Assembly (NCBI RefSeq): GCF_900099685.1
Contig: NZ_FNDW01000007.1
Location: 62,001 to 126,000 of the forward strand
DNA length: 64,000 nt
Source of the DNA: Chryseobacterium taeanense
GTDB lineage: Bacteria; Bacteroidota; Bacteroidia; Flavobacteriales; Weeksellaceae
Direction of reading: 5' to 3'
Made by a program: the position numbers and the translations under genes. Shown in pieces: positions 1-64,000 of the stretch (positions are counted from its first letter, which is position 1; each line of letters starts with the position of its first letter). The notes under the pieces were generated by a model. The model saw only the letters and a program-made list of their open reading frames with translations. It made no database searches and was not told the DNA's origin.

Positions 1-80
1 TTTTCAGCAGATTTTTCTTTATTACATGATGTTGCCAATAATCCGACAGCTACAAGAGCTATAACACTCAATTTTTTCAT
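1..80 (-). CDS. lipoprotein N-terminus (partial)
   Basis: The gene begins at the ATG complementary to 78-80 and runs off the left edge, so only about 26 residues are visible. They read as a lipoprotein signal peptide: positively charged MKK start, hydrophobic core, and lipobox LLATSC with Cys19, followed by a charged NKEKSAE stretch. The mature protein would be acylated and anchored in the outer or inner membrane. Nothing of the functional domain is inside the window, so no role can be assigned. Confidence 0.75.
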   Translation of the reverse strand, partial: MKKLSVIALVAVGLLATSCNKEKSAE

Positions 81-323
81 ATTATCTAATTGTTTTAAAA
101 GTTTATTATTTATCAGCCAGAAAATATTTGAATATAAATCTAAAATATTTCGCTGTTGAAGTACAAAAATAGAAAACTTCATCAGGGAAGTCCTTATCAT
201 ACATCAATAAATTTAAATCTCACTTAATTTACCTGTGAAAAAGCTAAAATAACAAAAAGATGGCTAACCTCAAATACTTTTCCCCATATTAAAAATGATT
301 ATTTTAGCCATTTAAATTTTAAA

Positions 324-2447
324 ATGAACGTTACCCGATACATACAGAACCTTACAAACATTCAGGAAAAAAGCATCAGCTCTACCCTTCAGCTGCTTGC
401 AGAAGACTGCACCATTCCATTTATCGCACGCTACCGGAAAGATAAAACGGGAAACCTCGACGAAACTCAAATCGAACAGATCTCAAAGATCAGCAAACAG
501 TTTGAAGAGATCGTTAAAAGAAAAGAATCTATCCTAAAATCTATCGAGGAGCAAAACGCCCTGACTCCCGAATTAAGGCAAAGAATTGAAGAAAGCTTCG
601 ATATTCAGGAAATTGAAGATTTATACCTTCCCTTTAAAAAAAGAAAAAAAACAAAAGCAGATGCCGCCAAGGAGAAAGGCTTGGAACCTTTAGCTAAAAT
701 GATAATGAGCCAAAAAGTTCAGGATCTGCATTTTTTAGCTTCAAAATACCTCAACGATCAGGTAGATTCAGAAGAAGAAGCACTTCAGGGTGCAAGGGAT
801 ATCATGGCAGAATGGATCAATGAAAACATGTATGTCCGCAAAAATCTCAGAAGGCTATTCCAAAGGAAAGCGATAATCACTTCAAAAGTGGTAAAAACGA
901 AAAAAGATGAAGAAGCGGCTCAGAAATTCTCGCAGTATTTTGAATGGGAAGAAAGCCTCAGCAGAACGCCTTCGCACCGCCTTTTAGCGATGCTGAGAGC
1001 AGAAGCGGAAGGTTTTGTGAAAACAAATATCGGGATCGATAAAGATGAAGCCCTGGAATTTATAGAAAACGCCATTATTAAATCAGGCAACGAAACAGCA
1101 GAGCAGATTTCACTTGCGATAAAGGACAGCTATAAACGATTGCTGGAACCCACGATTTCTAATGAAACTTTGCAGGAAGCTAAAGAGAAGGCGGATAAAA
1201 AAGCCATCGAAATCTTTTCTGAGAACCTTACACAGCTTCTGCTGGCTCCGCCTTTGGGAGAAAAGCGAATTCTCGCGATCGATCCCGGCTACAGAAGTGG
1301 ATGTAAAGTTGTATGTCTCGATGAAAAAGGAGATCTTCTACATAATGAAACCATCTATCCTCATGCTCCCCAAAACGAATCCGGAATGGCAATGAAAAAA
1401 ATCCGGTCTATGGTGAATGCCTACAATATCGAAGCCATCTCCATCGGAAACGGAACTGCCAGTCGCGAAACTGAATTTTTCATTAAAAAAATTGCATTCG
1501 ACAAGCCTTTACAGGTTTTTGTGGTTTCAGAGGCCGGAGCTTCGGTATATTCTGCAAGTAAAATTGCCAGAGAAGAATTCCCTACGTACGATGTAACGGT
1601 TCGTGGAGCCGTTTCTATCGGAAGAAGATTATCAGATCCTCTGGCAGAGCTTGTAAAGATCGACCCGAAATCTATCGGCGTAGGTCAGTATCAACATGAT
1701 GTAGACCAGCCCCGATTAAAGAATGAACTGGATTCCACGGTGATGAAATGTGTAAATTCCGTAGGAATTAATTTGAATACGGCCAGCAAATCTTTATTAA
1801 GCTACGTGTCCGGGATCGGTGAGAAAATGGCAGAAAATATCGTGAATTATCGTGCCGAAAATGGCGCTTTTGAAGACCGTAAACAGCTGAAAAAAGTTCC
1901 GAGGCTTGGAGAAAAGGCTTTTCAGCAGGCAGCTGCATTTGTAAGAATTAACAATGCTAAGAATCCGCTGGATAATTCTGCCGTACATCCGGAAGCTTAC
2001 GGAATTGTTGAAAAAATGGCTAAAGATTTAAGCATTACAACTCTTGAGCTTATTGCTAATAAAGAGAAAATCAGTAAGATTGATCCTGAAAAATATACCA
2101 CCGAAGATATTGGTATTTTGGGAATTAAAGATATTTTAAAAGAACTGGAAAAACCAGGTTTAGACCCTAGAAAGGCAGCTAAAATTTTCGAGTTTGATCC
2201 AAATGTGAAAAAGATCGGAGATCTTAAAATTGGGATGATATTGCCCGGAATCGTCAATAATATTACCGCTTTCGGATGTTTTGTAGACTTAGGAATCAAA
2301 GAAAGCGGACTGGTGCATATTTCCCAGCTTAAAGACGGATTTGTTTCAGACGTAAACGAAGTGGTAAAATTACATCAGCACGTTCAGGTAAAAGTAACCG
2401 AGGTGGATGAGGTACGAAAAAGAATCCAGCTGAGTATGATTCTTTAA
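324..2447 (+). CDS. tex: Tex-family RNA-binding transcription accessory protein
   Basis: This 707-residue protein is a full-length Tex. The order of domains is an N-terminal helical Tex_N region, an RNase-H-like YqgF fold starting near residue 318 (ILAIDPGYRSG), helix-hairpin-helix repeats around 485-555 (GIGEKMAENIV, VPRLGEKAFQQ), and a C-terminal S1 RNA-binding domain from about 635 to the end (GIVNNITAFGCFVDLG). Tex proteins bind nucleic acid and associate with transcription in the cytoplasm; the exact molecular role is still debated. The ATG at 324 is the natural start, with an AT-rich upstream region. The gene is transcribed alone and ends at a hairpin shared with the convergent small histone-like gene. 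Confidence 0.95.
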   Translation: MNVTRYIQNLTNIQEKSISSTLQLLAEDCTIPFIARYRKDKTGNLDETQIEQISKISKQFEEIVKRKESILKSIEEQNALTPELRQRIEESFDIQEIEDLYLPFKKRKKTKADAAKEKGLEPLAKMIMSQKVQDLHFLASKYLNDQVDSEEEALQGARDIMAEWINENMYVRKNLRRLFQRKAIITSKVVKTKKDEEAAQKFSQYFEWEESLSRTPSHRLLAMLRAEAEGFVKTNIGIDKDEALEFIENAIIKSGNETAEQISLAIKDSYKRLLEPTISNETLQEAKEKADKKAIEIFSENLTQLLLAPPLGEKRILAIDPGYRSGCKVVCLDEKGDLLHNETIYPHAPQNESGMAMKKIRSMVNAYNIEAISIGNGTASRETEFFIKKIAFDKPLQVFVVSEAGASVYSASKIAREEFPTYDVTVRGAVSIGRRLSDPLAELVKIDPKSIGVGQYQHDVDQPRLKNELDSTVMKCVNSVGINLNTASKSLLSYVSGIGEKMAENIVNYRAENGAFEDRKQLKKVPRLGEKAFQQAAAFVRINNAKNPLDNSAVHPEAYGIVEKMAKDLSITTLELIANKEKISKIDPEKYTTEDIGILGIKDILKELEKPGLDPRKAAKIFEFDPNVKKIGDLKIGMILPGIVNNITAFGCFVDLGIKESGLVHISQLKDGFVSDVNEVVKLHQHVQVKVTEVDEVRKRIQLSMIL

Positions 2448-2467
2448 TAAAGTATGATTTAATAAAG

Positions 2468-2491
2468 ATCCCTGCCGTTACCGACAGGGAT
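2468..2491. terminator. bidirectional hairpin terminator
   Basis: ATCCCTG at 2468-2474 pairs with CAGGGAT at 2485-2491. A T-rich tract follows on the plus strand and AT-rich sequence on the minus strand. The hairpin lies between the convergent tex and hc1-like genes and probably serves both. Confidence 0.75.
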
Positions 2492-2496
2492 TCTTC

Positions 2497-2673
2497 TTAT
2501 TTTTTAGATTCTTCAACAGAAACTTTTCTGAATTCTTTGAAAAGTTTGCTTAATTCTAAAGCTGATTTACGAGCTCTTGTTCCCGCTGCTTTATTTCCTT
2601 TTTCTGCTTGTTGGTTTGCTTCAGTTGCAAAAGCTTCAAATTCTGCGTTGATTTTTTCAATTAATTCTTTCAT
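2497..2673 (-). CDS. small Hc1-like histone H1 family protein
   Basis: This short reading frame encodes 58 residues, starting MKELIEKINAEFEAFA and ending VSVEESKK. It is rich in Lys, Glu and Ala, has no Cys, and has a central basic stretch (KGNKAAGTRARKSAL). Composition and length fit the small Bacteroidota relatives of chlamydial histone H1-like Hc1 (the PF07432 type), which are thought to bind DNA. Start and stop were read directly on the minus strand. The reading frame is clean and ends just before the terminator shared with tex. Family assignment is from pattern memory and DNA binding is inferred. Confidence 0.75.
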   Translation of the reverse strand: MKELIEKINAEFEAFATEANQQAEKGNKAAGTRARKSALELSKLFKEFRKVSVEESKK

Positions 2674-2872
2674 TATTTTTAAAATTTAGGCTGCAAATAT
2701 ATGTTTTATGGCAATTCCAGCCTAATACAGACGGAAAAATTTGTAATAATTAAGTAAAATTAATAATTACCTGCCCTTCTCCGTTTAATTTTTAAATGAA
2801 ATAACGGTTTTTAATGATTTTTATACGGACTCAATGAAGCATTTTGCCTGCAATACATCGATCGCCGCATTT

Positions 2873-3700
2873 CTACTCTTCCTTTTCAATAAATTCCAGA
2901 ATATCTTTGTTGATGGTCTGATGTTCCGTGGTTGGCATTCCGTGTGGGAACCCCGGATAAGTAATCAGTTGTCCGTTCTTTAATAATTTGGCAGATTTTA
3001 TAGCAGAATTTTCTATCGGGACAATCTGGTCATCCTCGCCATGAAGAACCAGAACAGGAATATCTACGGCTTTCAGGTCTTCGGTAAGATCTGTTTCAGA
3101 AAAAGCTTTAATGCCGTCGTAATGTGCCACAATTCCGCCCATCATACCCTGTCTCCACCAGTTTCTCTGCACGCCGTCTTTTACATCCGCCCCTTCCCTG
3201 TTGTACCCATAAAAAGGAAAAGTAAGGTCATAGTAAAACTGGTTTCTGTTGTTTAAAGTCTGATCTCTGATACCATCAAAAACGGACATTGGTACTCCAT
3301 CAGGGTTATTTTCGCTTTGTACCATCACAGGAGGAATTGCACTGATTAACACTGCTTTTTTAGCTCTTCCGTTCGCATATTTGTTAACATACCTGATTAC
3401 TTCTCCACCACCTGTAGAATGCCCGATATGAACCACATCTTTCAGATCAAGAAATTCTACCAGCTCAGCGGCATCGGAAGCATATTGCTCAATGGTGTGA
3501 TTATAAATATTCTGACTGGAACGCCCATGGCCTCTTCTGTCGTGTGCCACTACTCTATAACCTCTCTGCAGAAAAAAAATAACCTGCGCATCCCAGTCGT
3601 CTGATGATAAGGGCCAGCCGTGGTGAAACATCAATACAGGTCCTTCTCCCTGGTCTTTGTAAAAAATCTCAGTTCCGTCTTTTAATTTGAGTGTACTCAT
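2873..3700 (-). CDS. alpha/beta hydrolase, cofactor-free haloperoxidase-like
   Basis: This 275-residue protein has the complete alpha/beta-hydrolase triad: nucleophile elbow GHSTGG with Ser95, acidic residue in HGEDDQIVP (Asp223 or Asp224) and His253 in GFPHGMP. The oxyanion region HHGWP is at 26-30, and DRRGHGRS follows at 54-61. The pattern matches the non-haem, cofactor-independent chloroperoxidase/arylesterase branch, whose natural role is usually ester or peracid hydrolysis. There is no signal peptide, so it is cytosolic. It is flanked by roughly 200-bp AT-rich gaps and looks monocistronic. The substrate is unknown. Confidence 0.85.
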   Translation of the reverse strand: MSTLKLKDGTEIFYKDQGEGPVLMFHHGWPLSSDDWDAQVIFFLQRGYRVVAHDRRGHGRSSQNIYNHTIEQYASDAAELVEFLDLKDVVHIGHSTGGGEVIRYVNKYANGRAKKAVLISAIPPVMVQSENNPDGVPMSVFDGIRDQTLNNRNQFYYDLTFPFYGYNREGADVKDGVQRNWWRQGMMGGIVAHYDGIKAFSETDLTEDLKAVDIPVLVLHGEDDQIVPIENSAIKSAKLLKNGQLITYPGFPHGMPTTEHQTINKDILEFIEKEE

Positions 3701-3897
3701 TTTGTTTAAATTTTTCTTGATTAATAACTAAATTCAAAATAAAATTACAAAAAAGCAACACTAAGAATACAATAAAGTTAAATTAATAATAAATTTTTAA
3801 TATATATTAAAAATAGAAGAATATACGATCAGATTTATTTTAACCTTTCACGTCATCTTTGAATGTTTTTCGGCTTTTATGGTATTCAAATTTAACA

Positions 3898-5313
3898 TCA
3901 GGACAAACTATTAATTTTGTGGCTTGCGGGTTTCATGATAAAAACGCAGCCTCCTGCTACAACAAATAAGATTCCTGCAAGAACAATCGCCCTGGATGGA
4001 TTGCTGTCCAGAAAACTGTTAAAAATAAATCCGAAAGACAATGTCTGAATGAGCATCGGGATAACGATCATCATATTAATAACCCCCATATAAATTCCTC
4101 TTTTATTGTGATGAATGGACGGTGAAACCATTGAATACGGCAATCCCATCATCGATGCCCAGCCGATTCCCAGCGCTATCATGGGAATAAGCATAAGATA
4201 TTCATCTTTAATAAATGGTAATGTCATAATCCCTAACCCTGTAAGAAATAAGCAGAAAATATACGTATTTTTTGAGCTGAATTTCCTGGCAAACGGAACC
4301 AGAAGTAATGCAGAAATCATTGTAACAATATTGTAGGAACCATTCATAAGTCCGGTTTGCCCGACAGCAACTTCCACCTGATGCAAAATGCTTTTTGCCC
4401 ATGCAAGATCAGATATCGTAACAGAAATACCGTTTTTAGCACTTTCAAGAAGCTTATTTGCCTTTGTCTCTTCAGCTTCAGAAATTCCGTATAAAGACCA
4501 TTTCAGCATCGGGGTCACAAATTGCCAGTACACAAAAAGCGCATACCATTGAAAAAGATAAACCAATGCCAGCTGCCACAGGATTTTCGGCATTTCTTTA
4601 ATAGCTATTATGATCTCTACAAAAGGCGTAAAAAATGTGTTCCCTTCTTTTGATTTTTTTAGCTCCTCAAGTTCTTCTTCTGTTGGCGGAATTTCAGGGG
4701 TTTTGTAAACCGACCAAGCTACCGAGGCAATAGAACAGAAAGATCCCAGAAAAAATGAATAATAAACCCACACCGGAATACCGCCGTTCGAAGCATTTCC
4801 GCCGAAATATTTCTGAAAAACAAAAAGGGAAAGGTTAGCTAATGTAATCCCCGCTCCTACAAACAGGCTCTGCATCTGAAAACCGAATGTTTGCTGATCT
4901 TCCGGTAATTTGTCTCCGATGAAGGCCCGGTAAGGCTCCATTGCGGTATTGTTGGCAGCGTCCAGAATCCATAATAATCCGGCGGCCATCCAGATTGTAG
5001 AGCTGAACGGAAACAAAAATAAAGCAATGCTGCAAAATAAAGCGCCCAACAAAAAGAAAGGTTTTCTGCGTCCCCATTTCGGACTCCAGGTTTTATCGCT
5101 GATCGCTCCGATTAGCGGCTGTATAAGCAATCCTGTAATAGGACCCGCAAGATTCAGAATCGGAAGCTGCTCTGCGTGAGCACCTAAAAAGGAATAAATG
5201 GGATTAACAGCTGTCTGCTGAAGTCCAAAACTGTACTGAATGCCAAAAAATCCGACATTCATGTTCCAGATCTGCCAAAAGCTCAGGCGCGGAATGATTC
5301 TTTTTGCATTCAT
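3898..5313 (-). CDS. SLC45/GPH-type sugar:cation symporter (MFS)
   Basis: This 471-residue protein has about 12 hydrophobic segments and the motif GAISDKTW...WGRRKPF, which is diagnostic for the SLC45/sucrose-maltose branch of the MFS (RxGRRxP loop between helices 2 and 3). A polar insert around residues 270-310 probably forms a loop between the two halves. It would import a disaccharide or its products across the inner membrane. Its start overlaps the stop of the upstream kinase gene by ATGA, so the two are translationally coupled. With the GH100-like enzyme, TonB receptor and LacI regulator, sucrose is the most likely substrate; maltose is the main alternative. Confidence 0.8.
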   Translation of the reverse strand: MNAKRIIPRLSFWQIWNMNVGFFGIQYSFGLQQTAVNPIYSFLGAHAEQLPILNLAGPITGLLIQPLIGAISDKTWSPKWGRRKPFFLLGALFCSIALFLFPFSSTIWMAAGLLWILDAANNTAMEPYRAFIGDKLPEDQQTFGFQMQSLFVGAGITLANLSLFVFQKYFGGNASNGGIPVWVYYSFFLGSFCSIASVAWSVYKTPEIPPTEEELEELKKSKEGNTFFTPFVEIIIAIKEMPKILWQLALVYLFQWYALFVYWQFVTPMLKWSLYGISEAEETKANKLLESAKNGISVTISDLAWAKSILHQVEVAVGQTGLMNGSYNIVTMISALLLVPFARKFSSKNTYIFCLFLTGLGIMTLPFIKDEYLMLIPMIALGIGWASMMGLPYSMVSPSIHHNKRGIYMGVINMMIVIPMLIQTLSFGFIFNSFLDSNPSRAIVLAGILFVVAGGCVFIMKPASHKINSLS

Positions 5314-5960
5314 AGATTCGGGTTTACAAGTTCATAGTTTTTTCCGAGGATAAGATCTGTATTATTTTTGAAATTTCTGATAATCTGATGTTCTATTTCC
5401 AAAACTTTCTCTACAAAATCACTTTGCTCGTCACGATTGCGCTTCATACGGTTTTCGTACGTGTCTTTATAATTCCGGTCTATAAAAATTTTAAAATCAA
5501 ATCCTTCCAAATCAAGAATATAAGTACCTTCCACAATAATGACGCTGTATTCCGAAATTTCAATTTTTTCAGTGCTGACAGAGTTTTCGTTGTAGTTTAC
5601 CAAAGGCTTTTCTATTTCTAAGGTTCCTTTTTTAAAATCATTTATATTTTGTGAAAGCTTCCCCAGATTTACTTCATGAATCCCTACATTTTCCAGTGAT
5701 TTCAGGCGGTTTTCGTGATTGGATTTAGGAGGAAGTCTAAAATAATCATCCATCTGTAAAACCAGACTTTTCACTTTTTCCCGTTCGAGTACTTTCTGGA
5801 TGGCATAAGCAGTCACCGATTTACCGCTTCCGCTTTCTCCTGCAATACCGATGGCTATTTTTTGTGAATTGCCAAGTGGAAACTTTTGCTTTACTATTTC
5901 TATTATTTTTTGGGCTGTTGCCAAATGTTTTTCATGCAGTTCGATAATATCACCAATCAT
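5310..5960 (-). CDS. uridine-kinase-like P-loop kinase of the sugar locus
   Basis: The protein has 216 residues. A Walker A motif GESGSGKS at 41-48 is followed by MDDYF around 71-75 and IVEGTY in the lid/Walker B region, the usual order in the uridine kinase/phosphoribulokinase family. It is a little longer than typical Udk and the sequence is divergent. It overlaps the sugar symporter by 4 nt (ATGA), and the invertase-like gene lies 244 bp upstream. No other sugar kinase is present in the locus, so it may phosphorylate a sugar (for example fructose) or a sugar derivative instead of uridine. That role is inferred from context only. Confidence 0.7.
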   Translation of the reverse strand: MIGDIIELHEKHLATAQKIIEIVKQKFPLGNSQKIAIGIAGESGSGKSVTAYAIQKVLEREKVKSLVLQMDDYFRLPPKSNHENRLKSLENVGIHEVNLGKLSQNINDFKKGTLEIEKPLVNYNENSVSTEKIEISEYSVIIVEGTYILDLEGFDFKIFIDRNYKDTYENRMKRNRDEQSDFVEKVLEIEHQIIRNFKNNTDLILGKNYELVNPNL

Positions 5961-6204
5961 GTTGTCATTTTTTATCTTGTTGTTGTTTTTAGGTTCACAA
6001 AGCCGTTTTACACAGTTAAGATCAAGAAGAGTTAAGTTTTATTTCACGGATTTTCACAGATGATTATGCTTTATTATTTTCCTAAAGCTTATGTGTTCTT
6101 TCGTTTTCAATCTAAAACCTTTTCTCTGTGACTTATGTATAAAAACCTTTGTTATTTAATTCCGGCGTTCTATAAGAATTTCGGGCATCATCTTAATTCC
6201 AATT

Positions 6205-7326
6205 TTAATAGGTCATTAAAAGATATCCTGAAGCTGAAAAGCAAAGCTGCTCAGTTCCCAGCGGCAGTAATTTGTCGGTGGAATAATATTCCCTGAAATG
6301 TTCACCCTTTTCATTCATTAATCCTTCGTATTGCGCAAGAATTTTCTCAGGAATATCTTTAATTCCTTTTCTATTAAGAGCAAGACACAGCCATCCTAAA
6401 AATATCGGCCATGATCCTCCGTTGTGAAAATGATACGGTTCATTTTTGAAGCTGTAGCTGTAGTTGTTTTCCAGCAGTCGCCAGTCGTCGTCTCCCGGGA
6501 AAATAACAGGATAAAATGCAGGAAGCATCCAGTGTTTGAATTCGTCGCTTACAAAAGTTAAGAATTCTGAAAAATCTTTTAAGTTCAAATCAAAATCCAG
6601 TAAAAGAGCAAGGGCATTTCCGGCAAGATCAAAGCGTTCATCGTATCCATTGGCATTCAGGGAAGCCCAGAAATAAGGTTTTGCTGAAGTTCTGGCATAC
6701 GCTGTTTCGTGATATTTCACCGAATCGGAAGTGTTTTTATAAAAATTGTCCTGGATCAGTTTTTTTGTTTTTACGGTGATATCTTTCAGTTCGTTATCAT
6801 CGTAGATTTCAGAAGCATTTTTTATTGCCCAATATCTTAAAACATTGTCGTATAAAGTATAGCCTGAAGTTACATATTCATCTGCCCAGTTTCCACCGAG
6901 CGGGCTGTACACCAATCCTCTCTGGTTATATTCCCAGGTTTTAAGGCATGAAAGAGCCTGATAGATTTTGGATTTAAGAGTATTTTTAAGTTCTTTTTTT
7001 TCAGTTTTTTTCAGATATTCACAGGTAACAACCACCCACCATGTTGTGGCATCTGTTCTTCCGACGTGGGTTCCGAAGCTTGCTTTACCATTCACCACAT
7101 TGGAGGGAATCTGCCCGTTTTCTGCCTGATGCTTCGCCAGGGTCAGGATCGATTTTTCCAATCCGGCAAGAATTTCTTCATCATTTACTAAAATACCGGC
7201 ATATCCTGTCATCATGGAATCTCTTGCCCAGACTCTTGCATAATTGTCTCTCTGCTGCGCTGATGCCAGAATTCCTTCTTCTGTAATGGCTTTTCTGATG
7301 ATTTCTATGGCTTGTTGTTTAAACAT
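6205..7326 (-). CDS. GH100-like neutral invertase (glycoside hydrolase)
   Basis: This 373-residue cytosolic enzyme has no signal peptide. It resembles the (alpha/alpha)6-barrel GH100 neutral/alkaline invertases: WARDSMM at 33-39 matches their WARDF, GRTDATTWW at 89-97 matches the DSGxWW motif with the proposed catalytic acid (Asp92), and the YHFHNGGSWP motif near residue 300 matches YNYHNGGSWP. The protein is shorter than plant GH100 enzymes, which have N-terminal extensions. It would split sucrose into glucose and fructose in the cytoplasm, fitting the adjacent symporter. An amylo-alpha-1,6-glucosidase-type activity cannot be ruled out. It lies 61 bp downstream of the TonB receptor gene. Confidence 0.7.
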   Translation of the reverse strand: MFKQQAIEIIRKAITEEGILASAQQRDNYARVWARDSMMTGYAGILVNDEEILAGLEKSILTLAKHQAENGQIPSNVVNGKASFGTHVGRTDATTWWVVVTCEYLKKTEKKELKNTLKSKIYQALSCLKTWEYNQRGLVYSPLGGNWADEYVTSGYTLYDNVLRYWAIKNASEIYDDNELKDITVKTKKLIQDNFYKNTSDSVKYHETAYARTSAKPYFWASLNANGYDERFDLAGNALALLLDFDLNLKDFSEFLTFVSDEFKHWMLPAFYPVIFPGDDDWRLLENNYSYSFKNEPYHFHNGGSWPIFLGWLCLALNRKGIKDIPEKILAQYEGLMNEKGEHFREYYSTDKLLPLGTEQLCFSASGYLLMTY

Positions 7327-7387
7327 ATCATTGTTTTTGGAAAAAATGTGAGATGAACAGATTTCATCTCACATTTAGTGTAAAGTA

Positions 7388-9811
7388 TTAAAAATCAAAT
7401 TTCACGCTCGCACTGTAGCTGCTTCCGGGAAGCGTTCTTGCTCTTATGATTCCGTTTCCTCCGGCGATAGATCCTTCTTCGGCTTCTGTAACTGCTATGG
7501 TATTGAAAATATTATTTGCATTTACACTTACCGAAATATTTTTCATTATCTGATAAGAGATGTAAGGATTTACAATAGCATAACCCGGCATTATCAGTTT
7601 GTTTGAATCCTGTGTATATGCTTTTGTCGCACCGATTAAATAAAACCCTATATTCAATTTATCCATATTGAAATTAGGATTTACAGAATACATGAATTTA
7701 GGAGTTCTTCTTGGCATATTTCCAATAATGGTAGGATCCAGTGCATTTTTGATTTCAGCATGAGTATAGGTTAGTCCTGCTTTTACATCAAAGCTTTTGG
7801 TAATTCTGTAATAACCGTCTAGTTCTACTCCGAGAGACTGGTATTTGTTTTCTGTTTTTCTTTGAGTCGTTGCTTCGTAATTGGCTTCTTTCGTTTCCGC
7901 ATAGAAAAGTGTGGTGTTAAGGAAATATCCTGCGCCTCTTAATTTGTATCCGGCTTCCACCTGATTTACTTTGTTTACTTTTACAGCATCCAGCGCCGGA
8001 TCATCATTATTGGTATAGTTATATCCTGAAAATAAAATTCTGTCTGCCGAAGCACTTCCACCCTGACTTACTCTTGCAAATACTGCATTTTTATTGTTTA
8101 AGGCATAGTTTGCTCCAACTGAATACCCGAAGATTCCGTATCTGTAGTTTACAGGAACGTTGATATTGTCATTTGAGCCAACCATCTGCTCAGGGATATC
8201 GATCACTCCGTTTCCGTTCATGTCGCGGCTGGTGTACGTTACCGTGGCTCCCGAGAAAGTTCCGGTTACTTTTCCGATATCATATCTTGCCCCGGCATCA
8301 ATCGTCAGTTTATCAGTAGCATTGATTTCGATTTGTGCATGAGGCGCTGTAATATCGTATTTCGTATTATAGTCTCTTTTCAGGTTGCCCCAGTCTTTCA
8401 TTCCATAATTCAGCAAACCATTGTCTGTAATGTAGGCACCTGATGTATTTTTTACATCTACCAGTCTTGCATTGCTGTCGCTTACTTCCTGAATGTAATT
8501 ATTCCACATCCATGACATATTAACGTTTTGTGTAGCCTTATACAATCCTGCGTTAAATTTCACATTATTCCATTTTTTACTGATATTAAAATCGTTTACG
8601 AAATTGTTGAAGTTATTAAGCTTTACATTGAAAAGGGCTAATTTCATGTAATAGGCATTCATATCTACAGGTGTATTCGTTCCGGCATAAACCGCGCTTC
8701 CGAAATCGGTAAAGTTGCCAGCATTAAAAAAGTCACTTCCTTTGGTTACACTCGCCGGAAAAGGGGCAATAAACTGACCGCTGTTAGCCGCATAACGAAT
8801 TTTTTCTTCAAACTTCCAGCCTTCGCCCAAATCATAATTAAATTCAGCTCCGATGGTTTTTGAAACAGAATGCATTCCGTCTGAAACGTCACTGTTGAAG
8901 ATATTTCCGTCATTCCCTAAAGTTCTGTCATGCTGAAGATTAATCGTCTGCAAAGCACCGTTAAGAATATTATAATTGGAAAGTGAAGACCATTTTGGGT
9001 CTGCATCTGTTCCGGTGACACTCACAGGCATTGGCATATAGGCTGCCGTTCTGTCGTCCAAAACTTTTGCATAAATCCTGAAACTGCCTTTATCAAATTT
9101 TTTAAGTAAAGAAAGCCTGAACTGTCCTCCATTATTAGAGTTAAATCCTGTTTTTCTTGGTCCGTCCCCGATTCTGTAAAATCCGCCCAGCGCAACGTAA
9201 GTGTTCTCTGCGATCCTGGTTCCGTAATCGAAATCGGTTCTGTAGTTTTTGTAATTAAGCCCCAGTTGCTGCGTGATACTTCCCCCTTCTTTTTCACCTG
9301 TTTTCGTAATAAAATTGATGATCCCTGCCGGAGAGTTACTTGCAAAAACAGATGCAGAACCTCCTCTTAATGCTTCTACTCTTGAGACAAAAGAATCAAA
9401 TCTTGTAAACTGATCCTGTGTACCAAATGCAATATCTCCAAACTGCATTACCGGTAAACCGTCTTCCTGAATTAATAAGTATCTTGAGCCTCCTGCTGAA
9501 ACAGGCACCCCTCTTACCGTAATATTAGAATTTCCTTCACCTCCGGACGATTCTGAACGGATTCCCGGAATGGTTCGGAAAATCTCTGCAGTAGTTCTTG
9601 GCGCAGCATTTTCTATATCTTTCATTTTTAATGTAGAAATAGAAGTACTGGTTTTAATGGATGCTTTGGGATTAGAGTTTCCCGTAATTACCACTTCGTC
9701 GATGGCCTTACCCCTGGTAATGCTATCGTTCTGTATGTTTTGAGAAAACATAAATGCGGCTGTATTCATAGCTCCGAAAACGAGCAATCTGGTGAAAATT
9801 TTTGAGTCCAT
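7388..9811 (-). CDS. TonB-dependent receptor of the sugar locus
   Basis: This 807-residue outer-membrane receptor has a signal peptide (about 1-23, ending MFSQ), the motif AIDEVVITGNS as TonB-box region, a plug domain (about 45-170, TTAEIFRTIPGIRSE...NITVRGVP) and a long beta-barrel ending in KFDF with the terminal Phe typical for Bam-inserted barrels. It lacks the N-terminal carboxypeptidase-regulatory domain of SusC, and no SusD partner lies nearby, so it is a plain receptor and not a SusCD pair. It heads the minus-strand sugar operon and starts about 90 bp from a palindromic LacI-type operator. Its substrate is probably the same sugar used by the locus. Confidence 0.9.
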   Translation of the reverse strand: MDSKIFTRLLVFGAMNTAAFMFSQNIQNDSITRGKAIDEVVITGNSNPKASIKTSTSISTLKMKDIENAAPRTTAEIFRTIPGIRSESSGGEGNSNITVRGVPVSAGGSRYLLIQEDGLPVMQFGDIAFGTQDQFTRFDSFVSRVEALRGGSASVFASNSPAGIINFITKTGEKEGGSITQQLGLNYKNYRTDFDYGTRIAENTYVALGGFYRIGDGPRKTGFNSNNGGQFRLSLLKKFDKGSFRIYAKVLDDRTAAYMPMPVSVTGTDADPKWSSLSNYNILNGALQTINLQHDRTLGNDGNIFNSDVSDGMHSVSKTIGAEFNYDLGEGWKFEEKIRYAANSGQFIAPFPASVTKGSDFFNAGNFTDFGSAVYAGTNTPVDMNAYYMKLALFNVKLNNFNNFVNDFNISKKWNNVKFNAGLYKATQNVNMSWMWNNYIQEVSDSNARLVDVKNTSGAYITDNGLLNYGMKDWGNLKRDYNTKYDITAPHAQIEINATDKLTIDAGARYDIGKVTGTFSGATVTYTSRDMNGNGVIDIPEQMVGSNDNINVPVNYRYGIFGYSVGANYALNNKNAVFARVSQGGSASADRILFSGYNYTNNDDPALDAVKVNKVNQVEAGYKLRGAGYFLNTTLFYAETKEANYEATTQRKTENKYQSLGVELDGYYRITKSFDVKAGLTYTHAEIKNALDPTIIGNMPRRTPKFMYSVNPNFNMDKLNIGFYLIGATKAYTQDSNKLIMPGYAIVNPYISYQIMKNISVSVNANNIFNTIAVTEAEEGSIAGGNGIIRARTLPGSSYSASVKFDF

Positions 9812-9902
9812 ATTTAAGAAGTTTTTTAATTATGGTCTAAAAGTATTTTTTTTAGTATATTCAAAACATGGTTTTCATGGTGTGTTAAATTAATATTAAT
9901 TT

Positions 9903-9924
9903 CAAACGTTTGCGCAAACGTTTG
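9903..9924. promoter_or_regulatory. perfect 22-bp palindromic LacI-type operator
   Basis: Two copies of CAAACGTTTG are joined by CG, and the whole 22 bp is its own reverse complement. The central part, AACGTTTGCGCAAACGTT, also fits the CG-centred LacI-family operator pattern. It lies between the divergent TonB-receptor gene (start 9811) and the lacI-family gene (start 10054), as expected for an operator that controls both. Binding by this regulator is inferred from position and family knowledge. Confidence 0.85.
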
Positions 9925-10053
9925 CGGTTAGTAAGTAATTTTCATTTTAACATTTTATTAACTTTTAAGACTTTAAATTTAACATATTTTAACTTAAAAT
10001 TAACCACAAAACATCACTAAATTAACCCAAAAATCGCTTCAATTAACTTAAAA

Positions 10054-10986
10054 ATGAAAAGAGTCACTATAAAAGACCTCGCTGAAATGCTTAATATCAG
10101 TGTTTCTACAGTGTCCAGAGCACTAAAGGATCACCCTGATATAAGTGCTGCTGTAAAGCTGAAAGTAAAGGAGGCCGCAGAGACCTTTAATTATATTCCT
10201 AATGATTTTGCCATCAACTTCCGAAAAAAATCATCAAGGGTAATCGGACTTATCATTCCGGAAATGTCGATGTTTTTTATTCCTTCTATTATTAAAGGAA
10301 TATCTTCCGTACTTCATAGGGATGGATATCATTTTTTTGTTCTATCGTCTGAAGAATCTCTCAGTATGGAGGAAGAAAATATCACAACCTGCATCAACTC
10401 TCGTGTAGATGGTGTTCTGATTTCTCTTACCAGGCATACAAAAGATATTTCACATTTGGAAAAGCTAAAAGATATTGAAGTTCCGGTGGTTATTTTTGAT
10501 AAAACGATTCCGCAAAATTTATTTGATGAAATTATTTTTGACAATAAACTGTATGCAGAAACTGCCGCTGAAAAACTGATAGAAAGCAAATCCAAAAAAA
10601 TACTGGCCATTTTTGGCGATGAAAACCTTGAAATCACACAAACAAGAAAAGATTATTTTCTCTGGAAAATAAAAGAGCATCCTGAAATAGAAATCAAAAT
10701 TATCTATTGTGAATCGGCAGACAACGTAAAAGAAAAACTAAACATTATGCTGGATTATGAGAATTTTGACGGATATTTTGCGATGAGTGACGAAACCCTT
10801 GCCGGATTACACAGTTCACTGATTAAGAAAAAAATACAGACTTCGGAAATAAAAGTTGTTGCCATCACAGAAGGTATACTTCCGAAATACCTCGACGAAT
10901 CTTATGAGTGCATCATCAATGACGGTTTCAATATGGGAACGATGGCCGCATTGAAACTACTGGATATTATAAAAGCAAATCAATAA
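10054..10986 (+). CDS. LacI-family transcriptional regulator
   Basis: This 310-residue regulator starts with the classic LacI helix-turn-helix (VTIKDLAEMLNISVSTVSRALK, residues about 4-25) and hinge, followed by a periplasmic-binding-protein-like ligand domain from about residue 60 (SRVIGLIIPEM). It is some 25-30 residues shorter than usual, with a compact ligand domain and C-terminus. It is divergent from the receptor-invertase-kinase-symporter genes, with a perfect palindromic operator in between, so it most likely controls that operon and itself in response to a sugar or sugar phosphate. Confidence 0.9.
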   Translation: MKRVTIKDLAEMLNISVSTVSRALKDHPDISAAVKLKVKEAAETFNYIPNDFAINFRKKSSRVIGLIIPEMSMFFIPSIIKGISSVLHRDGYHFFVLSSEESLSMEEENITTCINSRVDGVLISLTRHTKDISHLEKLKDIEVPVVIFDKTIPQNLFDEIIFDNKLYAETAAEKLIESKSKKILAIFGDENLEITQTRKDYFLWKIKEHPEIEIKIIYCESADNVKEKLNIMLDYENFDGYFAMSDETLAGLHSSLIKKKIQTSEIKVVAITEGILPKYLDESYECIINDGFNMGTMAALKLLDIIKANQ

Positions 10987-11123
10987 TTTAGCCATATCAT
11001 CATCTGAAAATAAACCATCTATTTTTTAATATTTTCTCTTTAATACATTTTAAAAAGCATTGTAAATAAGATTTTAACCTTTAAAAATAAAGTGGAATGT
11101 ATAATTAAGTAAACTTTAACAAT

Positions 11124-11145
11124 ATTAAATTGCACACAATTTAAT
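11124..11145. promoter_or_regulatory. 22-bp palindrome, likely OhrR operator
   Basis: ATTAAATTG (11124-11132) and CAATTTAAT (11137-11145) are perfect inverted arms separated by CACA. The palindrome covers the -33 TTG (11130-11132) of a promoter whose -7 element is TATTTTTG (11153-11160). It resembles OhrR boxes of other bacteria (AATT half sites). The operon downstream includes ohrR, so autorepression by OhrR is the simplest reading. Confidence 0.7.
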
Positions 11146-11160
11146 TTGGCGCTATTTTTG
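11130..11160 (+). promoter_or_regulatory. Bacteroidota sigma-A promoter of nitroreductase-ohrR-ohr
   Basis: The -33 TTG is at 11130-11132 and the -7 element TATTTTTG (consensus TAnnTTTG) at 11153-11160, with a 20-bp spacer. The first gene starts at 11193. Confidence 0.7.
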
Positions 11161-11192
11161 CATTGTATAATTCAAATAAAATAATTAACAAA

Positions 11193-11825
11193 ATGTCATT
11201 AATAGAAGATTTAAACTGGAGACATGCCGTAAAAGCTTATGATCCAGCAAAAAAAGTTTCACAAGAAGATTTAAATAAAATTTTAGAAGCAGCAAGACTT
11301 GCTCCTACGTCATCAGGTTTGCAGCCATTTCGTGTGATTGTCGTTGAAAACCAGGAATTGAAAAAGAAAATGGTTCCGGGAGCCTTGAATCCTGAAGTAA
11401 TGAGAGATTCTTCCCACGTACTGGTTTTTGCCGCCTGGGACAGCTATTCTGATGAAAAGATTGATAAAGTATATGACCATCACACCGATGTTAGAGATTT
11501 GCCAAGAGGGCGTTTCTCCAGCTATACGGATAAGCTTAAAGAAATCTACGGAGCACAAACTCCTGAGCAGCATTTTGCACACACTGCAAGACAGACGTAT
11601 ATTGCATTAGGACTGGCAATGGCACAGGCAGCTGAACTAAAGATAGACAGCACTCCTGCGGAAGGTTTCAGCAATGAGGTGGTAGATGAGATTCTTGGAC
11701 TCAGAGAATTGGGATTAAAAAGCGTGAGTTTATTGTACCTCGGTTACAGAGATGAGAAAAATGACTGGCTTTCTCATATGAAGAAAGTAAGAATTCCAAT
11801 GGAGGAATTCATCATTAAAAAGTAA
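11193..11825 (+). CDS. NfsB-like NAD(P)H nitroreductase
   Basis: This is a 210-residue nitroreductase-family flavoprotein: RHAVKAYDP near the N-terminus (phosphate/FMN contact), EAARLAPTSSGLQPFRVIVV around 35-55, and a C-terminal GYRDEKNDWL segment near the FMN site. Family members reduce nitroaromatics or quinones using NAD(P)H and FMN in the cytoplasm. A longer frame can be opened with TTG at 11163, but the ATG at 11193 lies right at the conserved MSLIEDLNWRH start and is preferred. It is the first gene of an operon with ohrR (22-bp gap) and ohr, which suggests a role in the electrophile/peroxide response. Confidence 0.88.
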   Translation: MSLIEDLNWRHAVKAYDPAKKVSQEDLNKILEAARLAPTSSGLQPFRVIVVENQELKKKMVPGALNPEVMRDSSHVLVFAAWDSYSDEKIDKVYDHHTDVRDLPRGRFSSYTDKLKEIYGAQTPEQHFAHTARQTYIALGLAMAQAAELKIDSTPAEGFSNEVVDEILGLRELGLKSVSLLYLGYRDEKNDWLSHMKKVRIPMEEFIIKK

Positions 11826-11847
11826 TAATATATTTAATTTCGATGTT

Positions 11848-12282
11848 ATGGAAAATCAGGAATCTTTAAAACTGGAAAATCAGCTCTGCTTTCCTTTATA
11901 TGTGATTGCAAAAGAGATTACGGGATTGTACCGTCCGTTTCTTGATGAGCTTGATATTACGTATCCTCAATACCTCGTGATGATGGTATTATGGGAAAAT
12001 GACGGGCTTCCTGTGAACCATATCGGAGAAAAACTTTATCTGGACAGTGGAACACTCACACCGCTGCTGAAGAGACTTGAAGCTAAAGGCCTTATCCTAA
12101 GAAAACGGAAAAAAGAAGATGAAAGAGTCGTTGAAGTCTTCATCACGGAATCTGGGCAAGCTCTTCGGTCAAAGGCTTGTGAAATTCCTGAAAAAATGTA
12201 CAGAAAAATTGATCTGTCACAGGAAGAGTGGCTTGATCTAAAAAAAAGTATTCAGAAAATATTAACTAAAATAGAAAAATAA
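11848..12282 (+). CDS. ohrR: OhrR, MarR-family organic peroxide sensor
   Basis: The protein has 144 residues with the MarR winged-helix fold and the OhrR hallmark, a single reactive cysteine near the N-terminus (Cys14 in NQLCFPLYV, equivalent to the sensing Cys15 of Bacillus subtilis OhrR). The recognition region GTLTPLLKRLEAKGLI and the wing RKRKKEDERVVEV follow. Only one further Cys is present, toward the C-terminus. OhrR represses until the cysteine is oxidised by organic hydroperoxides. Its stop overlaps the ohr start (TAATG). The 22-bp palindrome at 11124-11145 is its likely operator. Confidence 0.93.
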   Translation: MENQESLKLENQLCFPLYVIAKEITGLYRPFLDELDITYPQYLVMMVLWENDGLPVNHIGEKLYLDSGTLTPLLKRLEAKGLILRKRKKEDERVVEVFITESGQALRSKACEIPEKMYRKIDLSQEEWLDLKKSIQKILTKIEK

Positions 12283-12704
12283 TGAAAACCTTATATACAA
12301 CAAAAGTAACAGCAACCGGCGGAAGAAATGGTCATGTAAAAAGTGACAACGGAGTTCTAGACCTTGAAGTAAAAATGCCTAAAGCACTGGGTGGTGCCAA
12401 CGATGATTTCGCCAACCCTGAGATGCTTTTTGCAGCAGGATATTCTGCATGTTTCGACAGCGCATTGAACAGAGTGATTTCTTTATCGAAAACCCAAACA
12501 GGAGAAACAACGGTAACAGCAGAGGTAAGCATTGGTCAGCTGGAAAACGGAGGATTTGGTCTGGCTGTTCAGCTTGATGTGAATATTCCTGAAGTTTCCT
12601 TAGAAGAGGCTCAGTCTCTAACAGAAAAAGCTCATGAAATCTGTCCTTACTCAAATGCTACAAGAAATAATATTGAGGTAAAACTTTCGGTAACGAATAA
12701 TTAA
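12282..12704 (+). CDS. ohr: Ohr, organic hydroperoxide resistance peroxidase
   Basis: The protein has 140 residues, full length for the family. It carries both catalytic cysteines of the Ohr/OsmC fold: Cys57 in AAGYSACFDSAL and Cys121 in HEICPYSNATR, with the activating Glu/Arg environment (NPEMLFAAGY, GGRNGHVKSD). Ohr reduces fatty-acid and other organic hydroperoxides with lipoylated-protein electrons. It is translationally coupled to ohrR by a 1-nt overlap and followed by a strong TTCG-loop terminator. Confidence 0.96.
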   Translation: MKTLYTTKVTATGGRNGHVKSDNGVLDLEVKMPKALGGANDDFANPEMLFAAGYSACFDSALNRVISLSKTQTGETTVTAEVSIGQLENGGFGLAVQLDVNIPEVSLEEAQSLTEKAHEICPYSNATRNNIEVKLSVTNN

Positions 12705-12729
12705 TTCAGATATTTTTTCCATACTATTT

Positions 12730-12760
12730 AAATCTGTTTCTTCGGAAGCAGATTTTTTTT
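12730..12760 (+). terminator. TTCG-tetraloop intrinsic terminator
   Basis: AAATCTGTTTC pairs with GAAGCAGATTT (one T-G wobble) around a TTCG loop, 12730-12755, followed by a run of T. It ends the nitroreductase-ohrR-ohr operon. Confidence 0.9.
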
Positions 12761-12869
12761 GCTGAATACTACAATTATTCCGAATAAATACAAAAATATT
12801 AAAAATGTGTCTACGCAAAAATCATTAATTATGATTAAAATAATTTAATTTTGATTAAACTTTTTAAAC

Positions 12870-13745
12870 ATGATTACCACTCAAAACTTTTATATCCAAT
12901 ATCACAATGCGGATAAACTTGAATGCTATCCGACCGAAAATACTGATTTTAAGTCTTTAGTTTCAGATCTTACGCTTGATGATTCGCTAAAAGAAAAAAA
13001 CTGGATTTATACAACTAAAAAAACAGTATTTAAAGCTAAAGGTAGTATTTGCTTCTTGATTGTTGGAAAAACTGAAAATAAAATTAAAAACTATTATTTG
13101 TGGTGTTATTTTACAATCAAAAATATTGAAGAAAATGCTTTTGAGATAGTTGCACGAGGCAAAGGTAAAGATTTTAAACATCCTATAATACTCAATAATT
13201 TAGAAAATTTTGACAGTTTTAAAAAATTCTGCGGAAACTTTGGAATTGGTTTTCAGAAGATTGATAATCATGATTTTTCTAAGACACTGAGTTTATATTT
13301 AGATGAAATTAAAGTAGATTATTTAATTCCCGATAGAAAAGTATTTCTAGAAGAAACCATTCAAGAATTAAATAATAAAATGCTATCTATCACACCGGAA
13401 AGAAAAGTATATATTATAAAAAGACTTATTCGAAAAGACAGCAAAATGGTTAAATTATTAAAAGAATATGTCGGATATAAATGTCAATTTCCTAATTGTA
13501 ATTCTCATATTCCCCATAAGAAGTATGGAGTAAACTATGTTGAAGTTGCCCATATAAAAGCCGTAGCAGATGATGGACAAAGCACTATTGGAAATCTCAT
13601 CGTATTATGTCCCAATCATCATAAAGAATTTGATTTGGGAGAACGAAATATTTTTGTAATAAATCATGATCAAATTTCAGGAAGATTAAATGAGAATAAC
13701 TTTGAAATCAATCTATTCAACAACTACAGTTACAAAATAAAATAA
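12870..13745 (+). CDS. HNH endonuclease with unassigned N-terminal domain
   Basis: This 291-residue protein has a C-terminal HNH nuclease domain (about 205-265): zinc-type CQFPNC, then YVEVAHIKAV with the catalytic His, IGNLIVLCPNHHKEFD with the Asn and His ligands. The first 150 residues form a separate domain with alternating beta strands (NWIYTTKK, CFLIVGK, YYLWCYFTI), possibly a PUA/EVE-like base reader; this is a weak guess. Such fusions are often modification-dependent restriction enzymes. The gene is visibly more AT-rich than its neighbours, stands alone with a TAATTTTG element at 12846-12853, and abuts the convergent deformylase-like gene. No methylase is nearby. Confidence 0.75.
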   Translation: MITTQNFYIQYHNADKLECYPTENTDFKSLVSDLTLDDSLKEKNWIYTTKKTVFKAKGSICFLIVGKTENKIKNYYLWCYFTIKNIEENAFEIVARGKGKDFKHPIILNNLENFDSFKKFCGNFGIGFQKIDNHDFSKTLSLYLDEIKVDYLIPDRKVFLEETIQELNNKMLSITPERKVYIIKRLIRKDSKMVKLLKEYVGYKCQFPNCNSHIPHKKYGVNYVEVAHIKAVADDGQSTIGNLIVLCPNHHKEFDLGERNIFVINHDQISGRLNENNFEINLFNNYSYKIK

Positions 13746-13753
13746 GCTGAAAA

Positions 13754-14383
13754 TCACCTTGTCACAGAATCACTTCTTTTGAAAGCATCCACTTTTTGAT
13801 AGATATCGTTCTTTTCCTTTTCTTTTTTATCCGAAATTAAAACACCAAAAAGATGATCGATTTCGTGCTGGAAAATAACGGCTGTAAAACCTTCCACGAT
13901 TTCGGAATGCTTCTTTCCTTCCAAGTCTGCATATTCCAACTGAATGACTTTGCTTCTGTAAAACTGGTCTCTGAAATTGGGGATCGACAAATCTCCTTCG
14001 GAACCAAGATTCTGCAATTCTGATCTCCAGACAATTTCCGGATTAATGAAATATTCCAATGGCTCACCAACCTTATCAAAACGCTGAACCCAGATTACTT
14101 TCCTGTTGATGCCGACCTGTGGGGCTGCAATTCCTACTCCGCCGTCGGTTGACAGGAGAGATTCCTTCATTCTTTTCACCAAAATTGCCGTGTTTTTATC
14201 CAGCGGATCAATTTCTGTGGAAAGACTTAGCAATGTTTTGTACTGATGCTCATCGGTTGTTTGGTAAATCGGTAATGCGGTGTTGATATCTCCCTGATTG
14301 ATTAGAGAAATTTCTGCCGGCGTAAGTTTCTGAGCATTGATGAAACTGATGAAAAGTATAAATATAAAAGTAAGCTGTTTCAT
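13754..14383 (-). CDS. exported peptide-deformylase-like protein with altered motif 2
   Basis: This 209-residue protein begins with a signal peptide (MKQLTFIFILFISFINAQ), so it is exported, unlike normal cytosolic Def. Deformylase motif 1 GVGIAAPQVG (82-91) and motif 3 HEIDH (173-177) are intact. Motif 2, normally EGCLS with a cysteine metal ligand, reads EGDLS (129-133, Asp131), which I confirmed from the nucleotides. The metal would therefore be held by two His and an Asp, or be lost. The protein may be a periplasmic peptidase or amidase using the deformylase fold. It is monocistronic and convergent with the HNH gene. Confidence 0.85.
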   Translation of the reverse strand: MKQLTFIFILFISFINAQKLTPAEISLINQGDINTALPIYQTTDEHQYKTLLSLSTEIDPLDKNTAILVKRMKESLLSTDGGVGIAAPQVGINRKVIWVQRFDKVGEPLEYFINPEIVWRSELQNLGSEGDLSIPNFRDQFYRSKVIQLEYADLEGKKHSEIVEGFTAVIFQHEIDHLFGVLISDKKEKEKNDIYQKVDAFKRSDSVTR

Positions 14384-14936
14384 TGTAATGAAATAAGTAA
14401 CAAATATAAAAGATGTTTTTAATTTTTGATATTATAAACCACTGATTTCACTGATTTGCACGGATGATTGGATTAAATTATTATACAAAAACAAGGTTAA
14501 TTGAAACTTTCTGTTTTTATTTCAACGCGATAAGCGCAAGGTTTTATTTGAAATAATTGCGCATATTTTTTTGTCCGCAAAGGCGTTAAAACTCAGCAAA
14601 TGGTAGCTAAATCTAGTATTTATTATAATTTTTATTCACTTGATAAGAATAAACAGAAGATTTACGAACGAAGTTCAGCTTTTTACCTTAAAATAGGAAT
14701 CTATTTAATAAATTCCTTTTGTTTTATTCAGTAATAATCTATTCTCAAACTATTGCAGTTATTTTAAGAGATTCTTCACTCCGCTTCGCTTTGTTCAGAA
14801 TGACAAAATGTGGGTATTTCGTTTTGTTGAAGATTCATATCAAACGAAAACCGACAAAGAATCTTAATACTTAAAAATTCAGTTATTTTTACTTTTTTCT
14901 TTTTCCTTTTTACCTGGCTCTTTTCACTTGTCTCTT
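14384..14936. other. 553-bp gap with dispersed-repeat remnants
   Basis: No credible gene is seen. The gap holds pieces that look like interspersed repeats of this lineage. One is an 'accactgatttcactgatt...cacggatga' element near 14437-14475, also seen near 15964-15992 and 6040-6060. Another is an arginine-rich-looking 'cgcgataagcgcaagg' piece near 14525, and a third is 'gattcttcactccgcttcgctttgttcagaatgaca' near 14769-14806, a REP-like segment. The rest is AT-rich. Confidence 0.6.
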
Positions 14937-15809
14937 CTAATACGTTTTCGTCATATCCGCAGGAATCACAAGATTAAAATCTGTCGGAATATAGTCTTTT
15001 TCAGGAATCTTCAGTGTAGGATCTTCGGATTCAAAAACGGAGATGACCGCCATTTTAAGAGTTGGATTTTTTTGTTTGATGTACCAGTAAATACCGCCGA
15101 ATTCTTTGCTATGGTAATTTCCGTTGTAGTGAATAAAGGTATTCCCAAGTTGTAAATTTTTCAGGATCGATTCTGCCATGGTAGCATCTTTAATCGCCTG
15201 TGCCGAAATAAAATTCATCACTTTCATCTCTTCCGCATGGTCGCCCATCATCTTTTTCATTTCAGGATAACCGGGTGTGTCAAGAGTTACTTTTATTGGT
15301 AATTGGGCGATATAGGCTTTGTCTTTAGCCGGTAAATTATTTAACGATTCCAGTCCTTCTTTTGAGGTTTGGGAAGCGTATCTTCTGGGAACATTGGTAG
15401 CGATAAACGGTATTTTTTTATCTTTAGCGAAATCGACCAGCGGTTTATAATCGGTTGAAAAATTATTCCACAACCTTGCGGAATCTTTTAATGTTTTAGC
15501 ATCAAATGTTCCATTTAAATATTTATTTAACTGTTCCTGATTGTCCCTTTCAAACATTTCGGCACCCAGAATAAGTTGTCCGTTTTTCTGTTGATATAAT
15601 GCTTCGGTGATCTTCAGCTGCAGCCAATGGTTGATGGAACTGTTGTGGTTTTCACCAAAGAAAACGATATCGTAATCAGCGAGTTCTTTCACTAATTTTT
15701 CGGTGTTGATTTCTTTTCCTTTCTGGTTATAGAACTGATAGGCTTTAAAATCCTGCGCATTCAATGAACAGAAAACGGAAAGAAATAGTATTGAAAGAAT
15801 ATTTTTCAT
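14937..15809 (-). CDS. ChaN-like haem-binding/TIKI-fold protein
   Basis: This 290-residue protein has a signal peptide (MKNILSILFLSVFCSLNAQ) and the ChaN/PF04187 pattern: YDIVFFGENHNSSINHW with the conserved GE-H early motif, LGAEMFERDNQ, NVPRRYAS, and a late HYNGNYHSKEFGG. ChaN of Campylobacter binds haem; the same fold covers TIKI-type metalloproteases. Because Cys20 is absent after cleavage, it is probably soluble in the periplasm and not a lipoprotein. It is the nearest upstream neighbour of the haem uptake locus that begins at 16.3 kb, which supports a haem-related role, though it has its own transcription unit. Confidence 0.8.
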   Translation of the reverse strand: MKNILSILFLSVFCSLNAQDFKAYQFYNQKGKEINTEKLVKELADYDIVFFGENHNSSINHWLQLKITEALYQQKNGQLILGAEMFERDNQEQLNKYLNGTFDAKTLKDSARLWNNFSTDYKPLVDFAKDKKIPFIATNVPRRYASQTSKEGLESLNNLPAKDKAYIAQLPIKVTLDTPGYPEMKKMMGDHAEEMKVMNFISAQAIKDATMAESILKNLQLGNTFIHYNGNYHSKEFGGIYWYIKQKNPTLKMAVISVFESEDPTLKIPEKDYIPTDFNLVIPADMTKTY

Positions 15810-16023
15810 TTTATTTTTTTGTTTTTGAGCTTGTTTAAATTTTACTAAATAAATTTTTATAGTTTTTCCTTAATTATCTAAATTAAATAAGCTCTTAAAG
15901 ACTATTTATATTTTTAACGTTAAGATATTAATATTTTTCTTAAAACCTGTTTAAGCTTTTATTTTACCACTGATTTCGCAGATTTTCACAGATCCGTAGA
16001 ATGTTTGCAATGTATTATATACT

Positions 16024-16212
16024 TTGGACAATGCTTCATTTATATCAGACAAAGCCTTATCTATTTCGGAGGATGTCTTATCTACTTTAGCAGATGCTTC
16101 ATATACTTTGGCAGATGCCTTATCTATTATGGAGGATGCTTCATCTACTTTGGAGGATGCCTTATTGATTTTGGAGGATGTAATATATACTTTAGAGGAT
16201 GCCTTTTATATT
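16024..16212. repeat. 21-bp minisatellite, nine tandem units
   Basis: Nine imperfect 21-bp units in tandem, with a consensus close to ttggaggatgccttatctat plus one t. The unit length is a multiple of three. One minus-strand frame reads heptads such as VDEASSI IDKASAK VDKTSSE with Val/Ile at position a and Ala at position d, like a coiled coil, but the frame has no ATG and is entered from a stop. Plus-strand frames are open too, but only from TTG. The array probably is a noncoding minisatellite or the remnant of a heptad-repeat protein gene. Confidence 0.85.
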
Positions 16213-16245
16213 TCTGCTGGTTTTGTTTAATTTAAATATTAAAAA

Positions 16246-16277
16246 AAAGCCGCCCTGTAAAAAACAAAAACGGCCTT
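16246..16277 (-). terminator. terminator of the haem operon
   Basis: On the minus strand AAGGCCG (16277-16271) pairs with CGGCTTT (16252-16246), followed by a T-run. It lies just after the hmuS-like gene and ends the minus-strand haem operon. Confidence 0.7.
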
Positions 16278-16295
16278 AAAAAATGATCTAACTAT

Positions 16296-17324
16296 TTATT
16301 TTTCAAGATCTGCAACAAGATCTTTCCATTCCTGCAATTCGGGGATTCCCGGTTTTCTTTTTCCGAATAGCTGTACGATGAAATCTCCTTCTTTATTGAA
16401 TACTTCAATTGCCGTTACTTCCCCGTCTTCCGTAGGTTTTTTCACGATCCACGCTTCCGCGATTTTTGTTACATCAAGGTGTAAGTTGAAATCCGGATCC
16501 ATCACATTGAACCATTGCTGATGCCACAATGTTTTCTTTACATTTCCTGTGTGGATCTGGATAATCCCTCTGTTCCCCACGAAAATCATGATCGGAAGTT
16601 CTTTTTCAGATGCATCTTCCAAAACGTTTACTACTTTTGAGCTATCGATTTTTTTGGTAAAACCTTCCGGCGCCAGTCTTAATGCCTGTGTTCTGCTTAC
16701 GCCGAATTTTCTGGTCATCATGAAGAAATCGTGGGTATCTTTCAGTGATCTCCATGCATTTTGGAAACCTTCTACATCGATTTCAGCGTCAGATTTTTCT
16801 TCAGTTTTTGGAGCTAATGCTTCAAATTCGAATGATGATTGCTGGTCATCCGCTTTAAAATTTTCAACCAATGCATCAAAAGCAGCTTCATCGCTGTCTT
16901 TGGTTAAGTACATTTTATGTAAAGCCAAACCATCTTTTCCGAAGAACTGTAAGCTTTTTTTATCACCTTCTACCACAGCAAAAGCAAATTTCCAGTGGTT
17001 TAAGAAAATTCTGAGATCGATGTCTTCACCTACGAAAAGCTGTGCGTGCGGACTGCTGAAATCGCCGTTTAAATACGTTCCTTTTCTTTCGTGAACGCAT
17101 TCGTCGTTACGCGTAAGAGCCATCACTTTCCCCAACTTTTCTGCTTCCGTTAAAATATTCTGAAATTCCGGCTTAAGAACCGTTACGCCTTCGCCTACAT
17201 TTGTTGCTAATAATTCTGCTTCACTCACACCAAGTTCTGCAGCTGCATTTCTGATTCTCAAATGCGGGTTTTCAGCTTTAAGAGCTTCCCATTTTTCCTT
17301 AAGATCGTTTACTAATGTGCTCAT
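16296..17324 (-). CDS. hmuS: HmuS/HemS-family cytosolic haem-handling protein
   Basis: This 342-residue protein has the two-lobed HemS/ChuS/HmuS organisation: an N-terminal helix region HLRIRNAAAELGVSEAELLAT, a first core with RKGTYLNG and HAQLFVGEDIDLRIFLNHW, and a second half repeating the pattern (FFMMTRKFGVSRTQALRLAP, FVGNRGIIQIHTG, WFNVMDPDFNLHLD). Such proteins bind and degrade or pass on haem in the cytoplasm after import. It is the last gene of the haem operon (5 bp after the methyltransferase gene) and is followed by a terminator. Confidence 0.93.
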   Translation of the reverse strand: MSTLVNDLKEKWEALKAENPHLRIRNAAAELGVSEAELLATNVGEGVTVLKPEFQNILTEAEKLGKVMALTRNDECVHERKGTYLNGDFSSPHAQLFVGEDIDLRIFLNHWKFAFAVVEGDKKSLQFFGKDGLALHKMYLTKDSDEAAFDALVENFKADDQQSSFEFEALAPKTEEKSDAEIDVEGFQNAWRSLKDTHDFFMMTRKFGVSRTQALRLAPEGFTKKIDSSKVVNVLEDASEKELPIMIFVGNRGIIQIHTGNVKKTLWHQQWFNVMDPDFNLHLDVTKIAEAWIVKKPTEDGEVTAIEVFNKEGDFIVQLFGKRKPGIPELQEWKDLVADLEK

Positions 17325-17329
17325 TATTT

Positions 17330-17980
17330 TTATTTTTTAATGGTTAAAATCGTATAATTTCTTGTTATTGTTTCGTCTCCTGTTTTGCTTTTTACCTGCT
17401 CTTCTCTTTCGGAGATTTTCATTCTTTTAAAATGACTTTGTGAAACCGTTTCTTCCATTTCATCGGTATTATATAAGGTGAAACCGAATTTTGTAAATGG
17501 CAGTTTTTCCATAAAATCTCTTTGTCCAAAGGTTAGAACGAAAATTCCGGTATCTTTTAAAACCCGGTAGATTTCATTTAAATATTCAACAGGATTTTGC
17601 CAGAAATAGACCGTGTTTACGGTGAATATTTTATCGAAAACTTTATCTCCGAAGGGAAGTTTTTCTCCCGCATACAAAACAAAATTGGCTTTATCTTTAA
17701 AAGGTTCATTTAATTTCCTGGCTTCATTATGCATGGTTTCGGAAATGTCAATCCCGGTATATCTTATATGTTGGGCTTTATTCAGAATATTTTCAACATG
17801 ACCTGCATTGCCGTGACCGATTTCCAGAATATTTTCTTTGTCTTCTACTAAAAGTGCGTGGATGCTTTCCAGCGTCATTCCGATGTTGGTATCATTCATC
17901 ATCTCACCGATTTCGATGCCTTTTTCACCTTGTGGATTGGCAAGATGTTGTGCTAACATTTTTACATTTTCTTTGTCCAT
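17330..17980 (-). CDS. class I SAM-dependent methyltransferase in the haem operon
   Basis: This 216-residue protein is a Rossmann-fold methyltransferase: ENILEIGHGNAGHVENIL (motif I, near residue 50-67), YTGIDIS (motif II acidic residue), FDKIFTVNTVYFW (motif IV) and a UbiE/Methyltransf_11-like tail. Its start overlaps the hmuV stop (TAATG), so it is translationally coupled inside the haem transporter operon. The substrate is unknown. A role in haem breakdown product or menaquinone chemistry is conceivable but not shown. Confidence 0.8.
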   Translation of the reverse strand: MDKENVKMLAQHLANPQGEKGIEIGEMMNDTNIGMTLESIHALLVEDKENILEIGHGNAGHVENILNKAQHIRYTGIDISETMHNEARKLNEPFKDKANFVLYAGEKLPFGDKVFDKIFTVNTVYFWQNPVEYLNEIYRVLKDTGIFVLTFGQRDFMEKLPFTKFGFTLYNTDEMEETVSQSHFKRMKISEREEQVKSKTGDETITRNYTILTIKK

Positions 17981-18750
17981 TATCCAAAAATTATCATTGG
18001 GTTATGAGTGATCGGATGGTCACAAACCGTACACGGAAAATTGTATGCTTCAGTAATTTTTTCAGCGGTAAAAACTTCTTCCGGTGTTCCATAAGCCGCT
18101 ACTCTACCTGATTTCATTAACAATATTTTGTCGGCATATTGTGCTGCAAGATTCAGATCATGGAGAACGACTACCGCAGAATTTGCTCTTTGGGTAAAAT
18201 TTTTAATAATCTCCAATGCTTTGTACTGATGTTTAACATCCAGATTATTCAGTGGTTCGTCGAGAAAAATAAGTTTGTGGGCAATTTCATTCTGTAGCTG
18301 CGCCATCACTCTTGAAAGGTGTACGCGCTGTTTTTCTCCTCCTGATAAGGTATTATATTCTCTTCCTTTCAGATGAAACACATCGGTTTCGTACATCATT
18401 TTGTTCATGGCTTCGTGATCTTCTTGTTTTGGCCGTGCATCAAAATATGGGTAACGTCCCATCATGACCACGTCTTTCACTTCAAGAGGAATATCGTTGC
18501 TGTTGTGCTGAGAAAATTTCGCTTTGTGCTTAGACAGCTCTTTCACAGGCCAGTCGCTGATATTTTTATCTTTAAATAAGATCTGCTGTTTCGACTTTAC
18601 TTCATTCGCCAGGATACTCAAAAGGCTGGATTTGCCTGCTCCGTTGGGTCCGACGATGGCTAAAAATTCACCATATTCCAAATGAACATCCACTGAATCC
18701 AGAATATGAAATTCTTTATGCTTATAACTGATCTGATGCGCCTTTATCAT
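17980..18750 (-). CDS. hmuV: HmuV haem ABC transporter ATPase
   Basis: This 256-residue ATPase has Walker A GPNGAGKSS (34-42), a Q-loop region (KFSQHNSND), signature LSGGEKQR (135-142), Walker B KLIFLDEPL (159-167) and switch His in VVLHDLNLAAQ. The family is the FepC/BtuD/HmuV type of iron-chelate and haem importers. It overlaps hmuU by 4 nt and the methyltransferase gene by 1 nt, so it sits inside a tight operon. It would power haem import across the inner membrane. Confidence 0.94.
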   Translation of the reverse strand: MIKAHQISYKHKEFHILDSVDVHLEYGEFLAIVGPNGAGKSSLLSILANEVKSKQQILFKDKNISDWPVKELSKHKAKFSQHNSNDIPLEVKDVVMMGRYPYFDARPKQEDHEAMNKMMYETDVFHLKGREYNTLSGGEKQRVHLSRVMAQLQNEIAHKLIFLDEPLNNLDVKHQYKALEIIKNFTQRANSAVVVLHDLNLAAQYADKILLMKSGRVAAYGTPEEVFTAEKITEAYNFPCTVCDHPITHNPMIIFG

Positions 18751-19790
18751 GACAGTGATTTTTTGAATTTAACTAAAATCGCAATGAAGATCGGCCCTCC
18801 CATGAGTGCTGTCAGAATCCCAATCGGGAGTTCCGAAGGTTCTACAATGCTTCTGCTGAAAGTGTCTGCCGTTAATAACAAAATACTTCCGCAAACGGCT
18901 GATAATGGCAAAATAAAAGCATAATTGGATTTAAATAAAAGCCTTAAAATATAAGGTACAATAAGACCTACAAAACCGATCGTTCCTGAAAATGCTACAC
19001 AACTTCCAACCATCAATGCGGTGATGATGATGATCTGTTTTTTTAATTTCTCTACATTAATTCCTAAATGCTGTGCATCTTTTTCGCCGAGCATCATGGC
19101 ATTTAACGCTTTGCCTTTCGGCAATAAAATGATATAGGAAATGAGTAAGACAACGGCTAAAATGATATTCTTGGTCCATGTTGCGGCTGCTAGGCTTCCT
19201 AAATTCCAGAACGTTAAATCTCTCAATTGATCGTCTTTTGAGATATAAATTAAAAAACCGGTGATGGAAAAACCGATGGCGGTAATGGCAACACCACTGA
19301 GCAACATCATGACTACGTTCGTTTTTCCTCCGCTTGTGGAAATTCTGTACACCAAAAGCATGGATAAAAAAGAACCGATGAATGCAGCAATACCGACCAG
19401 TGAAAACTGTACTGCCTCAGAAAGATACTGTTTAAAATGTCCTCCTAAAACAATCGTAATGGCGGCGAGTAAAGTCGCACCTGATGTAAGTCCTATTAAA
19501 TCCCCCGTTGCTAAAGGGTTTTTAAACAATCCCTGCAGGCTTGTGCCTGAAACGGCCAGCATGCTTCCGATCAAAATAGCCATCACAATTCTGGCTGCGC
19601 GTACATCCCAGACCACATATTTATCGCTCATTGATAAATCAGCATCTCCGTTGAGAACTTTTCCTAAGACTTCAAACGCAGACTGCCCGCCGAAATCATA
19701 AACTCCGGTATTAAGAGACCATACTGCTATGATGGCTAGCAGTATGGCACTTATAGTAACATAAGCGTATAATTTACTTTGTGTTTTCAA
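18747..19790 (-). CDS. hmuU: HmuU haem ABC transporter permease (FecCD family)
   Basis: This 347-residue integral membrane protein has about ten transmembrane helices and the FecCD/BtuC signatures: RAARIVMAILIGSMLAVSGTSLQGLFKNPLATGDLIGLTSGA near the N-terminus (split here over several helices), and GTIGFVGLIVPYILRLLF plus PSELPIGILTALMGGPIFIAIL at the C-terminus. It forms the transmembrane channel with HmuV. Its start lies 17 bp inside the end of hmuT, showing tight coupling. Confidence 0.94.
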   Translation of the reverse strand: MKTQSKLYAYVTISAILLAIIAVWSLNTGVYDFGGQSAFEVLGKVLNGDADLSMSDKYVVWDVRAARIVMAILIGSMLAVSGTSLQGLFKNPLATGDLIGLTSGATLLAAITIVLGGHFKQYLSEAVQFSLVGIAAFIGSFLSMLLVYRISTSGGKTNVVMMLLSGVAITAIGFSITGFLIYISKDDQLRDLTFWNLGSLAAATWTKNIILAVVLLISYIILLPKGKALNAMMLGEKDAQHLGINVEKLKKQIIIITALMVGSCVAFSGTIGFVGLIVPYILRLLFKSNYAFILPLSAVCGSILLLTADTFSRSIVEPSELPIGILTALMGGPIFIAILVKFKKSLS

Positions 19791-20652
19791 TTAAGAGTTT
19801 GTTTAATCCTACAGCAGCTTCTCCCAATCTTGGTCCGAATCCTGAAACCAAGCCTCCGTCCATCGCAATAATTTTTTTGTTTTTACCGGCATTGGTCTGT
19901 GATACGCCCGGCATTTTCAGTGCGCCTTCATTTCCTCCTGCTCCTTGTAATCCGCTTGTGAAGAAAAATAAAACATCAGGATTTGCTTTTACTACAGCTT
20001 CCGGCGTTAAAGGTTTGAAATCTTCAAAATCATTGACTGCATTTTCTCCTCCTGCCAGTTCAATGAGAGAAGCCATTGGTGTATTTTTCCCTGATACCAT
20101 CAGCATATTTCCTCTTGCATAGATGAAAAGTACTTTTGGTTTTTTGGCAATGGGCTGAACCTGTTTTAAGTCAGCATCAATTTTATCATTGAGTTTCTGA
20201 TAATCAGTATTTCCAATTGCTTGTGCTACGTCTGCAATCAGCTTTTTAGTTCCATCTACCGTAAACTCCTGCTTAAATACTTCGGTTTTGATTCCTGAAG
20301 CTTTGATTTTGCCCATTAATTCTGGGTTTATATCTTTATCAGAAGCTAAAATCAAAGTCGGAGACACTGCCATAATTGGCTCAATCGTCATTGATCTTAC
20401 GTGTCCTAAATCTTTCGCGGTAGCTTTCAGAGATTCGGGATAAGTACTGGTAACGTCGGTTCCTACGATTTCTTTTTCGTGACCTAAAGCAGCAACGATT
20501 TCCGTAATCCCTCCATTCAGGGTTACAATTTTATTGTTAGATTTTGGTGTTTCGGCATTTACTTCTGTTTTATTTTCTGTTTTTGCACCTTCTTCTTTTT
20601 TACATGAATATATGGCTACCAGCACAGAAGCGGCAAGAATGAATTTTTTCAT
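19774..20652 (-). CDS. hmuT: HmuT haem-binding lipoprotein
   Basis: This 292-residue substrate-binding protein has a lipobox ending at Cys17 (AIYSC), then a Lys/Glu-rich linker and a class III periplasmic-binding fold (TroA/BtuF type). Landmarks are NGGITEIVAALGHEKEIVGTD, SPTLILASDKDINPE, LFIYARGNMLMVSGKNTPMASLIELAG and a C-terminal FGPRLGEAAVGLNKLL. The lipoprotein would sit on the periplasmic face of the inner membrane and deliver haem to HmuUV. Its gene follows the hmuY-like gene after 113 bp and overlaps hmuU by 17 bp. Confidence 0.92.
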   Translation of the reverse strand: MKKFILAASVLVAIYSCKKEEGAKTENKTEVNAETPKSNNKIVTLNGGITEIVAALGHEKEIVGTDVTSTYPESLKATAKDLGHVRSMTIEPIMAVSPTLILASDKDINPELMGKIKASGIKTEVFKQEFTVDGTKKLIADVAQAIGNTDYQKLNDKIDADLKQVQPIAKKPKVLFIYARGNMLMVSGKNTPMASLIELAGGENAVNDFEDFKPLTPEAVVKANPDVLFFFTSGLQGAGGNEGALKMPGVSQTNAGKNKKIIAMDGGLVSGFGPRLGEAAVGLNKLLIENTK

Positions 20653-20765
20653 GAGATACTTATTATTTGATTTATTTTGATTTCTTGATTATTATTCTTT
20701 AAATTTTTAACGCAAAGCTCACGGAGAATTTTTAACTCATTAAAATTTAATGATGTTAAATATCT

Positions 20766-21851
20766 TTATAAAGGTTTGTATTCAAATTGTGGATAGCCTC
20801 TCTCTCCTGAAGTACTTGTAAGCCTTGTGAATCTTAACTTAAAATAATATCCTTCGGCATCTTTAACTACGTAAAAGCGGTCACCATATACTTCAAGTCC
20901 GTTTACCCCGACAGGGTTTCTCCAGTTGGATCCAATTACGCGCTGGTCGTTGTAAATAAATTTAGACTGATCGATATCAGATGTTTTAAAACTGTTGTAA
21001 GCTTCTACTCCGGAAGATGGTGCAGGAACAACTACTTCATAAGCACCCGCTCCTCCCACATTATTAATAGTCACGAAATCTGCATAAATATAGCTTCCCG
21101 CCCCGCTAATTGTATTGGTGAATACGGTAAAGCAGATATCCCATTTTTTCTTTTCCGGCTGAATAGAAACTTCCTTTTTATTTTTTAAACTGATAAAATT
21201 GTAATTGTAGGCTGTGTTTTTAGTGATGGTAACCTCATAATAATTTTGTCCGTCAATGTCGGCAGATTTTACTTTATAACCTTCCCCGGCTCTTAAGATC
21301 TGTACTTTTTTCCATCCTCTGCTATCACCTCCTGTTGTAACAGAACCAGTAGGAACAGAACCTGAATAGATTTCTTTCCCCATATTTACCAGATAAACTG
21401 CATTGTCGGAATCCGTTGGTTTAATTTCTTCAATAGCTGTGTATCCTGAAGGGAAATCGCCATTGACATCATCTATATAAGCAACATTTGCCGGATTGAA
21501 ATTTGCGACCTGAACCTGCGTTTTTAATGATGCAACCGTGGCCTCCGTCACCTGATTTAAATCCGTAACATTTGGAATTTTTCCTGCGGCCATCATGATG
21601 GATGAATTTAAAACTACTTTAAAAACAGATCCTGAATAGAATGCAAGATCCCAGTCGGTTCTTTTGGTAAGAATTTCCGTTTCAGTACCAAGATCAAACC
21701 ATACCTGATTGGGCTGAGTGGGGCCTCCTACGTTCGGATCAACTCTGGCACCTTCAGAAGGAGCGATAGCAACCGGATCTTCATTATCATTGATGCACGA
21801 CTGTGATATAAAAGATGCTCCTACCAACAGGCAAAAAAGTATTTTTTTCAT
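20766..21851 (-). CDS. HmuY-family haem-binding outer-membrane lipoprotein
   Basis: This 361-residue lipoprotein (lipobox at Cys19, FISQSC) has the HmuY pattern: WFDLGTETE...RTDWDLAFYSG near the start of the mature domain, a central KKWDICFTVFT and a late IGSNWRNP. Porphyromonas HmuY is a surface lipoprotein that captures haem and hands it to the partner TonB receptor. The gene starts only 10 bp downstream of the receptor stop, so the two are co-expressed. It is longer than P. gingivalis HmuY. The same landmarks recur in the T9SS-tailed protein at 25103-26410. Confidence 0.88.
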   Translation of the reverse strand: MKKILFCLLVGASFISQSCINDNEDPVAIAPSEGARVDPNVGGPTQPNQVWFDLGTETEILTKRTDWDLAFYSGSVFKVVLNSSIMMAAGKIPNVTDLNQVTEATVASLKTQVQVANFNPANVAYIDDVNGDFPSGYTAIEEIKPTDSDNAVYLVNMGKEIYSGSVPTGSVTTGGDSRGWKKVQILRAGEGYKVKSADIDGQNYYEVTITKNTAYNYNFISLKNKKEVSIQPEKKKWDICFTVFTNTISGAGSYIYADFVTINNVGGAGAYEVVVPAPSSGVEAYNSFKTSDIDQSKFIYNDQRVIGSNWRNPVGVNGLEVYGDRFYVVKDAEGYYFKLRFTRLTSTSGERGYPQFEYKPL

Positions 21852-21861
21852 TTTAATGTAT

Positions 21862-23997
21862 TTAAAAATTATAATTTAATCTCACGAAATAGCTTCTTCC
21901 ATAAAACAGATTCTGCTGATCGGCAGCGGCATTGTGACTGTTTCCTGATTGAATGGTATTTCTTACACTCGTTACATCAAAGATATTTTTAACTCCTGCC
22001 CCAACTTCAAAATGGTTTTTAAAGAATGGCTGACTTACGGTGAAATTCAACATATTGAAATCTCCGATTTCTCCTAAAATATATTGTCCGGGATCTTTAG
22101 GGTCGTTTTTATCTCCTTCGTGTGTGTATCGTTTCTGTGTTCCTGTATATTTGTAATACAGCGCAAACAAGGTTTTTGATGATGGTAAAGTATAATTGGC
22201 CGCAAGATTAGCTTCAGCATAATAATTATAATCATCCGGCGAAAGAAGATTTCCTGTATCTAAGGACTGTGAAATTCCCATGACGGAAACGCCTGCATTT
22301 AACGTTAAATCTCCTTTTCTTACATTTACTCCTCCTCCGAATAATATGGATTTGTAATTATCTACATTCAGGTAAGTGATTTGTAGTGGACTGTTGTTGA
22401 TGACTACGTCTTCTATTCTGTTCTTTACATCCAGATACATTCCTGAAAGACTGAAATTAAATTTCCAGCCGCTGGAATTGGTTAAAGCATAGTCCCAGAA
22501 TGCTCCGGCAGAATATCCGGTTTCCGGTTTTAGATTTTCATTTCCTCTGATATCGTGATTATTATCTACAACATAGGTATAAAGCTCCTCATAAATCGGG
22601 AATCGGTTGGCAGAACCAAAGACGGTACGAATGTCTGAATTTTCAGAAGTCTTAAAACGTAAAGTCCCGGAATAATTGTACTGCGAGTCGAATTTGTTGC
22701 TCAAGGCTAATCTCACTCCAGGACGGAATGACAGCCAATCGTTGATCTTCCATTCTGCTGATAAGAAATTGGCATAATTGAATATGGTGCGATCAATACT
22801 TTTCCCGTTATTATTGCTTTCAAAAGTGGATGCATCGGCAAAACCTTTTGTTCTGTCTAATTCATAACCCAGCTGAAAATTGATTTTTTCATTGTTTAAA
22901 AAATTGCTGAACATTCCTCTTGAATACAGCACATCCGATTTATAAAAAGTGATTTCAGAATCTCTTGACAATTCTTTCCTGTTGGGAACATCGTAAGTAT
23001 ATCCCTGCGATTTTCGTTCCTGACTCTGATAAGAAAAATCCCCGTTGTAGTTGATTCTTCCCATTTTGGTCTGGATATTAAACTGATGGATCCATCTTGT
23101 GGTATTATAATCTTTATCCTGTGAAGTGTACGTTCTATTGCCACCGCCGAGATAAAGTTCAGTAACTATGGGATTATAATAGTTTATTTTTTCGGTAAGG
23201 AAATTCAGTTTATAAAAGAAACTTGTATTGTTTTTACTGTACCGAATTGTCCCGTTTGTCGTCAACTGATCTTTGGGTTGCCAGTCGTAACCACGCTGTC
23301 CGTCATTGCTTTCACTGAAATATTTGTATCCGTTAAGAGAACCTTTATATCCCTGAAAATCATTATGATTAATATCTGCAACAACCGACCAGTTGTCATT
23401 TATTCTATATCCCAGATTCAATGATTGGATATGACGACCGTTTCCTTTTTTCATCCAGTCATAGTCTTTTCCTACGGTCTCTTCCTGCACAGAAGCTAAT
23501 GCGGTGAATTTTTTACCATAACTTTTTTTGGTAATGATATTAATAACTCCGGCAACGGCATTATTTCCGTATTCAACCCCCATAGAGCCTTTTACCACTT
23601 CAATTCTTTCGATATTATTAACGTTGATTTTTGTAAGATCAACAAGATTTCCCATTCCTTCATCGCTTACCACAGGAATATTATCAATAAGGATCTTTGT
23701 ATAGGCTCCGCTAAGTCCCATAATATTCGCGCTGGAATTTCCGGAGCTTTTGCTCGGTTCTATTAAAATATTAAGATTCTGATTCAGAACTTCGGCAACA
23801 TTAGTTACTGCCATATTTTTAATTTGCTGCGCATCAATCACTTCAACTTTATAGATGGATTTGTTAATGGATTGCTGCATATATTGCCCTGTGATGACAA
23901 CCTCATCGATTTCTTTCTGCTTTAAAGAATCTTTTTCCTGTGCATTCATCCATAAAATAGTGGATAATGATAGAATGGAAAGCACTTTCTTCTTCAT
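21862..23997 (-). CDS. HmuR-like TonB-dependent haem receptor
   Basis: This 711-residue outer-membrane receptor has a signal peptide ending MNAQ, the IDEVVITGQ TonB-box region, a plug domain (about 40-160, TNVAEVLNQNLNILIEP, GSMGVEYGNNAVAGVINIITKK) and a beta-barrel ending LNYNF. It is the first gene of the haem operon with hmuY-, hmuT-, hmuU- and hmuV-like genes behind it, so haem or haemoproteins are the likely substrate. Its promoter (-7 TATATTTG on the minus strand, 24022-24015) shares a Fur-type palindrome with the divergent secreted-protein gene. Confidence 0.92.
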   Translation of the reverse strand: MKKKVLSILSLSTILWMNAQEKDSLKQKEIDEVVITGQYMQQSINKSIYKVEVIDAQQIKNMAVTNVAEVLNQNLNILIEPSKSSGNSSANIMGLSGAYTKILIDNIPVVSDEGMGNLVDLTKINVNNIERIEVVKGSMGVEYGNNAVAGVINIITKKSYGKKFTALASVQEETVGKDYDWMKKGNGRHIQSLNLGYRINDNWSVVADINHNDFQGYKGSLNGYKYFSESNDGQRGYDWQPKDQLTTNGTIRYSKNNTSFFYKLNFLTEKINYYNPIVTELYLGGGNRTYTSQDKDYNTTRWIHQFNIQTKMGRINYNGDFSYQSQERKSQGYTYDVPNRKELSRDSEITFYKSDVLYSRGMFSNFLNNEKINFQLGYELDRTKGFADASTFESNNNGKSIDRTIFNYANFLSAEWKINDWLSFRPGVRLALSNKFDSQYNYSGTLRFKTSENSDIRTVFGSANRFPIYEELYTYVVDNNHDIRGNENLKPETGYSAGAFWDYALTNSSGWKFNFSLSGMYLDVKNRIEDVVINNSPLQITYLNVDNYKSILFGGGVNVRKGDLTLNAGVSVMGISQSLDTGNLLSPDDYNYYAEANLAANYTLPSSKTLFALYYKYTGTQKRYTHEGDKNDPKDPGQYILGEIGDFNMLNFTVSQPFFKNHFEVGAGVKNIFDVTSVRNTIQSGNSHNAAADQQNLFYGRSYFVRLNYNF

Positions 23998-24014
23998 AGG
24001 TGGAAAATTTTCGA

Positions 24015-24082
24015 CAAATATATAACTTTATTTAGAACAGTTAAAAATAAATTATTAATTTTGTGGAATAATTCTAAATAAA
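24015..24082. promoter_or_regulatory. divergent haem promoter with two Fur-type palindromes
   Basis: On the plus strand the -7 element TAATTTTG is at 24056-24063; on the minus strand TATATTTG lies at 24022-24015. Palindrome A, TTTATTTAGAAC-A-GTTAAAAATAAA, covers 24027-24051 (10 of 12 arm positions match) and overlaps the -33 region of both promoters. Palindrome B, centred on GGAATAATTCT (24065-24075), lies just after the plus-strand -7 box. The 7-1-7 layout TTAGAAT-n-ATTCTAA fits a Fur-family box; binding is inferred. Confidence 0.7.
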
Positions 24083-24091
24083 AATAACATT

Positions 24092-24898
24092 ATGAAATTA
24101 AAACTACTTTTAGGGACTTTGATGTTTGCAGCGGTTACCTCCCAAGCACAAGTAGCGACAATTAATGAGAATTTCAACAGTTTTACGCCAGGCCAGGGAC
24201 AATCTGTTTTTCCACAAAATCAGTGGACTGCTATTTACCCTGCACCTGTCGGGAATCCTCCTCCAATGATGAATATAGTAGTGAATAACGCCACCGATAA
24301 TTTTGTGCAGGCGTATTCAGGAGCCAATCAAAATAGTCCGGAATATTTAATTTCACCACAAATTGTTGCTCCCGCAGGAGATAAAACATTAACCTTTAAG
24401 GCAAGAAGAAATACAGGTTCTGCACCAGGATCAGTACAAGTAGGTCTGGCTTCAAGCCCAACTGACATGAGTACGTTTGTAGCTTTGGCAACTGCAACAA
24501 CTTTAACAAGTGATACCTTCCAGACTATTAGCATACCTGTTACTGCTTCAAATTCACAATATATTGTGTTTAAATTTGTAGGGGCATTCGCTCCGCACAC
24601 AGTACTTGAAATTGATGATGTTGTTTACAATCAGGCTTCTAGTCTTGGGATTTCAGATCAGATAAAGGCTAAAGAAGAGATTAAGTTTGCCATCAATGAA
24701 GAAAATACGGCATTACAGTTTGTCACTAAAAAAGATCCTAAAAATATCAGTATTTATTCCGCTGTCGGACAAAAAGTTGCTGAAGGTAAATTATCAGGAA
24801 AATTCTTTGATATCAGTACACTTCATACCGGCATTTATTATATCATCATTGAAACAGCGGAAGGTTCAGCAGTAAAATCAAAATTTATCAAAAGTTAA
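24092..24898 (+). CDS. T9SS-exported choice-of-anchor J domain protein
   Basis: This 268-residue protein has a signal peptide (MKLKLLLGTLMFAAVTSQAQ), then a jelly-roll domain of the choice-of-anchor J/cleaved-adhesin kind (about 22-180: INENFNSFTPGQG, YLISPQIVAPAGDKTLTFKAR, VLEIDDVVY) and a T9SS type A sorting domain (about 195-268: NISIYSAVGQKVAEGKL, LHTGIYYIII, KFIKS). It would be secreted through type IX secretion and attached to the surface. It is divergent from the haem receptor with shared Fur-type boxes, so it is probably induced under iron or haem limitation. Its ligand is unknown. Confidence 0.85.
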   Translation: MKLKLLLGTLMFAAVTSQAQVATINENFNSFTPGQGQSVFPQNQWTAIYPAPVGNPPPMMNIVVNNATDNFVQAYSGANQNSPEYLISPQIVAPAGDKTLTFKARRNTGSAPGSVQVGLASSPTDMSTFVALATATTLTSDTFQTISIPVTASNSQYIVFKFVGAFAPHTVLEIDDVVYNQASSLGISDQIKAKEEIKFAINEENTALQFVTKKDPKNISIYSAVGQKVAEGKLSGKFFDISTLHTGIYYIIIETAEGSAVKSKFIKS

Positions 24899-24927
24899 AT
24901 TTTATCAGACCTCATAATTTTTTAAAG

Positions 24928-24957
24928 CTGACTATGATCTTCATGGTCAGTTTTTTT
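24928..24957 (+). terminator. intrinsic terminator
   Basis: CTGACTATGA (24928-24937) pairs with TCATGGTCAG (24941-24950) with one wobble, followed by seven T. It ends the anchor-J gene and shows the next gene is a separate unit. Confidence 0.88.
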
Positions 24958-25029
24958 GTTTAGCTAAGTCTTAAGATATATATCATCATTTAAACAAAAT
25001 TTAAAATAAAAACACGACAAAAATCATAT

Positions 25030-25088
25030 TTTATTTAGAATAATTAAAAATAATTTATATAGTTTTGTAGAATAACTCTAAATAATAA
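25030..25088 (+). promoter_or_regulatory. promoter with the same pair of Fur-type palindromes
   Basis: Palindrome A' TTTATTTAGAAT-A-ATTAAAAATAAT covers 25030-25054. The -7 element TAGTTTTG is at 25060-25067, and palindrome B' TAGAATAACTCTAAAT starts at 25068. Order and spacing match the promoter at 24027-24082, so the two secreted-protein genes are very likely co-regulated. Confidence 0.7.
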
Positions 25089-25102
25089 TTTACATCAATA
25101 TT

Positions 25103-26410
25103 ATGAAAACAAGATTACTTCTTGCAGCAATGCTTTCAGTAGGTATACAGGAGACTGTTCTGTCGCAGGTTGATGCCAACGGATATACAACGGTAAATAT
25201 GTCTATGGGTTCAAGCTATCAAAATCGGGTATTTTTTGACCTGAGTGCCAACAATATGGTTTCCCAGCCTGCTAATTCATGGGATATAGCTTTCTACAGA
25301 AACTCAAGTATGAATTTCGGAACGAGAATTAATGATGCTCAGAATATCGAAGTGTATCAGGCTTCCAATAATCCAAGCGACTGGAGTAATATCACCACAA
25401 ACAGTGTTGCTTCTTACGGATCGCCTTTGTACAATCTTGACAATACAACAACGATTCAGGAAGGAGCTTTTGAACAAGGCACCTCGACTTACGGATGGGG
25501 AGAATACAATCCCGCAAACCACCACATCGAAGGTAAAGTAATTTTTATCCTGAAATATGTTTCAACCAACACGTATTATAAATTCATGATCGAAGATTAT
25601 TTCGGAGGCTATACTTTTAAATATGCTAAATGGAATACTACCACTTCATCTTGGGATGCTACCGTATCAAAGACCATCGCTAATGGAAGTGATGATGCTT
25701 ATTTTAATTATTTTTCTTTTGCAACCGATGACAAAGTTGCCAACCTTGAGCCTTCAAAATCCAATTGGGACTTTATGTTCACAAGATACTGGACCGATTA
25801 TCCTTATGTAGATCCAAACACAGGACAGCCCGCAACGATGAAATACAGAATGTCGGGAGTAATACAAAATACAAATATCAGTGTAGCAAAAGTTCAGCCC
25901 GAAACACAGGCCACGGCTAATTCAACAATTCCAGCTTCTACGGCTTTTTCAGGAAATATTACAGCAATAGGACACTCTTGGAAACCAACTTCAGGAGTTT
26001 ATAGCGACGTTGTATATTACATTAAGCAAGGTTCAGAATATTACAGAATGTATTTTATTTCCAATGAAGGATCTCAGACCGGGAATATGTATTTTAAATT
26101 CAAAAACATCACTTCAACGTTGGGAACTACTGAAATTGCCGGTAAAAAAGCGTCATTCGGAATTTATCCAAATCCAACGACGGCAGACAGACAGGTGACG
26201 GTTTTATTTGATGTTAAAGAAAAACTCAGTAATAAAGGAAACGTGGAAGTTTATGATCTGTCAGGCAAAAAAGTATATTCTGCTGAATTGACAAACCAAA
26301 CCGGTTTCTATAAACAGGACTTGAATCTTTCTCATCTCTCATCAGGAAATTACTTGGTAAAGATTACTTTCGGAGGAAGCACGGAAACGAAAAAGTTAAT
26401 CGTGAAATAA
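25103..26410 (+). CDS. HmuY-like secreted protein with T9SS sorting domain
   Basis: This 435-residue protein has a signal peptide (ending VLSQ) and no lipobox. Residues about 35-340 follow the same landmarks as the HmuY-like lipoprotein of this locus: VFFDLSANN...SWDIAFYRNS against VWFDLGTET...DWDLAFYSGS, SNWDFMFTRYW against KKWDICFTVFT, and IGHSWKPT against IGSNWRNP. The last 75 residues are a T9SS type A sorting domain (FGIYPNPTTADRQV, VEVYDLSGKKVYS, LSSGNYLVKI, KKLIVK). It is therefore probably a secreted or surface-attached haemophore. It is monocistronic, with Fur-type boxes in its promoter. Confidence 0.82.
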   Translation: MKTRLLLAAMLSVGIQETVLSQVDANGYTTVNMSMGSSYQNRVFFDLSANNMVSQPANSWDIAFYRNSSMNFGTRINDAQNIEVYQASNNPSDWSNITTNSVASYGSPLYNLDNTTTIQEGAFEQGTSTYGWGEYNPANHHIEGKVIFILKYVSTNTYYKFMIEDYFGGYTFKYAKWNTTTSSWDATVSKTIANGSDDAYFNYFSFATDDKVANLEPSKSNWDFMFTRYWTDYPYVDPNTGQPATMKYRMSGVIQNTNISVAKVQPETQATANSTIPASTAFSGNITAIGHSWKPTSGVYSDVVYYIKQGSEYYRMYFISNEGSQTGNMYFKFKNITSTLGTTEIAGKKASFGIYPNPTTADRQVTVLFDVKEKLSNKGNVEVYDLSGKKVYSAELTNQTGFYKQDLNLSHLSSGNYLVKITFGGSTETKKLIVK

Positions 26411-26413
26411 GAA

Positions 26414-26500
26414 AAGTCAATAGTGAATGGTTAATTCTGAATTCTGAACAGTAAATTTAAAAATTAACTATTGACTATTCACAATTCACTTTCAAAATAA
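26414..26500. repeat. imperfect long inverted repeat
   Basis: Between gene end and terminator, 'agtcaatagtgaatggttaatt' type sequence near 26416 recurs in inverted form as 'aattaactattgactattcac' near 26462. It resembles an interspersed noncoding repeat; no coding frame is present. Confidence 0.5.
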
Positions 26501-26521
26501 TACTTTCTATTTTTTCTAATG

Positions 26522-26560
26522 AAAAGGCTGCTCGCCATGGCGAGCAGCCTTTTATATTTT
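26522..26560. terminator. perfect palindrome terminator
   Basis: A 32-bp perfect palindrome covers 26522-26553, with arms AAAAGGCTGCTCGCCA and its complement, and serves as a bidirectional terminator between the convergent HmuY-like and ABM genes. Confidence 0.88.
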
Positions 26561-26584
26561 ATGATGAAGTGATTTAAAATAAGC

Positions 26585-26875
26585 TTAAAGTGTTTTAAAT
26601 CCTTTGTAAACTACGGTAGAACTTTCAAGCATTTTTGAAACATCTTTTCTGAAATTCAGCAAATGATCCTGTCCGCTGTGATGGTTAAGATGCTCTTCAG
26701 TTTCCCAAAGCTCGATCATGAAGAATATTCCTTTATTATCTTTGTCTTCAATGAGATCGTATTTAAGACAACCTTCTTCTTTCCGGGTTTTTCTTACAAG
26801 GGTTTGAAAAAGTTCAACAGCCTCCATCAGATAGTTTTCATTAAACTTAAAAACGGCAACAACGTGTATGTTCAT
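26585..26875 (-). CDS. ABM-domain putative quinol monooxygenase
   Basis: This 96-residue protein is a single antibiotic-biosynthesis-monooxygenase (ABM) ferredoxin-like domain: VAVFKFNENYLMEAVELFQTL, EEGCLKYDLIEDKDN, FFMIELWETEEHLNHHSGQDHL. This is the YgiN type, usually dimeric. Members oxidise quinols or small phenols, or degrade haem (IsdG/HmuD type). The haem-degrading option is interesting next to the haem locus, but the typical IsdG Asn-Trp-His triad is not evident. It has its own transcription unit, convergent with the HmuY-like gene. Confidence 0.85.
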   Translation of the reverse strand: MNIHVVAVFKFNENYLMEAVELFQTLVRKTRKEEGCLKYDLIEDKDNKGIFFMIELWETEEHLNHHSGQDHLLNFRKDVSKMLESSTVVYKGFKTL

Positions 26876-26966
26876 AATATTTTTTTAATGATGTAAAAGT
26901 AAAATATTTTCAAAAACAGAAGATATTTTTAATCCTTTTATTTTTCAACATACAAGTAGATTTTCA

Positions 26967-27851
26967 TTAAAAAAAAGATTTACAGATCGTTATAGAACTC
27001 ATTATGATAACTAGCAGTCCTATAACGATAAACATACTCTTTACAGGTAACTTTGCCGTAAGCATTGCAGAAAATGGTGCGGTAAATATCCCACCGATTA
27101 AAAGCCCAAGAATGATATTCCAGTGCTGAATGCCCAAGGTAAGAATAAAAGTTATTGCGGCTGTCAGCGTCAAAATGAATTTGGCTACCGTAGAACTTCC
27201 CACTGCAAATCTCGGTGTGAAAGAATTTTTAATCAACGTTCCGGTTACCAACGGACCCCAACCACCACCAGCAAAAGAATCGATAAATCCTCCTGCCAAC
27301 CCCAGTCTTGTAAGGTTTGTTTTTCTCTTTAACTTCTTATCCTGCTTATCTTTAAATGCATTAGATAAAATTTGAATTCCTAAATATAAGGTATAAAAAG
27401 AAATCGCAGTTTTGGTTATTTTGGAATAATATTCACCCAAATATGTCAGCGAGACAGCACCTATAACAGCGCCTATAACAGCTGGTACCGCTAATCTTTT
27501 CACCAGACTTTTACTGACATTTTTCAATCTTATATGACTGATGCTTCCTGCTGCCGTTGTAAAACTTTCCGCCGAATGAATACTGGCGCTCACCGCATGA
27601 GGCGGAATTCCCAAAAATAAAAGTGTTGTAGTGCAGATCACCCCATATCCCATTCCCATGGAACCTGCCACGATTTCAGCAATAATGCCAACAAGCATCA
27701 TCCAATAAAAAATATAGTTGTCTTTGGCAAGGATCGTGAAAAGCTCGTCCAGATATCCCAATTCATATACTGAAAATATGCTAACAGACAATAGTAGTAC
27801 AGTAATTATAAAAATATTGAGTCTGAACTGAACTTTCCTGGAAATAATCAT
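26967..27851 (-). CDS. TSUP (TauE/SafE) anion transporter
   Basis: This 294-residue protein has about eight hydrophobic helices and two TauE/SafE half-repeats (GSMGMGYGVICTTTLLFLGIPP in the first, GGFIDSFAGGGWGPLVTGTLI in the second). The TSUP family moves sulfite, sulfonates or other anions across the inner membrane. It lies 36 bp after cysN in a sulfate-assimilation cluster, so it probably transports sulfate or exports sulfite made by CysH. It is the last gene of that run. Confidence 0.85.
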   Translation of the reverse strand: MIISRKVQFRLNIFIITVLLLSVSIFSVYELGYLDELFTILAKDNYIFYWMMLVGIIAEIVAGSMGMGYGVICTTTLLFLGIPPHAVSASIHSAESFTTAAGSISHIRLKNVSKSLVKRLAVPAVIGAVIGAVSLTYLGEYYSKITKTAISFYTLYLGIQILSNAFKDKQDKKLKRKTNLTRLGLAGGFIDSFAGGGWGPLVTGTLIKNSFTPRFAVGSSTVAKFILTLTAAITFILTLGIQHWNIILGLLIGGIFTAPFSAMLTAKLPVKSMFIVIGLLVIIMSSITICKSFF

Positions 27852-27887
27852 AGCTGTTTCATTTTTTAGTTTGCTAATGGTGATTTC

Positions 27888-29129
27888 TTACAGGATCATT
27901 ACGGCACCCACCGTTGAATTACTGGTTTCATCGATCAGAATCGCATTACCCGTATTCCGGCTTTCATCAAAACTGTCAAACACCAAAGGGGATGCGGTTT
28001 TCAGCCTCAGCTTTACTACTTCATTGAGTTTGATGCTTTCCGTCACAGGAATTTTCTCCAAAGTGTTGACATCAATTTTATATTCAATTTCTTTCACAAG
28101 AGTTTTCAGCAGTTTGCTTTTATGTTGAATAAAATACTTGCTGCCTTCAGTCAGTTCCTTTTTATCAAGCCAGCAGACAACTGCTTCTATTTCATTTTCC
28201 ACTTTCGGAAGGGTTTCAGATTTCACAAGAAAATCTCCACGGCTGATATCAACATCATCTTCAATATGAATCACGGCAGGCTGCCCCCCAAAAACAACCT
28301 CTACCTCCTTTCCGCCTGTTTCAAGCTTAGAAATCCGGGTCTGAATATTTTGTGGCAATACGGTAATTTCGTCGCCTTTCCTATATGTTCCGGAAATTAC
28401 TTCACCCGCATAGCCTCTGTAATCGTGCAGCTCATCAGTTTGAGGACGGATCACATACTGTACTTGAAATCTGGAACTTTGAAACCCTTTATTGTAATTT
28501 ATCTCTACATTTTCCAGAAAATCAAGTAAGGTAGAACCTTTATACCAAGGCATATTTTCAGATGCCTCAACGATATTATCCCCATGAAATGCTGAAATCG
28601 GAAAATAGCTCACATTTTCCAGTCCGAGTTTCTCTGCAACTGTTTCGTATTGCGTCTTTATATCATTAAAAATTTCCTGAGAGTAATTGACAAGATCCAT
28701 TTTATTGATAGCTACCACTACGTTCTTTATCTTTAATAGAGAAGCGATAATAGAATGCCTTTTAGTCTGCTCGATCACCCCTTGTCTTGCATCAATCAGA
28801 ATCACAATCAGCTGTGAATTTGACGCTCCCGTAATCATATTTCTCGTGTACTGAATATGTCCCGGTGCATCGGCAATAATGAATTTTCTTTTTGGAGTGG
28901 AAAAATACCGGTAAGCAACATCGATCGTGATTCCCTGCTCTCTTTCGGCTCTTAAACCATCTGTTAAAATCGCAAGATCTACTCCATTTTCGTTTTTGTT
29001 CTTCGACTGTTTTTCCAATGCTTCCAGCTGGTCGATCAATATATTTTTACTGTCATAAAGAAGTCTTCCGATGAGGGTACTTTTCCCGTCGTCTACGCTT
29101 CCGGCAGTGATAAATCTTAGTATGTCCAC
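27888..29129 (-). CDS. cysN: CysN sulfate adenylyltransferase GTPase subunit
   Basis: This 413-residue GTPase has the EF-Tu-like G1 motif GSVDDGKSTLIG (9-20), G3 DAPGHIQYTRNM (with the CysN-specific DAPGH), and G4 NKMD, followed by two beta-barrel domains. With CysD it makes adenosine 5'-phosphosulfate, using GTP hydrolysis to drive the reaction. It does not carry a fused CysC kinase. That fits an APS reductase in the same cluster, so PAPS is not needed. It lies 75 bp after cysD and before the TSUP gene. Confidence 0.95.
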   Translation of the reverse strand: MDILRFITAGSVDDGKSTLIGRLLYDSKNILIDQLEALEKQSKNKNENGVDLAILTDGLRAEREQGITIDVAYRYFSTPKRKFIIADAPGHIQYTRNMITGASNSQLIVILIDARQGVIEQTKRHSIIASLLKIKNVVVAINKMDLVNYSQEIFNDIKTQYETVAEKLGLENVSYFPISAFHGDNIVEASENMPWYKGSTLLDFLENVEINYNKGFQSSRFQVQYVIRPQTDELHDYRGYAGEVISGTYRKGDEITVLPQNIQTRISKLETGGKEVEVVFGGQPAVIHIEDDVDISRGDFLVKSETLPKVENEIEAVVCWLDKKELTEGSKYFIQHKSKLLKTLVKEIEYKIDVNTLEKIPVTESIKLNEVVKLRLKTASPLVFDSFDESRNTGNAILIDETSNSTVGAVMIL

Positions 29130-29204
29130 GTTTATTGTAGTTATAAGTGATAAATTATGGTTGATTAAAGCTTACAGCTTTCTGCTTACTGCCTAAGGCA
29201 TTGC

Positions 29205-30113
29205 TTAAAAATATCCTCCTTTTTTACGGTCTTCCATAGCCGCTTCCGTTACTTTATCGTCAATTCGGGTTTCGCCACGCTCGGAGATTCTTGATGCAGT
29301 GATCTCGTTTACCACGTCATCCAGGGTTTCAGCAGAACTTTCAACAGCTGCTGTACAAGTCATATCTCCCACCGTTCTGTACCGTACTTTTTTATTGAGA
29401 ACCGTATCATTTTCATCAATCCTGATAAAATCCGAAACGGCAATCAACTGTCCTTCATGCTCAATCACGTCACGATTATGCGCAAAATAAATGGATGGAA
29501 GTTGAATATTTTCTTTTTTGATGTAATTCCACACATCCAGTTCCGTCCAGTTGGAAATAGGAAAAACCCTGACATTTTCACCTTTATTAATTCTTCCGTT
29601 GTAAATATTCCATAGCTCAGGGCGCTGTAATTTCGGATCCCATTGCCCGAATTCATCGCGAACAGAGAAAAAACGTTCTTTCGCTCTTGCTTTTTCTTCG
29701 TCTCTTCTGGCTCCTCCGATACATGCGTCAAAGCCGAATTCTTCAATAGTATCCAGTAAAGTATGGGTTTGCAGCCAGTTTCTCGAGGCAAATTTTCCTT
29801 TAGGTTCAGCTAATTTTTTAGCTTTAATCGTATCTTCTACACTTCTTACAATCAGTTCTGCACCAATCGTTTCTGCAAGATAATCCCTGAATTTCAATGC
29901 TTCAGGAAAGTTATGGCCTGTATCGATATGAACCAATGGAAAAGGAATTTTCATAGGAGCAAAAGCCTTCTTTGCTAAATGAACTAAAGTAATAGAATCT
30001 TTTCCTCCGCTGAAAAGCAAAGCCGGTTTTTCAAACTGGGCTGCAATTTCGCGCATAATATAAATACTTTCAGCTTCAAGCTGTTCGAGATAGTCTAGTT
30101 TATATGTATTCAT
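29205..30113 (-). CDS. cysD: CysD sulfate adenylyltransferase small subunit
   Basis: This 302-residue protein has the PP-loop SGGKDS (35-40) of the ATP pyrophosphatase/PAPS-reductase fold, plus GGARRDEEKARAKER and a C-terminal RKKGGYF, both typical of CysD. It forms the ATP sulfurylase with CysN. A longer frame could start at 30239, but it overlaps cysH heavily and gives a Cys-rich unlikely leader, so the ATG at 30113 (MNTYKLDYLEQL) is chosen. The gene follows cysH by 23 bp. Confidence 0.95.
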   Translation of the reverse strand: MNTYKLDYLEQLEAESIYIMREIAAQFEKPALLFSGGKDSITLVHLAKKAFAPMKIPFPLVHIDTGHNFPEALKFRDYLAETIGAELIVRSVEDTIKAKKLAEPKGKFASRNWLQTHTLLDTIEEFGFDACIGGARRDEEKARAKERFFSVRDEFGQWDPKLQRPELWNIYNGRINKGENVRVFPISNWTELDVWNYIKKENIQLPSIYFAHNRDVIEHEGQLIAVSDFIRIDENDTVLNKKVRYRTVGDMTCTAAVESSAETLDDVVNEITASRISERGETRIDDKVTEAAMEDRKKGGYF

Positions 30114-30136
30114 TTTAAATGTAAAAGATATTTGAA

Positions 30137-30829
30137 TTAATGCGTGTGAAGACCGCATTCCTTCTGCGAATCTTCCCACCACCAACGTCCTGCACGCGGA
30201 TTTTCTCCCTCCACAATTGGTCTTGTGCATGGCTGGCAACCTACGCTGATAAAACCTTTCTTGTGTAAAGACAGCTCCTGTACTTTATTTTGTTGCAAAT
30301 ACACAAGAACCTGCTGATAATTCCAGTTGATGAGGGGATTATATTTATAAAGTTTTCGTTCCTCGTCCCATTCGATGACAGGCATATTCTCACGGTTTTC
30401 CGACTGTTCGGAACGTAATCCGGTAATCCAAATTTCCGCATTTTCAAGCGCACGATTTAAAGGTTTAACCTTTCTAATAAAGCAGCATTCTTTTCTGTTT
30501 TCAACAGAATGATAAAAAGCATTAATACCTTTTTCATTCACATATTTTTCCACATCTGAAGGATCCGGGAAATAAACTTCGGTTTTTGTTTTGTACCTCG
30601 CGTTATTTTGTGAAAGTAATTCGTAATGTTCATAAAAAAGCCTGCCCGTATCCAGCGTAAAAACTTTTATCGGTAGCTTATTTCTGAAAATGATATCGGT
30701 AATAACCTGATCTTCCTGACCAAGTGATGTTGAGAAAACAGCGGTTTCCGGAAATTTTGATGAAATAAATTTCAATCCCTCCTCTGCTGAAAGCTGTTTT
30801 AGTATATCTGCATCTTCTTTTGAAATCAT
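30137..30829 (-). CDS. cysH: CysH APS reductase with 4Fe-4S motif
   Basis: This 230-residue reductase has the PP-loop variant FSTSLGQEDQVI, a CC pair (Cys115-Cys116) and CxxC (Cys198-Cys201) that bind a 4Fe-4S cluster in adenylylsulfate (APS) reductases, and a catalytic ECGLH (Cys225) at the C-terminus. The cluster cysteines mark it as APS- and not PAPS-specific. It reduces APS to sulfite with thioredoxin. It leads cysD, cysN and the TSUP gene, 88 bp after an Rrf2 regulator gene on the same strand. Confidence 0.94.
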   Translation of the reverse strand: MISKEDADILKQLSAEEGLKFISSKFPETAVFSTSLGQEDQVITDIIFRNKLPIKVFTLDTGRLFYEHYELLSQNNARYKTKTEVYFPDPSDVEKYVNEKGINAFYHSVENRKECCFIRKVKPLNRALENAEIWITGLRSEQSENRENMPVIEWDEERKLYKYNPLINWNYQQVLVYLQQNKVQELSLHKKGFISVGCQPCTRPIVEGENPRAGRWWWEDSQKECGLHTH

Positions 30830-30908
30830 AAATTATCCATTTGAAGTGATGCAAATATCCAATAAAATTATTATCCCACCAAAAAAGTAGACTAATAAAT
30901 TAAAAAAA

Positions 30909-30933
30909 GGATCAATCTCAGTCGACCAGATCC
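30909..30933 (-). terminator. weak terminator after the Rrf2 gene
   Basis: GGATC and GATCC form a short stem around the stop codon of the Rrf2 gene, followed on the minus strand by a T-run. It may only attenuate transcription into cysH. Confidence 0.45.
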
Positions 30934-31325
30934 ATTAACGTTTTTCTTTCCAGAATATTAAGCGAAGCGTCCCGAACTTCGATCAGTACGTCGTGCAGGC
31001 TGCAGTGATCTTCATTACAGTCTTCGCATTTTTCGTAGAAGTTAAGGCTTACACAAGGTAGCAAAGCAATAGGTCCATTTACCAGGCGGATGATTTTTGC
31101 CAGCTTTACATTTTCAGGATTTTCTTTAAAGAAATATCCTCCTCCTTTTCCTTTTTTACTATCCAGAATTTCCGCTTTTTTCAGTTCAAGTAAAATATTT
31201 TCCAAAAATTTCAAAGGGATTTTCTTATGAGCTGCAATTTCGGAAATAAGGATAGGACCGTCGTTCCTTTTCTCCACAAGGTACGACAGTGCTTTAAAAG
31301 CATATTGAGATTTTTTAGACAGCAT
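30918..31325 (-). CDS. Rrf2-family regulator of the sulfate cluster
   Basis: This 135-residue protein has the Rrf2 winged helix (LSKKSQYAFKALSYL, ISEIAAHKKIPLKFLENILLELKKAEILDSKKGKGGGY split over helices and wing) and four cysteines in the sensor region (Cys91, Cys100, Cys103, Cys108), suited to an Fe-S cluster or thiol sensing. CymR/IscR-type Rrf2 proteins control cysteine and Fe-S metabolism. It lies directly upstream of cysH on the same strand, so it probably regulates sulfate assimilation here. Confidence 0.88.
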   Translation of the reverse strand: MLSKKSQYAFKALSYLVEKRNDGPILISEIAAHKKIPLKFLENILLELKKAEILDSKKGKGGGYFFKENPENVKLAKIIRLVNGPIALLPCVSLNFYEKCEDCNEDHCSLHDVLIEVRDASLNILERKTLMDLVD

Positions 31326-31508
31326 TACAGCAAAAATAGGAAAATTGTTTGAAATGTATAAAATAATGTGAAGTCAGGAGATTAGAAAACGATAAATGCT
31401 TTATTATAAAGTTTTTTATCTGACTACAAAAGAAAAAATAAAAACCTGCTGACATGATGTTGTCACACACTAAGATTAATTTTGTGATGTAATTTAATAT
31501 TTAAAACA

Positions 31509-31916
31509 ATGAATTTATTATCGATCCGCATTATTACTGCTGACATGGAAAGGTTGGTAGCATTTTATAAGCAAATAACAGGATTGCAAATTGTGCAATA
31601 CACCCCTGATTTTGCCGAGCTGAAGACCCCAACAACAACCTTTGCGATTGGAAGTACAAAAACATTACAGTTTTTTGGCGGAGAGGATGTGGCACAACCA
31701 GCACAAAATCGAACAGTTATCATTGAGTTTAAGGTAGATGATGTTGATAAGGAATTTCAAAGATTATCAGATTATCTTCAAGAAAACATTGTACAAAAGC
31801 CAACCATGATGCCGTGGGGTAACAAATCATTTTTGTTCCGTGATCCTGATGGGAATCTTGTTAACTTTTTTACACCGGCAACACCTGAAGCAATAGCAAA
31901 ATTTAGCGAAAAATAA
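31509..31916 (+). CDS. VOC-family (glyoxalase-fold) protein
   Basis: This 135-residue protein is a single vicinal-oxygen-chelate domain pair: MNLLSIRIITADMERLVAFYKQITGLQ, a central FAIGSTKTLQFF and a C-terminal SFLFRDPDGNLVNFFTP. Members include glyoxalase I, bleomycin/fosfomycin resistance proteins and dioxygenases, and the sequence does not allow a choice. A -7-like TAATTTTG at 31477-31484 precedes it. It is monocistronic. Confidence 0.85.
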   Translation: MNLLSIRIITADMERLVAFYKQITGLQIVQYTPDFAELKTPTTTFAIGSTKTLQFFGGEDVAQPAQNRTVIIEFKVDDVDKEFQRLSDYLQENIVQKPTMMPWGNKSFLFRDPDGNLVNFFTPATPEAIAKFSEK

Positions 31917-32017
31917 TATTCTCGATTATCTTTTCGGATAAAGACATTTAAAGTCGTTCGGATTTCTGTCATTCATAAGCGGTATTCCATTCCAGTCAAA
32001 ATACTTACTTTTGTCAT

Positions 32018-32446
32018 ATGTTCAGTAAACAGGAAGCACAGCAGTTAAAGAAAGAATTCTGGACGGCTTTTGGAAAGTCTTTCCCGAGAAAATGGATTTT
32101 GTATGATACTAAGATCAAGGATATGTCGTTCAAGTTTTATGCAGATAATAAAAAAGCCGAAGTCTCTTTGGATATTGAGATGAAAGATGAGATTTTCAGA
32201 AATGCTTATTATGAAAAAATATGGTCGCTGGAAGACATCCTGAAAGATTTTATCGGCGATTTTTACAAAGACGAATATTATACCCTGGAAAACGGAAAAG
32301 TAATGGCCAGAATCTGGGTTGAAAAGCATAACGTTTCCATTTTTAATAAAAATACATGGCAGGAAATTTTTCAGTTCTTTGTTGATAAAATGGATTGCTT
32401 TGAAACGTTTTATTATGAATATGAGGATTTTATAAAGGATGTTTAA
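32018..32446 (+). CDS. DUF4268-family protein
   Basis: This 142-residue cytosolic protein begins MFSKQEAQQLKKEFWTAFG and continues with KWILYDTKIKDMSFKFYADNKKAEVSLDIEM and a long acidic/aromatic C-terminal part. It matches the DUF4268 pattern seen in many Bacteroidota; the function is not known. Nothing in the sequence (no metal site, no transmembrane segment) gives a mechanism. It lies 82 bp upstream of the Crp/Fnr gene on the same strand but has no clear functional link. Confidence 0.8.
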   Translation: MFSKQEAQQLKKEFWTAFGKSFPRKWILYDTKIKDMSFKFYADNKKAEVSLDIEMKDEIFRNAYYEKIWSLEDILKDFIGDFYKDEYYTLENGKVMARIWVEKHNVSIFNKNTWQEIFQFFVDKMDCFETFYYEYEDFIKDV

Positions 32447-32482
32447 TTATATTCGTCTGTTTCATATTGGCTTCATTTTTTA

Positions 32483-32496
32483 CCAAATGGCAAATG
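32483..32496 (+). promoter_or_regulatory. tandem CAAATG motif upstream of the Crp/Fnr gene
   Basis: CCAAATGGCAAATG holds two CAAATG repeats 7 bp apart, within a longer stretch almost identical to one upstream of the SDR at 33277-33291. It lies 31 bp before the regulator's start and is a candidate binding site for that regulator. Confidence 0.5.
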
Positions 32497-32527
32497 TCTG
32501 GAAATTTTCTTTCTCTAAATTGCATCT

Positions 32528-33100
32528 ATGAAAGAATTATTTGATTTTATTCTGAGATTCGGCAATCTCAACCAACAACAGATGGATTTTATTGAAAGCA
32601 AAGCCACAGAGGTTAATTTTCATAAAGAAGAATATTTTTCTGAGGCCGGTAAAATTGCAAAACAGGTCGGGTTTGTAGTGGACGGAATTTTTCGTGTTTG
32701 CTATTACAACAACAAAAGCGAGGAAATCACCAAATATTTTATTGAAGAAAATAATCTCGTTGTAGATTTGGAAAGCTTTGATAACCAAATTAGTTCAAGC
32801 GCTTATGTTCAGGCAGTAACAGAATCTAAAATGATTGTTTTTCAAAGAAAAGACTGGCTTGAACTCTTGCAGACGATTGTAGGTTTCGATGCCATTGTCC
32901 ATAAAATCATTTCAAGAGCTTTGATGCAGAAAGTGGAAAGAAGAAGTCCGCTTGTTACCGAAGATGCTACAACACGCTATCTGAAATTCCTGGAGATCTA
33001 CCCAACTGTGGTTAACAGAATCCCGCTTTCTTATATTGCTTCCTACCTCGGCGTTACACAGTCTTCTTTGAGCAGAATCAGGAAGAATATCAAGCTTTAA
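32528..33100 (+). CDS. Crp/Fnr-family transcriptional regulator
   Basis: This 190-residue regulator has an N-terminal cyclic-nucleotide-binding-like beta roll (about 25-115: HKEEYFSEAGKIAKQVGFVVDGIFRVCYYN) and a C-terminal helix-turn-helix (about 168-188: IPLSYIASYLGVTQSSLSRIRK). This is the small Bacteroidota type, often without a true cNMP-binding arginine. It precedes two SDR genes on the same strand, and its own promoter and that of the first SDR share a tandem CAAATG motif, so it likely regulates both. Confidence 0.88.
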   Translation: MKELFDFILRFGNLNQQQMDFIESKATEVNFHKEEYFSEAGKIAKQVGFVVDGIFRVCYYNNKSEEITKYFIEENNLVVDLESFDNQISSSAYVQAVTESKMIVFQRKDWLELLQTIVGFDAIVHKIISRALMQKVERRSPLVTEDATTRYLKFLEIYPTVVNRIPLSYIASYLGVTQSSLSRIRKNIKL

Positions 33101-33276
33101 AATTGTATTCTGGTGGGCTCACGTTCATTTTAAATCGTCCGACAGAAATTCTCTGAATTTTTATCATCCCTCCATAAGAATTTTATACCGGATAAACTAA
33201 ACAAGCTTAAAAGATCGACTAAACCTTTAAATTCTTCTAACTACAATCCTCAAATCTCATTTATCCCTATCTTTTT

Positions 33277-33291
33277 GCCAAATGACAAATG
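33277..33291 (+). promoter_or_regulatory. tandem CAAATG motif upstream of the broken SDR
   Basis: GCCAAATGACAAATG matches the motif at 32483-32496, and the surrounding about 23 bp agree at nearly every position. It is a candidate operator for the Crp/Fnr regulator encoded just upstream. Confidence 0.5.
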
Positions 33292-33340
33292 CCTTACTGT
33301 TTTATTACCGGAATTTTACACCATTAATTTAAATATAAAA

Positions 33341-34072
33341 ATGAAAACAGTATTAATTACAGGAGCCAACAGAAGTATTGGACTTGAAACTGCAAAACAG
33401 CTTTCAGAAGAAGGATTATTTGTTTACATCGGAAGCAGAAATCTCCAAAAAGGAGAGGAAACTGTAAAACAATTAACCGAAAAAGGACATCAGAATATTA
33501 AAGCTGTAGAAATTGACGTTACCAATCCCGAATCAATTAGAAAAGCAAAAAACAGTATTGAAACCGAACATGGAAAACTGGATATCCTGATTAACAATGC
33601 AGGAATTCTGGGCGTAAATCCTCAGACGGCGACAGAAACATCCGTAAATGATATCCGTATTTGACACCAATTTTTTTGGGGTGATTAATGTTACACAGAT
33701 CTTTTTAGATTTGCTTAAAAGGTCGGATAGCCACGCATCAGCAACATTACTTCGGGATTAGGTTCACTTACCTTACATAGCGATCCGGACTGGAAATATT
33801 ATCATGTGAAAAGTGCTGCCTATGGTCCTTCAAAGTCGGCATTAAATGCTTACACCATTGCACTGGCATATGAACTTAAAGACCTGCCGTTCAAAGTAAA
33901 CGTGATTGATCCCGGTTATACTGCAACCGATTTCAACGGCCACAGCGGACCAGGATCCGTGGAAAGCGCCGCATCTTTCATCATTAAACATACCTTAACG
34001 GATGAAAACGGGCCTACCGGACAGTATTTCAGTAATGATATTGAAGACGAAACAGGTATTAGTCCTTGGTAA
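33341..34072 (+). pseudogene. SDR oxidoreductase broken by two frameshifts
   Basis: The first part (33341-33664) reads as a short-chain dehydrogenase: VLITGANRSIGLE with the TGxxxGxG cofactor loop and DILINNAGI. It then meets TGA at 33662. The next segment continues in another frame from about 33660 (FDTNFFGVINVTQIFLDLL), and a second shift near 33730 returns to the original frame (GLGSLTLHSDPDWKYYHVK, SAAYGPSKSALNAY with the YxxxK pair). The two indels cancel, so the 3' half is in the same frame as the 5' half. Either a real pseudogene or two sequencing errors would explain this. Confidence 0.85.
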
Positions 34073-34090
34073 TTATTCAATATGATGATT

Positions 34091-34119
34091 AAAGAGAAGC
34101 TTTTGGGTTTCTCTTTTTT
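34091..34119 (+). terminator. intrinsic terminator
   Basis: AAAGAGAA (34091-34098) pairs with TTCTCTTT (34109-34116), followed by T-rich sequence, after the broken SDR gene. Confidence 0.75.
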
Positions 34120-34257
34120 CATTTTGTCGGAACTAAACAACAACAGCCTTGGCGAATATTCACGATTTGGATACATCATTCGTGGATCAGGCTACTTTTA
34201 AAGACTATCTTCTTTCCATCTTTGTACCATCATTTAAAACAAAAAAATAGTAAAGAA

Positions 34258-35097
34258 ATGGAAACAAAAAAAGTATGGTTTGTAACAGGAGCGTCAAAAG
34301 GTCTTGGATTTGAACTGGTAAAAAAATTATTGTCTGATGGATTTAAGGTAGCTGCAACAAGCCGCACGGTAGAATCTTTAACAGATGTATTTGGTGAAAA
34401 ATCGGATCAGTTTCTCCCCCTGAATATGAATATTACCGACAACAATGATGTAAAAACTGCCCTGGATAAAACAGTAGAACATTTCGGAAAAGTTGATGTG
34501 ATTGTTAATAATGCCGGATATGGACAGCTGGGTACATTGGAAGAACTTAGCGACGCTGAAGCAAGAGCAAATTTTGACGTTAATGTTTTTGGAACATTAA
34601 ATGTAATCAGAAATGCCATGCCTTATTTGCGTGAGCAAAAATCAGGGAATATTTTCAACATTTCATCTGTAGGAGGTTATTATGGAGGTTTCCCGGGTTG
34701 GGGCGTTTACTGTTCCACTAAATTTGCGGTAGCGGGATTTACCGAAGCTTTGGCTGAAGAAGCGAAAGATTTTGGAATTCACGCAACCGTTGTTTATCCA
34801 GGCTATTTCCGTACGGATTTCCTGACGAAAGATTCTGTAAGAACTCCTGAAAATTCTATTGAAGCTTATGAGGCGGCAAGAAATTCGGAGAAAGCGCATC
34901 TTGATGAAATCAATGGCAACCAGCCGAACGATCCTGTAAAAGCTGCTGATGTTTTAATACAAATCAGTAAAGAAGAAAATCCACCGGTACATTTGCTTTT
35001 GGGCGTAGGAGCTCCGGAATTTCTGAATAATAAAATAGAAGCAATTACAAAAGATGCGAAAAACTGGGAAGATCTCACTCTTTCTACAGGCATCTAA
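34258..35097 (+). CDS. SDR-family NAD(P)-dependent oxidoreductase
   Basis: This 279-residue classical SDR has the cofactor motif TGASKGLG (10-17), NNAG (84-87) and the catalytic set Ser136/Ser137, Tyr151 and Lys155 (YCSTK). The ATG at 34258 is preferred over a TTG at 34222 because it sits directly before METKKVWFVTGAS. The substrate is unknown. It lies after the Crp/Fnr and broken SDR genes and is followed by a shared terminator. Confidence 0.9.
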   Translation: METKKVWFVTGASKGLGFELVKKLLSDGFKVAATSRTVESLTDVFGEKSDQFLPLNMNITDNNDVKTALDKTVEHFGKVDVIVNNAGYGQLGTLEELSDAEARANFDVNVFGTLNVIRNAMPYLREQKSGNIFNISSVGGYYGGFPGWGVYCSTKFAVAGFTEALAEEAKDFGIHATVVYPGYFRTDFLTKDSVRTPENSIEAYEAARNSEKAHLDEINGNQPNDPVKAADVLIQISKEENPPVHLLLGVGAPEFLNNKIEAITKDAKNWEDLTLSTGI

Positions 35098-35119
35098 AAA
35101 TCAGAGTTCATTAATAAAC

Positions 35120-35158
35120 AAAAGCTTTATACTCAAAAAAGTATAAGGCTTTTTTATT
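35120..35158. terminator. bidirectional terminator
   Basis: AAAAGCTTTATACT (35120-35133) pairs with AGTATAAGGCTTTT (35140-35153) with one mismatch. Poly-T follows on the plus strand. It lies between the convergent SDR and DUF763 genes. Confidence 0.8.
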
Positions 35159-35161
35159 CTA

Positions 35162-36373
35162 TCAAAATAAAGAAAGCTGAATCGGTTTCGGAGGGGAAGG
35201 CTTCTGCACATCACCAAAAACAGTTTTTCCACCAAAGCGCCATGAATTCTGCCGTTCTTCTTCAATGACTTGCTGAATATCAAAACCAGGAGTAAAAGTT
35301 TGTTCGGTTTTTACTACAATATCGTGAAGCTTATTAATTGTCTTTAATTTATCTGAATTTCCAAGCTTGGATTTTTCAATTCCTTTTCTGATAATACTGA
35401 TGCTTTCATCATAAATTTTGGTGGGAACCGGGAAAGGATGACCGTCTTTTCCGCCGTGAGCAAAAGAAAATCTTGCAGGATCTGTAAATCTTGACGGCGC
35501 ACCGTGGATTACTTCACTGACCAGAGCAAGCGACTGCATCGTTCTTGGCCCTACTCCTTCCAACATCAGTAAATCTTCAAAATTCTGAGGCTGCTGCTCG
35601 CGGGTTACATATAAAAGTGCACCCAGACGCTTTAAATCAACATCAGAAGCCTGTACATCGTGATGTGCAGGGAGAATCAGTCTGGCAAAATCGCTCATAA
35701 TTTCCGCAGAATCGGTATGGGAAATTTCAAGAATTCCTTTTCTGTTATCTGAAGCTTCAGAATCAGTAAGGTTTAAAATTTTACCTCTTGATATTCCATT
35801 AATTCCAGTGTGAGGTTCTTCTACAAAGGATTTAATATTTTCAGAGTGCCAGTGGTAGCGTCTTGCCGTACTGTCGGATTCATGCATTCCTTGCTGAACA
35901 ACACTCCAGTTTCCATTATCAGCCAAGATAAAATTATGAAGATACAGCTGATAACCGTCCTGAATTGCCGTATTATCCACTTTTGCCGAAAGCTTGCTGG
36001 CTCTTACAAGTTCATTTCCGTTGAGTCCTGTTTTATCAGCAATCTTAATGAGTTCGGAAGGAGTTTCTCTTGAAAATTTTCCTTTACCTCCGCAAATGTA
36101 GAGTCCGAGTGATTGGGAATTGGGGTTTATGGAACGCTTCAATGCACCCATTACGGAAGTGGTAATCCCCGATGAATGCCAGTCCATTCCCATGACCGCT
36201 CCAAAGCTCTGAAACCAAAACGGATCTGCCAGCCTTCTCAAAACCTCATCTTTTCCGTAATCCATCAAAATAACCTCAACAATTGACAACCCAAGAATAG
36301 ACATACGCTCATACAACCACGGCGGTACTTTGCCATAGTGAAGTGGTAAATCTGCTGTTCCGGAACGTTTCAT
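35162..36373 (-). CDS. DUF763 protein with HhH motif and C-terminal clamp-like motif
   Basis: This 403-residue protein has the DUF763 hallmarks: MKRSGTADLPLHYGKVP at the very N-terminus, GLGLYICGGKGK-like segment (SQSLGLYICGGKGKFSRE), YHLH-like histidine-rich stretches and a helix-hairpin-helix near 270-290 (LMLEGVGPRTMQSLALV), which normally binds DNA. DUF763 is common in archaea and scattered in bacteria; its function is not established to my knowledge. The last five residues are QLSLF, exactly the consensus for binding the DNA sliding clamp (QL[SD]LF). A nuclease or repair role is inferred. Confidence 0.85.
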   Translation of the reverse strand: MKRSGTADLPLHYGKVPPWLYERMSILGLSIVEVILMDYGKDEVLRRLADPFWFQSFGAVMGMDWHSSGITTSVMGALKRSINPNSQSLGLYICGGKGKFSRETPSELIKIADKTGLNGNELVRASKLSAKVDNTAIQDGYQLYLHNFILADNGNWSVVQQGMHESDSTARRYHWHSENIKSFVEEPHTGINGISRGKILNLTDSEASDNRKGILEISHTDSAEIMSDFARLILPAHHDVQASDVDLKRLGALLYVTREQQPQNFEDLLMLEGVGPRTMQSLALVSEVIHGAPSRFTDPARFSFAHGGKDGHPFPVPTKIYDESISIIRKGIEKSKLGNSDKLKTINKLHDIVVKTEQTFTPGFDIQQVIEEERQNSWRFGGKTVFGDVQKPSPPKPIQLSLF

Positions 36374-36478
36374 CGGATAAAGGTACGGTTTTTATAGTGT
36401 AAGATTCAAAAGATTGAGGTTGATAGAGGCTAAGATTAAGGTTGAGGTTGAGCTGATGTTGAAGAAGAAACAAAGTTT

Positions 36479-36507
36479 AAAGCCCTGTAGATTTCCTACA
36501 AGGCTTT
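36479..36507 (-). terminator. terminator of tpx
   Basis: AAAGCCcTGTAG (36479-36490) pairs with CTACAaGGCTTT (36496-36507); T-rich sequence follows on the minus strand. Upstream on the plus strand (36410-36470) is a simple-sequence tract with AGGTTGAG repeats. Confidence 0.75.
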
Positions 36508-36531
36508 ATTATAATAGCTTTATTTTTTTAT

Positions 36532-37032
36532 TTATTTCAAAGCGGCTAAAGCAGCTTCATAATTCGGTTCGTCTGCAATTTCCGAAACCTGCTCTGTGTA
36601 CACCACTTTATTATCTTCATCGGTAACAATCACAGCGCGGCTTAGAAGCCCTTTCATCGGAGAGTCTGTAATAGTCACTTCATAATCATCACCAAAACTA
36701 CTTCTGAAATCTGAAAGTGTTTCTACATTGTCAAGACCTTCAGCAGCACAAAATCTTCCAAGAGCAAAAGGTAAATCTTTAGATACATTGATTACAACCG
36801 TATTATGCAATGCAGAAGCTTCTTCATTGAATTTTCTTGCTGAAGATGCACAGGTAGGAGTATCAATACTCGGAAAAATATTAAAAACTTTTTTCTTTCC
36901 TTTAAAATTATCAAGTGTTTTTACATGCAAACCCGAATCCACCAGGGCAAAATCTCTGATTGTAGTTCCTAAAGACGGAAGAGTTCCTATCGTATGTACT
37001 TCGTTTCCTTTTAAAGTGATTGTTGTTGACAT
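36532..37032 (-). CDS. tpx: Tpx thiol peroxidase
   Basis: This 166-residue peroxiredoxin of the Tpx class has the peroxidatic cysteine in SIDTPTCASS (Cys61) and the resolving cysteine in GRFCAAEGL (Cys95), the spacing typical for atypical two-Cys Tpx enzymes. It reduces lipid hydroperoxides and H2O2 with thioredoxin; in Gram-negatives it can be periplasmic, but this one has no signal peptide. It is monocistronic, with its own terminator. Confidence 0.96.
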   Translation of the reverse strand: MSTTITLKGNEVHTIGTLPSLGTTIRDFALVDSGLHVKTLDNFKGKKKVFNIFPSIDTPTCASSARKFNEEASALHNTVVINVSKDLPFALGRFCAAEGLDNVETLSDFRSSFGDDYEVTITDSPMKGLLSRAVIVTDEDNKVVYTEQVSEIADEPNYEAALAALK

Positions 37033-37172
37033 AAATTTTGTTTTAGTTTCTCAAATTTAATTAAAAGAAAAGTTTTTACGTTCAATTAAAGGTTAAATTA
37101 ATCTTAAAGTAGAAAATCTTAATTCGTATTCATCTAAAAAAATTAATTTTTAACTAAATTTGTGAGTCTTAA

Positions 37173-39419
<2,247 letters not shown>

Positions 39420-39443
39420 TTCCCGATTTTTGATATAAAAATG

Positions 39444-39473
39444 AAAGCTCCTTTTTTAAGGGAGCTTTTTTGT
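39444..39473 (+). terminator. terminator of icd
   Basis: AAAGCTCC (39444-39451) pairs with GGAGCTTT (39461-39468), followed by T-rich sequence. Confidence 0.88.
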
Positions 39474-39504
39474 TTTAAAACTTAACGAATAAGTTAAATG
39501 TGTT

Positions 39505-40695
39505 TTAAATATGTGCTTTACGAAATTTAATCATACTCAGAATAAACAATCCTAAAATGCCCAACACGAAATAACCTTCTGCCACTTCAAGCTGAATCTG
39601 CGGCTTGATTACCGCTACAATTCCATAGCTGATGGCTGAAGTAATGATGAAAGCAACTCCGCCCGTGAGGCCGCCTGCAATACCTGCTGAATTCGGGAAT
39701 CTTCCGATACAGTAAGAAAAATAATTATTGAAAATAAATCCGGCCGTAACATGAATCAAAAATGCAAAAGCAACCAGACTGTAGATATTATTGGAGAAAT
39801 AAGAAGCAATAAACATCAGAATAATTAAAAATAACTGAATGAAATTAGCATTCCGTATTTTAGGTAAAAATGCTTTATTGATTAATGCTTTTCCCAAGAA
39901 ACCACCAGTCATCCAGGCAAATCCAAGAATCAGTGAAACATATCCTGCTACCACTTCAGAATAGCCCATTTTATGTTCGATAATAAACGATCCGCAGAGA
40001 TTAAAAAACATAATCATCGAATAGCTCAGTCCGCACATAATCATTCCGTAGAAGAAATCTTTTGCTTTAAACATAGCATTGTATTCTTTAATGAGAAATT
40101 CGATATGAAACGGGTTTCTTTTTTTCAAGGTCTCCCCTGAAAATATCAGCTCTAATAAGAAAAGCAATAAACTATATCCTGCCAGTACATAAAAGTTCGA
40201 CTGCCATCCAAAATTCTTCTGTAAATATCCACCGATAAACGGCGCAATAATAGGACCCACTGACCACACAATCGTCATAATACTGAGGTAATGCTTTCGT
40301 TCTTCCCCTTCATAAACATCCACAAAAAATGCTCTTTTGGCAACTACGGCAAATCCCGAAAGTACGCCCTGCAAAATACGCATGGCATAAATCACAAAAA
40401 TATTCTGGGTTGTCGCAGTGATTACAAAAGACAGCACAAACAGAGCAAGGGATATCATCGAAATACGGTATCTCCCAAACGAATCTACAATGCTGCCGGC
40501 AAAAAACTGGGTCAGACCATAACTGATTAAAAATATAGATAATGTAAGCTGAATATTGCTTTCCGGCTGATGAAGTTCTGTTGCCATGCTTGGCATTGAA
40601 GGTAAATAGATATCCGTTGCCAGACCCGACATAGGAATGACGGCAAATGCTAAAACAGTTGCAATAAATTTGTTTTTTTCTTTAAGTGTAACCAT
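39505..40695 (-). CDS. Bcr/CflA-like multidrug efflux MFS transporter
   Basis: This 396-residue protein has 12 predicted helices of the DHA1 Bcr/CflA group: GLATDIYLPSMPSMATELHQ in helix 1, motif A AGSIVDSFGRYRISM, and motif C-like GVLSGFAVVAKRAFFVD plus VGPIIAPFIGGYL. Such transporters export drugs or metabolites with proton antiport. Its substrate cannot be read from the sequence. It is monocistronic on the minus strand. Confidence 0.88.
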   Translation of the reverse strand: MVTLKEKNKFIATVLAFAVIPMSGLATDIYLPSMPSMATELHQPESNIQLTLSIFLISYGLTQFFAGSIVDSFGRYRISMISLALFVLSFVITATTQNIFVIYAMRILQGVLSGFAVVAKRAFFVDVYEGEERKHYLSIMTIVWSVGPIIAPFIGGYLQKNFGWQSNFYVLAGYSLLLFLLELIFSGETLKKRNPFHIEFLIKEYNAMFKAKDFFYGMIMCGLSYSMIMFFNLCGSFIIEHKMGYSEVVAGYVSLILGFAWMTGGFLGKALINKAFLPKIRNANFIQLFLIILMFIASYFSNNIYSLVAFAFLIHVTAGFIFNNYFSYCIGRFPNSAGIAGGLTGGVAFIITSAISYGIVAVIKPQIQLEVAEGYFVLGILGLFILSMIKFRKAHI

Positions 40696-40725
40696 GCTGT
40701 TTTAAAACTTTTTCAAAAAAATCAA

Positions 40726-40746
40726 AATCCTGAGGCAATCAGGATT
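40726..40746 (-). terminator. terminator of the aldo/keto reductase gene
   Basis: On the minus strand AATCCTGA (40746-40739) pairs with TCAGGATT (40733-40726), followed by T-rich sequence toward the MFS gene. Confidence 0.75.
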
Positions 40747-40763
40747 CTGAATGAATAATATCT

Positions 40764-41765
40764 TTAGTTGTTGACCAATTTCATAGCGCCTTCACTGTAT
40801 CTTTCTCCAATATTCGGATATTTTTTAAGAATGGAATTTATAGTTTCCAAATCTGATGAGGAAAGTTCAATATTTGTAGCTTCAATATTTTCTTCTAAAT
40901 ATTTAATGCGTTTAGTTCCGGGAATAGGAATGATATCTTGTCCCTGATTCAGTACCCAAGCTAGCGCAAGCTGAGTTCCTTTGATCCCTTTAGACTGAGC
41001 AAACTCATTGATTTCTCTCGCCAGATTTCTGTTGTTTTCAAGAAACTCTTCCTGATAGCGCGGTAACGATTTTCTGAAATCGTCATTTCCGAAATTCTGT
41101 GACTCATTGATATTCGAGAAAAGCCCTCTTGCCAGCGGTGAATACGGAACTAAAGTAATTCCGAGTTCTCTGATCGTCGGCAAAATATCTTTCTCAATAT
41201 CTTTAGTTAATAATGAATATTCTGATTGCAACGCCGTAATCGGGTGAATTTTATTCGCTTTTCTAATAGATTCCGCAGAAGCCTCTGACAAACCAAGATA
41301 TCTTACCTTTCCTGCCTTAACCAAATCTGCCATTGCGCCAACAGTTTCCTCAACAGGAATATTCGGATCTACTCTGTGAGCATAATACAAATCGATTTCA
41401 TCAATATTCAATCGCTGAAGGCTAAGATCTACGGCCTTTCTGATCCATTCCGGTGATCCATCGAAATATGTCCCGGGTGCGCCGCTGTGTCCTGCTTTTC
41501 CGTCTTTAAAACGAAAACCGAATTTAGTGGCAATAAAAATTTTATCGCGGTTCGGAACCAAAACTTTTGAAATCAGTTTTTCATTATCTCCATTCGCGTA
41601 CATATCAGCGGTATCTAAAAAGTTAATACCCAGATCCAACGCTTTATGAAGAGTTTTAATGCTTTCCTGTTCATCTGCTGGTCCGTACGCAAAACTCATT
41701 CCCATACATCCTAAACCAATAGCTGATAACTGCTCTCCTGTGTTTCCTAGTTTTCTAAATTTCAT
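40764..41765 (-). CDS. aldo/keto reductase (AKR13-like)
   Basis: This 333-residue enzyme has the full AKR tetrad: Asp51, Tyr56 ([11 protein letters not shown]), Lys81 (IFIATKFGF) and His130 ([10 protein letters not shown]), and the cofactor end [15 protein letters not shown]. The start at 41765 ([10 protein letters not shown]) is chosen over a longer frame to 41858, which would overlap the araC gene and add an unlikely leader. It reduces aldehydes or ketones with NADPH. The gene is controlled by a promoter with direct repeats that also precede the upstream AraC regulator. Confidence 0.93.
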
Positions 41766-41794
41766 GATAACTTGTGATTTTAAAATTTGCTTTA

Positions 41795-41862
41795 CAAAAT
41801 TATGACAGCCATTCATTGATTTGAATATAGAATTCAAACGAAGAATTATAAAATTCAAACAA
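41795..41862 (-). promoter_or_regulatory. AKR promoter with AraC-type direct repeats
   Basis: On the minus strand the -7 element TAATTTTG occupies 41802-41795. Upstream are two AATTCAAAC boxes (41831-41839 and 41852-41860) spaced 21 bp, two helical turns, as expected for an AraC activator site. The 19-bp stretch 41844-41862 is repeated exactly at 42756-42774, in front of araC. The site overlaps the araC stop codon. Confidence 0.7.
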
Positions 41863-42748
41863 GATCCAATCGTACAGCGTTGGGTGTAATGCCTGTTTGC
41901 TTTTTGAAATAATTGGTAAAATAAGCAGGCTCTTCAAAACCTAATCCATAAGCGATTTCTGAAACGTTCCAATCGGTATGCTTCAATAATGCATTGGCTT
42001 CTTGAATAATTCTTGCAGCAATCTGCTGACTTGTCGTTTTGCCTGTAATCTCTTTCACCGAACGGTTTAAGGAATTAACATGGATTGACAAGCTTTCAGC
42101 GTAATCAACCGGACTTTTCAGATGTAAAGATCTTTCCGGACTGTCAATGGGAAATTGTCTCTCGAGTAATTCCATAAATAAAGACACAACACGTTGCGAG
42201 GCATTCTGATAAGGCTCAAAATTTTCTGCAGGCTGAATTTTCATGGTTTCGTGGATCAAAAGATGCAGATAAGCACGCAACATATCATATTTATGCAGAT
42301 AATCTGATTGAATTTCAGTCATCATTTTAATGAAAATATCAGAGATTGTTTTCTGCTGTTCTTCATTGATGAAGAAAACAGGCGTTCCTCCAATTTTAAA
42401 AAGCTGAGATTCCTGAATATTACTTATCCGATTTCCGGCATGCATAAACTCATCGGTAAAAAGACAGAAAAATCCTTTCTGGTCGCTATCTTCTGCCTCC
42501 CACGAATAAGGAATAAGCGGATTTGAAAACAACAATGCCGGACTATCAACATGAATCCATTTATTGGCATAATGTAATTTCCCTTTTCCGATAATTAGTG
42601 AAATTTTATAATAATCTCTCCTGCTGTAGGGAGTAATCATTGCGCAGTTTTCTCTCAAAAAAACATTAAAATGTCCGACTCCCGGAGTTTTTATACATTC
42701 CAGGCCGATTCGTTTGTAAAAACCATTTACTGATTCATTTGATTCCAT
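41855..42748 (-). CDS. AraC-family transcriptional regulator
   Basis: This 297-residue protein has an N-terminal cupin-like ligand region (about 30-115: [23 protein letters not shown]) and a C-terminal double helix-turn-helix (about 200-295: [52 protein letters not shown], broken across helices). It regulates the adjacent aldo/keto reductase, whose promoter carries the same 19-bp sequence as the site just before its own start. The inducer is not known. Confidence 0.9.
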
Positions 42749-42755
42749 GGTTCAA

Positions 42756-42774
42756 AATTATAAAATTCAAACAA
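42756..42774 (-). promoter_or_regulatory. second copy of the AraC operator, before araC
   Basis: AATTATAAAATTCAAACAA is identical to 41844-41862 upstream of the aldo/keto reductase gene. It lies 8 bp before the araC start on the same strand, suggesting autoregulation. Confidence 0.65.
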
Positions 42775-42811
42775 AATAATTTAATAAAATAATACTCATA
42801 GATAAAATAAA

Positions 42812-42837
42812 AATGACTGGTCCTACGATCAGTCATT
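42812..42837 (-). terminator. terminator of the small exported-protein gene
   Basis: On the minus strand AATGACTGATC (42837-42827) pairs with GACCAGTCATT (42822-42812) with one mismatch; T-rich sequence follows. Confidence 0.75.
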
Positions 42838-42863
42838 AAAAAAATTGAATAAAAATTGATTAG

Positions 42864-43289
42864 TTATTTTTTATGATGCCCATTTCCGTGTTTGTATTTA
42901 TAAACCTTCGATTTTTTACCCATATGTTTATAACGTTTATCATTGTTTTTGTTTCGGTTGTAAACTGCTACTGGATTCTGACCTTTATAATATCTGTTCT
43001 TAAACTTAATATATTTATCTCTTCCCAGAATTCGTTCTAGCTCTACATATCTGTCATTTCTCCATCTGTCGGGATGATTGACATATACACGATTCCACGA
43101 ATTATAATCCCTGTAACGATCATTAAGTGCGTAAATCTGATTTGCCTGCGTTGCAGACAATACCAATTCGGAAATTACATTCTGCCAATTTACGTCTGTG
43201 ATGCTTCTTCTATAATCATTATAATAATTCGACTGTGCATAAGAAAGGCTGAATGTACCAATTAACATTATTGTTATTAACTTTTTCAT
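42864..43289 (-). CDS. small exported basic protein of unknown function
   Basis: This 141-residue protein has a signal peptide (MKKLITIMLIGTFSLSYAQ), a helical, Arg/Tyr/Trp-rich middle (WQNVISELVLSATQANQIYALNDRY, ERILGRDKYIKFKNRYY) and a very basic Lys/His tail (KYKHGNGHHKK). It is probably a soluble periplasmic protein; the middle vaguely resembles Spy/CpxP-type helical chaperones, but the characteristic LTxxQ motifs are absent. I do not recognise a named family. It is monocistronic with its own terminator. Confidence 0.75.
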   Translation of the reverse strand: MKKLITIMLIGTFSLSYAQSNYYNDYRRSITDVNWQNVISELVLSATQANQIYALNDRYRDYNSWNRVYVNHPDRWRNDRYVELERILGRDKYIKFKNRYYKGQNPVAVYNRNKNNDKRYKHMGKKSKVYKYKHGNGHHKK

Positions 43290-43539
43290 TTCGATCTATT
43301 TTAAATTAAAATATCAATAAAATTTTCAATTAAGATGCCAAATCGGTTTATTTATTGCCAATATTTGTTAAAACAATTTATAAATAATTGATTATCTTTA
43401 AAATATATTCATCTTAGGAACATCTTATTGATGATTGTATAAATCTTTAAAACTATCGTTTTTTTTCAGTTATAATTTGTAATTTTAAAAGGAAAAGATT
43501 TAAAAAATCATTTGTATTAACACAAAAAATCACGGAATC

Positions 43540-43827
43540 ATGGAAAATGTAAAATTTGAAATATCTCCATATCAGGATGAATTGCAGATATTAATTGACG
43601 AACAAAAAGTAGGTTATATGTCCATTAAAGTCGATGGCAGATTATTAATTGTTTATTATACCAAGCTGAATGAGGAACGTGAAGGACATGGCTATGCAAA
43701 AATGCTTCTCGACGAATTAGTACGCTATGCTGAAGAAAAAGATTTTCTTGTAGATCCTGAGTGCGATTTTGTGCGGCAACAGTTTGAAAATCATCCTTCA
43801 CGATATAAGAATATCTGGCACTCATAA
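43540..43827 (+). CDS. small GNAT acetyltransferase (YjdJ-like)
   Basis: This 95-residue protein is the short single-domain GNAT type (PF14542-like): YMSIKVDGRLLIVYYTKLNEEREGHGYAKMLLDELVRYAEEK with the acetyl-CoA loop EGHGYA (compare the usual RGxGxA), then VDPECDFVRQQFENHPSRYKNIW. It would acetylate a small molecule or protein in the cytoplasm. It ends 1 bp before the convergent metallohydrolase gene, with no terminator between them. Confidence 0.85.
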   Translation: MENVKFEISPYQDELQILIDEQKVGYMSIKVDGRLLIVYYTKLNEEREGHGYAKMLLDELVRYAEEKDFLVDPECDFVRQQFENHPSRYKNIWHS

Positions 43828-44928
43828 TTACTCAGTTTCCCACCAGTTACCGAAATGGTAACTTGAGCTATTAAGGTCCACCGGCTCGCCGATCATCGGA
43901 GTTAAAATATGTAAATCTTTATTTTTTGCAAGATTTGTCACTTGTTGCAGTGGCTCATTCCAGGGATGGAGTGCAAGAGCGAACTTGGAAGAGTGTACCG
44001 GGATGATATTTTTTGCCCTTACATCAATACTTGCCTGAATAACATCTTCGGGAAGTGCATGAATATATTTCCAGGCTTCATTATATTGTCCGTTTTCCAT
44101 AATGGCAAAATCAAAAGGGCCATATTTTTCGCCGATCATTTTAAAATGCGTATCATAACCGCTGTCGCCGCCCAGAAATATCTTTTTGGTAGGTGTTTCG
44201 AGAATATAGGAAGTCCACAATGTAACGTTTCTTTTCATTTTACGTCCGGAAAAATGCCTTGCAGGAGTGAATATGATTTTACTGTTATTCTTCAGATTTA
44301 CCTCGGCTCCCCAGTCTTCTTCCATCAGTTGATCGGCACCAAAACCCCATCTTTCGAGATGTGCCCCAACCCCTAAAGGAAGGATTACTTTTGTTACTCT
44401 ATCTTTAATTGCTTTTACCGTGGGATAATCAAGATGGTCATAATGATCGTGTGTAATCACCAGATAATCAATAGCCGGAATATCTTCAGGCTTAAAAATA
44501 TCAGCTCCTGAAAATGCTTTATTAAAAAATCTGAATGGCGAACCATAGGAACTTAGTACAGGGTCAATCAGAAATGAAATACCATCTGTCTGAATATAAT
44601 AGGATGAATGTCCCAGCCATATAAAAATATCCTGGTCTTTCGGAAGGCTTTTCAAATCTGTATGAATTGAAGGGATTTTATCTGAAGGTTTTATAAGAGG
44701 ATCTTTTTTACCAAATAAAAAATTAAACATAACTTTCGGCATCGAAAATCCTTCAGCTATTGCAGGAGTACAGGTAAGATTATGAAATTGTTCATTTTTA
44801 AAATTTGCAGAACGCTGCATTTTAAGAAGTCTTTCTCCTTTAGCCTCGGAACCAAAAACTTCCTGGCTCGTAATGATAAAGTATAATAAAACTATTAAAA
44901 CGGCTATAGTAATAAATGTATAAATCAT
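43828..44928 (-). CDS. metallo-beta-lactamase-fold hydrolase (NAPE-PLD/UlaG-like)
   Basis: This 366-residue protein has an N-terminal transmembrane anchor (MIYTFITIAVLIVLLYFIIT) and the MBL metal motif THDHYDHLD (HxHxDH), further ligands in PARHFSGRK, GGDSGYDTHF and VHSSKFALALHPWNEP. The closest family pattern is the NAPE-PLD/UlaG-like group of N-acylphosphatidylethanolamine or lactone hydrolases, so it probably works at the membrane face. The substrate is unknown. It is convergent with the GNAT gene. Confidence 0.88.
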   Translation of the reverse strand: MIYTFITIAVLIVLLYFIITSQEVFGSEAKGERLLKMQRSANFKNEQFHNLTCTPAIAEGFSMPKVMFNFLFGKKDPLIKPSDKIPSIHTDLKSLPKDQDIFIWLGHSSYYIQTDGISFLIDPVLSSYGSPFRFFNKAFSGADIFKPEDIPAIDYLVITHDHYDHLDYPTVKAIKDRVTKVILPLGVGAHLERWGFGADQLMEEDWGAEVNLKNNSKIIFTPARHFSGRKMKRNVTLWTSYILETPTKKIFLGGDSGYDTHFKMIGEKYGPFDFAIMENGQYNEAWKYIHALPEDVIQASIDVRAKNIIPVHSSKFALALHPWNEPLQQVTNLAKNKDLHILTPMIGEPVDLNSSSYHFGNWWETE

Positions 44929-45067
44929 TTTTAAGATGTGTCAAATGTAAGACAGTAATAATTATGACGATTGATAATAAATAATCCTTTAATTTAAATG
45001 AAAATATTATGTCTTTTTTCCAAACATAATGGTTAAAATTTTAATTTTGAAATAAAAAACAAAAACA

Positions 45068-46621
45068 TTGCAGAAAAATTATTTTGTCATCTTTCTCCTC
45101 TTGCTCATTACATCCTGTGCATCAGTAAGAAAGCATAATGAACAGCAGACTGCCTGTATTCCTCCGGAAAAACTGAGAGAGGATGTCGATTTTGCGTATT
45201 CTAAAATTAAAGAAATGCATCCTGATCTTTACTTATACATTTCAAAACAGGATCTTGACAAAAAGTTTGACAGTGTTAAAACTACCATCCAAGATCCGCT
45301 TACCCCACTTCAGTTTTATTTTAAACTGCAACCTGTTATTTCTGACATCAGAGAAGGGCATCTTTCTTTAAGGATTCCCTCTAAAAGAATTACAAAAAAA
45401 GAGATTAAAGATCTTGAAAATAAAAAAGGAATGTTCAGCCGCTTTGAGTATTATATCAAAGACAATCGCCTTTTTATCATCGGAAATAAAGATTCTATTG
45501 AAAATATAAAACCAGGAACTGAGATTATTTCTATAGACCACGTTTCTGTATCTTATTACACAAAACGATACCGAAAACTTATCAGTAGTGACGGTTTTAA
45601 TACTACTTTTGCGCCTTACTTTCTAAAAGATCTTTTTTTCAGTTACTACGTGGCAGAAAAAGGCTATGAAAATAGAGCAACCATAGAAACGTTGTATAAC
45701 GGAAAGAAAAAAGAATATAACCTGACGAGAGAATCCAAATCGAAAGCTGATTTAAAACGAGATAAGGAAAACAAAAAGCTCACAAAAGAGAAAAAAATCA
45801 ACGATTATATTGCTTTTAATGATTCTTATAACAGAAACTTCAGGTTTCTTGATAAAGACAGCACAATTGCTTATATAAAAGTGAAAAGTTTTTCAGGAGA
45901 TTATTCTGCAAAATTTTATAAAAACGCATTCGAAAAAATTAAAAATACGGAAGCCTCCTACCTGATTATTGATGTAAGAAATAACTACGGAGGTTCACTG
46001 GAAGAGATACACAAACTATATTCTTATCTTACCTCTGAACCCTACATCCTTATTAAACCTTCTCAGGTAAATTCTGCAACGACCCCTTTAAAAACAAACT
46101 ACTTCAGGAAAAGCAATCTTCTGCAATATACTTTCAAGACATTTACGTATCCTGCTTTTTTCTTTGCGCAGACTTTCAGCACCTACAAAAAAGACGGAAA
46201 ATTTTACTATAAAATAAAAGCCGACAAACCTGCAAAACCTGATAAGAATTCTTTTAAAGGAAAAATTTTTGTACTGATTAACGGAGCAAGCTTTTCGGCA
46301 TCGTCTATTCTTACTTCAAAGCTTAAAAATGACAAAAAAGCAATATTGGTTGGCGAAGAAACAGGTGGTGCCAACGATGGAACAGTAGCAGGATTCTATT
46401 CTTACCAGATTCTTCCGAATTCTAAAATAGACCTTCCAATCGGATTGGTTCTTGTACAACCTGATATTGACTTCACCCACACAAAAAAAGGAGTACTACC
46501 AGATGTCGTTATAAAGGAAACGATGGAGGATATCATCCATAAAAAAGATCCACAGCTGGATTGGATTCTGACTGAAATAAAAAATGAAAAAGCAAAAAAT
46601 AAGAAATATCTAATGCACTGA
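45068..46621 (+). CDS. S41-family peptidase lipoprotein
   Basis: This 517-residue protein starts at a TTG (45068): the resulting leader MQKNYFVIFLLLLITSC is a good lipoprotein signal with Cys17, and no upstream in-frame ATG exists. The C-terminal part is an S41/tail-specific-protease domain: DVRNNYGGSLEE, NGASFSASSIL with the catalytic Ser, and GEETGGANDGT. An N-terminal helical bundle and a PDZ-like part (GTEIISIDHVSVSYY) precede it. It is membrane-anchored in the periplasm or at the surface and ends at a long hairpin. Confidence 0.85.
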   Translation: MQKNYFVIFLLLLITSCASVRKHNEQQTACIPPEKLREDVDFAYSKIKEMHPDLYLYISKQDLDKKFDSVKTTIQDPLTPLQFYFKLQPVISDIREGHLSLRIPSKRITKKEIKDLENKKGMFSRFEYYIKDNRLFIIGNKDSIENIKPGTEIISIDHVSVSYYTKRYRKLISSDGFNTTFAPYFLKDLFFSYYVAEKGYENRATIETLYNGKKKEYNLTRESKSKADLKRDKENKKLTKEKKINDYIAFNDSYNRNFRFLDKDSTIAYIKVKSFSGDYSAKFYKNAFEKIKNTEASYLIIDVRNNYGGSLEEIHKLYSYLTSEPYILIKPSQVNSATTPLKTNYFRKSNLLQYTFKTFTYPAFFFAQTFSTYKKDGKFYYKIKADKPAKPDKNSFKGKIFVLINGASFSASSILTSKLKNDKKAILVGEETGGANDGTVAGFYSYQILPNSKIDLPIGLVLVQPDIDFTHTKKGVLPDVVIKETMEDIIHKKDPQLDWILTEIKNEKAKNKKYLMH

Positions 46622-46629
46622 TGGCAAAA

Positions 46630-46666
46630 AATAGTTTCGGCGGGCTGAAAGCCCGCCGAAACTATT
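46630..46666. terminator. 17-bp-stem hairpin between convergent genes
   Basis: AATAGTTTCGGCGGGCT (46630-46646) and its exact complement (46650-46666) flank a GAA loop. The arm overlaps the TAG stop of the minus-strand gene, and a T-run follows on the minus strand, so it mainly ends that gene and may also stop the S41 gene. Confidence 0.85.
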
Positions 46667-47258
46667 GCCCGAGTTCTTTAACAAGATTTTTAATCTGAAC
46701 AATATATTTTTCATAAAATTTATTGAACCACCACTTCCCTATGATGAAAAGCAGAGGCATGGTGATAACCATAGTACCGATAAGAGTAATGGCAATATGC
46801 AGATCCGATAACGGTACCGGTCGTGGAATAAACTCCAAAACAATAATGATTTCACATACCAGAAACGGTACAAAAGCGAGATAAAAAGACAGGTAATACT
46901 GCTTATTGAGTTGAAACTGATGAAGCAGATCTTTCAGACTTTCATAAGTATTCATCATCGGATTGCCCATATTCTTATAGAGCTTAAAAAACTGACTGTA
47001 AAAAAAGAAAGTCACAAAAACCATTGAAGCGATAAGAATGGTAATATAAAATTTAAACTTAAAAGGTCCGGGTGACACGGCGATAAGTGCAAAGGCAAAA
47101 ACAAAAACACCCACCGTCGACCAAAATTCCATGCGCATATTCTTACGGATTTTCTCAAGCGGAAGATTAATTCTTTCTTTATGTTCAATGCTTATTTTAG
47201 GGGTTTCTTCAAAAGAATCATCCTGATTCCAGGTATTTTTCAGTTCATCTATATTCAT
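46662..47258 (-). CDS. membrane protein paired with an ECF sigma factor
   Basis: This 198-residue protein has a short cytosolic N-terminus (MNIDELKNTWNQDD) and four predicted transmembrane helices. It lies 19 bp downstream of an ECF sigma gene, the usual position of an anti-sigma factor, but it has no zinc-binding anti-sigma motif. It may be an unusual anti-sigma factor or just a co-expressed protein. The family is common in Chryseobacterium-like genomes and uncharacterised. Confidence 0.75.
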   Translation of the reverse strand: MNIDELKNTWNQDDSFEETPKISIEHKERINLPLEKIRKNMRMEFWSTVGVFVFAFALIAVSPGPFKFKFYITILIASMVFVTFFFYSQFFKLYKNMGNPMMNTYESLKDLLHQFQLNKQYYLSFYLAFVPFLVCEIIIVLEFIPRPVPLSDLHIAITLIGTMVITMPLLFIIGKWWFNKFYEKYIVQIKNLVKELGQ

Positions 47259-47277
47259 GATAATTGATTTAAAATTA

Positions 47278-47775
47278 CTATTTATTTGAGCTTAAGATAT
47301 CTTTAAGTTTATTTTTAGCACGGTTCATTTTTACCCGTACATTTCCTTCGGAAATCCCCATTTGTTCTGCAATCTCCTTTCCGGAAAAATCTTCGAGGTA
47401 ATAGAAAATAAAAGCTTTATCGATAGAATTCAGCTGATGAATAGCCTTGTACATCGCGTTGAGTTTTTCTTCCTTTTCATTATCAAATTCTTCATACGGG
47501 ATTTTATATTCAACGAAATTTTCGCCTGTGATAAAATTTCGTTTTTTTTCATTTTTAAGAAAAACAATCGCTGTATTCAGGGCAATGCGGTACAGCCAGG
47601 TAGAAAATTCACTTTGTCCTCTGAAATTAGGATAAGACTTCCAGACCTGATACGTGATTTCCTGAAAAAGATCATCACGGTCATCTTTATCATCCATGTA
47701 CATTTTGGAAATCTTGAAAATGATTCCTTTATGCATTTCGATTTTTTCTAAAAATTCCTGTTCCAATACATCCAT
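47278..47775 (-). CDS. ECF RNA polymerase sigma factor
   Basis: This 165-residue protein has sigma region 2 (about 10-75: GIIFKISKMYMDDKDDRDDLFQEITYQVWKSYPNFRGQSEFSTWLYRIALN, spread over several helices) and region 4 (about 110-165: LNSIDKAFIFYYLEDFSGKEIAEQMGISEGNVRVKMNRAKNKL). It lacks region 3, as expected for ECF sigma factors, and belongs to the sigma-70-type subgroup. The regulon is unknown; the adjacent membrane protein is its probable partner. Confidence 0.94.
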   Translation of the reverse strand: MDVLEQEFLEKIEMHKGIIFKISKMYMDDKDDRDDLFQEITYQVWKSYPNFRGQSEFSTWLYRIALNTAIVFLKNEKKRNFITGENFVEYKIPYEEFDNEKEEKLNAMYKAIHQLNSIDKAFIFYYLEDFSGKEIAEQMGISEGNVRVKMNRAKNKLKDILSSNK

Positions 47776-47872
47776 GGTTTTTTACACTCTATTGAGTTAG
47801 TTTGCTTATGAAAAAAATGTTACAGCTAAAGATGAAAAATTACTATATAAAGTGAGAATAGCCTAATCATAA

Positions 47873-47904
47873 AAATCCGCAGCACCATTTCGTACTGCGG
47901 ATTT
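47873..47904 (-). terminator. terminator of the gapN-like gene
   Basis: AAATCCGCAG (47873-47882) pairs with CTGCGGATTT (47895-47904); a T-run follows on the minus strand after the gapN-like gene. Confidence 0.85.
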
Positions 47905-47960
47905 ACTGTATTATTTTTTTAAATATAATTCTGAATTCAGTTTAATTTATAAACATTTAT

Positions 47961-49589
47961 CTAAAAAATATAATCTGTACTCAGGAAGTTGGAATCATGA
48001 TCTCTAACAATCGTATTCAGAAGATCTTTATTGGAATCCGTTATCTTAGCCGCAACAAGAGAGCGAATGGAGAACGAACGAAGCGCATCAAATACTGACA
48101 AAGTACCTTCCGCACTGTCTTTTCTTCCGGTAAACGGAAAAACATCCGGACCACGCTGCGCCTGGCAGTTGATATTCACACGGCTCACAAGATTTACGAA
48201 CGGATCTATTAATTTTGAAACTTCCAGCGGATCTTCACTGAAAATACTCACCTGCATTCCATGATTGGCGTTCACCTGATACTCGATCGGTTCCTCAATA
48301 TTCTCAAACGGAACTACAGGAATTACAGGACCAAACTGTTCCTCATGATAAAGCTTCATCTCACTGTTCACGGGATAAACTACTGCCGGAAAAAAGAAAG
48401 ATTCCTCCAGAAATCCTCCGTTTTCATTTAGAACTTTAGCTCCTTTTGCCACAGCATCTTCCAGGCATTCTTTTAAATAAGAAGGTTTATTGATTTCCGG
48501 AAGCGGCGTGATCTTCACATCTTTCTCCCATGGAAGTCCGGGTTTCATCGCAGCAACAGCAGCCGTAAGTTTTTGGGTAAATTCTTCCGCTACCTCTTTC
48601 TGAACGAAAATTAATTTCAACGCCGTACATCGCTGACCATTAAAAGAAAGTGATCCCAAAATACATTCGCTTACCGCAACATCAAGATTGGCATTCTTGG
48701 TAACAATGGCGGCATTTTTAGCATCTAAACTTAAAATAGCTCTCAGTCTGTTTACTTTCGGATGAAGCTTTTTCAATCCGTTAGCAACTTTGCTCGAGCC
48801 GATAAAAGCCAGAACATTCACTTTTCCGCTTTCCATAATCGGGGTGATAATCTCAGATCCTTTCCCATACAGTGTATTGACTGTCCCTTTCGGAAAGGCT
48901 TCTTTAAAAGCATTTAATAACGGATAATGCGCCAATACACCATGCTTTGGAAGTTTAAAGAGAATCGTGTTTCCCATAATCAAAGCGGGAATCAGTGTGG
49001 TAAAGATTTCATTTAGGGGATAATTGAACGGTCCCATACTCAACACCACTCCCAAAGGCGCTCTCCTGATTTGTGCAATCGTACCTTCCGCCTGCTGGAA
49101 ACGGGAAGATTCACGGTCCAGATCTTTCAGCGCATCAATAGTCTGGTTAATATAATCTACCGTTCTGTCGAATTCTTTGGTAGAATCAGCGAGTGTTTTC
49201 CCGATCTCCCACATCAACAGCCTGATGATAAGGTCACGCTCCCGGATCATGAGGTAGACAAACTTCTGCATACATTTTATCCGACCTTCCACAGACATTG
49301 TCGGCCATTCGCCCAGCCCGTTGTCGTAAGCTTTTACACAGGCATCTAAAACTTCCATTGCTTCCTTTGGACCGATATTCGGGATGCTTCCCAGAAGCTT
49401 TCGCTCAAGTCCGTTTTCTGTAGAGATGCAAACTGGTGAATAAATCTCCTGTACATCACCGTCCCACTGAACCAGTTCACCATTTAACAGATATTCCCGT
49501 TGGTGGATTTCGGGAACTTTATATTCTTCGGGGATGTCGTTTTCAGATTTAAAAATTTTATAAAATGAAGGGTGATTTACTGATTCCAT
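47961..49589 (-). CDS. GapN-like aldehyde dehydrogenase without the usual Glu base
   Basis: This 542-residue protein is an NADP-dependent aldehyde dehydrogenase of the GapN branch: cofactor motif MGPFNYPLNE and GSSKVANGL, catalytic cysteine in FNGQRCTALK (Cys321). GapN oxidises glyceraldehyde 3-phosphate to 3-phosphoglycerate with NADP. In classical ALDHs a Glu 34 residues before the Cys (in ELGGK) acts as general base; here the matching segment reads SLDAK (Ser287), checked on the nucleotides. It is monocistronic, with an AT-rich upstream region. Confidence 0.85.
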   Translation of the reverse strand: MESVNHPSFYKIFKSENDIPEEYKVPEIHQREYLLNGELVQWDGDVQEIYSPVCISTENGLERKLLGSIPNIGPKEAMEVLDACVKAYDNGLGEWPTMSVEGRIKCMQKFVYLMIRERDLIIRLLMWEIGKTLADSTKEFDRTVDYINQTIDALKDLDRESSRFQQAEGTIAQIRRAPLGVVLSMGPFNYPLNEIFTTLIPALIMGNTILFKLPKHGVLAHYPLLNAFKEAFPKGTVNTLYGKGSEIITPIMESGKVNVLAFIGSSKVANGLKKLHPKVNRLRAILSLDAKNAAIVTKNANLDVAVSECILGSLSFNGQRCTALKLIFVQKEVAEEFTQKLTAAVAAMKPGLPWEKDVKITPLPEINKPSYLKECLEDAVAKGAKVLNENGGFLEESFFFPAVVYPVNSEMKLYHEEQFGPVIPVVPFENIEEPIEYQVNANHGMQVSIFSEDPLEVSKLIDPFVNLVSRVNINCQAQRGPDVFPFTGRKDSAEGTLSVFDALRSFSIRSLVAAKITDSNKDLLNTIVRDHDSNFLSTDYIF

Positions 49590-49785
49590 AGATCTTTTTA
49601 TTGTATTAATATTTTAGCGTTAAAATTTGAATAGAATAAAGGTAGACCTAAAAATTGATTTTAAAAAGAGTACGTTAATAGATTTGTTCTATTTAAAGCA
49701 CATTTGAATAAGAATTAATATAAAAAACTTGTTTAAACTAATTTTCAGGTTTAACCAAAAAAGTCTAAACAGACTAAAAAATAAG

Positions 49786-50361
49786 TTACTCTTTTCTTTT
49801 GCTTTCGATCACAATAACACCATGTTCACCGGATTCACCATATTTCTTTCGGGCACCGTCTCCGGAAAGGATCAGAACGCTTTTTACATTTTCCGGTTTT
49901 AATCTTTTCATTTTATCTTCAGAAATTCTTTTGTTGTCAAGCAGGATCATAGGCTTGAGAGATTCCATATATTCTTTAGATGGCATTCCCAGAACGATGC
50001 TCCGAGATCTTAATGTATCGCTTACTGTCTCTAAACCGTCAATTCCTTTCTTAAAGTCAATTTTCTTCACCTCCTCTTCTTTCAGTTGCTGTCCGTTTAC
50101 GGTAAATACGGCACCACTGAATGCAAATAATCCGAAAGTAAGTTTGCTGATAATAGAAAAACTGAAATTCCGTCCCAACTGATAAGAACTGAATCTTCCA
50201 CAGATATTTTGATCTGAACGCAGCTCATCAATAAGTTCATCATCTGGGGTATGGGTAAAATCTCTCACCGTTTTGGAACATACTGAGCAAAATCTTCCCT
50301 GCTCGTCAATACTCATCTGATCCCAATTTTCATGACATGGTTTTGGTATGGTAATTTTCAT
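49786..50361 (-). CDS. Cys-rich cytosolic domain + membrane helix + TonB-plug-like tail
   Basis: This 191-residue protein (start at 50361; a frame reaching 50430 adds a weak leader) has three parts. The first is a Cys motif CHENWDQMSIDEQGRFCSVC (Cys9, Cys25, Cys28) like those of ferredoxin-type or MYND-like short zinc sites. Then comes a single transmembrane helix (SFSIISKLTFGLFAFSGAVFTV). Last is a C-terminal segment (ILLDNKRISEDKMKRLKPENVKSV...YGESGEHGVIVIESK) that looks like a TonB-receptor plug fragment. The family is common in this lineage; its function is not established. Confidence 0.75.
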   Translation of the reverse strand: MKITIPKPCHENWDQMSIDEQGRFCSVCSKTVRDFTHTPDDELIDELRSDQNICGRFSSYQLGRNFSFSIISKLTFGLFAFSGAVFTVNGQQLKEEEVKKIDFKKGIDGLETVSDTLRSRSIVLGMPSKEYMESLKPMILLDNKRISEDKMKRLKPENVKSVLILSGDGARKKYGESGEHGVIVIESKRKE

Positions 50362-50840
50362 AGGATATCTTTTCTTATAAAGATGCTCAGCATATAAAAA
50401 AGGTTGGAAAGGATTCTGATTTTTTTCCAAATTAAAACATAATTTATTTTTAACATTAAGGAATTAAGCCACTTTAGCTTAAAAAACTTAATAAAAATCA
50501 ATGAATTTGATTACTTAATTAAAACAGACTTTAATTCACTTAAATTCTTAATGTTAAATTAAACAAGCTCTTAATCTAAGTGATTATTATTTTTCCTGTG
50601 CATTTTCGTCACCCTTTCAACCTGATCCTTCGGGATTTGTTTGCCTGTTGTCACAAAGTATCAATTAAAAATGTAGCCAGATAATTACACTTTATATTAG
50701 AATATTCAAGCTCCTGGCAAAAAAGAAATTGAGATATAAATAGACCAATTATTAAGATAAATTTTCGCATGGTTTAAGTTTATGATTCGGTTATACAATT
50801 ACTGACAAAAATTTACCGGAATCAAAATCATCAGAAACAT
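50362..50840. other. 479-bp gap with a decayed small exported ORF
   Basis: On the minus strand, 50770-50651 encodes 39 residues with a signal peptide (MRKFILIIGLFISQFLFCQ) ending in TGA. Reading on in another frame gives about 27 more plausible residues (GKQIPKDQVERVTKMHRK) to a stop at 50571, so this may be a frameshifted small secreted protein. The rest of the gap is AT-rich with no other gene seen. Confidence 0.5.
50571..50770 (-). pseudogene. possible frameshifted small secreted protein
   Basis: The first 39 residues form a signal peptide and a short Cys-containing mature part; a one-base shift near 50654 would extend the protein by about 27 residues. The gene has no recognised family. 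It could also be a genuine 39-residue exported peptide. Confidence 0.35.
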
Positions 50841-51596
50841 TTACAGATGAAAATACCTGGGATCCGGATATTGAAACTCAAAATCCAGTTCAGCGATAAG
50901 TTTTGCGGGTGAGATCAGCCTGCCTTTATCCGTTCGCTCACCCGTATAAGGCAGATTTTTCTGGGCATTGATGATTTCCTGTTTATCCGGATGCACCGGT
51001 GCCACTACGTTATACACTTTGGCTTTAGATTGGTTGTCCAGCATTTTTTCCACTACCGAACAGATATCTGCATAATGAATATGATTTACCAGCTGATCCA
51101 GATTGGAAATATTATAATTCTTCAAAAGTCTCTGACCGCCCATTAATCCTGCCAGCCTCAGAATATTACACTGTGGAAACTGATGCAGGATAAAACCTTC
51201 ACTTTCCACATTTTCTGCCGGCTGATCTTCTTCCGTAAATTCCTTTTCATCCTGAGAATATACTCCGGTAGAGCTCATTAAAAACAACTGTCCTTTATAA
51301 TCTCCGAGAAATTTTAACAGGTTTTCCTGGCGGTCTTTCATCGAAATCTGCGTTCCTCTTATTCCCGAAAACGGAACCGTGATAATAACCGCATCCAGTT
51401 GCGGAATAACTTCCCAGGGCTTAATTTCAGAAGCCTGATCGGGAAAGTCGGCCAACGTTGCATGATACCCTTTTGCGGTAAATTCTTTTATTTTTGATTC
51501 GGACGTAGTGGTCACAAAAATTTCATATCGATTAGAAAGCCTTTCTGCAATATAATTTCCCAACCAGCCACAGCCGATGATTCCCAGTTTTTTCAT
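50841..51596 (-). CDS. NAD(P)-binding Rossmann-fold protein (SDR/YeeZ-like)
   Basis: This 251-residue protein opens with the dinucleotide loop GIIGCGWLGNYIAERL (Gly8, Gly10, Gly13) and continues as an extended/atypical SDR (MSSTGVYSQDE, LRLAGLMGG, NHIHYADICSVVEKML). The YxxxK catalytic pair of classical SDRs is not obvious, so it may be a reductase of the YeeZ type or a non-catalytic member. The substrate is unknown. It is monocistronic on the minus strand. Confidence 0.8.
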   Translation of the reverse strand: MKKLGIIGCGWLGNYIAERLSNRYEIFVTTTSESKIKEFTAKGYHATLADFPDQASEIKPWEVIPQLDAVIITVPFSGIRGTQISMKDRQENLLKFLGDYKGQLFLMSSTGVYSQDEKEFTEEDQPAENVESEGFILHQFPQCNILRLAGLMGGQRLLKNYNISNLDQLVNHIHYADICSVVEKMLDNQSKAKVYNVVAPVHPDKQEIINAQKNLPYTGERTDKGRLISPAKLIAELDFEFQYPDPRYFHL

Positions 51597-51703
51597 TGAA
51601 TCTTATTTTATTTCAAAAATATCACTTTTCATTCTAATATTTCAACAACAGGAATAATCCCGTGAAGTTTGTCATCCTGTATTCGCCTATACTTTCCATA
51701 AAA

Positions 51704-51726
51704 AAACTCAGCGGTATGCTGAGTTT
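51704..51726 (-). terminator. terminator of the DUF6261 gene
   Basis: AAACTCAGC (51704-51712) pairs with GCTGAGTTT (51718-51726); T-rich sequence follows on the minus strand. Confidence 0.82.
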
Positions 51727-51731
51727 ATGGT

Positions 51732-52442
51732 CTATCCGTTTTGTGAGGGAAGATTTGCATCCCGGCTTTTTACTTCAGAATTTTTTGCTGCTTTTACCAA
51801 CTCGTTGACATCACTGTAAACCATTTCCCAACCGGGAACACCTTTCAGGGCTTTCAGGAGGTTAAGATAAGTTCTCAGTGCCTGTTCAAGTTCTTTCCGG
51901 ATTGCGGTCGCACTGGCCATCTGCCTAAGATCTGCATTCGCTTCTGCCTGGTCGGCAAAAATCTGTTCAAAAGCCTCATGCTTTGCCTTCATTTCTTTAA
52001 AAGCGACATCCAGGGAAAGAGCGGTGATCTTCTGCCTGTTTTCCGTAAGCTCCAGTGTTTCGATCAGCTTTTTCATCTGAGCGGTCTGGGAAGAATAGCT
52101 TAGGCGATCCAGATCCAGTCCGAAATCCTTAAAAACATTGTAAAGATCCTCCGCTGCCTGATGATTAGCCGCCGAAGGAAGCTGCCGATAGCCATTCAGA
52201 AACGCCTTGAGGTTGCTGTAGGCAATATCTCTTTCGTGATCTGCCTGAGCAACATCGGTTCCTTTTCCGCTAAAAGTCTGCTTAGTGTACACTTCGTCAT
52301 ATTCTGCATATGCATCCTGTAAAGCCTGCACCAAGGGATGATTGTTGACCACCGGATACTTACCCGATTGTGCATTAGTGATTGTTCTTTGGGCTAAAGT
52401 CGCAAGATTTTTCGTACTAAGACGCGCTAATGTAATTTTCAT
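51732..52442 (-). CDS. DUF6261 family protein
   Basis: This 236-residue, mostly helical cytosolic protein starts MKITLARLSTKNLATLAQRTI and has long amphipathic helices (ENRQKITALSLDVAFKEMKAKHEAFEQIF and ATAIRKELEQALRTYLNLLKAL). It fits the DUF6261 pattern found almost only in Flavobacteriia, where copies often vary in number. Its function is unknown. An AT-rich 446-bp gap with palindromes lies upstream. Confidence 0.8.
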   Translation of the reverse strand: MKITLARLSTKNLATLAQRTITNAQSGKYPVVNNHPLVQALQDAYAEYDEVYTKQTFSGKGTDVAQADHERDIAYSNLKAFLNGYRQLPSAANHQAAEDLYNVFKDFGLDLDRLSYSSQTAQMKKLIETLELTENRQKITALSLDVAFKEMKAKHEAFEQIFADQAEANADLRQMASATAIRKELEQALRTYLNLLKALKGVPGWEMVYSDVNELVKAAKNSEVKSRDANLPSQNG

Positions 52443-52888
52443 ACTTAGATTGTGTTTTTAATGTTAATTATTTAATAAATTATCGGAAACAAATATAAAA
52501 ATTTAGTATTTAAATCCAAACACTATTGGAGGAATTAAAATACAAGTGTATTTAAGTTCTCTTAAGGTTGTTTTAACCAAAAAACAATTGTATGTTGATA
52601 AAAACAAGCTTGTTTTAATTCAATGTATTTTGTATTTGAGTGCAAACAGGGTTGTTTGAGAGCTTTGTAAAAAGTTTTTATGAATTCTAGATAGAATACT
52701 TGTAAAATACGTAGTTACTTTTACTAATGCAAATTTTCAATTTTTCATGATATAAAATTAAAACACTTACTATAAGTAATTTATAGAAAGTTTTAATTAT
52801 TATTTTATCCCATTTCTTTATATTTGAATGATATAATGTTTAGATTAGCGTAATGCATAAATCTCAGTATTAATATTAATATATAAAA
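52443..52888. other. 446-bp AT-rich gap with several palindromes
   Basis: No gene is seen. Palindromes include AAATACA-AG-TGTATTT (52538-52553), AAAACAAGCTTGTTTT (52601-52616) and a small GGTT...AACC pair near 52566. They lie between the divergent DUF6261 and HNH genes and may be regulatory sites or remnants of an insertion. Confidence 0.5.
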
Positions 52889-53584
52889 ATGAACCAACAA
52901 GATTATTATGAAATCGGAGAAAGTAAAAGATTACCGCTTCGCTGTCCAATTTTGAATTATTGTAGTCGAAGAGCTGTAACGATATACTTCAACTCTGATT
53001 ATTATAAATCTAACTCTGATTTAACTGTAGAAGAAGCACTAATTAAAGATGGAACATTACCACAAGATTTTGAGTCAAAAAAAATCCAAATTCAAGGTGA
53101 ACCTCCTTCATGGATAAAAGGTTCTTGTAATTACCATTTCGATGGTATGTGTCCAGAAGTAAATCTTTTTGATAATATGAATTCTTTATTTAAAGGAGTA
53201 GCTTGTATTTCTGCTGAGTATGATAAATATTATCCCGCTCCAAAACATAGAGTTTTAAAAACTCAACACTATTCTAAATGCTCTGAATTTAATTGGTATA
53301 TGTTTGAAAGAGGAAGGCTAAAGATTTCAAATACAAAACCTAGAAAAACTATTTCAGCAAAAACAAGATCAATATTACAGAAAGAAATTAAATCTATATG
53401 TCCCATTTGCTCAAACGAAGATGTTGAACATTTTCAAGTTCATCATATTGATGAAAACCCTACAAATAATGATGTTGAAAATTTATTAATGTTGTGTCCG
53501 ATCTGTCATTCTAAAATTACAAAAGGTGATATTTCTTATTCTGAGGTCAAGAATATTAAAAAAGAATTAAATAAAACCAAATGA
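52889..53584 (+). CDS. HNH endonuclease with Cys-rich N-terminal region
   Basis: This 231-residue protein has a C-terminal HNH domain: CPIC...FQVHHIDENPTNNDVENLLMLCPICHSKI, with the catalytic His, Asn and His and CxxC zinc ligands. The N-terminal part has extra cysteines (RCPILNYC, GSCNYHFDGMC) that could form another zinc site, and no recognised domain. The gene is visibly more AT-rich than the genes around it and stands alone between AT-rich gaps, which suggests horizontal origin. No cognate methylase, integrase or toxin partner is nearby. Confidence 0.75.
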   Translation: MNQQDYYEIGESKRLPLRCPILNYCSRRAVTIYFNSDYYKSNSDLTVEEALIKDGTLPQDFESKKIQIQGEPPSWIKGSCNYHFDGMCPEVNLFDNMNSLFKGVACISAEYDKYYPAPKHRVLKTQHYSKCSEFNWYMFERGRLKISNTKPRKTISAKTRSILQKEIKSICPICSNEDVEHFQVHHIDENPTNNDVENLLMLCPICHSKITKGDISYSEVKNIKKELNKTK

Positions 53585-53626
53585 GATAAAAGCAAAATGC
53601 TAGCACAAACACAAAAAATGTTTTAG

Positions 53627-53650
53627 AAAACCTGTCTCACAGAAGGTTTT
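53627..53650 (+). terminator. weak terminator after the HNH gene
   Basis: AAAACCT (53627-53633) pairs with AGGTTTT (53644-53650), followed by AT-rich sequence. Confidence 0.5.
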
Positions 53651-53724
53651 ATTATATTCGCTAGGTGAGTTTCCAAACTTGTGTTTCCCGTAAATAAGTT
53701 GCGCACAGAGCAATGCTTTTAAAA

Positions 53725-53755
53725 ACTTTGTCAAAGATTTTAACTTTGACAAAGT
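53725..53755. repeat. inverted repeat ACTTTGTCAAAG / CTTTGACAAAGT
   Basis: Twelve-bp perfect inverted arms (53725-53736 and 53744-53755) lie in the gap before the outer-membrane protein gene. The sequence looks like an interspersed noncoding repeat. It is not followed by a T-run. Confidence 0.55.
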
Positions 53756-53862
53756 GGGTGAAAAAAACTTATGCTAAAAAGCTATCGGTAGGCAACCATC
53801 TTGTGTATTTCACGTCTTAATAGATAGAGCGTCATTAAATGTTTAACAACAAATATTTAAGT

Positions 53863-54495
53863 ATGAAAAAAATAAGCTATCTATTAGGATTTCTATTAAG
53901 CTGCAATTTGTTTGCACAAAAAGATCATCTTGCATTTTTTGCAGGAGCCGAATTGCAACCTGTCATCAACGGATACAGACCGGCTTTTCAAATGAATGGC
54001 AGGTTCTATGTGAATGATCGTATTTCATTGGGTGGTCTACTTGCCTATACCCAACAGAATCATTCAGACAATTTCGGATACTTGGCAGACAGAACGAGAT
54101 CCTACCATACAACAGTCAACATAATTGCCCAAAATGATCTTATAAGAAAAGAAAACTTCTCTTTAAGCGCTTATATTTCTACCGGGATGTATTTTTTAAA
54201 CCTCGTGAATCCTGATGAAATGTACACTGAAACCTCTTACAATCACATTCAGGGAGTCTGGTTCGTCAATCAATATGAAGTGCCAAGAAAGTTAAGCCGT
54301 GACTTGTTTTATAACATTCAACCCGGATTAGATTTCTCCTACAAAGTGGGAACTATCACCAAAGAAAAAGTAGGAATCTATATTACTTCTCGGGTCGGCT
54401 ATCAGTTTGTACTGGGAAACGGCGATATTACCAACGGAACACAACTCACCAAACCTGTTGTATCTTTAGGTGTGACTTTCAACGGACCTAAATAA
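53863..54495 (+). CDS. small outer-membrane beta-barrel protein
   Basis: This 210-residue protein (start at 53863; an in-frame ATG at 53839 gives a weak leader) has a signal peptide (MKKISYLLGFLLSCNLFAQ) and alternating strands of the OmpA/porin-like small-barrel type (HLAFFAGAELQPVINGY, KVGIYITSRVGYQFVLG, VVSLGVTFNGPK, where the C-terminus resembles a barrel end). The role is unknown. A strong terminator follows. Confidence 0.8.
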   Translation: MKKISYLLGFLLSCNLFAQKDHLAFFAGAELQPVINGYRPAFQMNGRFYVNDRISLGGLLAYTQQNHSDNFGYLADRTRSYHTTVNIIAQNDLIRKENFSLSAYISTGMYFLNLVNPDEMYTETSYNHIQGVWFVNQYEVPRKLSRDLFYNIQPGLDFSYKVGTITKEKVGIYITSRVGYQFVLGNGDITNGTQLTKPVVSLGVTFNGPK

Positions 54496-54533
54496 AACCA
54501 TTGATTACAGATCTGTGGGATCTTAAAAACGAT

Positions 54534-54560
54534 AAAACCTGCTATCAAGCAGGTTTTGTT
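54534..54560 (+). terminator. intrinsic terminator
   Basis: AAAACCTGC (54534-54542) pairs with GCAGGTTTT (54549-54557) after the outer-membrane protein gene. Confidence 0.88.
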
Positions 54561-54566
54561 ATTATG

Positions 54567-54598
54567 TGTCATTGCGAGCAAAGCGAAGCAATCTGTTT
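54567..54598 (+). repeat. REP-like element, first copy
   Basis: TGTCATTGCGAGCAAAGCGAAGCAATCTG and following bases occur here and, inverted and slightly varied, at 55159-55193. The motif is typical of dispersed REP-like repeats in this group. Confidence 0.7.
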
Positions 54599-54694
54599 CA
54601 AAATAATTTACATCATTCAATAGATTGATGTGTTATCTGAAATGATAAAGAGTATTCTAAATGATATCAAGCTCAAAACAAACACATATAAAAT

Positions 54695-55156
54695 TTAATT
54701 TTCTATAGCTTCTATATTGTAATATAAAAAAGCGAGTATGACGATTGTATTATTAAAGCTATTTTCTGTAATCGCGATTTCATATTCCGAGGTGAAAAAT
54801 AAATTTCTGTGTCTCATACGTATCAGTAATGTATCATCTCGGTGATCCACTAAATTGGTAGAAGAATGCCACCAGCCTTTTGTTTTGAAATCATAAATTT
54901 CAGTATATGGATCACCATAATAAAACATTCTGCTTTTTGAACTATCAATCATTACTGTTAATTTTCCGCTTTCATCAATAAACTTCAAAAAATGTCCTAA
55001 GAAGCCAGAATACTTCACTTTATAAAGTTTATTATTTATTTTCACCCGCCTATTTCTTCCTAGAAAATAATCAAAAAGAATCTCACCAACAAGAATTTCA
55101 TGGTCATCAAATAGCTTATACGATGTTTTTGTTTTTTTAATTTTAAATGTTTTCAC
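54695..55156 (-). CDS. orphan protein inside a REP-like inverted pair
   Basis: This 153-residue protein starts MKTFKIKKTKTSYKLFDDHEILVGEI and is rich in aromatic and basic residues; a hydrophobic last segment (NTIVILAFLYYNIEAI) may be membrane-associated. I do not recognise a family. It lies exactly between two inverted REP-like elements (54567-54598 and 55159-55193) and next to no functional partner, which suggests it could be a mobile cargo gene. Confidence 0.65.
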   Translation of the reverse strand: MKTFKIKKTKTSYKLFDDHEILVGEILFDYFLGRNRRVKINNKLYKVKYSGFLGHFLKFIDESGKLTVMIDSSKSRMFYYGDPYTEIYDFKTKGWWHSSTNLVDHRDDTLLIRMRHRNLFFTSEYEIAITENSFNNTIVILAFLYYNIEAIEN

Positions 55157-55158
55157 TC

Positions 55159-55193
55159 AACAGATTGCTTCGTCATTCTTCCTCGCAATGACA
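55159..55193 (-). repeat. REP-like element, second inverted copy
   Basis: On the minus strand this reads TGTCATTGCGAGGAAGAATG and then ACGAAGCAATCTGTT, matching the first copy apart from a small internal insertion. Together they flank the gene at 54695-55156 in inverted orientation. Confidence 0.7.
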
Positions 55194-55194
55194 T

Positions 55195-57180
55195 TTAAAA
55201 CAGATTGTCATCCACGAAATTCGGAAGTGTTACTTTCAGTTTCGGTTCGGCTTCCATGGCTCTTTTTATAGCGAAAACCGCACCTTCGTTTCTTGCCCAG
55301 CTGCGTCGGGAAATTCCGTTATTTACGTCCCAGAAGAGCATACTTTTTAATCTTCGGTCGGCATCATCACTTCCGTCAAGCAACATTCCGAAACCGCCAT
55401 TGATAACTTCGCCCCAACCTACGCCACCTCCATTGTGAATAGAAACCCAGGTTGCCCCACGGAAGCTGTCGCCAATCACATTATGAATCGCCATATCTGC
55501 CGTAAATCTCGATCCGTCGTAAATATTAGAAGTCTCTCTGTATGGAGAATCTGTTCCCGAAACATCATGGTGATCTCTTCCTAAAACTACCGGTCCGATC
55601 TCTCCGTTTTTAATGGCTTTGTTAAAAGCTTCTGCGATTTTCATTCTTCCTTCTGCATCAGCATATAAAATTCTTGCCTGTGAACCGACTACCATTTTAT
55701 TTTCCTGTGCGCCTTTAATCCATTGAATATTATCCTTCATCTGCTGCTGAATTTCTTCAGGAGAATTCTGCTGGATTTCTTCTAAAATCTGACAGGCGAT
55801 TTCGTCAGTCTTCTGCAAATCTTCCGGTTTGCCGCTGGTACAAACCCAACGGAAGGGTCCGAAACCATAATCAAAACACATCGGCCCCATAATATCCTGA
55901 ACGTAGGAAGGAAATTTGAACTCTCTTCCCAGGGTTGGATTTTCTGCCATCACATCGGCACCGGCTCTGGAAGCTTCCAGCAAAAAGGCATTTCCATAAT
56001 CGAAGAAGTAGGTTCCTTTGGCTGTATGTTTGTTGATGGCCTCTGCATGTCTTCTAAGACTTTCCTGTACTTTTTCTTTGAATAACTCAGGATCTTCCGC
56101 CATCATACGGTTGGATTCTTCAAAGCTTTGTCCGACCGGATAGTACCCCCCCGCCCACGGATTGTGAAGGGAAGTCTGATCGGAACCAATATCGATTCTC
56201 AGGTTTTCCTGATGGAATTTTTCCCATACCTCAACAATATTTCCCAGGTAAGCCAGAGAAACGGTTTCCTTTTCTGCCTGAGCTTTTCGCACTCTTTGTA
56301 CCAGTTCATCAAGGTTTTCGTGAATTTCATTAACCCATTTTTGCTCGTGACGTATTTTGGTAATTTTCGGATTTACCTCAGCACAAACCGTAACACAACC
56401 TGCAATATTTCCTGCTTTTGGCTGTGCACCGCTCATTCCTCCTAAACCTGAAGTCACAAACAGTCCGCCTTTTGGTTCTTTATTGATCTTTCTGAAAGCA
56501 TTCAATACCGTGATCGTAGTTCCGTGAACGATTCCCTGAGGACCGATATACATATAGCTTCCGGCAGTCATCTGTCCATACTGCGTAACACCCAACGCAT
56601 TGAATTTTTCCCAGTCATCCGGCTTAGAATAGTTGGGGATCATCATTCCGTTGGTCACGACTACCCTTGGCGCGTCTTTGTGGGAAGGAAACAATCCCAT
56701 CGGATGGCCGGAATACATAACCAGTGTCTGCTCATCGGTCATTTCGGAAAGATATTTCATCGTCAGCAGGTACTGTGCCCAGTTACTGAAAACGGCGCCG
56801 TTTCCTCCATAAGTAATCAGCTCATGAGGATGCTGCGCTACGGCATAATCCAGATTATTCTGAATCATTAACATGATCGCTTTTGCCTGTTCTGATTTTC
56901 CGGGATATTCGGAAATTGGCCTGGCCTTCATCTCGTAATCAGGACGAAAGCGGTACATATAGATTCTTCCGTAATTCTCAAGCTCCTCTCTGAATTCAGG
57001 CAACAATTCTGCATGAAACTGGGGCTCGAAATAACGTAAAGCATTTTTCAGAGCAAGTTTCTTCTCTTCTTCTCCTAAAATTTCTTTTCGTTTCGGCGCA
57101 TGGTTGATATTGGTTTCGTATGGTTTCGGCTGTGGCAACTGGCTTGGAATACCCTGCTGTATCTGTTCCTGGAAAGTCAT
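55195..57180 (-). CDS. hutU: HutU urocanate hydratase
   Basis: This 661-residue enzyme has the HutU landmarks: MYSGHPMGLFPS, the NAD-binding SGLGGMSGAQPKAGNIAG, DYGFGPFRWVCTSGKPEDLQ around the conserved active-site cysteine, and GLDFRIHNVIGDS-like C-terminal end (MAIHNVIGDSFRGATWVSIHNGGGVG). The start at 57180 (MTFQEQIQQG) is chosen over a longer frame to 57267, which adds a non-homologous leader. It converts urocanate to imidazolonepropionate in histidine breakdown. No hutH, hutI or hutG is visible nearby, so it stands alone here. Confidence 0.95.
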   Translation of the reverse strand: MTFQEQIQQGIPSQLPQPKPYETNINHAPKRKEILGEEEKKLALKNALRYFEPQFHAELLPEFREELENYGRIYMYRFRPDYEMKARPISEYPGKSEQAKAIMLMIQNNLDYAVAQHPHELITYGGNGAVFSNWAQYLLTMKYLSEMTDEQTLVMYSGHPMGLFPSHKDAPRVVVTNGMMIPNYSKPDDWEKFNALGVTQYGQMTAGSYMYIGPQGIVHGTTITVLNAFRKINKEPKGGLFVTSGLGGMSGAQPKAGNIAGCVTVCAEVNPKITKIRHEQKWVNEIHENLDELVQRVRKAQAEKETVSLAYLGNIVEVWEKFHQENLRIDIGSDQTSLHNPWAGGYYPVGQSFEESNRMMAEDPELFKEKVQESLRRHAEAINKHTAKGTYFFDYGNAFLLEASRAGADVMAENPTLGREFKFPSYVQDIMGPMCFDYGFGPFRWVCTSGKPEDLQKTDEIACQILEEIQQNSPEEIQQQMKDNIQWIKGAQENKMVVGSQARILYADAEGRMKIAEAFNKAIKNGEIGPVVLGRDHHDVSGTDSPYRETSNIYDGSRFTADMAIHNVIGDSFRGATWVSIHNGGGVGWGEVINGGFGMLLDGSDDADRRLKSMLFWDVNNGISRRSWARNEGAVFAIKRAMEAEPKLKVTLPNFVDDNLF

Positions 57181-57499
57181 ATTACAGTTTAAAGTTCTAT
57201 GTTTAACGTTAAAAGTCACTTGAAAATTCAAAGTTTTAAAGATATTCAAATTAGGAAATCCCTGCAACTAATGTTTGAAAATTCATGTCAGGGTAAAATT
57301 TCACTCATTCTAAAGAGTAGCCTAATTGTCGAGAAAATGTATGGTAAGCTTGTTCATTATAACCACCCCGTCTTCTCCCTTTGGTCGAATCCCCGCCTTC
57401 AAAGGAGGTGAATTTTTATTGTGGAGAATTGTATCGCTTTCAAAAATAAAAAAACCTCACTGAAGTTCAATGAGGTTTGGTTTTAAAATGTTTGTAATT
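57181..57499. other. 319-bp gap with a repeat piece and a terminator
   Basis: No gene is seen. A 'cgaatccccgccttcaaaggaggtgaa' piece near 57388-57414 looks like an interspersed repeat. The hairpin AACCTCA (57453-57459)/TGAGGTT (57471-57477), with a T-run on the minus strand, ends the large surface-protein gene. Confidence 0.65.
57453..57477 (-). terminator. terminator of the T9SS type B gene
   Basis: AACCTCA and TGAGGTT form the stem, followed on the minus strand by seven T. Confidence 0.85.
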
Positions 57500-60400
57500 T
57501 TAGCTATTATTTTTTACCAAAATCCACCCCGTAAAAGTTCTTCCATCCGGAAGGGTAATTACGTACCAGTAGCTTGAAGTAGGGATTGCCCGACCCTTGA
57601 TCGTTCCGTCCCAGAAGAACTGTGTATTTGAGCTTTGTTCGAAAATCAAGACCTGATAACGGTCGAAAATTTTAACCGTCGACATTCTCTTTCCAAATAC
57701 ATGAAGATTTTTAACAATCCAGTTATCATTCAGTCCGTCTCCGTTAGGAGTAATTGCATTTTTAATGTCCAGCACTACCCCATCCTGCTTCACGATACAG
57801 TCGCTGTTGATGTATTTCACATAGAAAGTGGTAATTCCCGTCGGTAAATTATAAAAAGTATTGGTAGCCTGCCACGTTACTCCGTCGATAGAATAAAGGA
57901 TGGTCTGCGTTCCGGTAGCGTTAACCACCGCTGTATTTCCGTTGAACTGAAGTTCCTGAATCACCGGAACATCATAATGTTTGATTTCAAATGTAGCCGT
58001 ATAGGTACATCCGTTATCTGCCGTTACCGTAAGCGTATATGTTCCGACAAGGGTAATATCTGTAATGGTATCTGTAGTGGAGATTACCTGTCCCGAAGGA
58101 TTTGTCCATACATAACTTACAATCGTATAGCCTTCAATATTGGCTGTATAATTTAATGAACCTTCCGGACAGAAATAAAGTGTCGGAATATCGAATACCG
58201 GAGTTGACTTTAATGAAAGATTGATCTGCACAACGTTTGAACAAAAGCCCGGAACGCTTACTTTTACATAAACAATATTGGATGCTGAACTTTGATTAAA
58301 TGTAAAGTTGGAAGGTGTTGCAATGACATTTGTTCCTGCATTAAGATCGGCCAAAGAAGGGTAATAAGTGAAAGTAACATTTGCTCCTGTATAAATCTGA
58401 GATTCAAACTGTGTTAAATTAATATTTTCCACTCCGTCATTTGCCGTATCACAAACAGAAAGCTGGAAAGGACCTGCGTTCTGTAAGGTCACTTTATTGC
58501 CAAGGGTAAAATTAACGACTGCAATATCATCACATCCCGGAATATTCTGAACTTTTACCCATATCTGTCCCGGAAAAGGATTTACCGTAAAGTTATCCGG
58601 ATTGGCAATAGCATTGGTTCCGTTCTCAGCATCCTGCTGTGTAAGATAAAAACTGAATGTATTGGCAGGGTTGGTGATATCGACCATCAGATTTGTAAAA
58701 TTAAGCAGATTGACCTCATAGCTTCCATCTAAATTCTCATCACATACTGTAATAGTAGAAGTAATTGCTTTCGGCGGGAAATAGGTATTCAACTGAATAG
58801 GAGCCACAGAATAACATCCGGTAGTCTGCGACTGGAATCTCGCCCAAACCTGAACGGAAGATACATTAGTTGTTACCGTTGGCCCAATCTGGTTTGCAGC
58901 ATTTCCGGCGTTGGCCTGTGCTGCGGTATTGTAATAGGTGATCGTCATTTCCGACAGAGGATATGTATTCTGTGACGGAATAAATAATTGTGAGACGGCA
59001 TCGCTGAGCTGGAAAGTTTCATTTAAATTAAAATCTTCATCACATTTTGCCAATGTCGCAGCATTCAGAACAACCGCAGGTAAAAACGTCATCTGAATGT
59101 TGAGTTTTGAAGCTGAAAAACATTCGCTGTTGTTGAATTTTACTTTTACATAAACCATTGCACTTCCTGCAGTAATCATAAACTGAGCAGGATTGTTAAT
59201 CGGATTGGAAAATACCTGTGTGGAAGGATTATAATTTAAGTAATAGCTGAAACTGACATCTGATCCCGAATAAATCTGAGGCTGAGCCTGTGTAAGATTG
59301 TAGATCTCATTGCCATCATTATTATTGTCACAGATATTATTCAGCATTATATTCACTTGCGGGTTTACGGCAGGTGTTGAGCTAAAACTCAGGTTCACAG
59401 GATAAATCTGCTGACAGTTGTAAGAAGTTATCTTTACAAAGATCTGTTGAGTTCCATTTAAGGTTATACTGGTAATGGGATTGCTTCCGCTGATGGCATC
59501 GGCAGAGGTCTGGTAAAATATGGTGGTTGCATTTTGATTTCCGACGATTGCTGCTGAAAACTGAGACAGCTGTACAATTTCCGAATTATCATTATTGAAA
59601 TCACAAATACTGAATGCTGACTGAACAATTACCGGATGTACCAGATAAACCATAATTGGCCTTACTGTAAAACAATCATCCGAAATTTCGAACCGTACAA
59701 AAAAAGTTTTTATCACCAGATTTCCATCTGTTGTTATCGTCTGGTTTGGGCTTATCTGATTAATTCCTGCATTGGCGTTTGCTGAAGTCGCATAAAATTC
59801 TATGACGGGAACTGTAGCAGGAGAAACCAGCATTCCGGAAGAAAGTGTCGTTAGATTAACAGTAATATCGTCTGTACCGTTAAAGCAAATGTATTCTTTC
59901 TTCTCATTAGCAACAATTTTACTGAAAGTAACATTCATATTGACCGTCACCACAGCAAAACATCCGTTAGGAATCTCAACCCTTATGAAAATGGTATATA
60001 TTCCTTCTTTAATGGTATTTAAACCCGTTCCTGATCCTGCAATTGCTTCGTCAAAAGTGTTATAAGCAGTAAAGGTAGCTCCGGTCTGTGTGGTAATCAA
60101 TGGTCCTATGACAGAAGCATAGTTAAAAGGTTCCTGATTATCTGCATTAATATCACACACCGAATAGGTAAAATTAACAGGGTTATTAATGTTTACTCCA
60201 GGCCTGAACTGAAAACTGACAGGTCCCAGAATATATGTACAATTTCCGTCCAGAAGTCTCACCCAAAGATTTGTACCTGAAGAGATATTTACCGTAGTTA
60301 GTGCATTTGAATTATTCTGGGCATCAGACTGCGTAGGATGGTAGGAAATTCCGGTTGTTCCGGGCGGAAAAAGTTCCGCATTCAACTGGCTCACATTATA

Positions 60401-61699
60401 GTTAGATTCCACACCATCATTGTTGGTATCACAAAGCTCAATTATGTTTTTAATAAGACTTTTAGAGATAATATTTAAAGTAAGCACTGCGACACGATAG
60501 CAGGTCGGCACGGTAGGATTCTGGATTCTTACATATAAAACAGTATTAGAAGTGAGCGTGTAATTGTTGGGTAAAGCATTAAGATTGGTCTGAGCGTCCT
60601 GAAGGCTTGTATGAAAGCTAAATTGGAAATTGGCAGGATTCTGGGTCGTAAGATTTGCCTGAAAACTGCTCAGCGTAAGGTTTACAGAAGTGTTACCACA
60701 AAAGTTTTCGGTATAATTTTTTGCTGCAGGATAAGAAGCATCAAAGGTTAGCGGAAAAGCATCGGTTAATGTAAGATTTTCGTTTCCACAGATGTTGAAC
60801 TTCACGTTGGCTGTGTAAATTTCATTCTGAGTAGGACAAACTGTTGTCTGAACACCCGTTCCTACCGTCTGCCCGGCCGTGTTTGTCCAGGTTACCTCAG
60901 GTTCTATCACATTTCCCAACGGACTGAATTTCCATCCTTCCTGCAAAGCCTGCCAAACGCCTGTATTCCTGTTTGCGGGCGATACACCTTGCGTACCATC
61001 GCTGTTGATAACACCAATCAAAGCATTTTCAAATTTTCTTGTAGGGCACGGTGTCAGTTTTTTATCGATGAACACTTCTATCACATTGGTGGTTTCATGT
61101 AAAACGATCTGGGATGAAGATCTTTCTGTACATCCTGATACTCTTCCTTCGTAAAAATTGATAACAAATTTTCTGTACGGCGCTGTCCCAATGGTAGAAT
61201 AATATATTTCAGAAGCATCTCCTGAGGAAAAAACGATATCATGGTATGCTCCGAATATAGAGTTTTTGGGAAGGCTTGTGCTTGGGTTAGTCCACTGTAT
61301 ATTGGGATAATTGATATTTCCCAATTGGTTCAGATCAAAAGTTACCATCCCATTAGATCCTACAATAAGTGATTGGTAGTATTGATTATAAAAACAAAAC
61401 TTGAAAGGAAGATCTAATTTTGCAGCAAAGAGGTCATCATAATTGGCATTCAGTGCTGTTCCCTGATTAAGAGGAACCGGCGGACTATATACTTCCTGAC
61501 TGATCTGATAGCTTGCCGTCTGCCTTAATACAGGATATTCGACATTCAAAGCGATGCAACCGTTGGCATCAAGATCATTATTGCAGGTAACATTAAAGCT
61601 TTCATTTCCAGCAGCATCTTTTACTTTTACACTCACAGGTGTTTGGGCAAAAATAGCAGTGGTAAGGGAAATGAACAGAAGTTGTAAATATTTTCCCAT
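57500..61699 (-). CDS. large T9SS type B surface protein with ~95-residue repeats
   Basis: This 1399-residue exported protein has a signal peptide (MGKYLQLLFISLTTAIFAQ), an N-terminal jelly-roll-like region (about 100-260) with GSNGMVTFDLNQLG, about nine repeats of roughly 95 residues each marked by CDxNxDG-type turns (near residues 423, 516, 606, 698, 791, 886, 986, 1085), a final Ig-like/PKD-type segment and a C-terminal gliding-motility-associated type B sorting domain (ITPNGDGLNDNW...VKIFDRYQVLIFE...FFWDGTIKG). The Asp/Asn-rich turns could bind calcium. It is likely a surface adhesin or matrix protein. Confidence 0.9.
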   Translation of the reverse strand: MGKYLQLLFISLTTAIFAQTPVSVKVKDAAGNESFNVTCNNDLDANGCIALNVEYPVLRQTASYQISQEVYSPPVPLNQGTALNANYDDLFAAKLDLPFKFCFYNQYYQSLIVGSNGMVTFDLNQLGNINYPNIQWTNPSTSLPKNSIFGAYHDIVFSSGDASEIYYSTIGTAPYRKFVINFYEGRVSGCTERSSSQIVLHETTNVIEVFIDKKLTPCPTRKFENALIGVINSDGTQGVSPANRNTGVWQALQEGWKFSPLGNVIEPEVTWTNTAGQTVGTGVQTTVCPTQNEIYTANVKFNICGNENLTLTDAFPLTFDASYPAAKNYTENFCGNTSVNLTLSSFQANLTTQNPANFQFSFHTSLQDAQTNLNALPNNYTLTSNTVLYVRIQNPTVPTCYRVAVLTLNIISKSLIKNIIELCDTNNDGVESNYNVSQLNAELFPPGTTGISYHPTQSDAQNNSNALTTVNISSGTNLWVRLLDGNCTYILGPVSFQFRPGVNINNPVNFTYSVCDINADNQEPFNYASVIGPLITTQTGATFTAYNTFDEAIAGSGTGLNTIKEGIYTIFIRVEIPNGCFAVVTVNMNVTFSKIVANEKKEYICFNGTDDITVNLTTLSSGMLVSPATVPVIEFYATSANANAGINQISPNQTITTDGNLVIKTFFVRFEISDDCFTVRPIMVYLVHPVIVQSAFSICDFNNDNSEIVQLSQFSAAIVGNQNATTIFYQTSADAISGSNPITSITLNGTQQIFVKITSYNCQQIYPVNLSFSSTPAVNPQVNIMLNNICDNNNDGNEIYNLTQAQPQIYSGSDVSFSYYLNYNPSTQVFSNPINNPAQFMITAGSAMVYVKVKFNNSECFSASKLNIQMTFLPAVVLNAATLAKCDEDFNLNETFQLSDAVSQLFIPSQNTYPLSEMTITYYNTAAQANAGNAANQIGPTVTTNVSSVQVWARFQSQTTGCYSVAPIQLNTYFPPKAITSTITVCDENLDGSYEVNLLNFTNLMVDITNPANTFSFYLTQQDAENGTNAIANPDNFTVNPFPGQIWVKVQNIPGCDDIAVVNFTLGNKVTLQNAGPFQLSVCDTANDGVENINLTQFESQIYTGANVTFTYYPSLADLNAGTNVIATPSNFTFNQSSASNIVYVKVSVPGFCSNVVQINLSLKSTPVFDIPTLYFCPEGSLNYTANIEGYTIVSYVWTNPSGQVISTTDTITDITLVGTYTLTVTADNGCTYTATFEIKHYDVPVIQELQFNGNTAVVNATGTQTILYSIDGVTWQATNTFYNLPTGITTFYVKYINSDCIVKQDGVVLDIKNAITPNGDGLNDNWIVKNLHVFGKRMSTVKIFDRYQVLIFEQSSNTQFFWDGTIKGRAIPTSSYWYVITLPDGRTFTGWILVKNNS

Positions 61700-61877
61700 A
61701 ATTTTTCAGTTTAAATTTATCACTAGGTAATGATAAATTTAATCATTTAAATTATATGGTTTTCAATAATACTTAATTATTCATGTTAAATTAATATGCA
61801 TTACATTAATTAATGATTAATTAAGGAAATATTGAAGTAAATAAGATTTTATTTCCTAATAAAAAATACTACATAAA

Positions 61878-61905
61878 AAAACCTTACCGGTTAAGGCAAG
61901 GTTTT
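61878..61905 (-). terminator. terminator of the small acidic-protein gene
   Basis: AAAACCTT (61878-61885) pairs with AAGGTTTT (61898-61905); the arm overlaps the stop codon and T-rich sequence follows on the minus strand. Confidence 0.75.
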
Positions 61906-62194
61906 AACGTATAAGATCTTCATTCAGTTCCTCGTGATCGTCATCATTATCACTCAGTCCCCAATAGCTGTTTTCTTCATCTTCACCGATGTCACTCGTT
62001 CCTGCTTCATCATCAACTCCTGGAATATCAAGTCCTTTATCCATTTTATCATCATCTTTTTTTTGATTAAAAACCGGCTTTCCGTTACCGTCTAAAGAAA
62101 TATGTTCTTCTTTATTGAATATATCTTCACCAGGCTTATAATCTCTCTGTTCCAATCTTCTTTCCTGTTCTTGTTCGCTGTTTTCGGGTATCAT
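61904..62194 (-). CDS. small acidic hydrophilic protein
   Basis: This 96-residue protein is rich in Asp, Glu and Lys (GEDIFNKEEHISLDGNGKPVF, DIGEDEENSYWGLSDNDDD) and has no hydrophobic core, so it is probably disordered. Similar proteins occur in related genomes; the function is unknown. It lies 51 bp downstream of the dehydrogenase gene on the same strand and may be in one operon with it. Confidence 0.7.
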   Translation of the reverse strand: MIPENSEQEQERRLEQRDYKPGEDIFNKEEHISLDGNGKPVFNQKKDDDKMDKGLDIPGVDDEAGTSDIGEDEENSYWGLSDNDDDHEELNEDLIR

Positions 62195-62245
62195 AATATT
62201 AATATTTAGTGTTGATTTGAATTAAACAAAAATAATTCCAATTTG

Positions 62246-63229
62246 CTAAGATTTTTCAGAATAAACTTCAGGATTAATACAGGCGGGCATTTTTTCACCT
62301 TTTGAAAATGCAATAAGATTTTCCGCAGCAATTTTTGCCATTCCATTTCTGGCTTCCACCGTTGCCGAGCCAATGTGAGGGAGAACACAAACATTTGAAA
62401 GTTCTAAAATAGGATCATCTTTAAAAATAGGTTCCGGGTTCGTTACATCCAGTCCGGCTCCCCAGATTTTGTGTTCGGCAAGGGCATCATACAGATCTTT
62501 CTGATTGTGAAATCCTCCTCTGGCTGTATTGATGAATATAGCGTTTTCTTTCATCTCTTTAAAAACATCAGCATTAAATAATTCTTTTTGCTCTTCCTTA
62601 AAATTGGCATGAATACTCAATACATCCGAACGTGAAATTAATTCTTCAAAAGAAACATATTTTGCGCCCAGTTCATTTTCAGCTTCTTGATTACGATGAC
62701 GATTATGATATATAATATTCATATCAAAAGCTGCTTTTGATTTTTTTGCCATTTCAAAACCAATTCTTCCCAGCCCAAAAATTCCCAACGTTTTTCCGTA
62801 AAGCTCCTGCCCTAAAGCATGAAGCGGATCAAAATCGCCCCAATTTCCGACCTTCACTTTCTCAAAATTGTAGCTGGCTCTTCTCGCAACCGATTGCATT
62901 AGTAGGAAAGCAATGTCAGAAGTGGCTTTGCTCAACACATCGGGTGTATTTCCTACAGGAATTTTCCGGCTATTGGCCTCTTGTATATCCACATGGTCAA
63001 AACCAACGGAATATAAGGCAATTGCTTTAACATTCGGGCATTCATTAAAGAAATCTTTATCATATTTAAACTCCGCTCCTACGCTTAAAATCATATCGTG
63101 ACTTTTGCAGTAGCTTAACCATTCTTCACGCGACAAATTATCATGATCCGGGATAAAAACTTCCAGCCCCGCTTCTTTCAGCATATTGATTCCTATTTCG
63201 GGAATTCTTTTATTGATAAATACTTTCAT
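62246..63229 (-). CDS. D-2-hydroxyacid dehydrogenase
   Basis: This 327-residue enzyme has the NAD loop GIFGLGRIG (149-157), the active-site Arg237 (NTARGG), a Glu in NPEP (Glu266) and His285 (LPHIGSAT), the usual set for this family. The group includes D-lactate, glyoxylate/hydroxypyruvate and gluconate-type reductases; substrate specificity cannot be read. It is followed by the small acidic-protein gene. Confidence 0.92.
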   Translation of the reverse strand: MKVFINKRIPEIGINMLKEAGLEVFIPDHDNLSREEWLSYCKSHDMILSVGAEFKYDKDFFNECPNVKAIALYSVGFDHVDIQEANSRKIPVGNTPDVLSKATSDIAFLLMQSVARRASYNFEKVKVGNWGDFDPLHALGQELYGKTLGIFGLGRIGFEMAKKSKAAFDMNIIYHNRHRNQEAENELGAKYVSFEELISRSDVLSIHANFKEEQKELFNADVFKEMKENAIFINTARGGFHNQKDLYDALAEHKIWGAGLDVTNPEPIFKDDPILELSNVCVLPHIGSATVEARNGMAKIAAENLIAFSKGEKMPACINPEVYSEKS

Positions 63230-63295
63230 AATGTAATAATTTGAAATTTTTGGATGCTAATATTTCATCAAAAAGCAAACCACCAAAGAAAAAGC

Positions 63296-63313
63296 CTCAT
63301 TAGTTATAATGAG
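63296..63313 (-). terminator. terminator of the pcm gene
   Basis: CTCATTA (63296-63302) pairs with TAATGAG (63307-63313); on the minus strand GCTTTTTCTTT follows. Confidence 0.75.
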
Positions 63314-63353
63314 ACCCAATATTTTAACGTAAAATTTTAAAAATTATAATGAT

Positions 63354-64000
63354 TTATAAATTCGTTTTTCCCAGCATAGGAACAAATTTGTAGGCACCAA
63401 ACTCCTCTTTTTCAAACTCGGTGGGAGAAACTTTAGTGAATCTGTATAAAACCTGTTCATCCGTAGGTCCCAAAGGAATTACCATTTTACCACCAACTTT
63501 CAGCTGTTTCAGTAATTCAGTCGGTAAAACGGAAGCGCCGCACGTTACGATAATCTTATCAAAAGGTGCAAAAGTAGGAAGGCCGGCAAAACCATCACCG
63601 AAGCTTTGAAATTTAGGATACAAGCCCATTTCACGAAATTTCTTTTTAGAAAAATCAAAAAGGTCCTTCTGCCTTTCTACGGTATATACCAAAGCTTTCA
63701 TTGCCAGCAAAACAGCGGTCTGATATCCGCAGCCTGTACCAATTTCAAGTACTTTTTCGCCTTCTTTTATCTGTAAAAGTTCAGACTGCTCCGCCACTGT
63801 GGAAGGATGAGAAATCGTCTGATGAGCAAGGATAGGAAAAGCTCTGTCTTCGTAGGCAAAATCTTCAAAAATGCTTTCTATAAAAAGGTGTCTGGGAACT
63901 TCGTTCATTGCCGAAAGTACATTTTCATCCGAAATTCCGATTCTGTTCCTGAGATAATCAACCAAAATCTTTCTTTTCCCTTTGTGTACAAATGAGTCTC
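63354..64000 (-). CDS. pcm: protein-L-isoaspartate O-methyltransferase (5' end outside)
   Basis: The frame stays open past a possible TTG at 63965 to the window edge, reading DSFVHKGKRKILVDYL, which fits the usual N-terminus of the lineage, so the real start lies a few codons beyond 64000. Visible motifs are the substrate region SHPSTVAEQSELL and the SAM site VLEIGTGCGYQTAVLLAM, followed by IIVTCGA and GGKMVIPLG. The enzyme repairs isoaspartyl residues in ageing proteins, in the cytoplasm. Confidence 0.93.
   Translation of the reverse strand, partial: DSFVHKGKRKILVDYLRNRIGISDENVLSAMNEVPRHLFIESIFEDFAYEDRAFPILAHQTISHPSTVAEQSELLQIKEGEKVLEIGTGCGYQTAVLLAMKALVYTVERQKDLFDFSKKKFREMGLYPKFQSFGDGFAGLPTFAPFDKIIVTCGASVLPTELLKQLKVGGKMVIPLGPTDEQVLYRFTKVSPTEFEKEEFGAYKFVPMLGKTNL

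Follow-up and report, generated by a model that had tools for sequence, protein, structure and literature searches.

HmuY is a model haemophore-like protein of the Bacteroidota and has mostly been studied as a surface lipoprotein. In the stretch of 64,000 nucleotides of the Chryseobacterium taeanense genome analysed here (the window), a gene for such a lipoprotein lies close to a gene for a second protein, which an earlier note had taken for a relative of HmuY exported by the type IX secretion system (T9SS). Is this second protein, called T9SS-HmuY below, really akin to HmuY, by which route is it expected to leave the cell, and what could it do next to a receptor which already has an HmuY of its own?

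The locus and its Fur-type operators

The haem-uptake genes read from the reverse strand begin with an HmuR-like TonB-dependent receptor of 711 aa (21862..23997), which carries the Pfam Plug and barrel domains and scores 60.3 bits against the TonB-hemin subfamily, far below the cut-off of 316.85. It is followed by the HmuY lipoprotein (20766..21851, 361 aa, Cys at residue 19; PF14064, 97.4 bits), whose lipobox cysteine is aligned in 45 of 45 sequences, and by a haem/iron ABC importer made of a periplasmic binding lipoprotein (19774..20652; PF01497, 106.3 bits), a membrane permease (18747..19790) and an ATPase (17980..18750), the last two being named from their translations and conserved as neighbours. 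A putative methyltransferase of the same operon as the importer (17330..17980, named from its translation) and a HemS/ChuX-type haemin-degrading protein (16296..17324; PF05171, 256.2 bits) complete this strand. On the forward strand, the T9SS-HmuY gene (25103..26410, 435 aa, recognised by its open reading frame, tail, homology and fold) stands beside the receptor gene, with the gene of a choice-of-anchor J protein between them (24092..24898, 268 aa; NF038128, 53.4 bits for a cut-off of 30). The three genes named in the earlier note were found where it had placed them, and the reading of the region as a haem-uptake locus with Fur-type operators agrees with the domains of HmuR, lipoprotein, importer and HemS and with the Fur-box matches.

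The Fur-box consensus ATTTAGAATTATTCTAAAT is reported to be supported by EMSA in R. anatipestifer (PMC5609570). Six matches to the Fur box were found in the window (three sites, each on both strands) for 0.02 expected. Two of the sites, to which no single strand is assigned, lie upstream of the T9SS-HmuY gene: 25031..25053, from the motif search, and 25063..25085, which overlaps a -7-like box recognised by eye (TAGTTTTG, 25061-25068). The third (24059..24081, likewise unstranded) is that of the anchor-J gene; it overlaps another such box (TAATTTTG, 24056-24063, also by eye) and sits in the region common to this gene and the divergent HmuR gene. A weaker Fur-box-like copy was noticed at about 24028-24050, by eye only. 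At least one Fur box precedes T9SS-HmuY in 31 of the 31 near relatives examined, for 0.70 expected in shuffles, L004-L032 being left out of this count. Judged by its letters, the T9SS-HmuY promoter holds two copies of the Riemerella-type Fur box, which are candidate operators. Over the whole genome the search returned 12 distinct sites, or 23 matches with the strands counted separately; the reversed pattern gave 3. Three of the 12 are those of this locus; four (L123, L126, L127, L128) precede, by eye, genes for TonB-dependent or SusC-like receptors, and the remaining five are L119, L120, L124, L125 and L129.

Kinship with HmuY and route of export

The landmarks which had been read in the same order in both proteins are indeed there: FFDL..NSWDIAFY, NWDFMFT and IGHSW in T9SS-HmuY, WFDL..TDWDLAFY, KWDICFT and IGSNW in the lipoprotein. 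On the following comparisons, this likeness exceeds chance. BLASTP of T9SS-HmuY with the lipoprotein of the window gave 22% identity over 214 aa with an E-value of 2e-4 (for one comparison), and the profile-profile comparison of the T9SS-HmuY family (A1) with the HmuY lipoprotein family (A2) gave a probability of 99.3% and an E-value of 2.9e-20 over 278 columns, with the landmarks in register. Against the PDB, the top two sequences for the profile of the broad family (A4) were 8b6a (E 2.4e-6) and 3h8t, which is HmuY (E 4.8e-6), these values being sums of two stretches of which the best single ones reach 0.003 and 0.034. The Pfam HmuY family PF14064 did not match T9SS-HmuY even at E 1, and Pfam and NCBIfam returned for this protein only the tail and chance-level rows, with no HmuY match; among the 33 T9SS-type proteins of alignment A3, PF14064 matches 20 (E 0.01). 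On its own score we do not count T9SS-HmuY among the members of PF14064. By homology, we place it in the HmuY superfamily, as a remote homologue of HmuY.

The AlphaFold model of T9SS-HmuY has a pLDDT of 80.5 and a pTM of 0.77, the structure predictions being built on 24 and 21 sequences. Its best eight rows in VIA-align are HmuY-type entries (Z 9.0 to 5.8), 3h8t and 6ewm included, and the same eight entries head the list of the lipoprotein, which Pfam does recognise; the ninth row, DUF4466, has Z 5.6 and is level with the eighth. In the control, the lipoprotein model reached Z 15.0 to HmuY-haem 3h8t. Foldseek against the PDB placed the HmuY-type PinO first (E 6.7e-3, TM scores 0.24-0.40), a result which is weak by itself and was not used alone. 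A fold unrelated to HmuY, which would have contradicted the earlier note for residues 35-340, did not turn up for residues 22-345, the part compared: HmuY entries came first. The kinship proposed beforehand is borne out by the profile-profile comparison, by the PDB profile matches and by this ranking of folds.

The long HmuY-like domain covers residues 22-345 (25166..26137, forward strand), as seen in alignments, profiles and fold comparison; it is the C-terminal half, where WDFMF stands at residue 222, that lines up with the one HmuY domain present in PDB chains. We looked for a tandem duplication of one HmuY domain by comparing half with half and obtained low probabilities, both for T9SS-HmuY (17.3%, in register, 138 columns) and for the lipoprotein (12.5%); the N-terminal half of T9SS-HmuY against the C-terminal half of the lipoprotein gave 54.9%. 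We adopted the term "long HmuY" in place of a name built on a duplicated domain. Circular permutation was seen in nine T9SS-HmuY proteins, all of one family, L097:3332-4624 being one of them; this is new in this analysis, and the lipoproteins beside them are not permuted.

The haem ligands reported for HmuY are His134/His166, or Met pairs (PMC9331221, PMC11967795), and sequence alignments gave no recognisable counterpart of the HmuY ligands (His/His, His/Met, Met/Met) in T9SS-HmuY. His140, which is conserved in 91 of 95 sequences, belongs to the N-terminal half and not to the stretch which aligns with classical HmuY. The histidine of IGHSW was ruled out as a family-wide haem ligand, the consensus of the broad set being IGYDWK.

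As for export, the protein begins with a signal peptide without lipobox (residues 1-22, 25103..25168, forward strand, recognised by reading), whose cleavage site is a putative one; Q22 is an invariant column in the 33 rows of A3. The protein contains no cysteine at all and is therefore without lipobox, as had been claimed. The canonical lipid anchor of HmuY is absent, and in its place stands a T9SS type A tail at residues 354-435, with its sorting domain (residues 354-434, 26162..26404, forward strand; PF18962, 57.9 bits; TIGR04183, 58.6 bits for an NCBIfam cut-off of 23), which ranks first by score among the 57 T9SS type A tails of the whole genome. Judged by SprA, the T9SS translocon is present in the same genome (SprA_N, 514.2 bits; found in 0 of 14 control genomes). 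The sorting domain, SprA and the lack of cysteine uphold the claim that T9SS-HmuY takes a predicted T9SS route in place of the lipid anchor.

Distribution and allele exchange

Within the genus, the T9SS-HmuY gene was found in 57 of 70 genomes and not found in 13, so that it is dispensable. On the tree of the flanking genes (chosen loci), it switches between present and absent 10 times. Outside the family, T9SS-HmuY, HmuR-like receptor and lipoprotein stand together in 18 of 28 regions of the same order, and outside the order in 4 of 11. At the scale of the phylum, the search with the tail included was swamped by other T9SS tails and was repeated with the core alone; the genome searches scored 4-5 candidates per genome, which makes absences there weak. 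In many families of the Bacteroidota, T9SS-HmuY is again a neighbour of HmuR and HmuY, and this recurrence of similar pairs suggests that many members of the phylum use a surface HmuY and a separately exported HmuY.

We compared the genes of the locus across the genus in a set of 41 loci. Twenty of these had been added, 17 picked without T9SS-HmuY, two (L148, L149) for an apparently missing anchor-J protein and the last, L147, on account of its lipoprotein match; the added loci being chosen by content, shares within the set are not frequencies. Distances of HmuR and of the lipoprotein go together (r 0.85, partial r 0.85), and class 1 versus the rest, with class thresholds of our own choice, is concordant for the two genes at each of the 41 loci. 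T9SS-HmuY is more closely correlated with the flanking genes (r 0.54-0.63) than with HmuR (Mantel r 0.27, p 0.011) or the lipoprotein (Mantel r 0.32, p 0.006). This means that it is nearly, not wholly, unlinked from these two. Class changes number at least 8 when traced along the tree of the flanks, 6 along that of T9SS-HmuY, which is the highest count that 6 class-1 loci allow, and 1 along that of the lipoprotein. The exchange of HmuR and lipoprotein as a matched pair in the genus, with T9SS-HmuY following the flanks, is new here, and T9SS-HmuY is therefore probably independent of the receptor allele. One locus, L144, ends shortly after the anchor-J gene.

Proposed role and known systems

We consider it rather likely that T9SS-HmuY, for which we infer haem binding, is a second, exported putative haemophore of the HmuY superfamily, acting in a haem relay. 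When iron is short, Fur would leave the T9SS-HmuY promoter and the protein would be made; it would cross the outer membrane via the T9SS, to be released or attached to the surface, and would gather haem, including that of haemoproteins, at places which the lipid-anchored HmuY does not reach. Import would follow once this haem has been passed on to the lipoprotein and HmuR. The least-supported step is the hand-over, which may proceed via haem or the lipoprotein with no specific docking on HmuR, because HmuR and lipoprotein are exchanged as a pair and T9SS-HmuY follows the flanking genes. Several observations tell against this reading: the lack of a recognisable counterpart of the HmuY ligands, the failure of PF14064 to match, the weak Foldseek result, the reported absence of a phenotype when the T9SS-type hmuY of F. 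columnare is deleted, the dispensability of the gene in the genus and its residual linkage to HmuR and the lipoprotein.

Direct docking on HmuR in the manner assumed for the lipoprotein, the two HmuY proteins being exchangeable lids of one receptor, would fit their common locus near the HmuR promoter region, a homology between them which spans the whole length and the clustering of the three genes in distant regions of the order; but it is hard to reconcile with the concordance in 41 of 41 loci, with the closer tracking of the flanks and with six class changes against one, and we hold it to be unlikely. The earlier note had T9SS-HmuY feed the receptor: its place in the haem locus stands, and the direct feeding has become doubtful, as HmuR and lipoprotein switch alleles together and T9SS-HmuY hardly follows. 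The same note had joined T9SS-HmuY and the anchor-J protein into one two-part capture unit. Their genes are adjacent, both have T9SS tails (that of anchor-J being weaker, 34.4 bits in NCBIfam, above the cut-off, and 25.3 bits in Pfam, just below the cut-off of 27) and similar Fur-type promoters, and the N-terminal domain of anchor-J is distantly related to the adhesin domain of Lys-gingipain (Kgp; profile to 3m1h, E 3.5e-4). However, at the genus loci where co-occurrence was judged, each occurs without the other: in all 17 loci picked without T9SS-HmuY, an anchor-J protein is present along with HmuR and the lipoprotein, and conversely T9SS-HmuY is present at L148 and L149, where the locus lacks anchor-J. 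Moreover, with a mean distance of 0.49 anchor-J is hypervariable, and it tracks T9SS-HmuY weakly (r 0.40). The two-part idea is thereby weakened, an obligate pair being unsupported; we give such a unit little credence, and take anchor-J for a separate accessory, perhaps an adhesin.

It is likewise improbable, to about the same degree as direct docking, that T9SS-HmuY binds, in place of free haem, a haemoprotein, a different porphyrin or a metal complex, the haem ligands of the HmuY fold being lost. That the aligned C-terminal half shows no recognisable counterpart of the two ligands would agree with this, as would the B. fragilis HmuY "Bf-2", which is described without iron-coordinating residues; yet HfpY of F. 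psychrophilum is reported to bind haem at less than 26% identity to other HmuY proteins (PMC9331221), His140 is conserved and T9SS-HmuY keeps the company of haem-uptake genes. That it belongs to the iron stimulon as a T9SS surface protein, such as an adhesin, which contributes nothing to haem supply seems to us very improbable: T9SS-tailed proteins are reported to be iron-regulated in P. gingivalis, and deletion of the T9SS-type hmuY of F. columnare is reported to cause no low-iron growth defect and no loss of virulence (PMC9618737), but the HmuY fold and homology and the recurrence next to HmuR and HmuY in many families argue against it.

The exported haemophore may be part of something broader. 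We put forward tentatively, as possible rather than probable, a two-tier relay widespread in the Bacteroidota, in which a TonB receptor and its matched lipoprotein are co-exchanged as alleles, perhaps driven by attack through the receptor, and a T9SS long HmuY, indifferent to the receptor allele, would supply either pair, being structurally free and permuted in one lineage. If this is true, a conserved exported HmuY which Pfam can miss would be a long-range arm of haem scavenging overlooked by single-gene annotation. The paired switching and the two natural receptor classes, represented for instance at L148 and L149, make the haem hand-over directly testable, and the permuted proteins could show, as a natural experiment, which portions of the HmuY fold are indispensable.

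The union of HmuY and T9SS tail had been thought novel. It is not: the HmuY of F. columnare (C6N29_01035), which we liken to T9SS-HmuY by description, has been printed with both domains and stated to be T9SS-secreted, citing Thunes et al. 2022 (PMC9618737). Its HmuY domain was detected by pfam14064, whereas that of the Chryseobacterium protein is missed, and the available part of that paper mentions neither a partner lipoprotein HmuY nor an adjacent receptor. The RhuH-RhuR-RhuA system of R. anatipestifer is described as similar in that a secreted haemophore gene is divergent from those of a haem receptor and an outer-membrane haem-binding protein, with a bidirectional, Fur-controlled promoter common to the divergent genes (PMC11967795). 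The divergent place is taken there by RhuH and here by the anchor-J protein and T9SS-HmuY, but the reported fold of RhuH (8XJC) is unlike HmuY, and "T9SS" and "type IX" are absent from the main text of that paper (PMC11967795). RhuH 8XJC was not among the matches listed by our profile and structure searches, whose libraries may or may not include it. On these searches, that T9SS-HmuY is the local RhuH is not supported.

The HmuY-HmuR system of P. gingivalis has the same fold (3h8t and 6ewm are in the top eight) and a neighbouring TonB-dependent receptor, but its HmuY is short, with one domain only (the PDB chain has 191 residues), and is not known to carry a T9SS tail. It is described as surface-anchored and then proteolytically released, with His134/His166 as ligands (PMC11967795). 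HfpY of F. psychrophilum is reported as a haem-binding protein of the HmuY family, co-transcribed with the haem receptor HfpR under iron scarcity, the account describing one hemophore at that locus (PMC9331221); HfpY would correspond to the receptor-adjacent HmuY gene and not to the T9SS copy. In P. intermedia, hmuY is followed by a T9SS type A gene, the two being reported as induced 116- and 104-fold by iron depletion, though nothing in the available part of the report identifies the neighbour with the T9SS tail as an HmuY (PMC10434189). A map of the hmu region also marks T9SS type A genes, according to its figure legend (PMC12106395).

A predicted exported HmuY homologue beside the haem operon

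The 435-aa protein encoded at 25103-26410 (plus strand), called T9SS-HmuY here, is a real and conserved homologue of HmuY which, judging from its type IX secretion (T9SS) tail, is predicted to be exported. Reading the open reading frames (ORFs) of the window confirmed the places that an earlier note had given to three genes, its own, that of the HmuY lipoprotein (20766-21851, minus strand) and that of the choice-of-anchor J protein (24092-24898, plus strand); the landmark order which it had claimed to be common to T9SS-HmuY and the lipoprotein was found in both sequences. The proposed type A tail scores 58.6 bits with TIGR04183 and, in a genome-wide search, ranks first among the 57 tails of the own genome (63.3 bits), where the translocon protein SprA is also encoded (profile search). 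The absence of a lipobox holds as well, as the protein contains no cysteine. The Cys column is conserved in 45/45 aligned HmuY lipoproteins; of 95 T9SS-type proteins, with starts taken from our own ORF call, ten have a cysteine within the first 40 residues, and one of these, L091, is compatible with a loosely defined lipobox. Por_Secre_tail is matched by 33/33 members of a T9SS-type alignment, picked by core score and length.

Kinship with HmuY is upheld by sequence profiles and by the predicted fold, despite a Pfam scan of T9SS-HmuY in which no HmuY match appeared. We concluded this from four lines: profile-profile alignment, single queries, a PDB profile search and the predicted fold. Aligning the profile of 24 T9SS-type cores with that of 21 HmuY lipoproteins, each including one Flavobacterium and one Lentimicrobium row (L056, L058), gave 99.3% and E 2.9e-20 over 278 columns. 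The single T9SS-HmuY sequence reaches HmuY lipoprotein genes a few kb off in relatives, with E 9.5e-7 in genome G041, where the match was identified as the lipoprotein of locus L147. A broader profile of 33 sequences, nine permuted proteins among them, searched against all PDB sequences, has as its top match 8b6a, the B. fragilis lipoprotein BfrB (E 2.4e-6), then HmuY itself (3h8t/6ewm, E 4.8e-6), these E-values being sums over two stretches of which the best single ones give 0.003 and 0.034; the third match is a colicin (E 0.024).

The AlphaFold model of T9SS-HmuY (pLDDT 80.5, pTM 0.77) gives weak results with plain Foldseek. With VIA-align the first eight entries are 3u22, 4gbs, 6r2h, 6eu8, 8b61, 3h8t, 8b6a and 6ewm (Z 9.0, 7.9, 7.7, 7.2, 6.6, 6.5, 6.4 and 5.8). 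HmuY stands in the title of four of the eight, and we take the PinO, BfrB, BfrC and BF2707 entries to be members of the HmuY family. The ninth, a DUF4466 protein, is tied with the eighth, since its Z is 5.6; the tenth has Z 5.0 and the eleventh 3.4. The same eight entries lead the list of the lipoprotein, which Pfam does recognise (Z 15.0 to 12.1), the DUF4466 protein following at 9.1. In profile searches it is chiefly the C-terminal half, in both proteins, to which the HmuY-type chains of the PDB align; about 150 N-terminal residues are additional with respect to those chains and common to both forms, their N-halves matching each other at 96.9% (E 1.7e-10, profile-profile).

The anchor-J gene, between those of the receptor and of T9SS-HmuY, is present in 39/41 loci, and each of anchor-J and T9SS-HmuY occurs at a locus without the other. 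The best PDB sequence for its profile is the Lys-gingipain adhesin domain 3m1h (E 3.5e-4); adhesin domains of this type bind haemoglobin in P. gingivalis. Anchor-J is hypervariable, L050 and L052 being 47% apart with flanks only 2-4% apart, mostly in the N-terminal domain, the tail being better kept in the alignment.

Distribution, precedents and Fur-box-like sites

T9SS-HmuY is present in 57 of 70 genus genomes, the own one counted and including G062, where it is split over two frames; in the same search five others have weak matches only and eight have none. In the order sample 128/393 genomes have some match, lipoproteins counted, and 28 genomes outside the family match the T9SS type strongly, with E 6.6e-38 or better. 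All 28 regions were fetched and inspected: 18 combine T9SS-HmuY with an HmuR-like receptor and a lipoprotein HmuY (the receptor of L092 being 4.3 kb away), eight have T9SS-HmuY and the receptor (five ending at a contig end), and two have T9SS-HmuY alone (one ending at a contig end). In the phylum sample a frame of at least 420 aa gives a match in 18/392 genomes; 11 of the 18 lie outside the order and belong to six families. All 11 proteins carry the tail by a custom profile (22-61 bits); of two scanned with Pfam, one is above the tail cut-off and one slightly below. Their regions hold all three genes (four), T9SS-HmuY with the receptor (three), with the lipoprotein (one) or alone (three). The small 2.0-Mb genome G424 has three paralogues (L110, L111, L112), of which one adjoins HmuR and the lipoprotein; the receptor adjoining L112 has a weak HmuR score. 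Our window holds a second, distant HmuR-like TonB-dependent receptor (7388-9811, 807 aa), which shares 27% identity with HmuR.

An HmuY bearing a T9SS tail is no novelty: the HmuY of F. columnare has already been printed so, drawn with pfam14064 and Por_Secre_tail and called T9SS-secreted in the accessible part of PMC9618737, which also gives the hmuY deletion mutant wild-type growth and retained virulence. As far as the sources were accessible, the architecture was known in that one species. New here are the recurrence of the pairing with the lipoprotein, the fact that T9SS-HmuY is decoupled from the allele of the receptor, and its permuted form. In the literature searched on HmuY, HmuR and hemophores in connection with T9SS and Bacteroidetes, subscription journals being thinly covered, neither the pairing nor coupled HmuR-lipoprotein allele switching was described among the papers listed. 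According to the part of PMC11967795 available, rhuH-rhuR-rhuA of R. anatipestifer is arranged alike, with a common promoter under Fur control and a haemophore that has another fold.

Two 23-bp near-palindromes, one overlapping a -7-like box, lie upstream of the T9SS-HmuY gene, and a third separates HmuR from the anchor-J gene. At three mismatches or fewer the window has six matches, which are three sites read on both strands, for 0.02 expected. These sites agree with the Fur box of R. anatipestifer, ATTTAGAATTATTCTAAAT. In that species, as the accessible part of PMC5609570 reports, Fur bound selected promoters including that of hmuR in EMSA, and the genes listed under Fur regulation include hmuY, hmuR and the one after them. 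With at most four mismatches and within 150 bp upstream, the box occurs in 31/31 near relatives examined, which are not independent (0.70 expected in shuffles), and in 9/29 distant ones (0.27 expected). Another good Fur-box-like site (G000:C29:444764, region L120 of the own genome) lies between a gene reading as a DtxR-type regulator and a convergent gene; no ORF of at least 90 aa is listed between them, and a small gene or RNA there is possible.

A circularly permuted form

Among 15 fetched genomes of one family (f7), nine T9SS-HmuY proteins (L095, L097, L098, L101-L105, L113) run from model positions 71-306 to 10-82 and then to the tail, so that the strand block which normally comes first, with its WDIAF motif, is relocated after the rest of the domain. 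The order is normal in five (L087, L090, L091, L093, L094), and the region of L099 ends at a contig end. With a profile built without permuted members, both pieces are significant (1.6e-50 to 4.3e-44 and 4.7e-12 to 6.6e-9). The GAF motif stands at 42-74 in the permuted proteins against 106-123 in the others where found, the starts called for L056 and L058 being longer. In 8/9 of the permuted proteins a WD-type motif stands at 283-315. The lipoprotein of the same locus, found for seven of the nine, has the normal order. By their sequences, these nine are natural circular permutants of the HmuY-like domain; a literature search, with subscription journals thinly covered, found no paper joining HmuY with circular permutation.

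Coupling of receptor and lipoprotein

Distances were compared over 41 loci of Chryseobacterium and Epilithonimonas, each with HmuR (here the TonB-dependent receptor at 21862-23997, minus strand), the lipoprotein, the binding protein and the permease. The distances of HmuR go with those of the lipoprotein (r 0.85), whereas both correlate with those of the binding protein, permease and ATPase at just 0.05-0.16, and with HemS at 0.15 and 0.25 (17 loci). Between L148 and L149 the flanking genes differ by 3-6%, T9SS-HmuY by 13%, HmuR by 43% and the lipoprotein by 54%; in this pair, L050/L052 and L040/L047, HmuR and lipoprotein differ by 41-54% and the binding protein, permease, ATPase and TauE-like flanks by 2-6%. 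HmuR and lipoprotein are swapped jointly between close species, as though diversifying selection acted on them. Clustering at thresholds of our own choice split the loci into HmuR classes of 10, 6 and 25 and, for the lipoprotein, into one class of 10 and one of 31. Identical loci make up the two classes of 10, and 41/41 are concordant. The class-1 state changes at least eight times on a quick tree of flanking genes (maximum possible 10), six times, the maximum possible, on the T9SS-HmuY tree (25 loci), and once on the lipoprotein tree.

The presence of T9SS-HmuY changes ten times on the flank tree. Its distances follow the flanks (r 0.63, 0.54) more than HmuR (r 0.27, Mantel p 0.011) or the lipoprotein (r 0.32, p 0.006). 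We read HmuR and lipoprotein as a matched pair transferred as a unit, and the exported T9SS-HmuY as independent of the receptor allele, which argues for a hand-over by way of haem or of the lipoprotein; the same coupling pattern would, however, also arise if HmuR kept a conserved surface for the contact. At one locus (L132, genome G063) the ABC importer genes are absent between lipoprotein and HemS, HmuR, the HmuY lipoprotein and HemS being retained.
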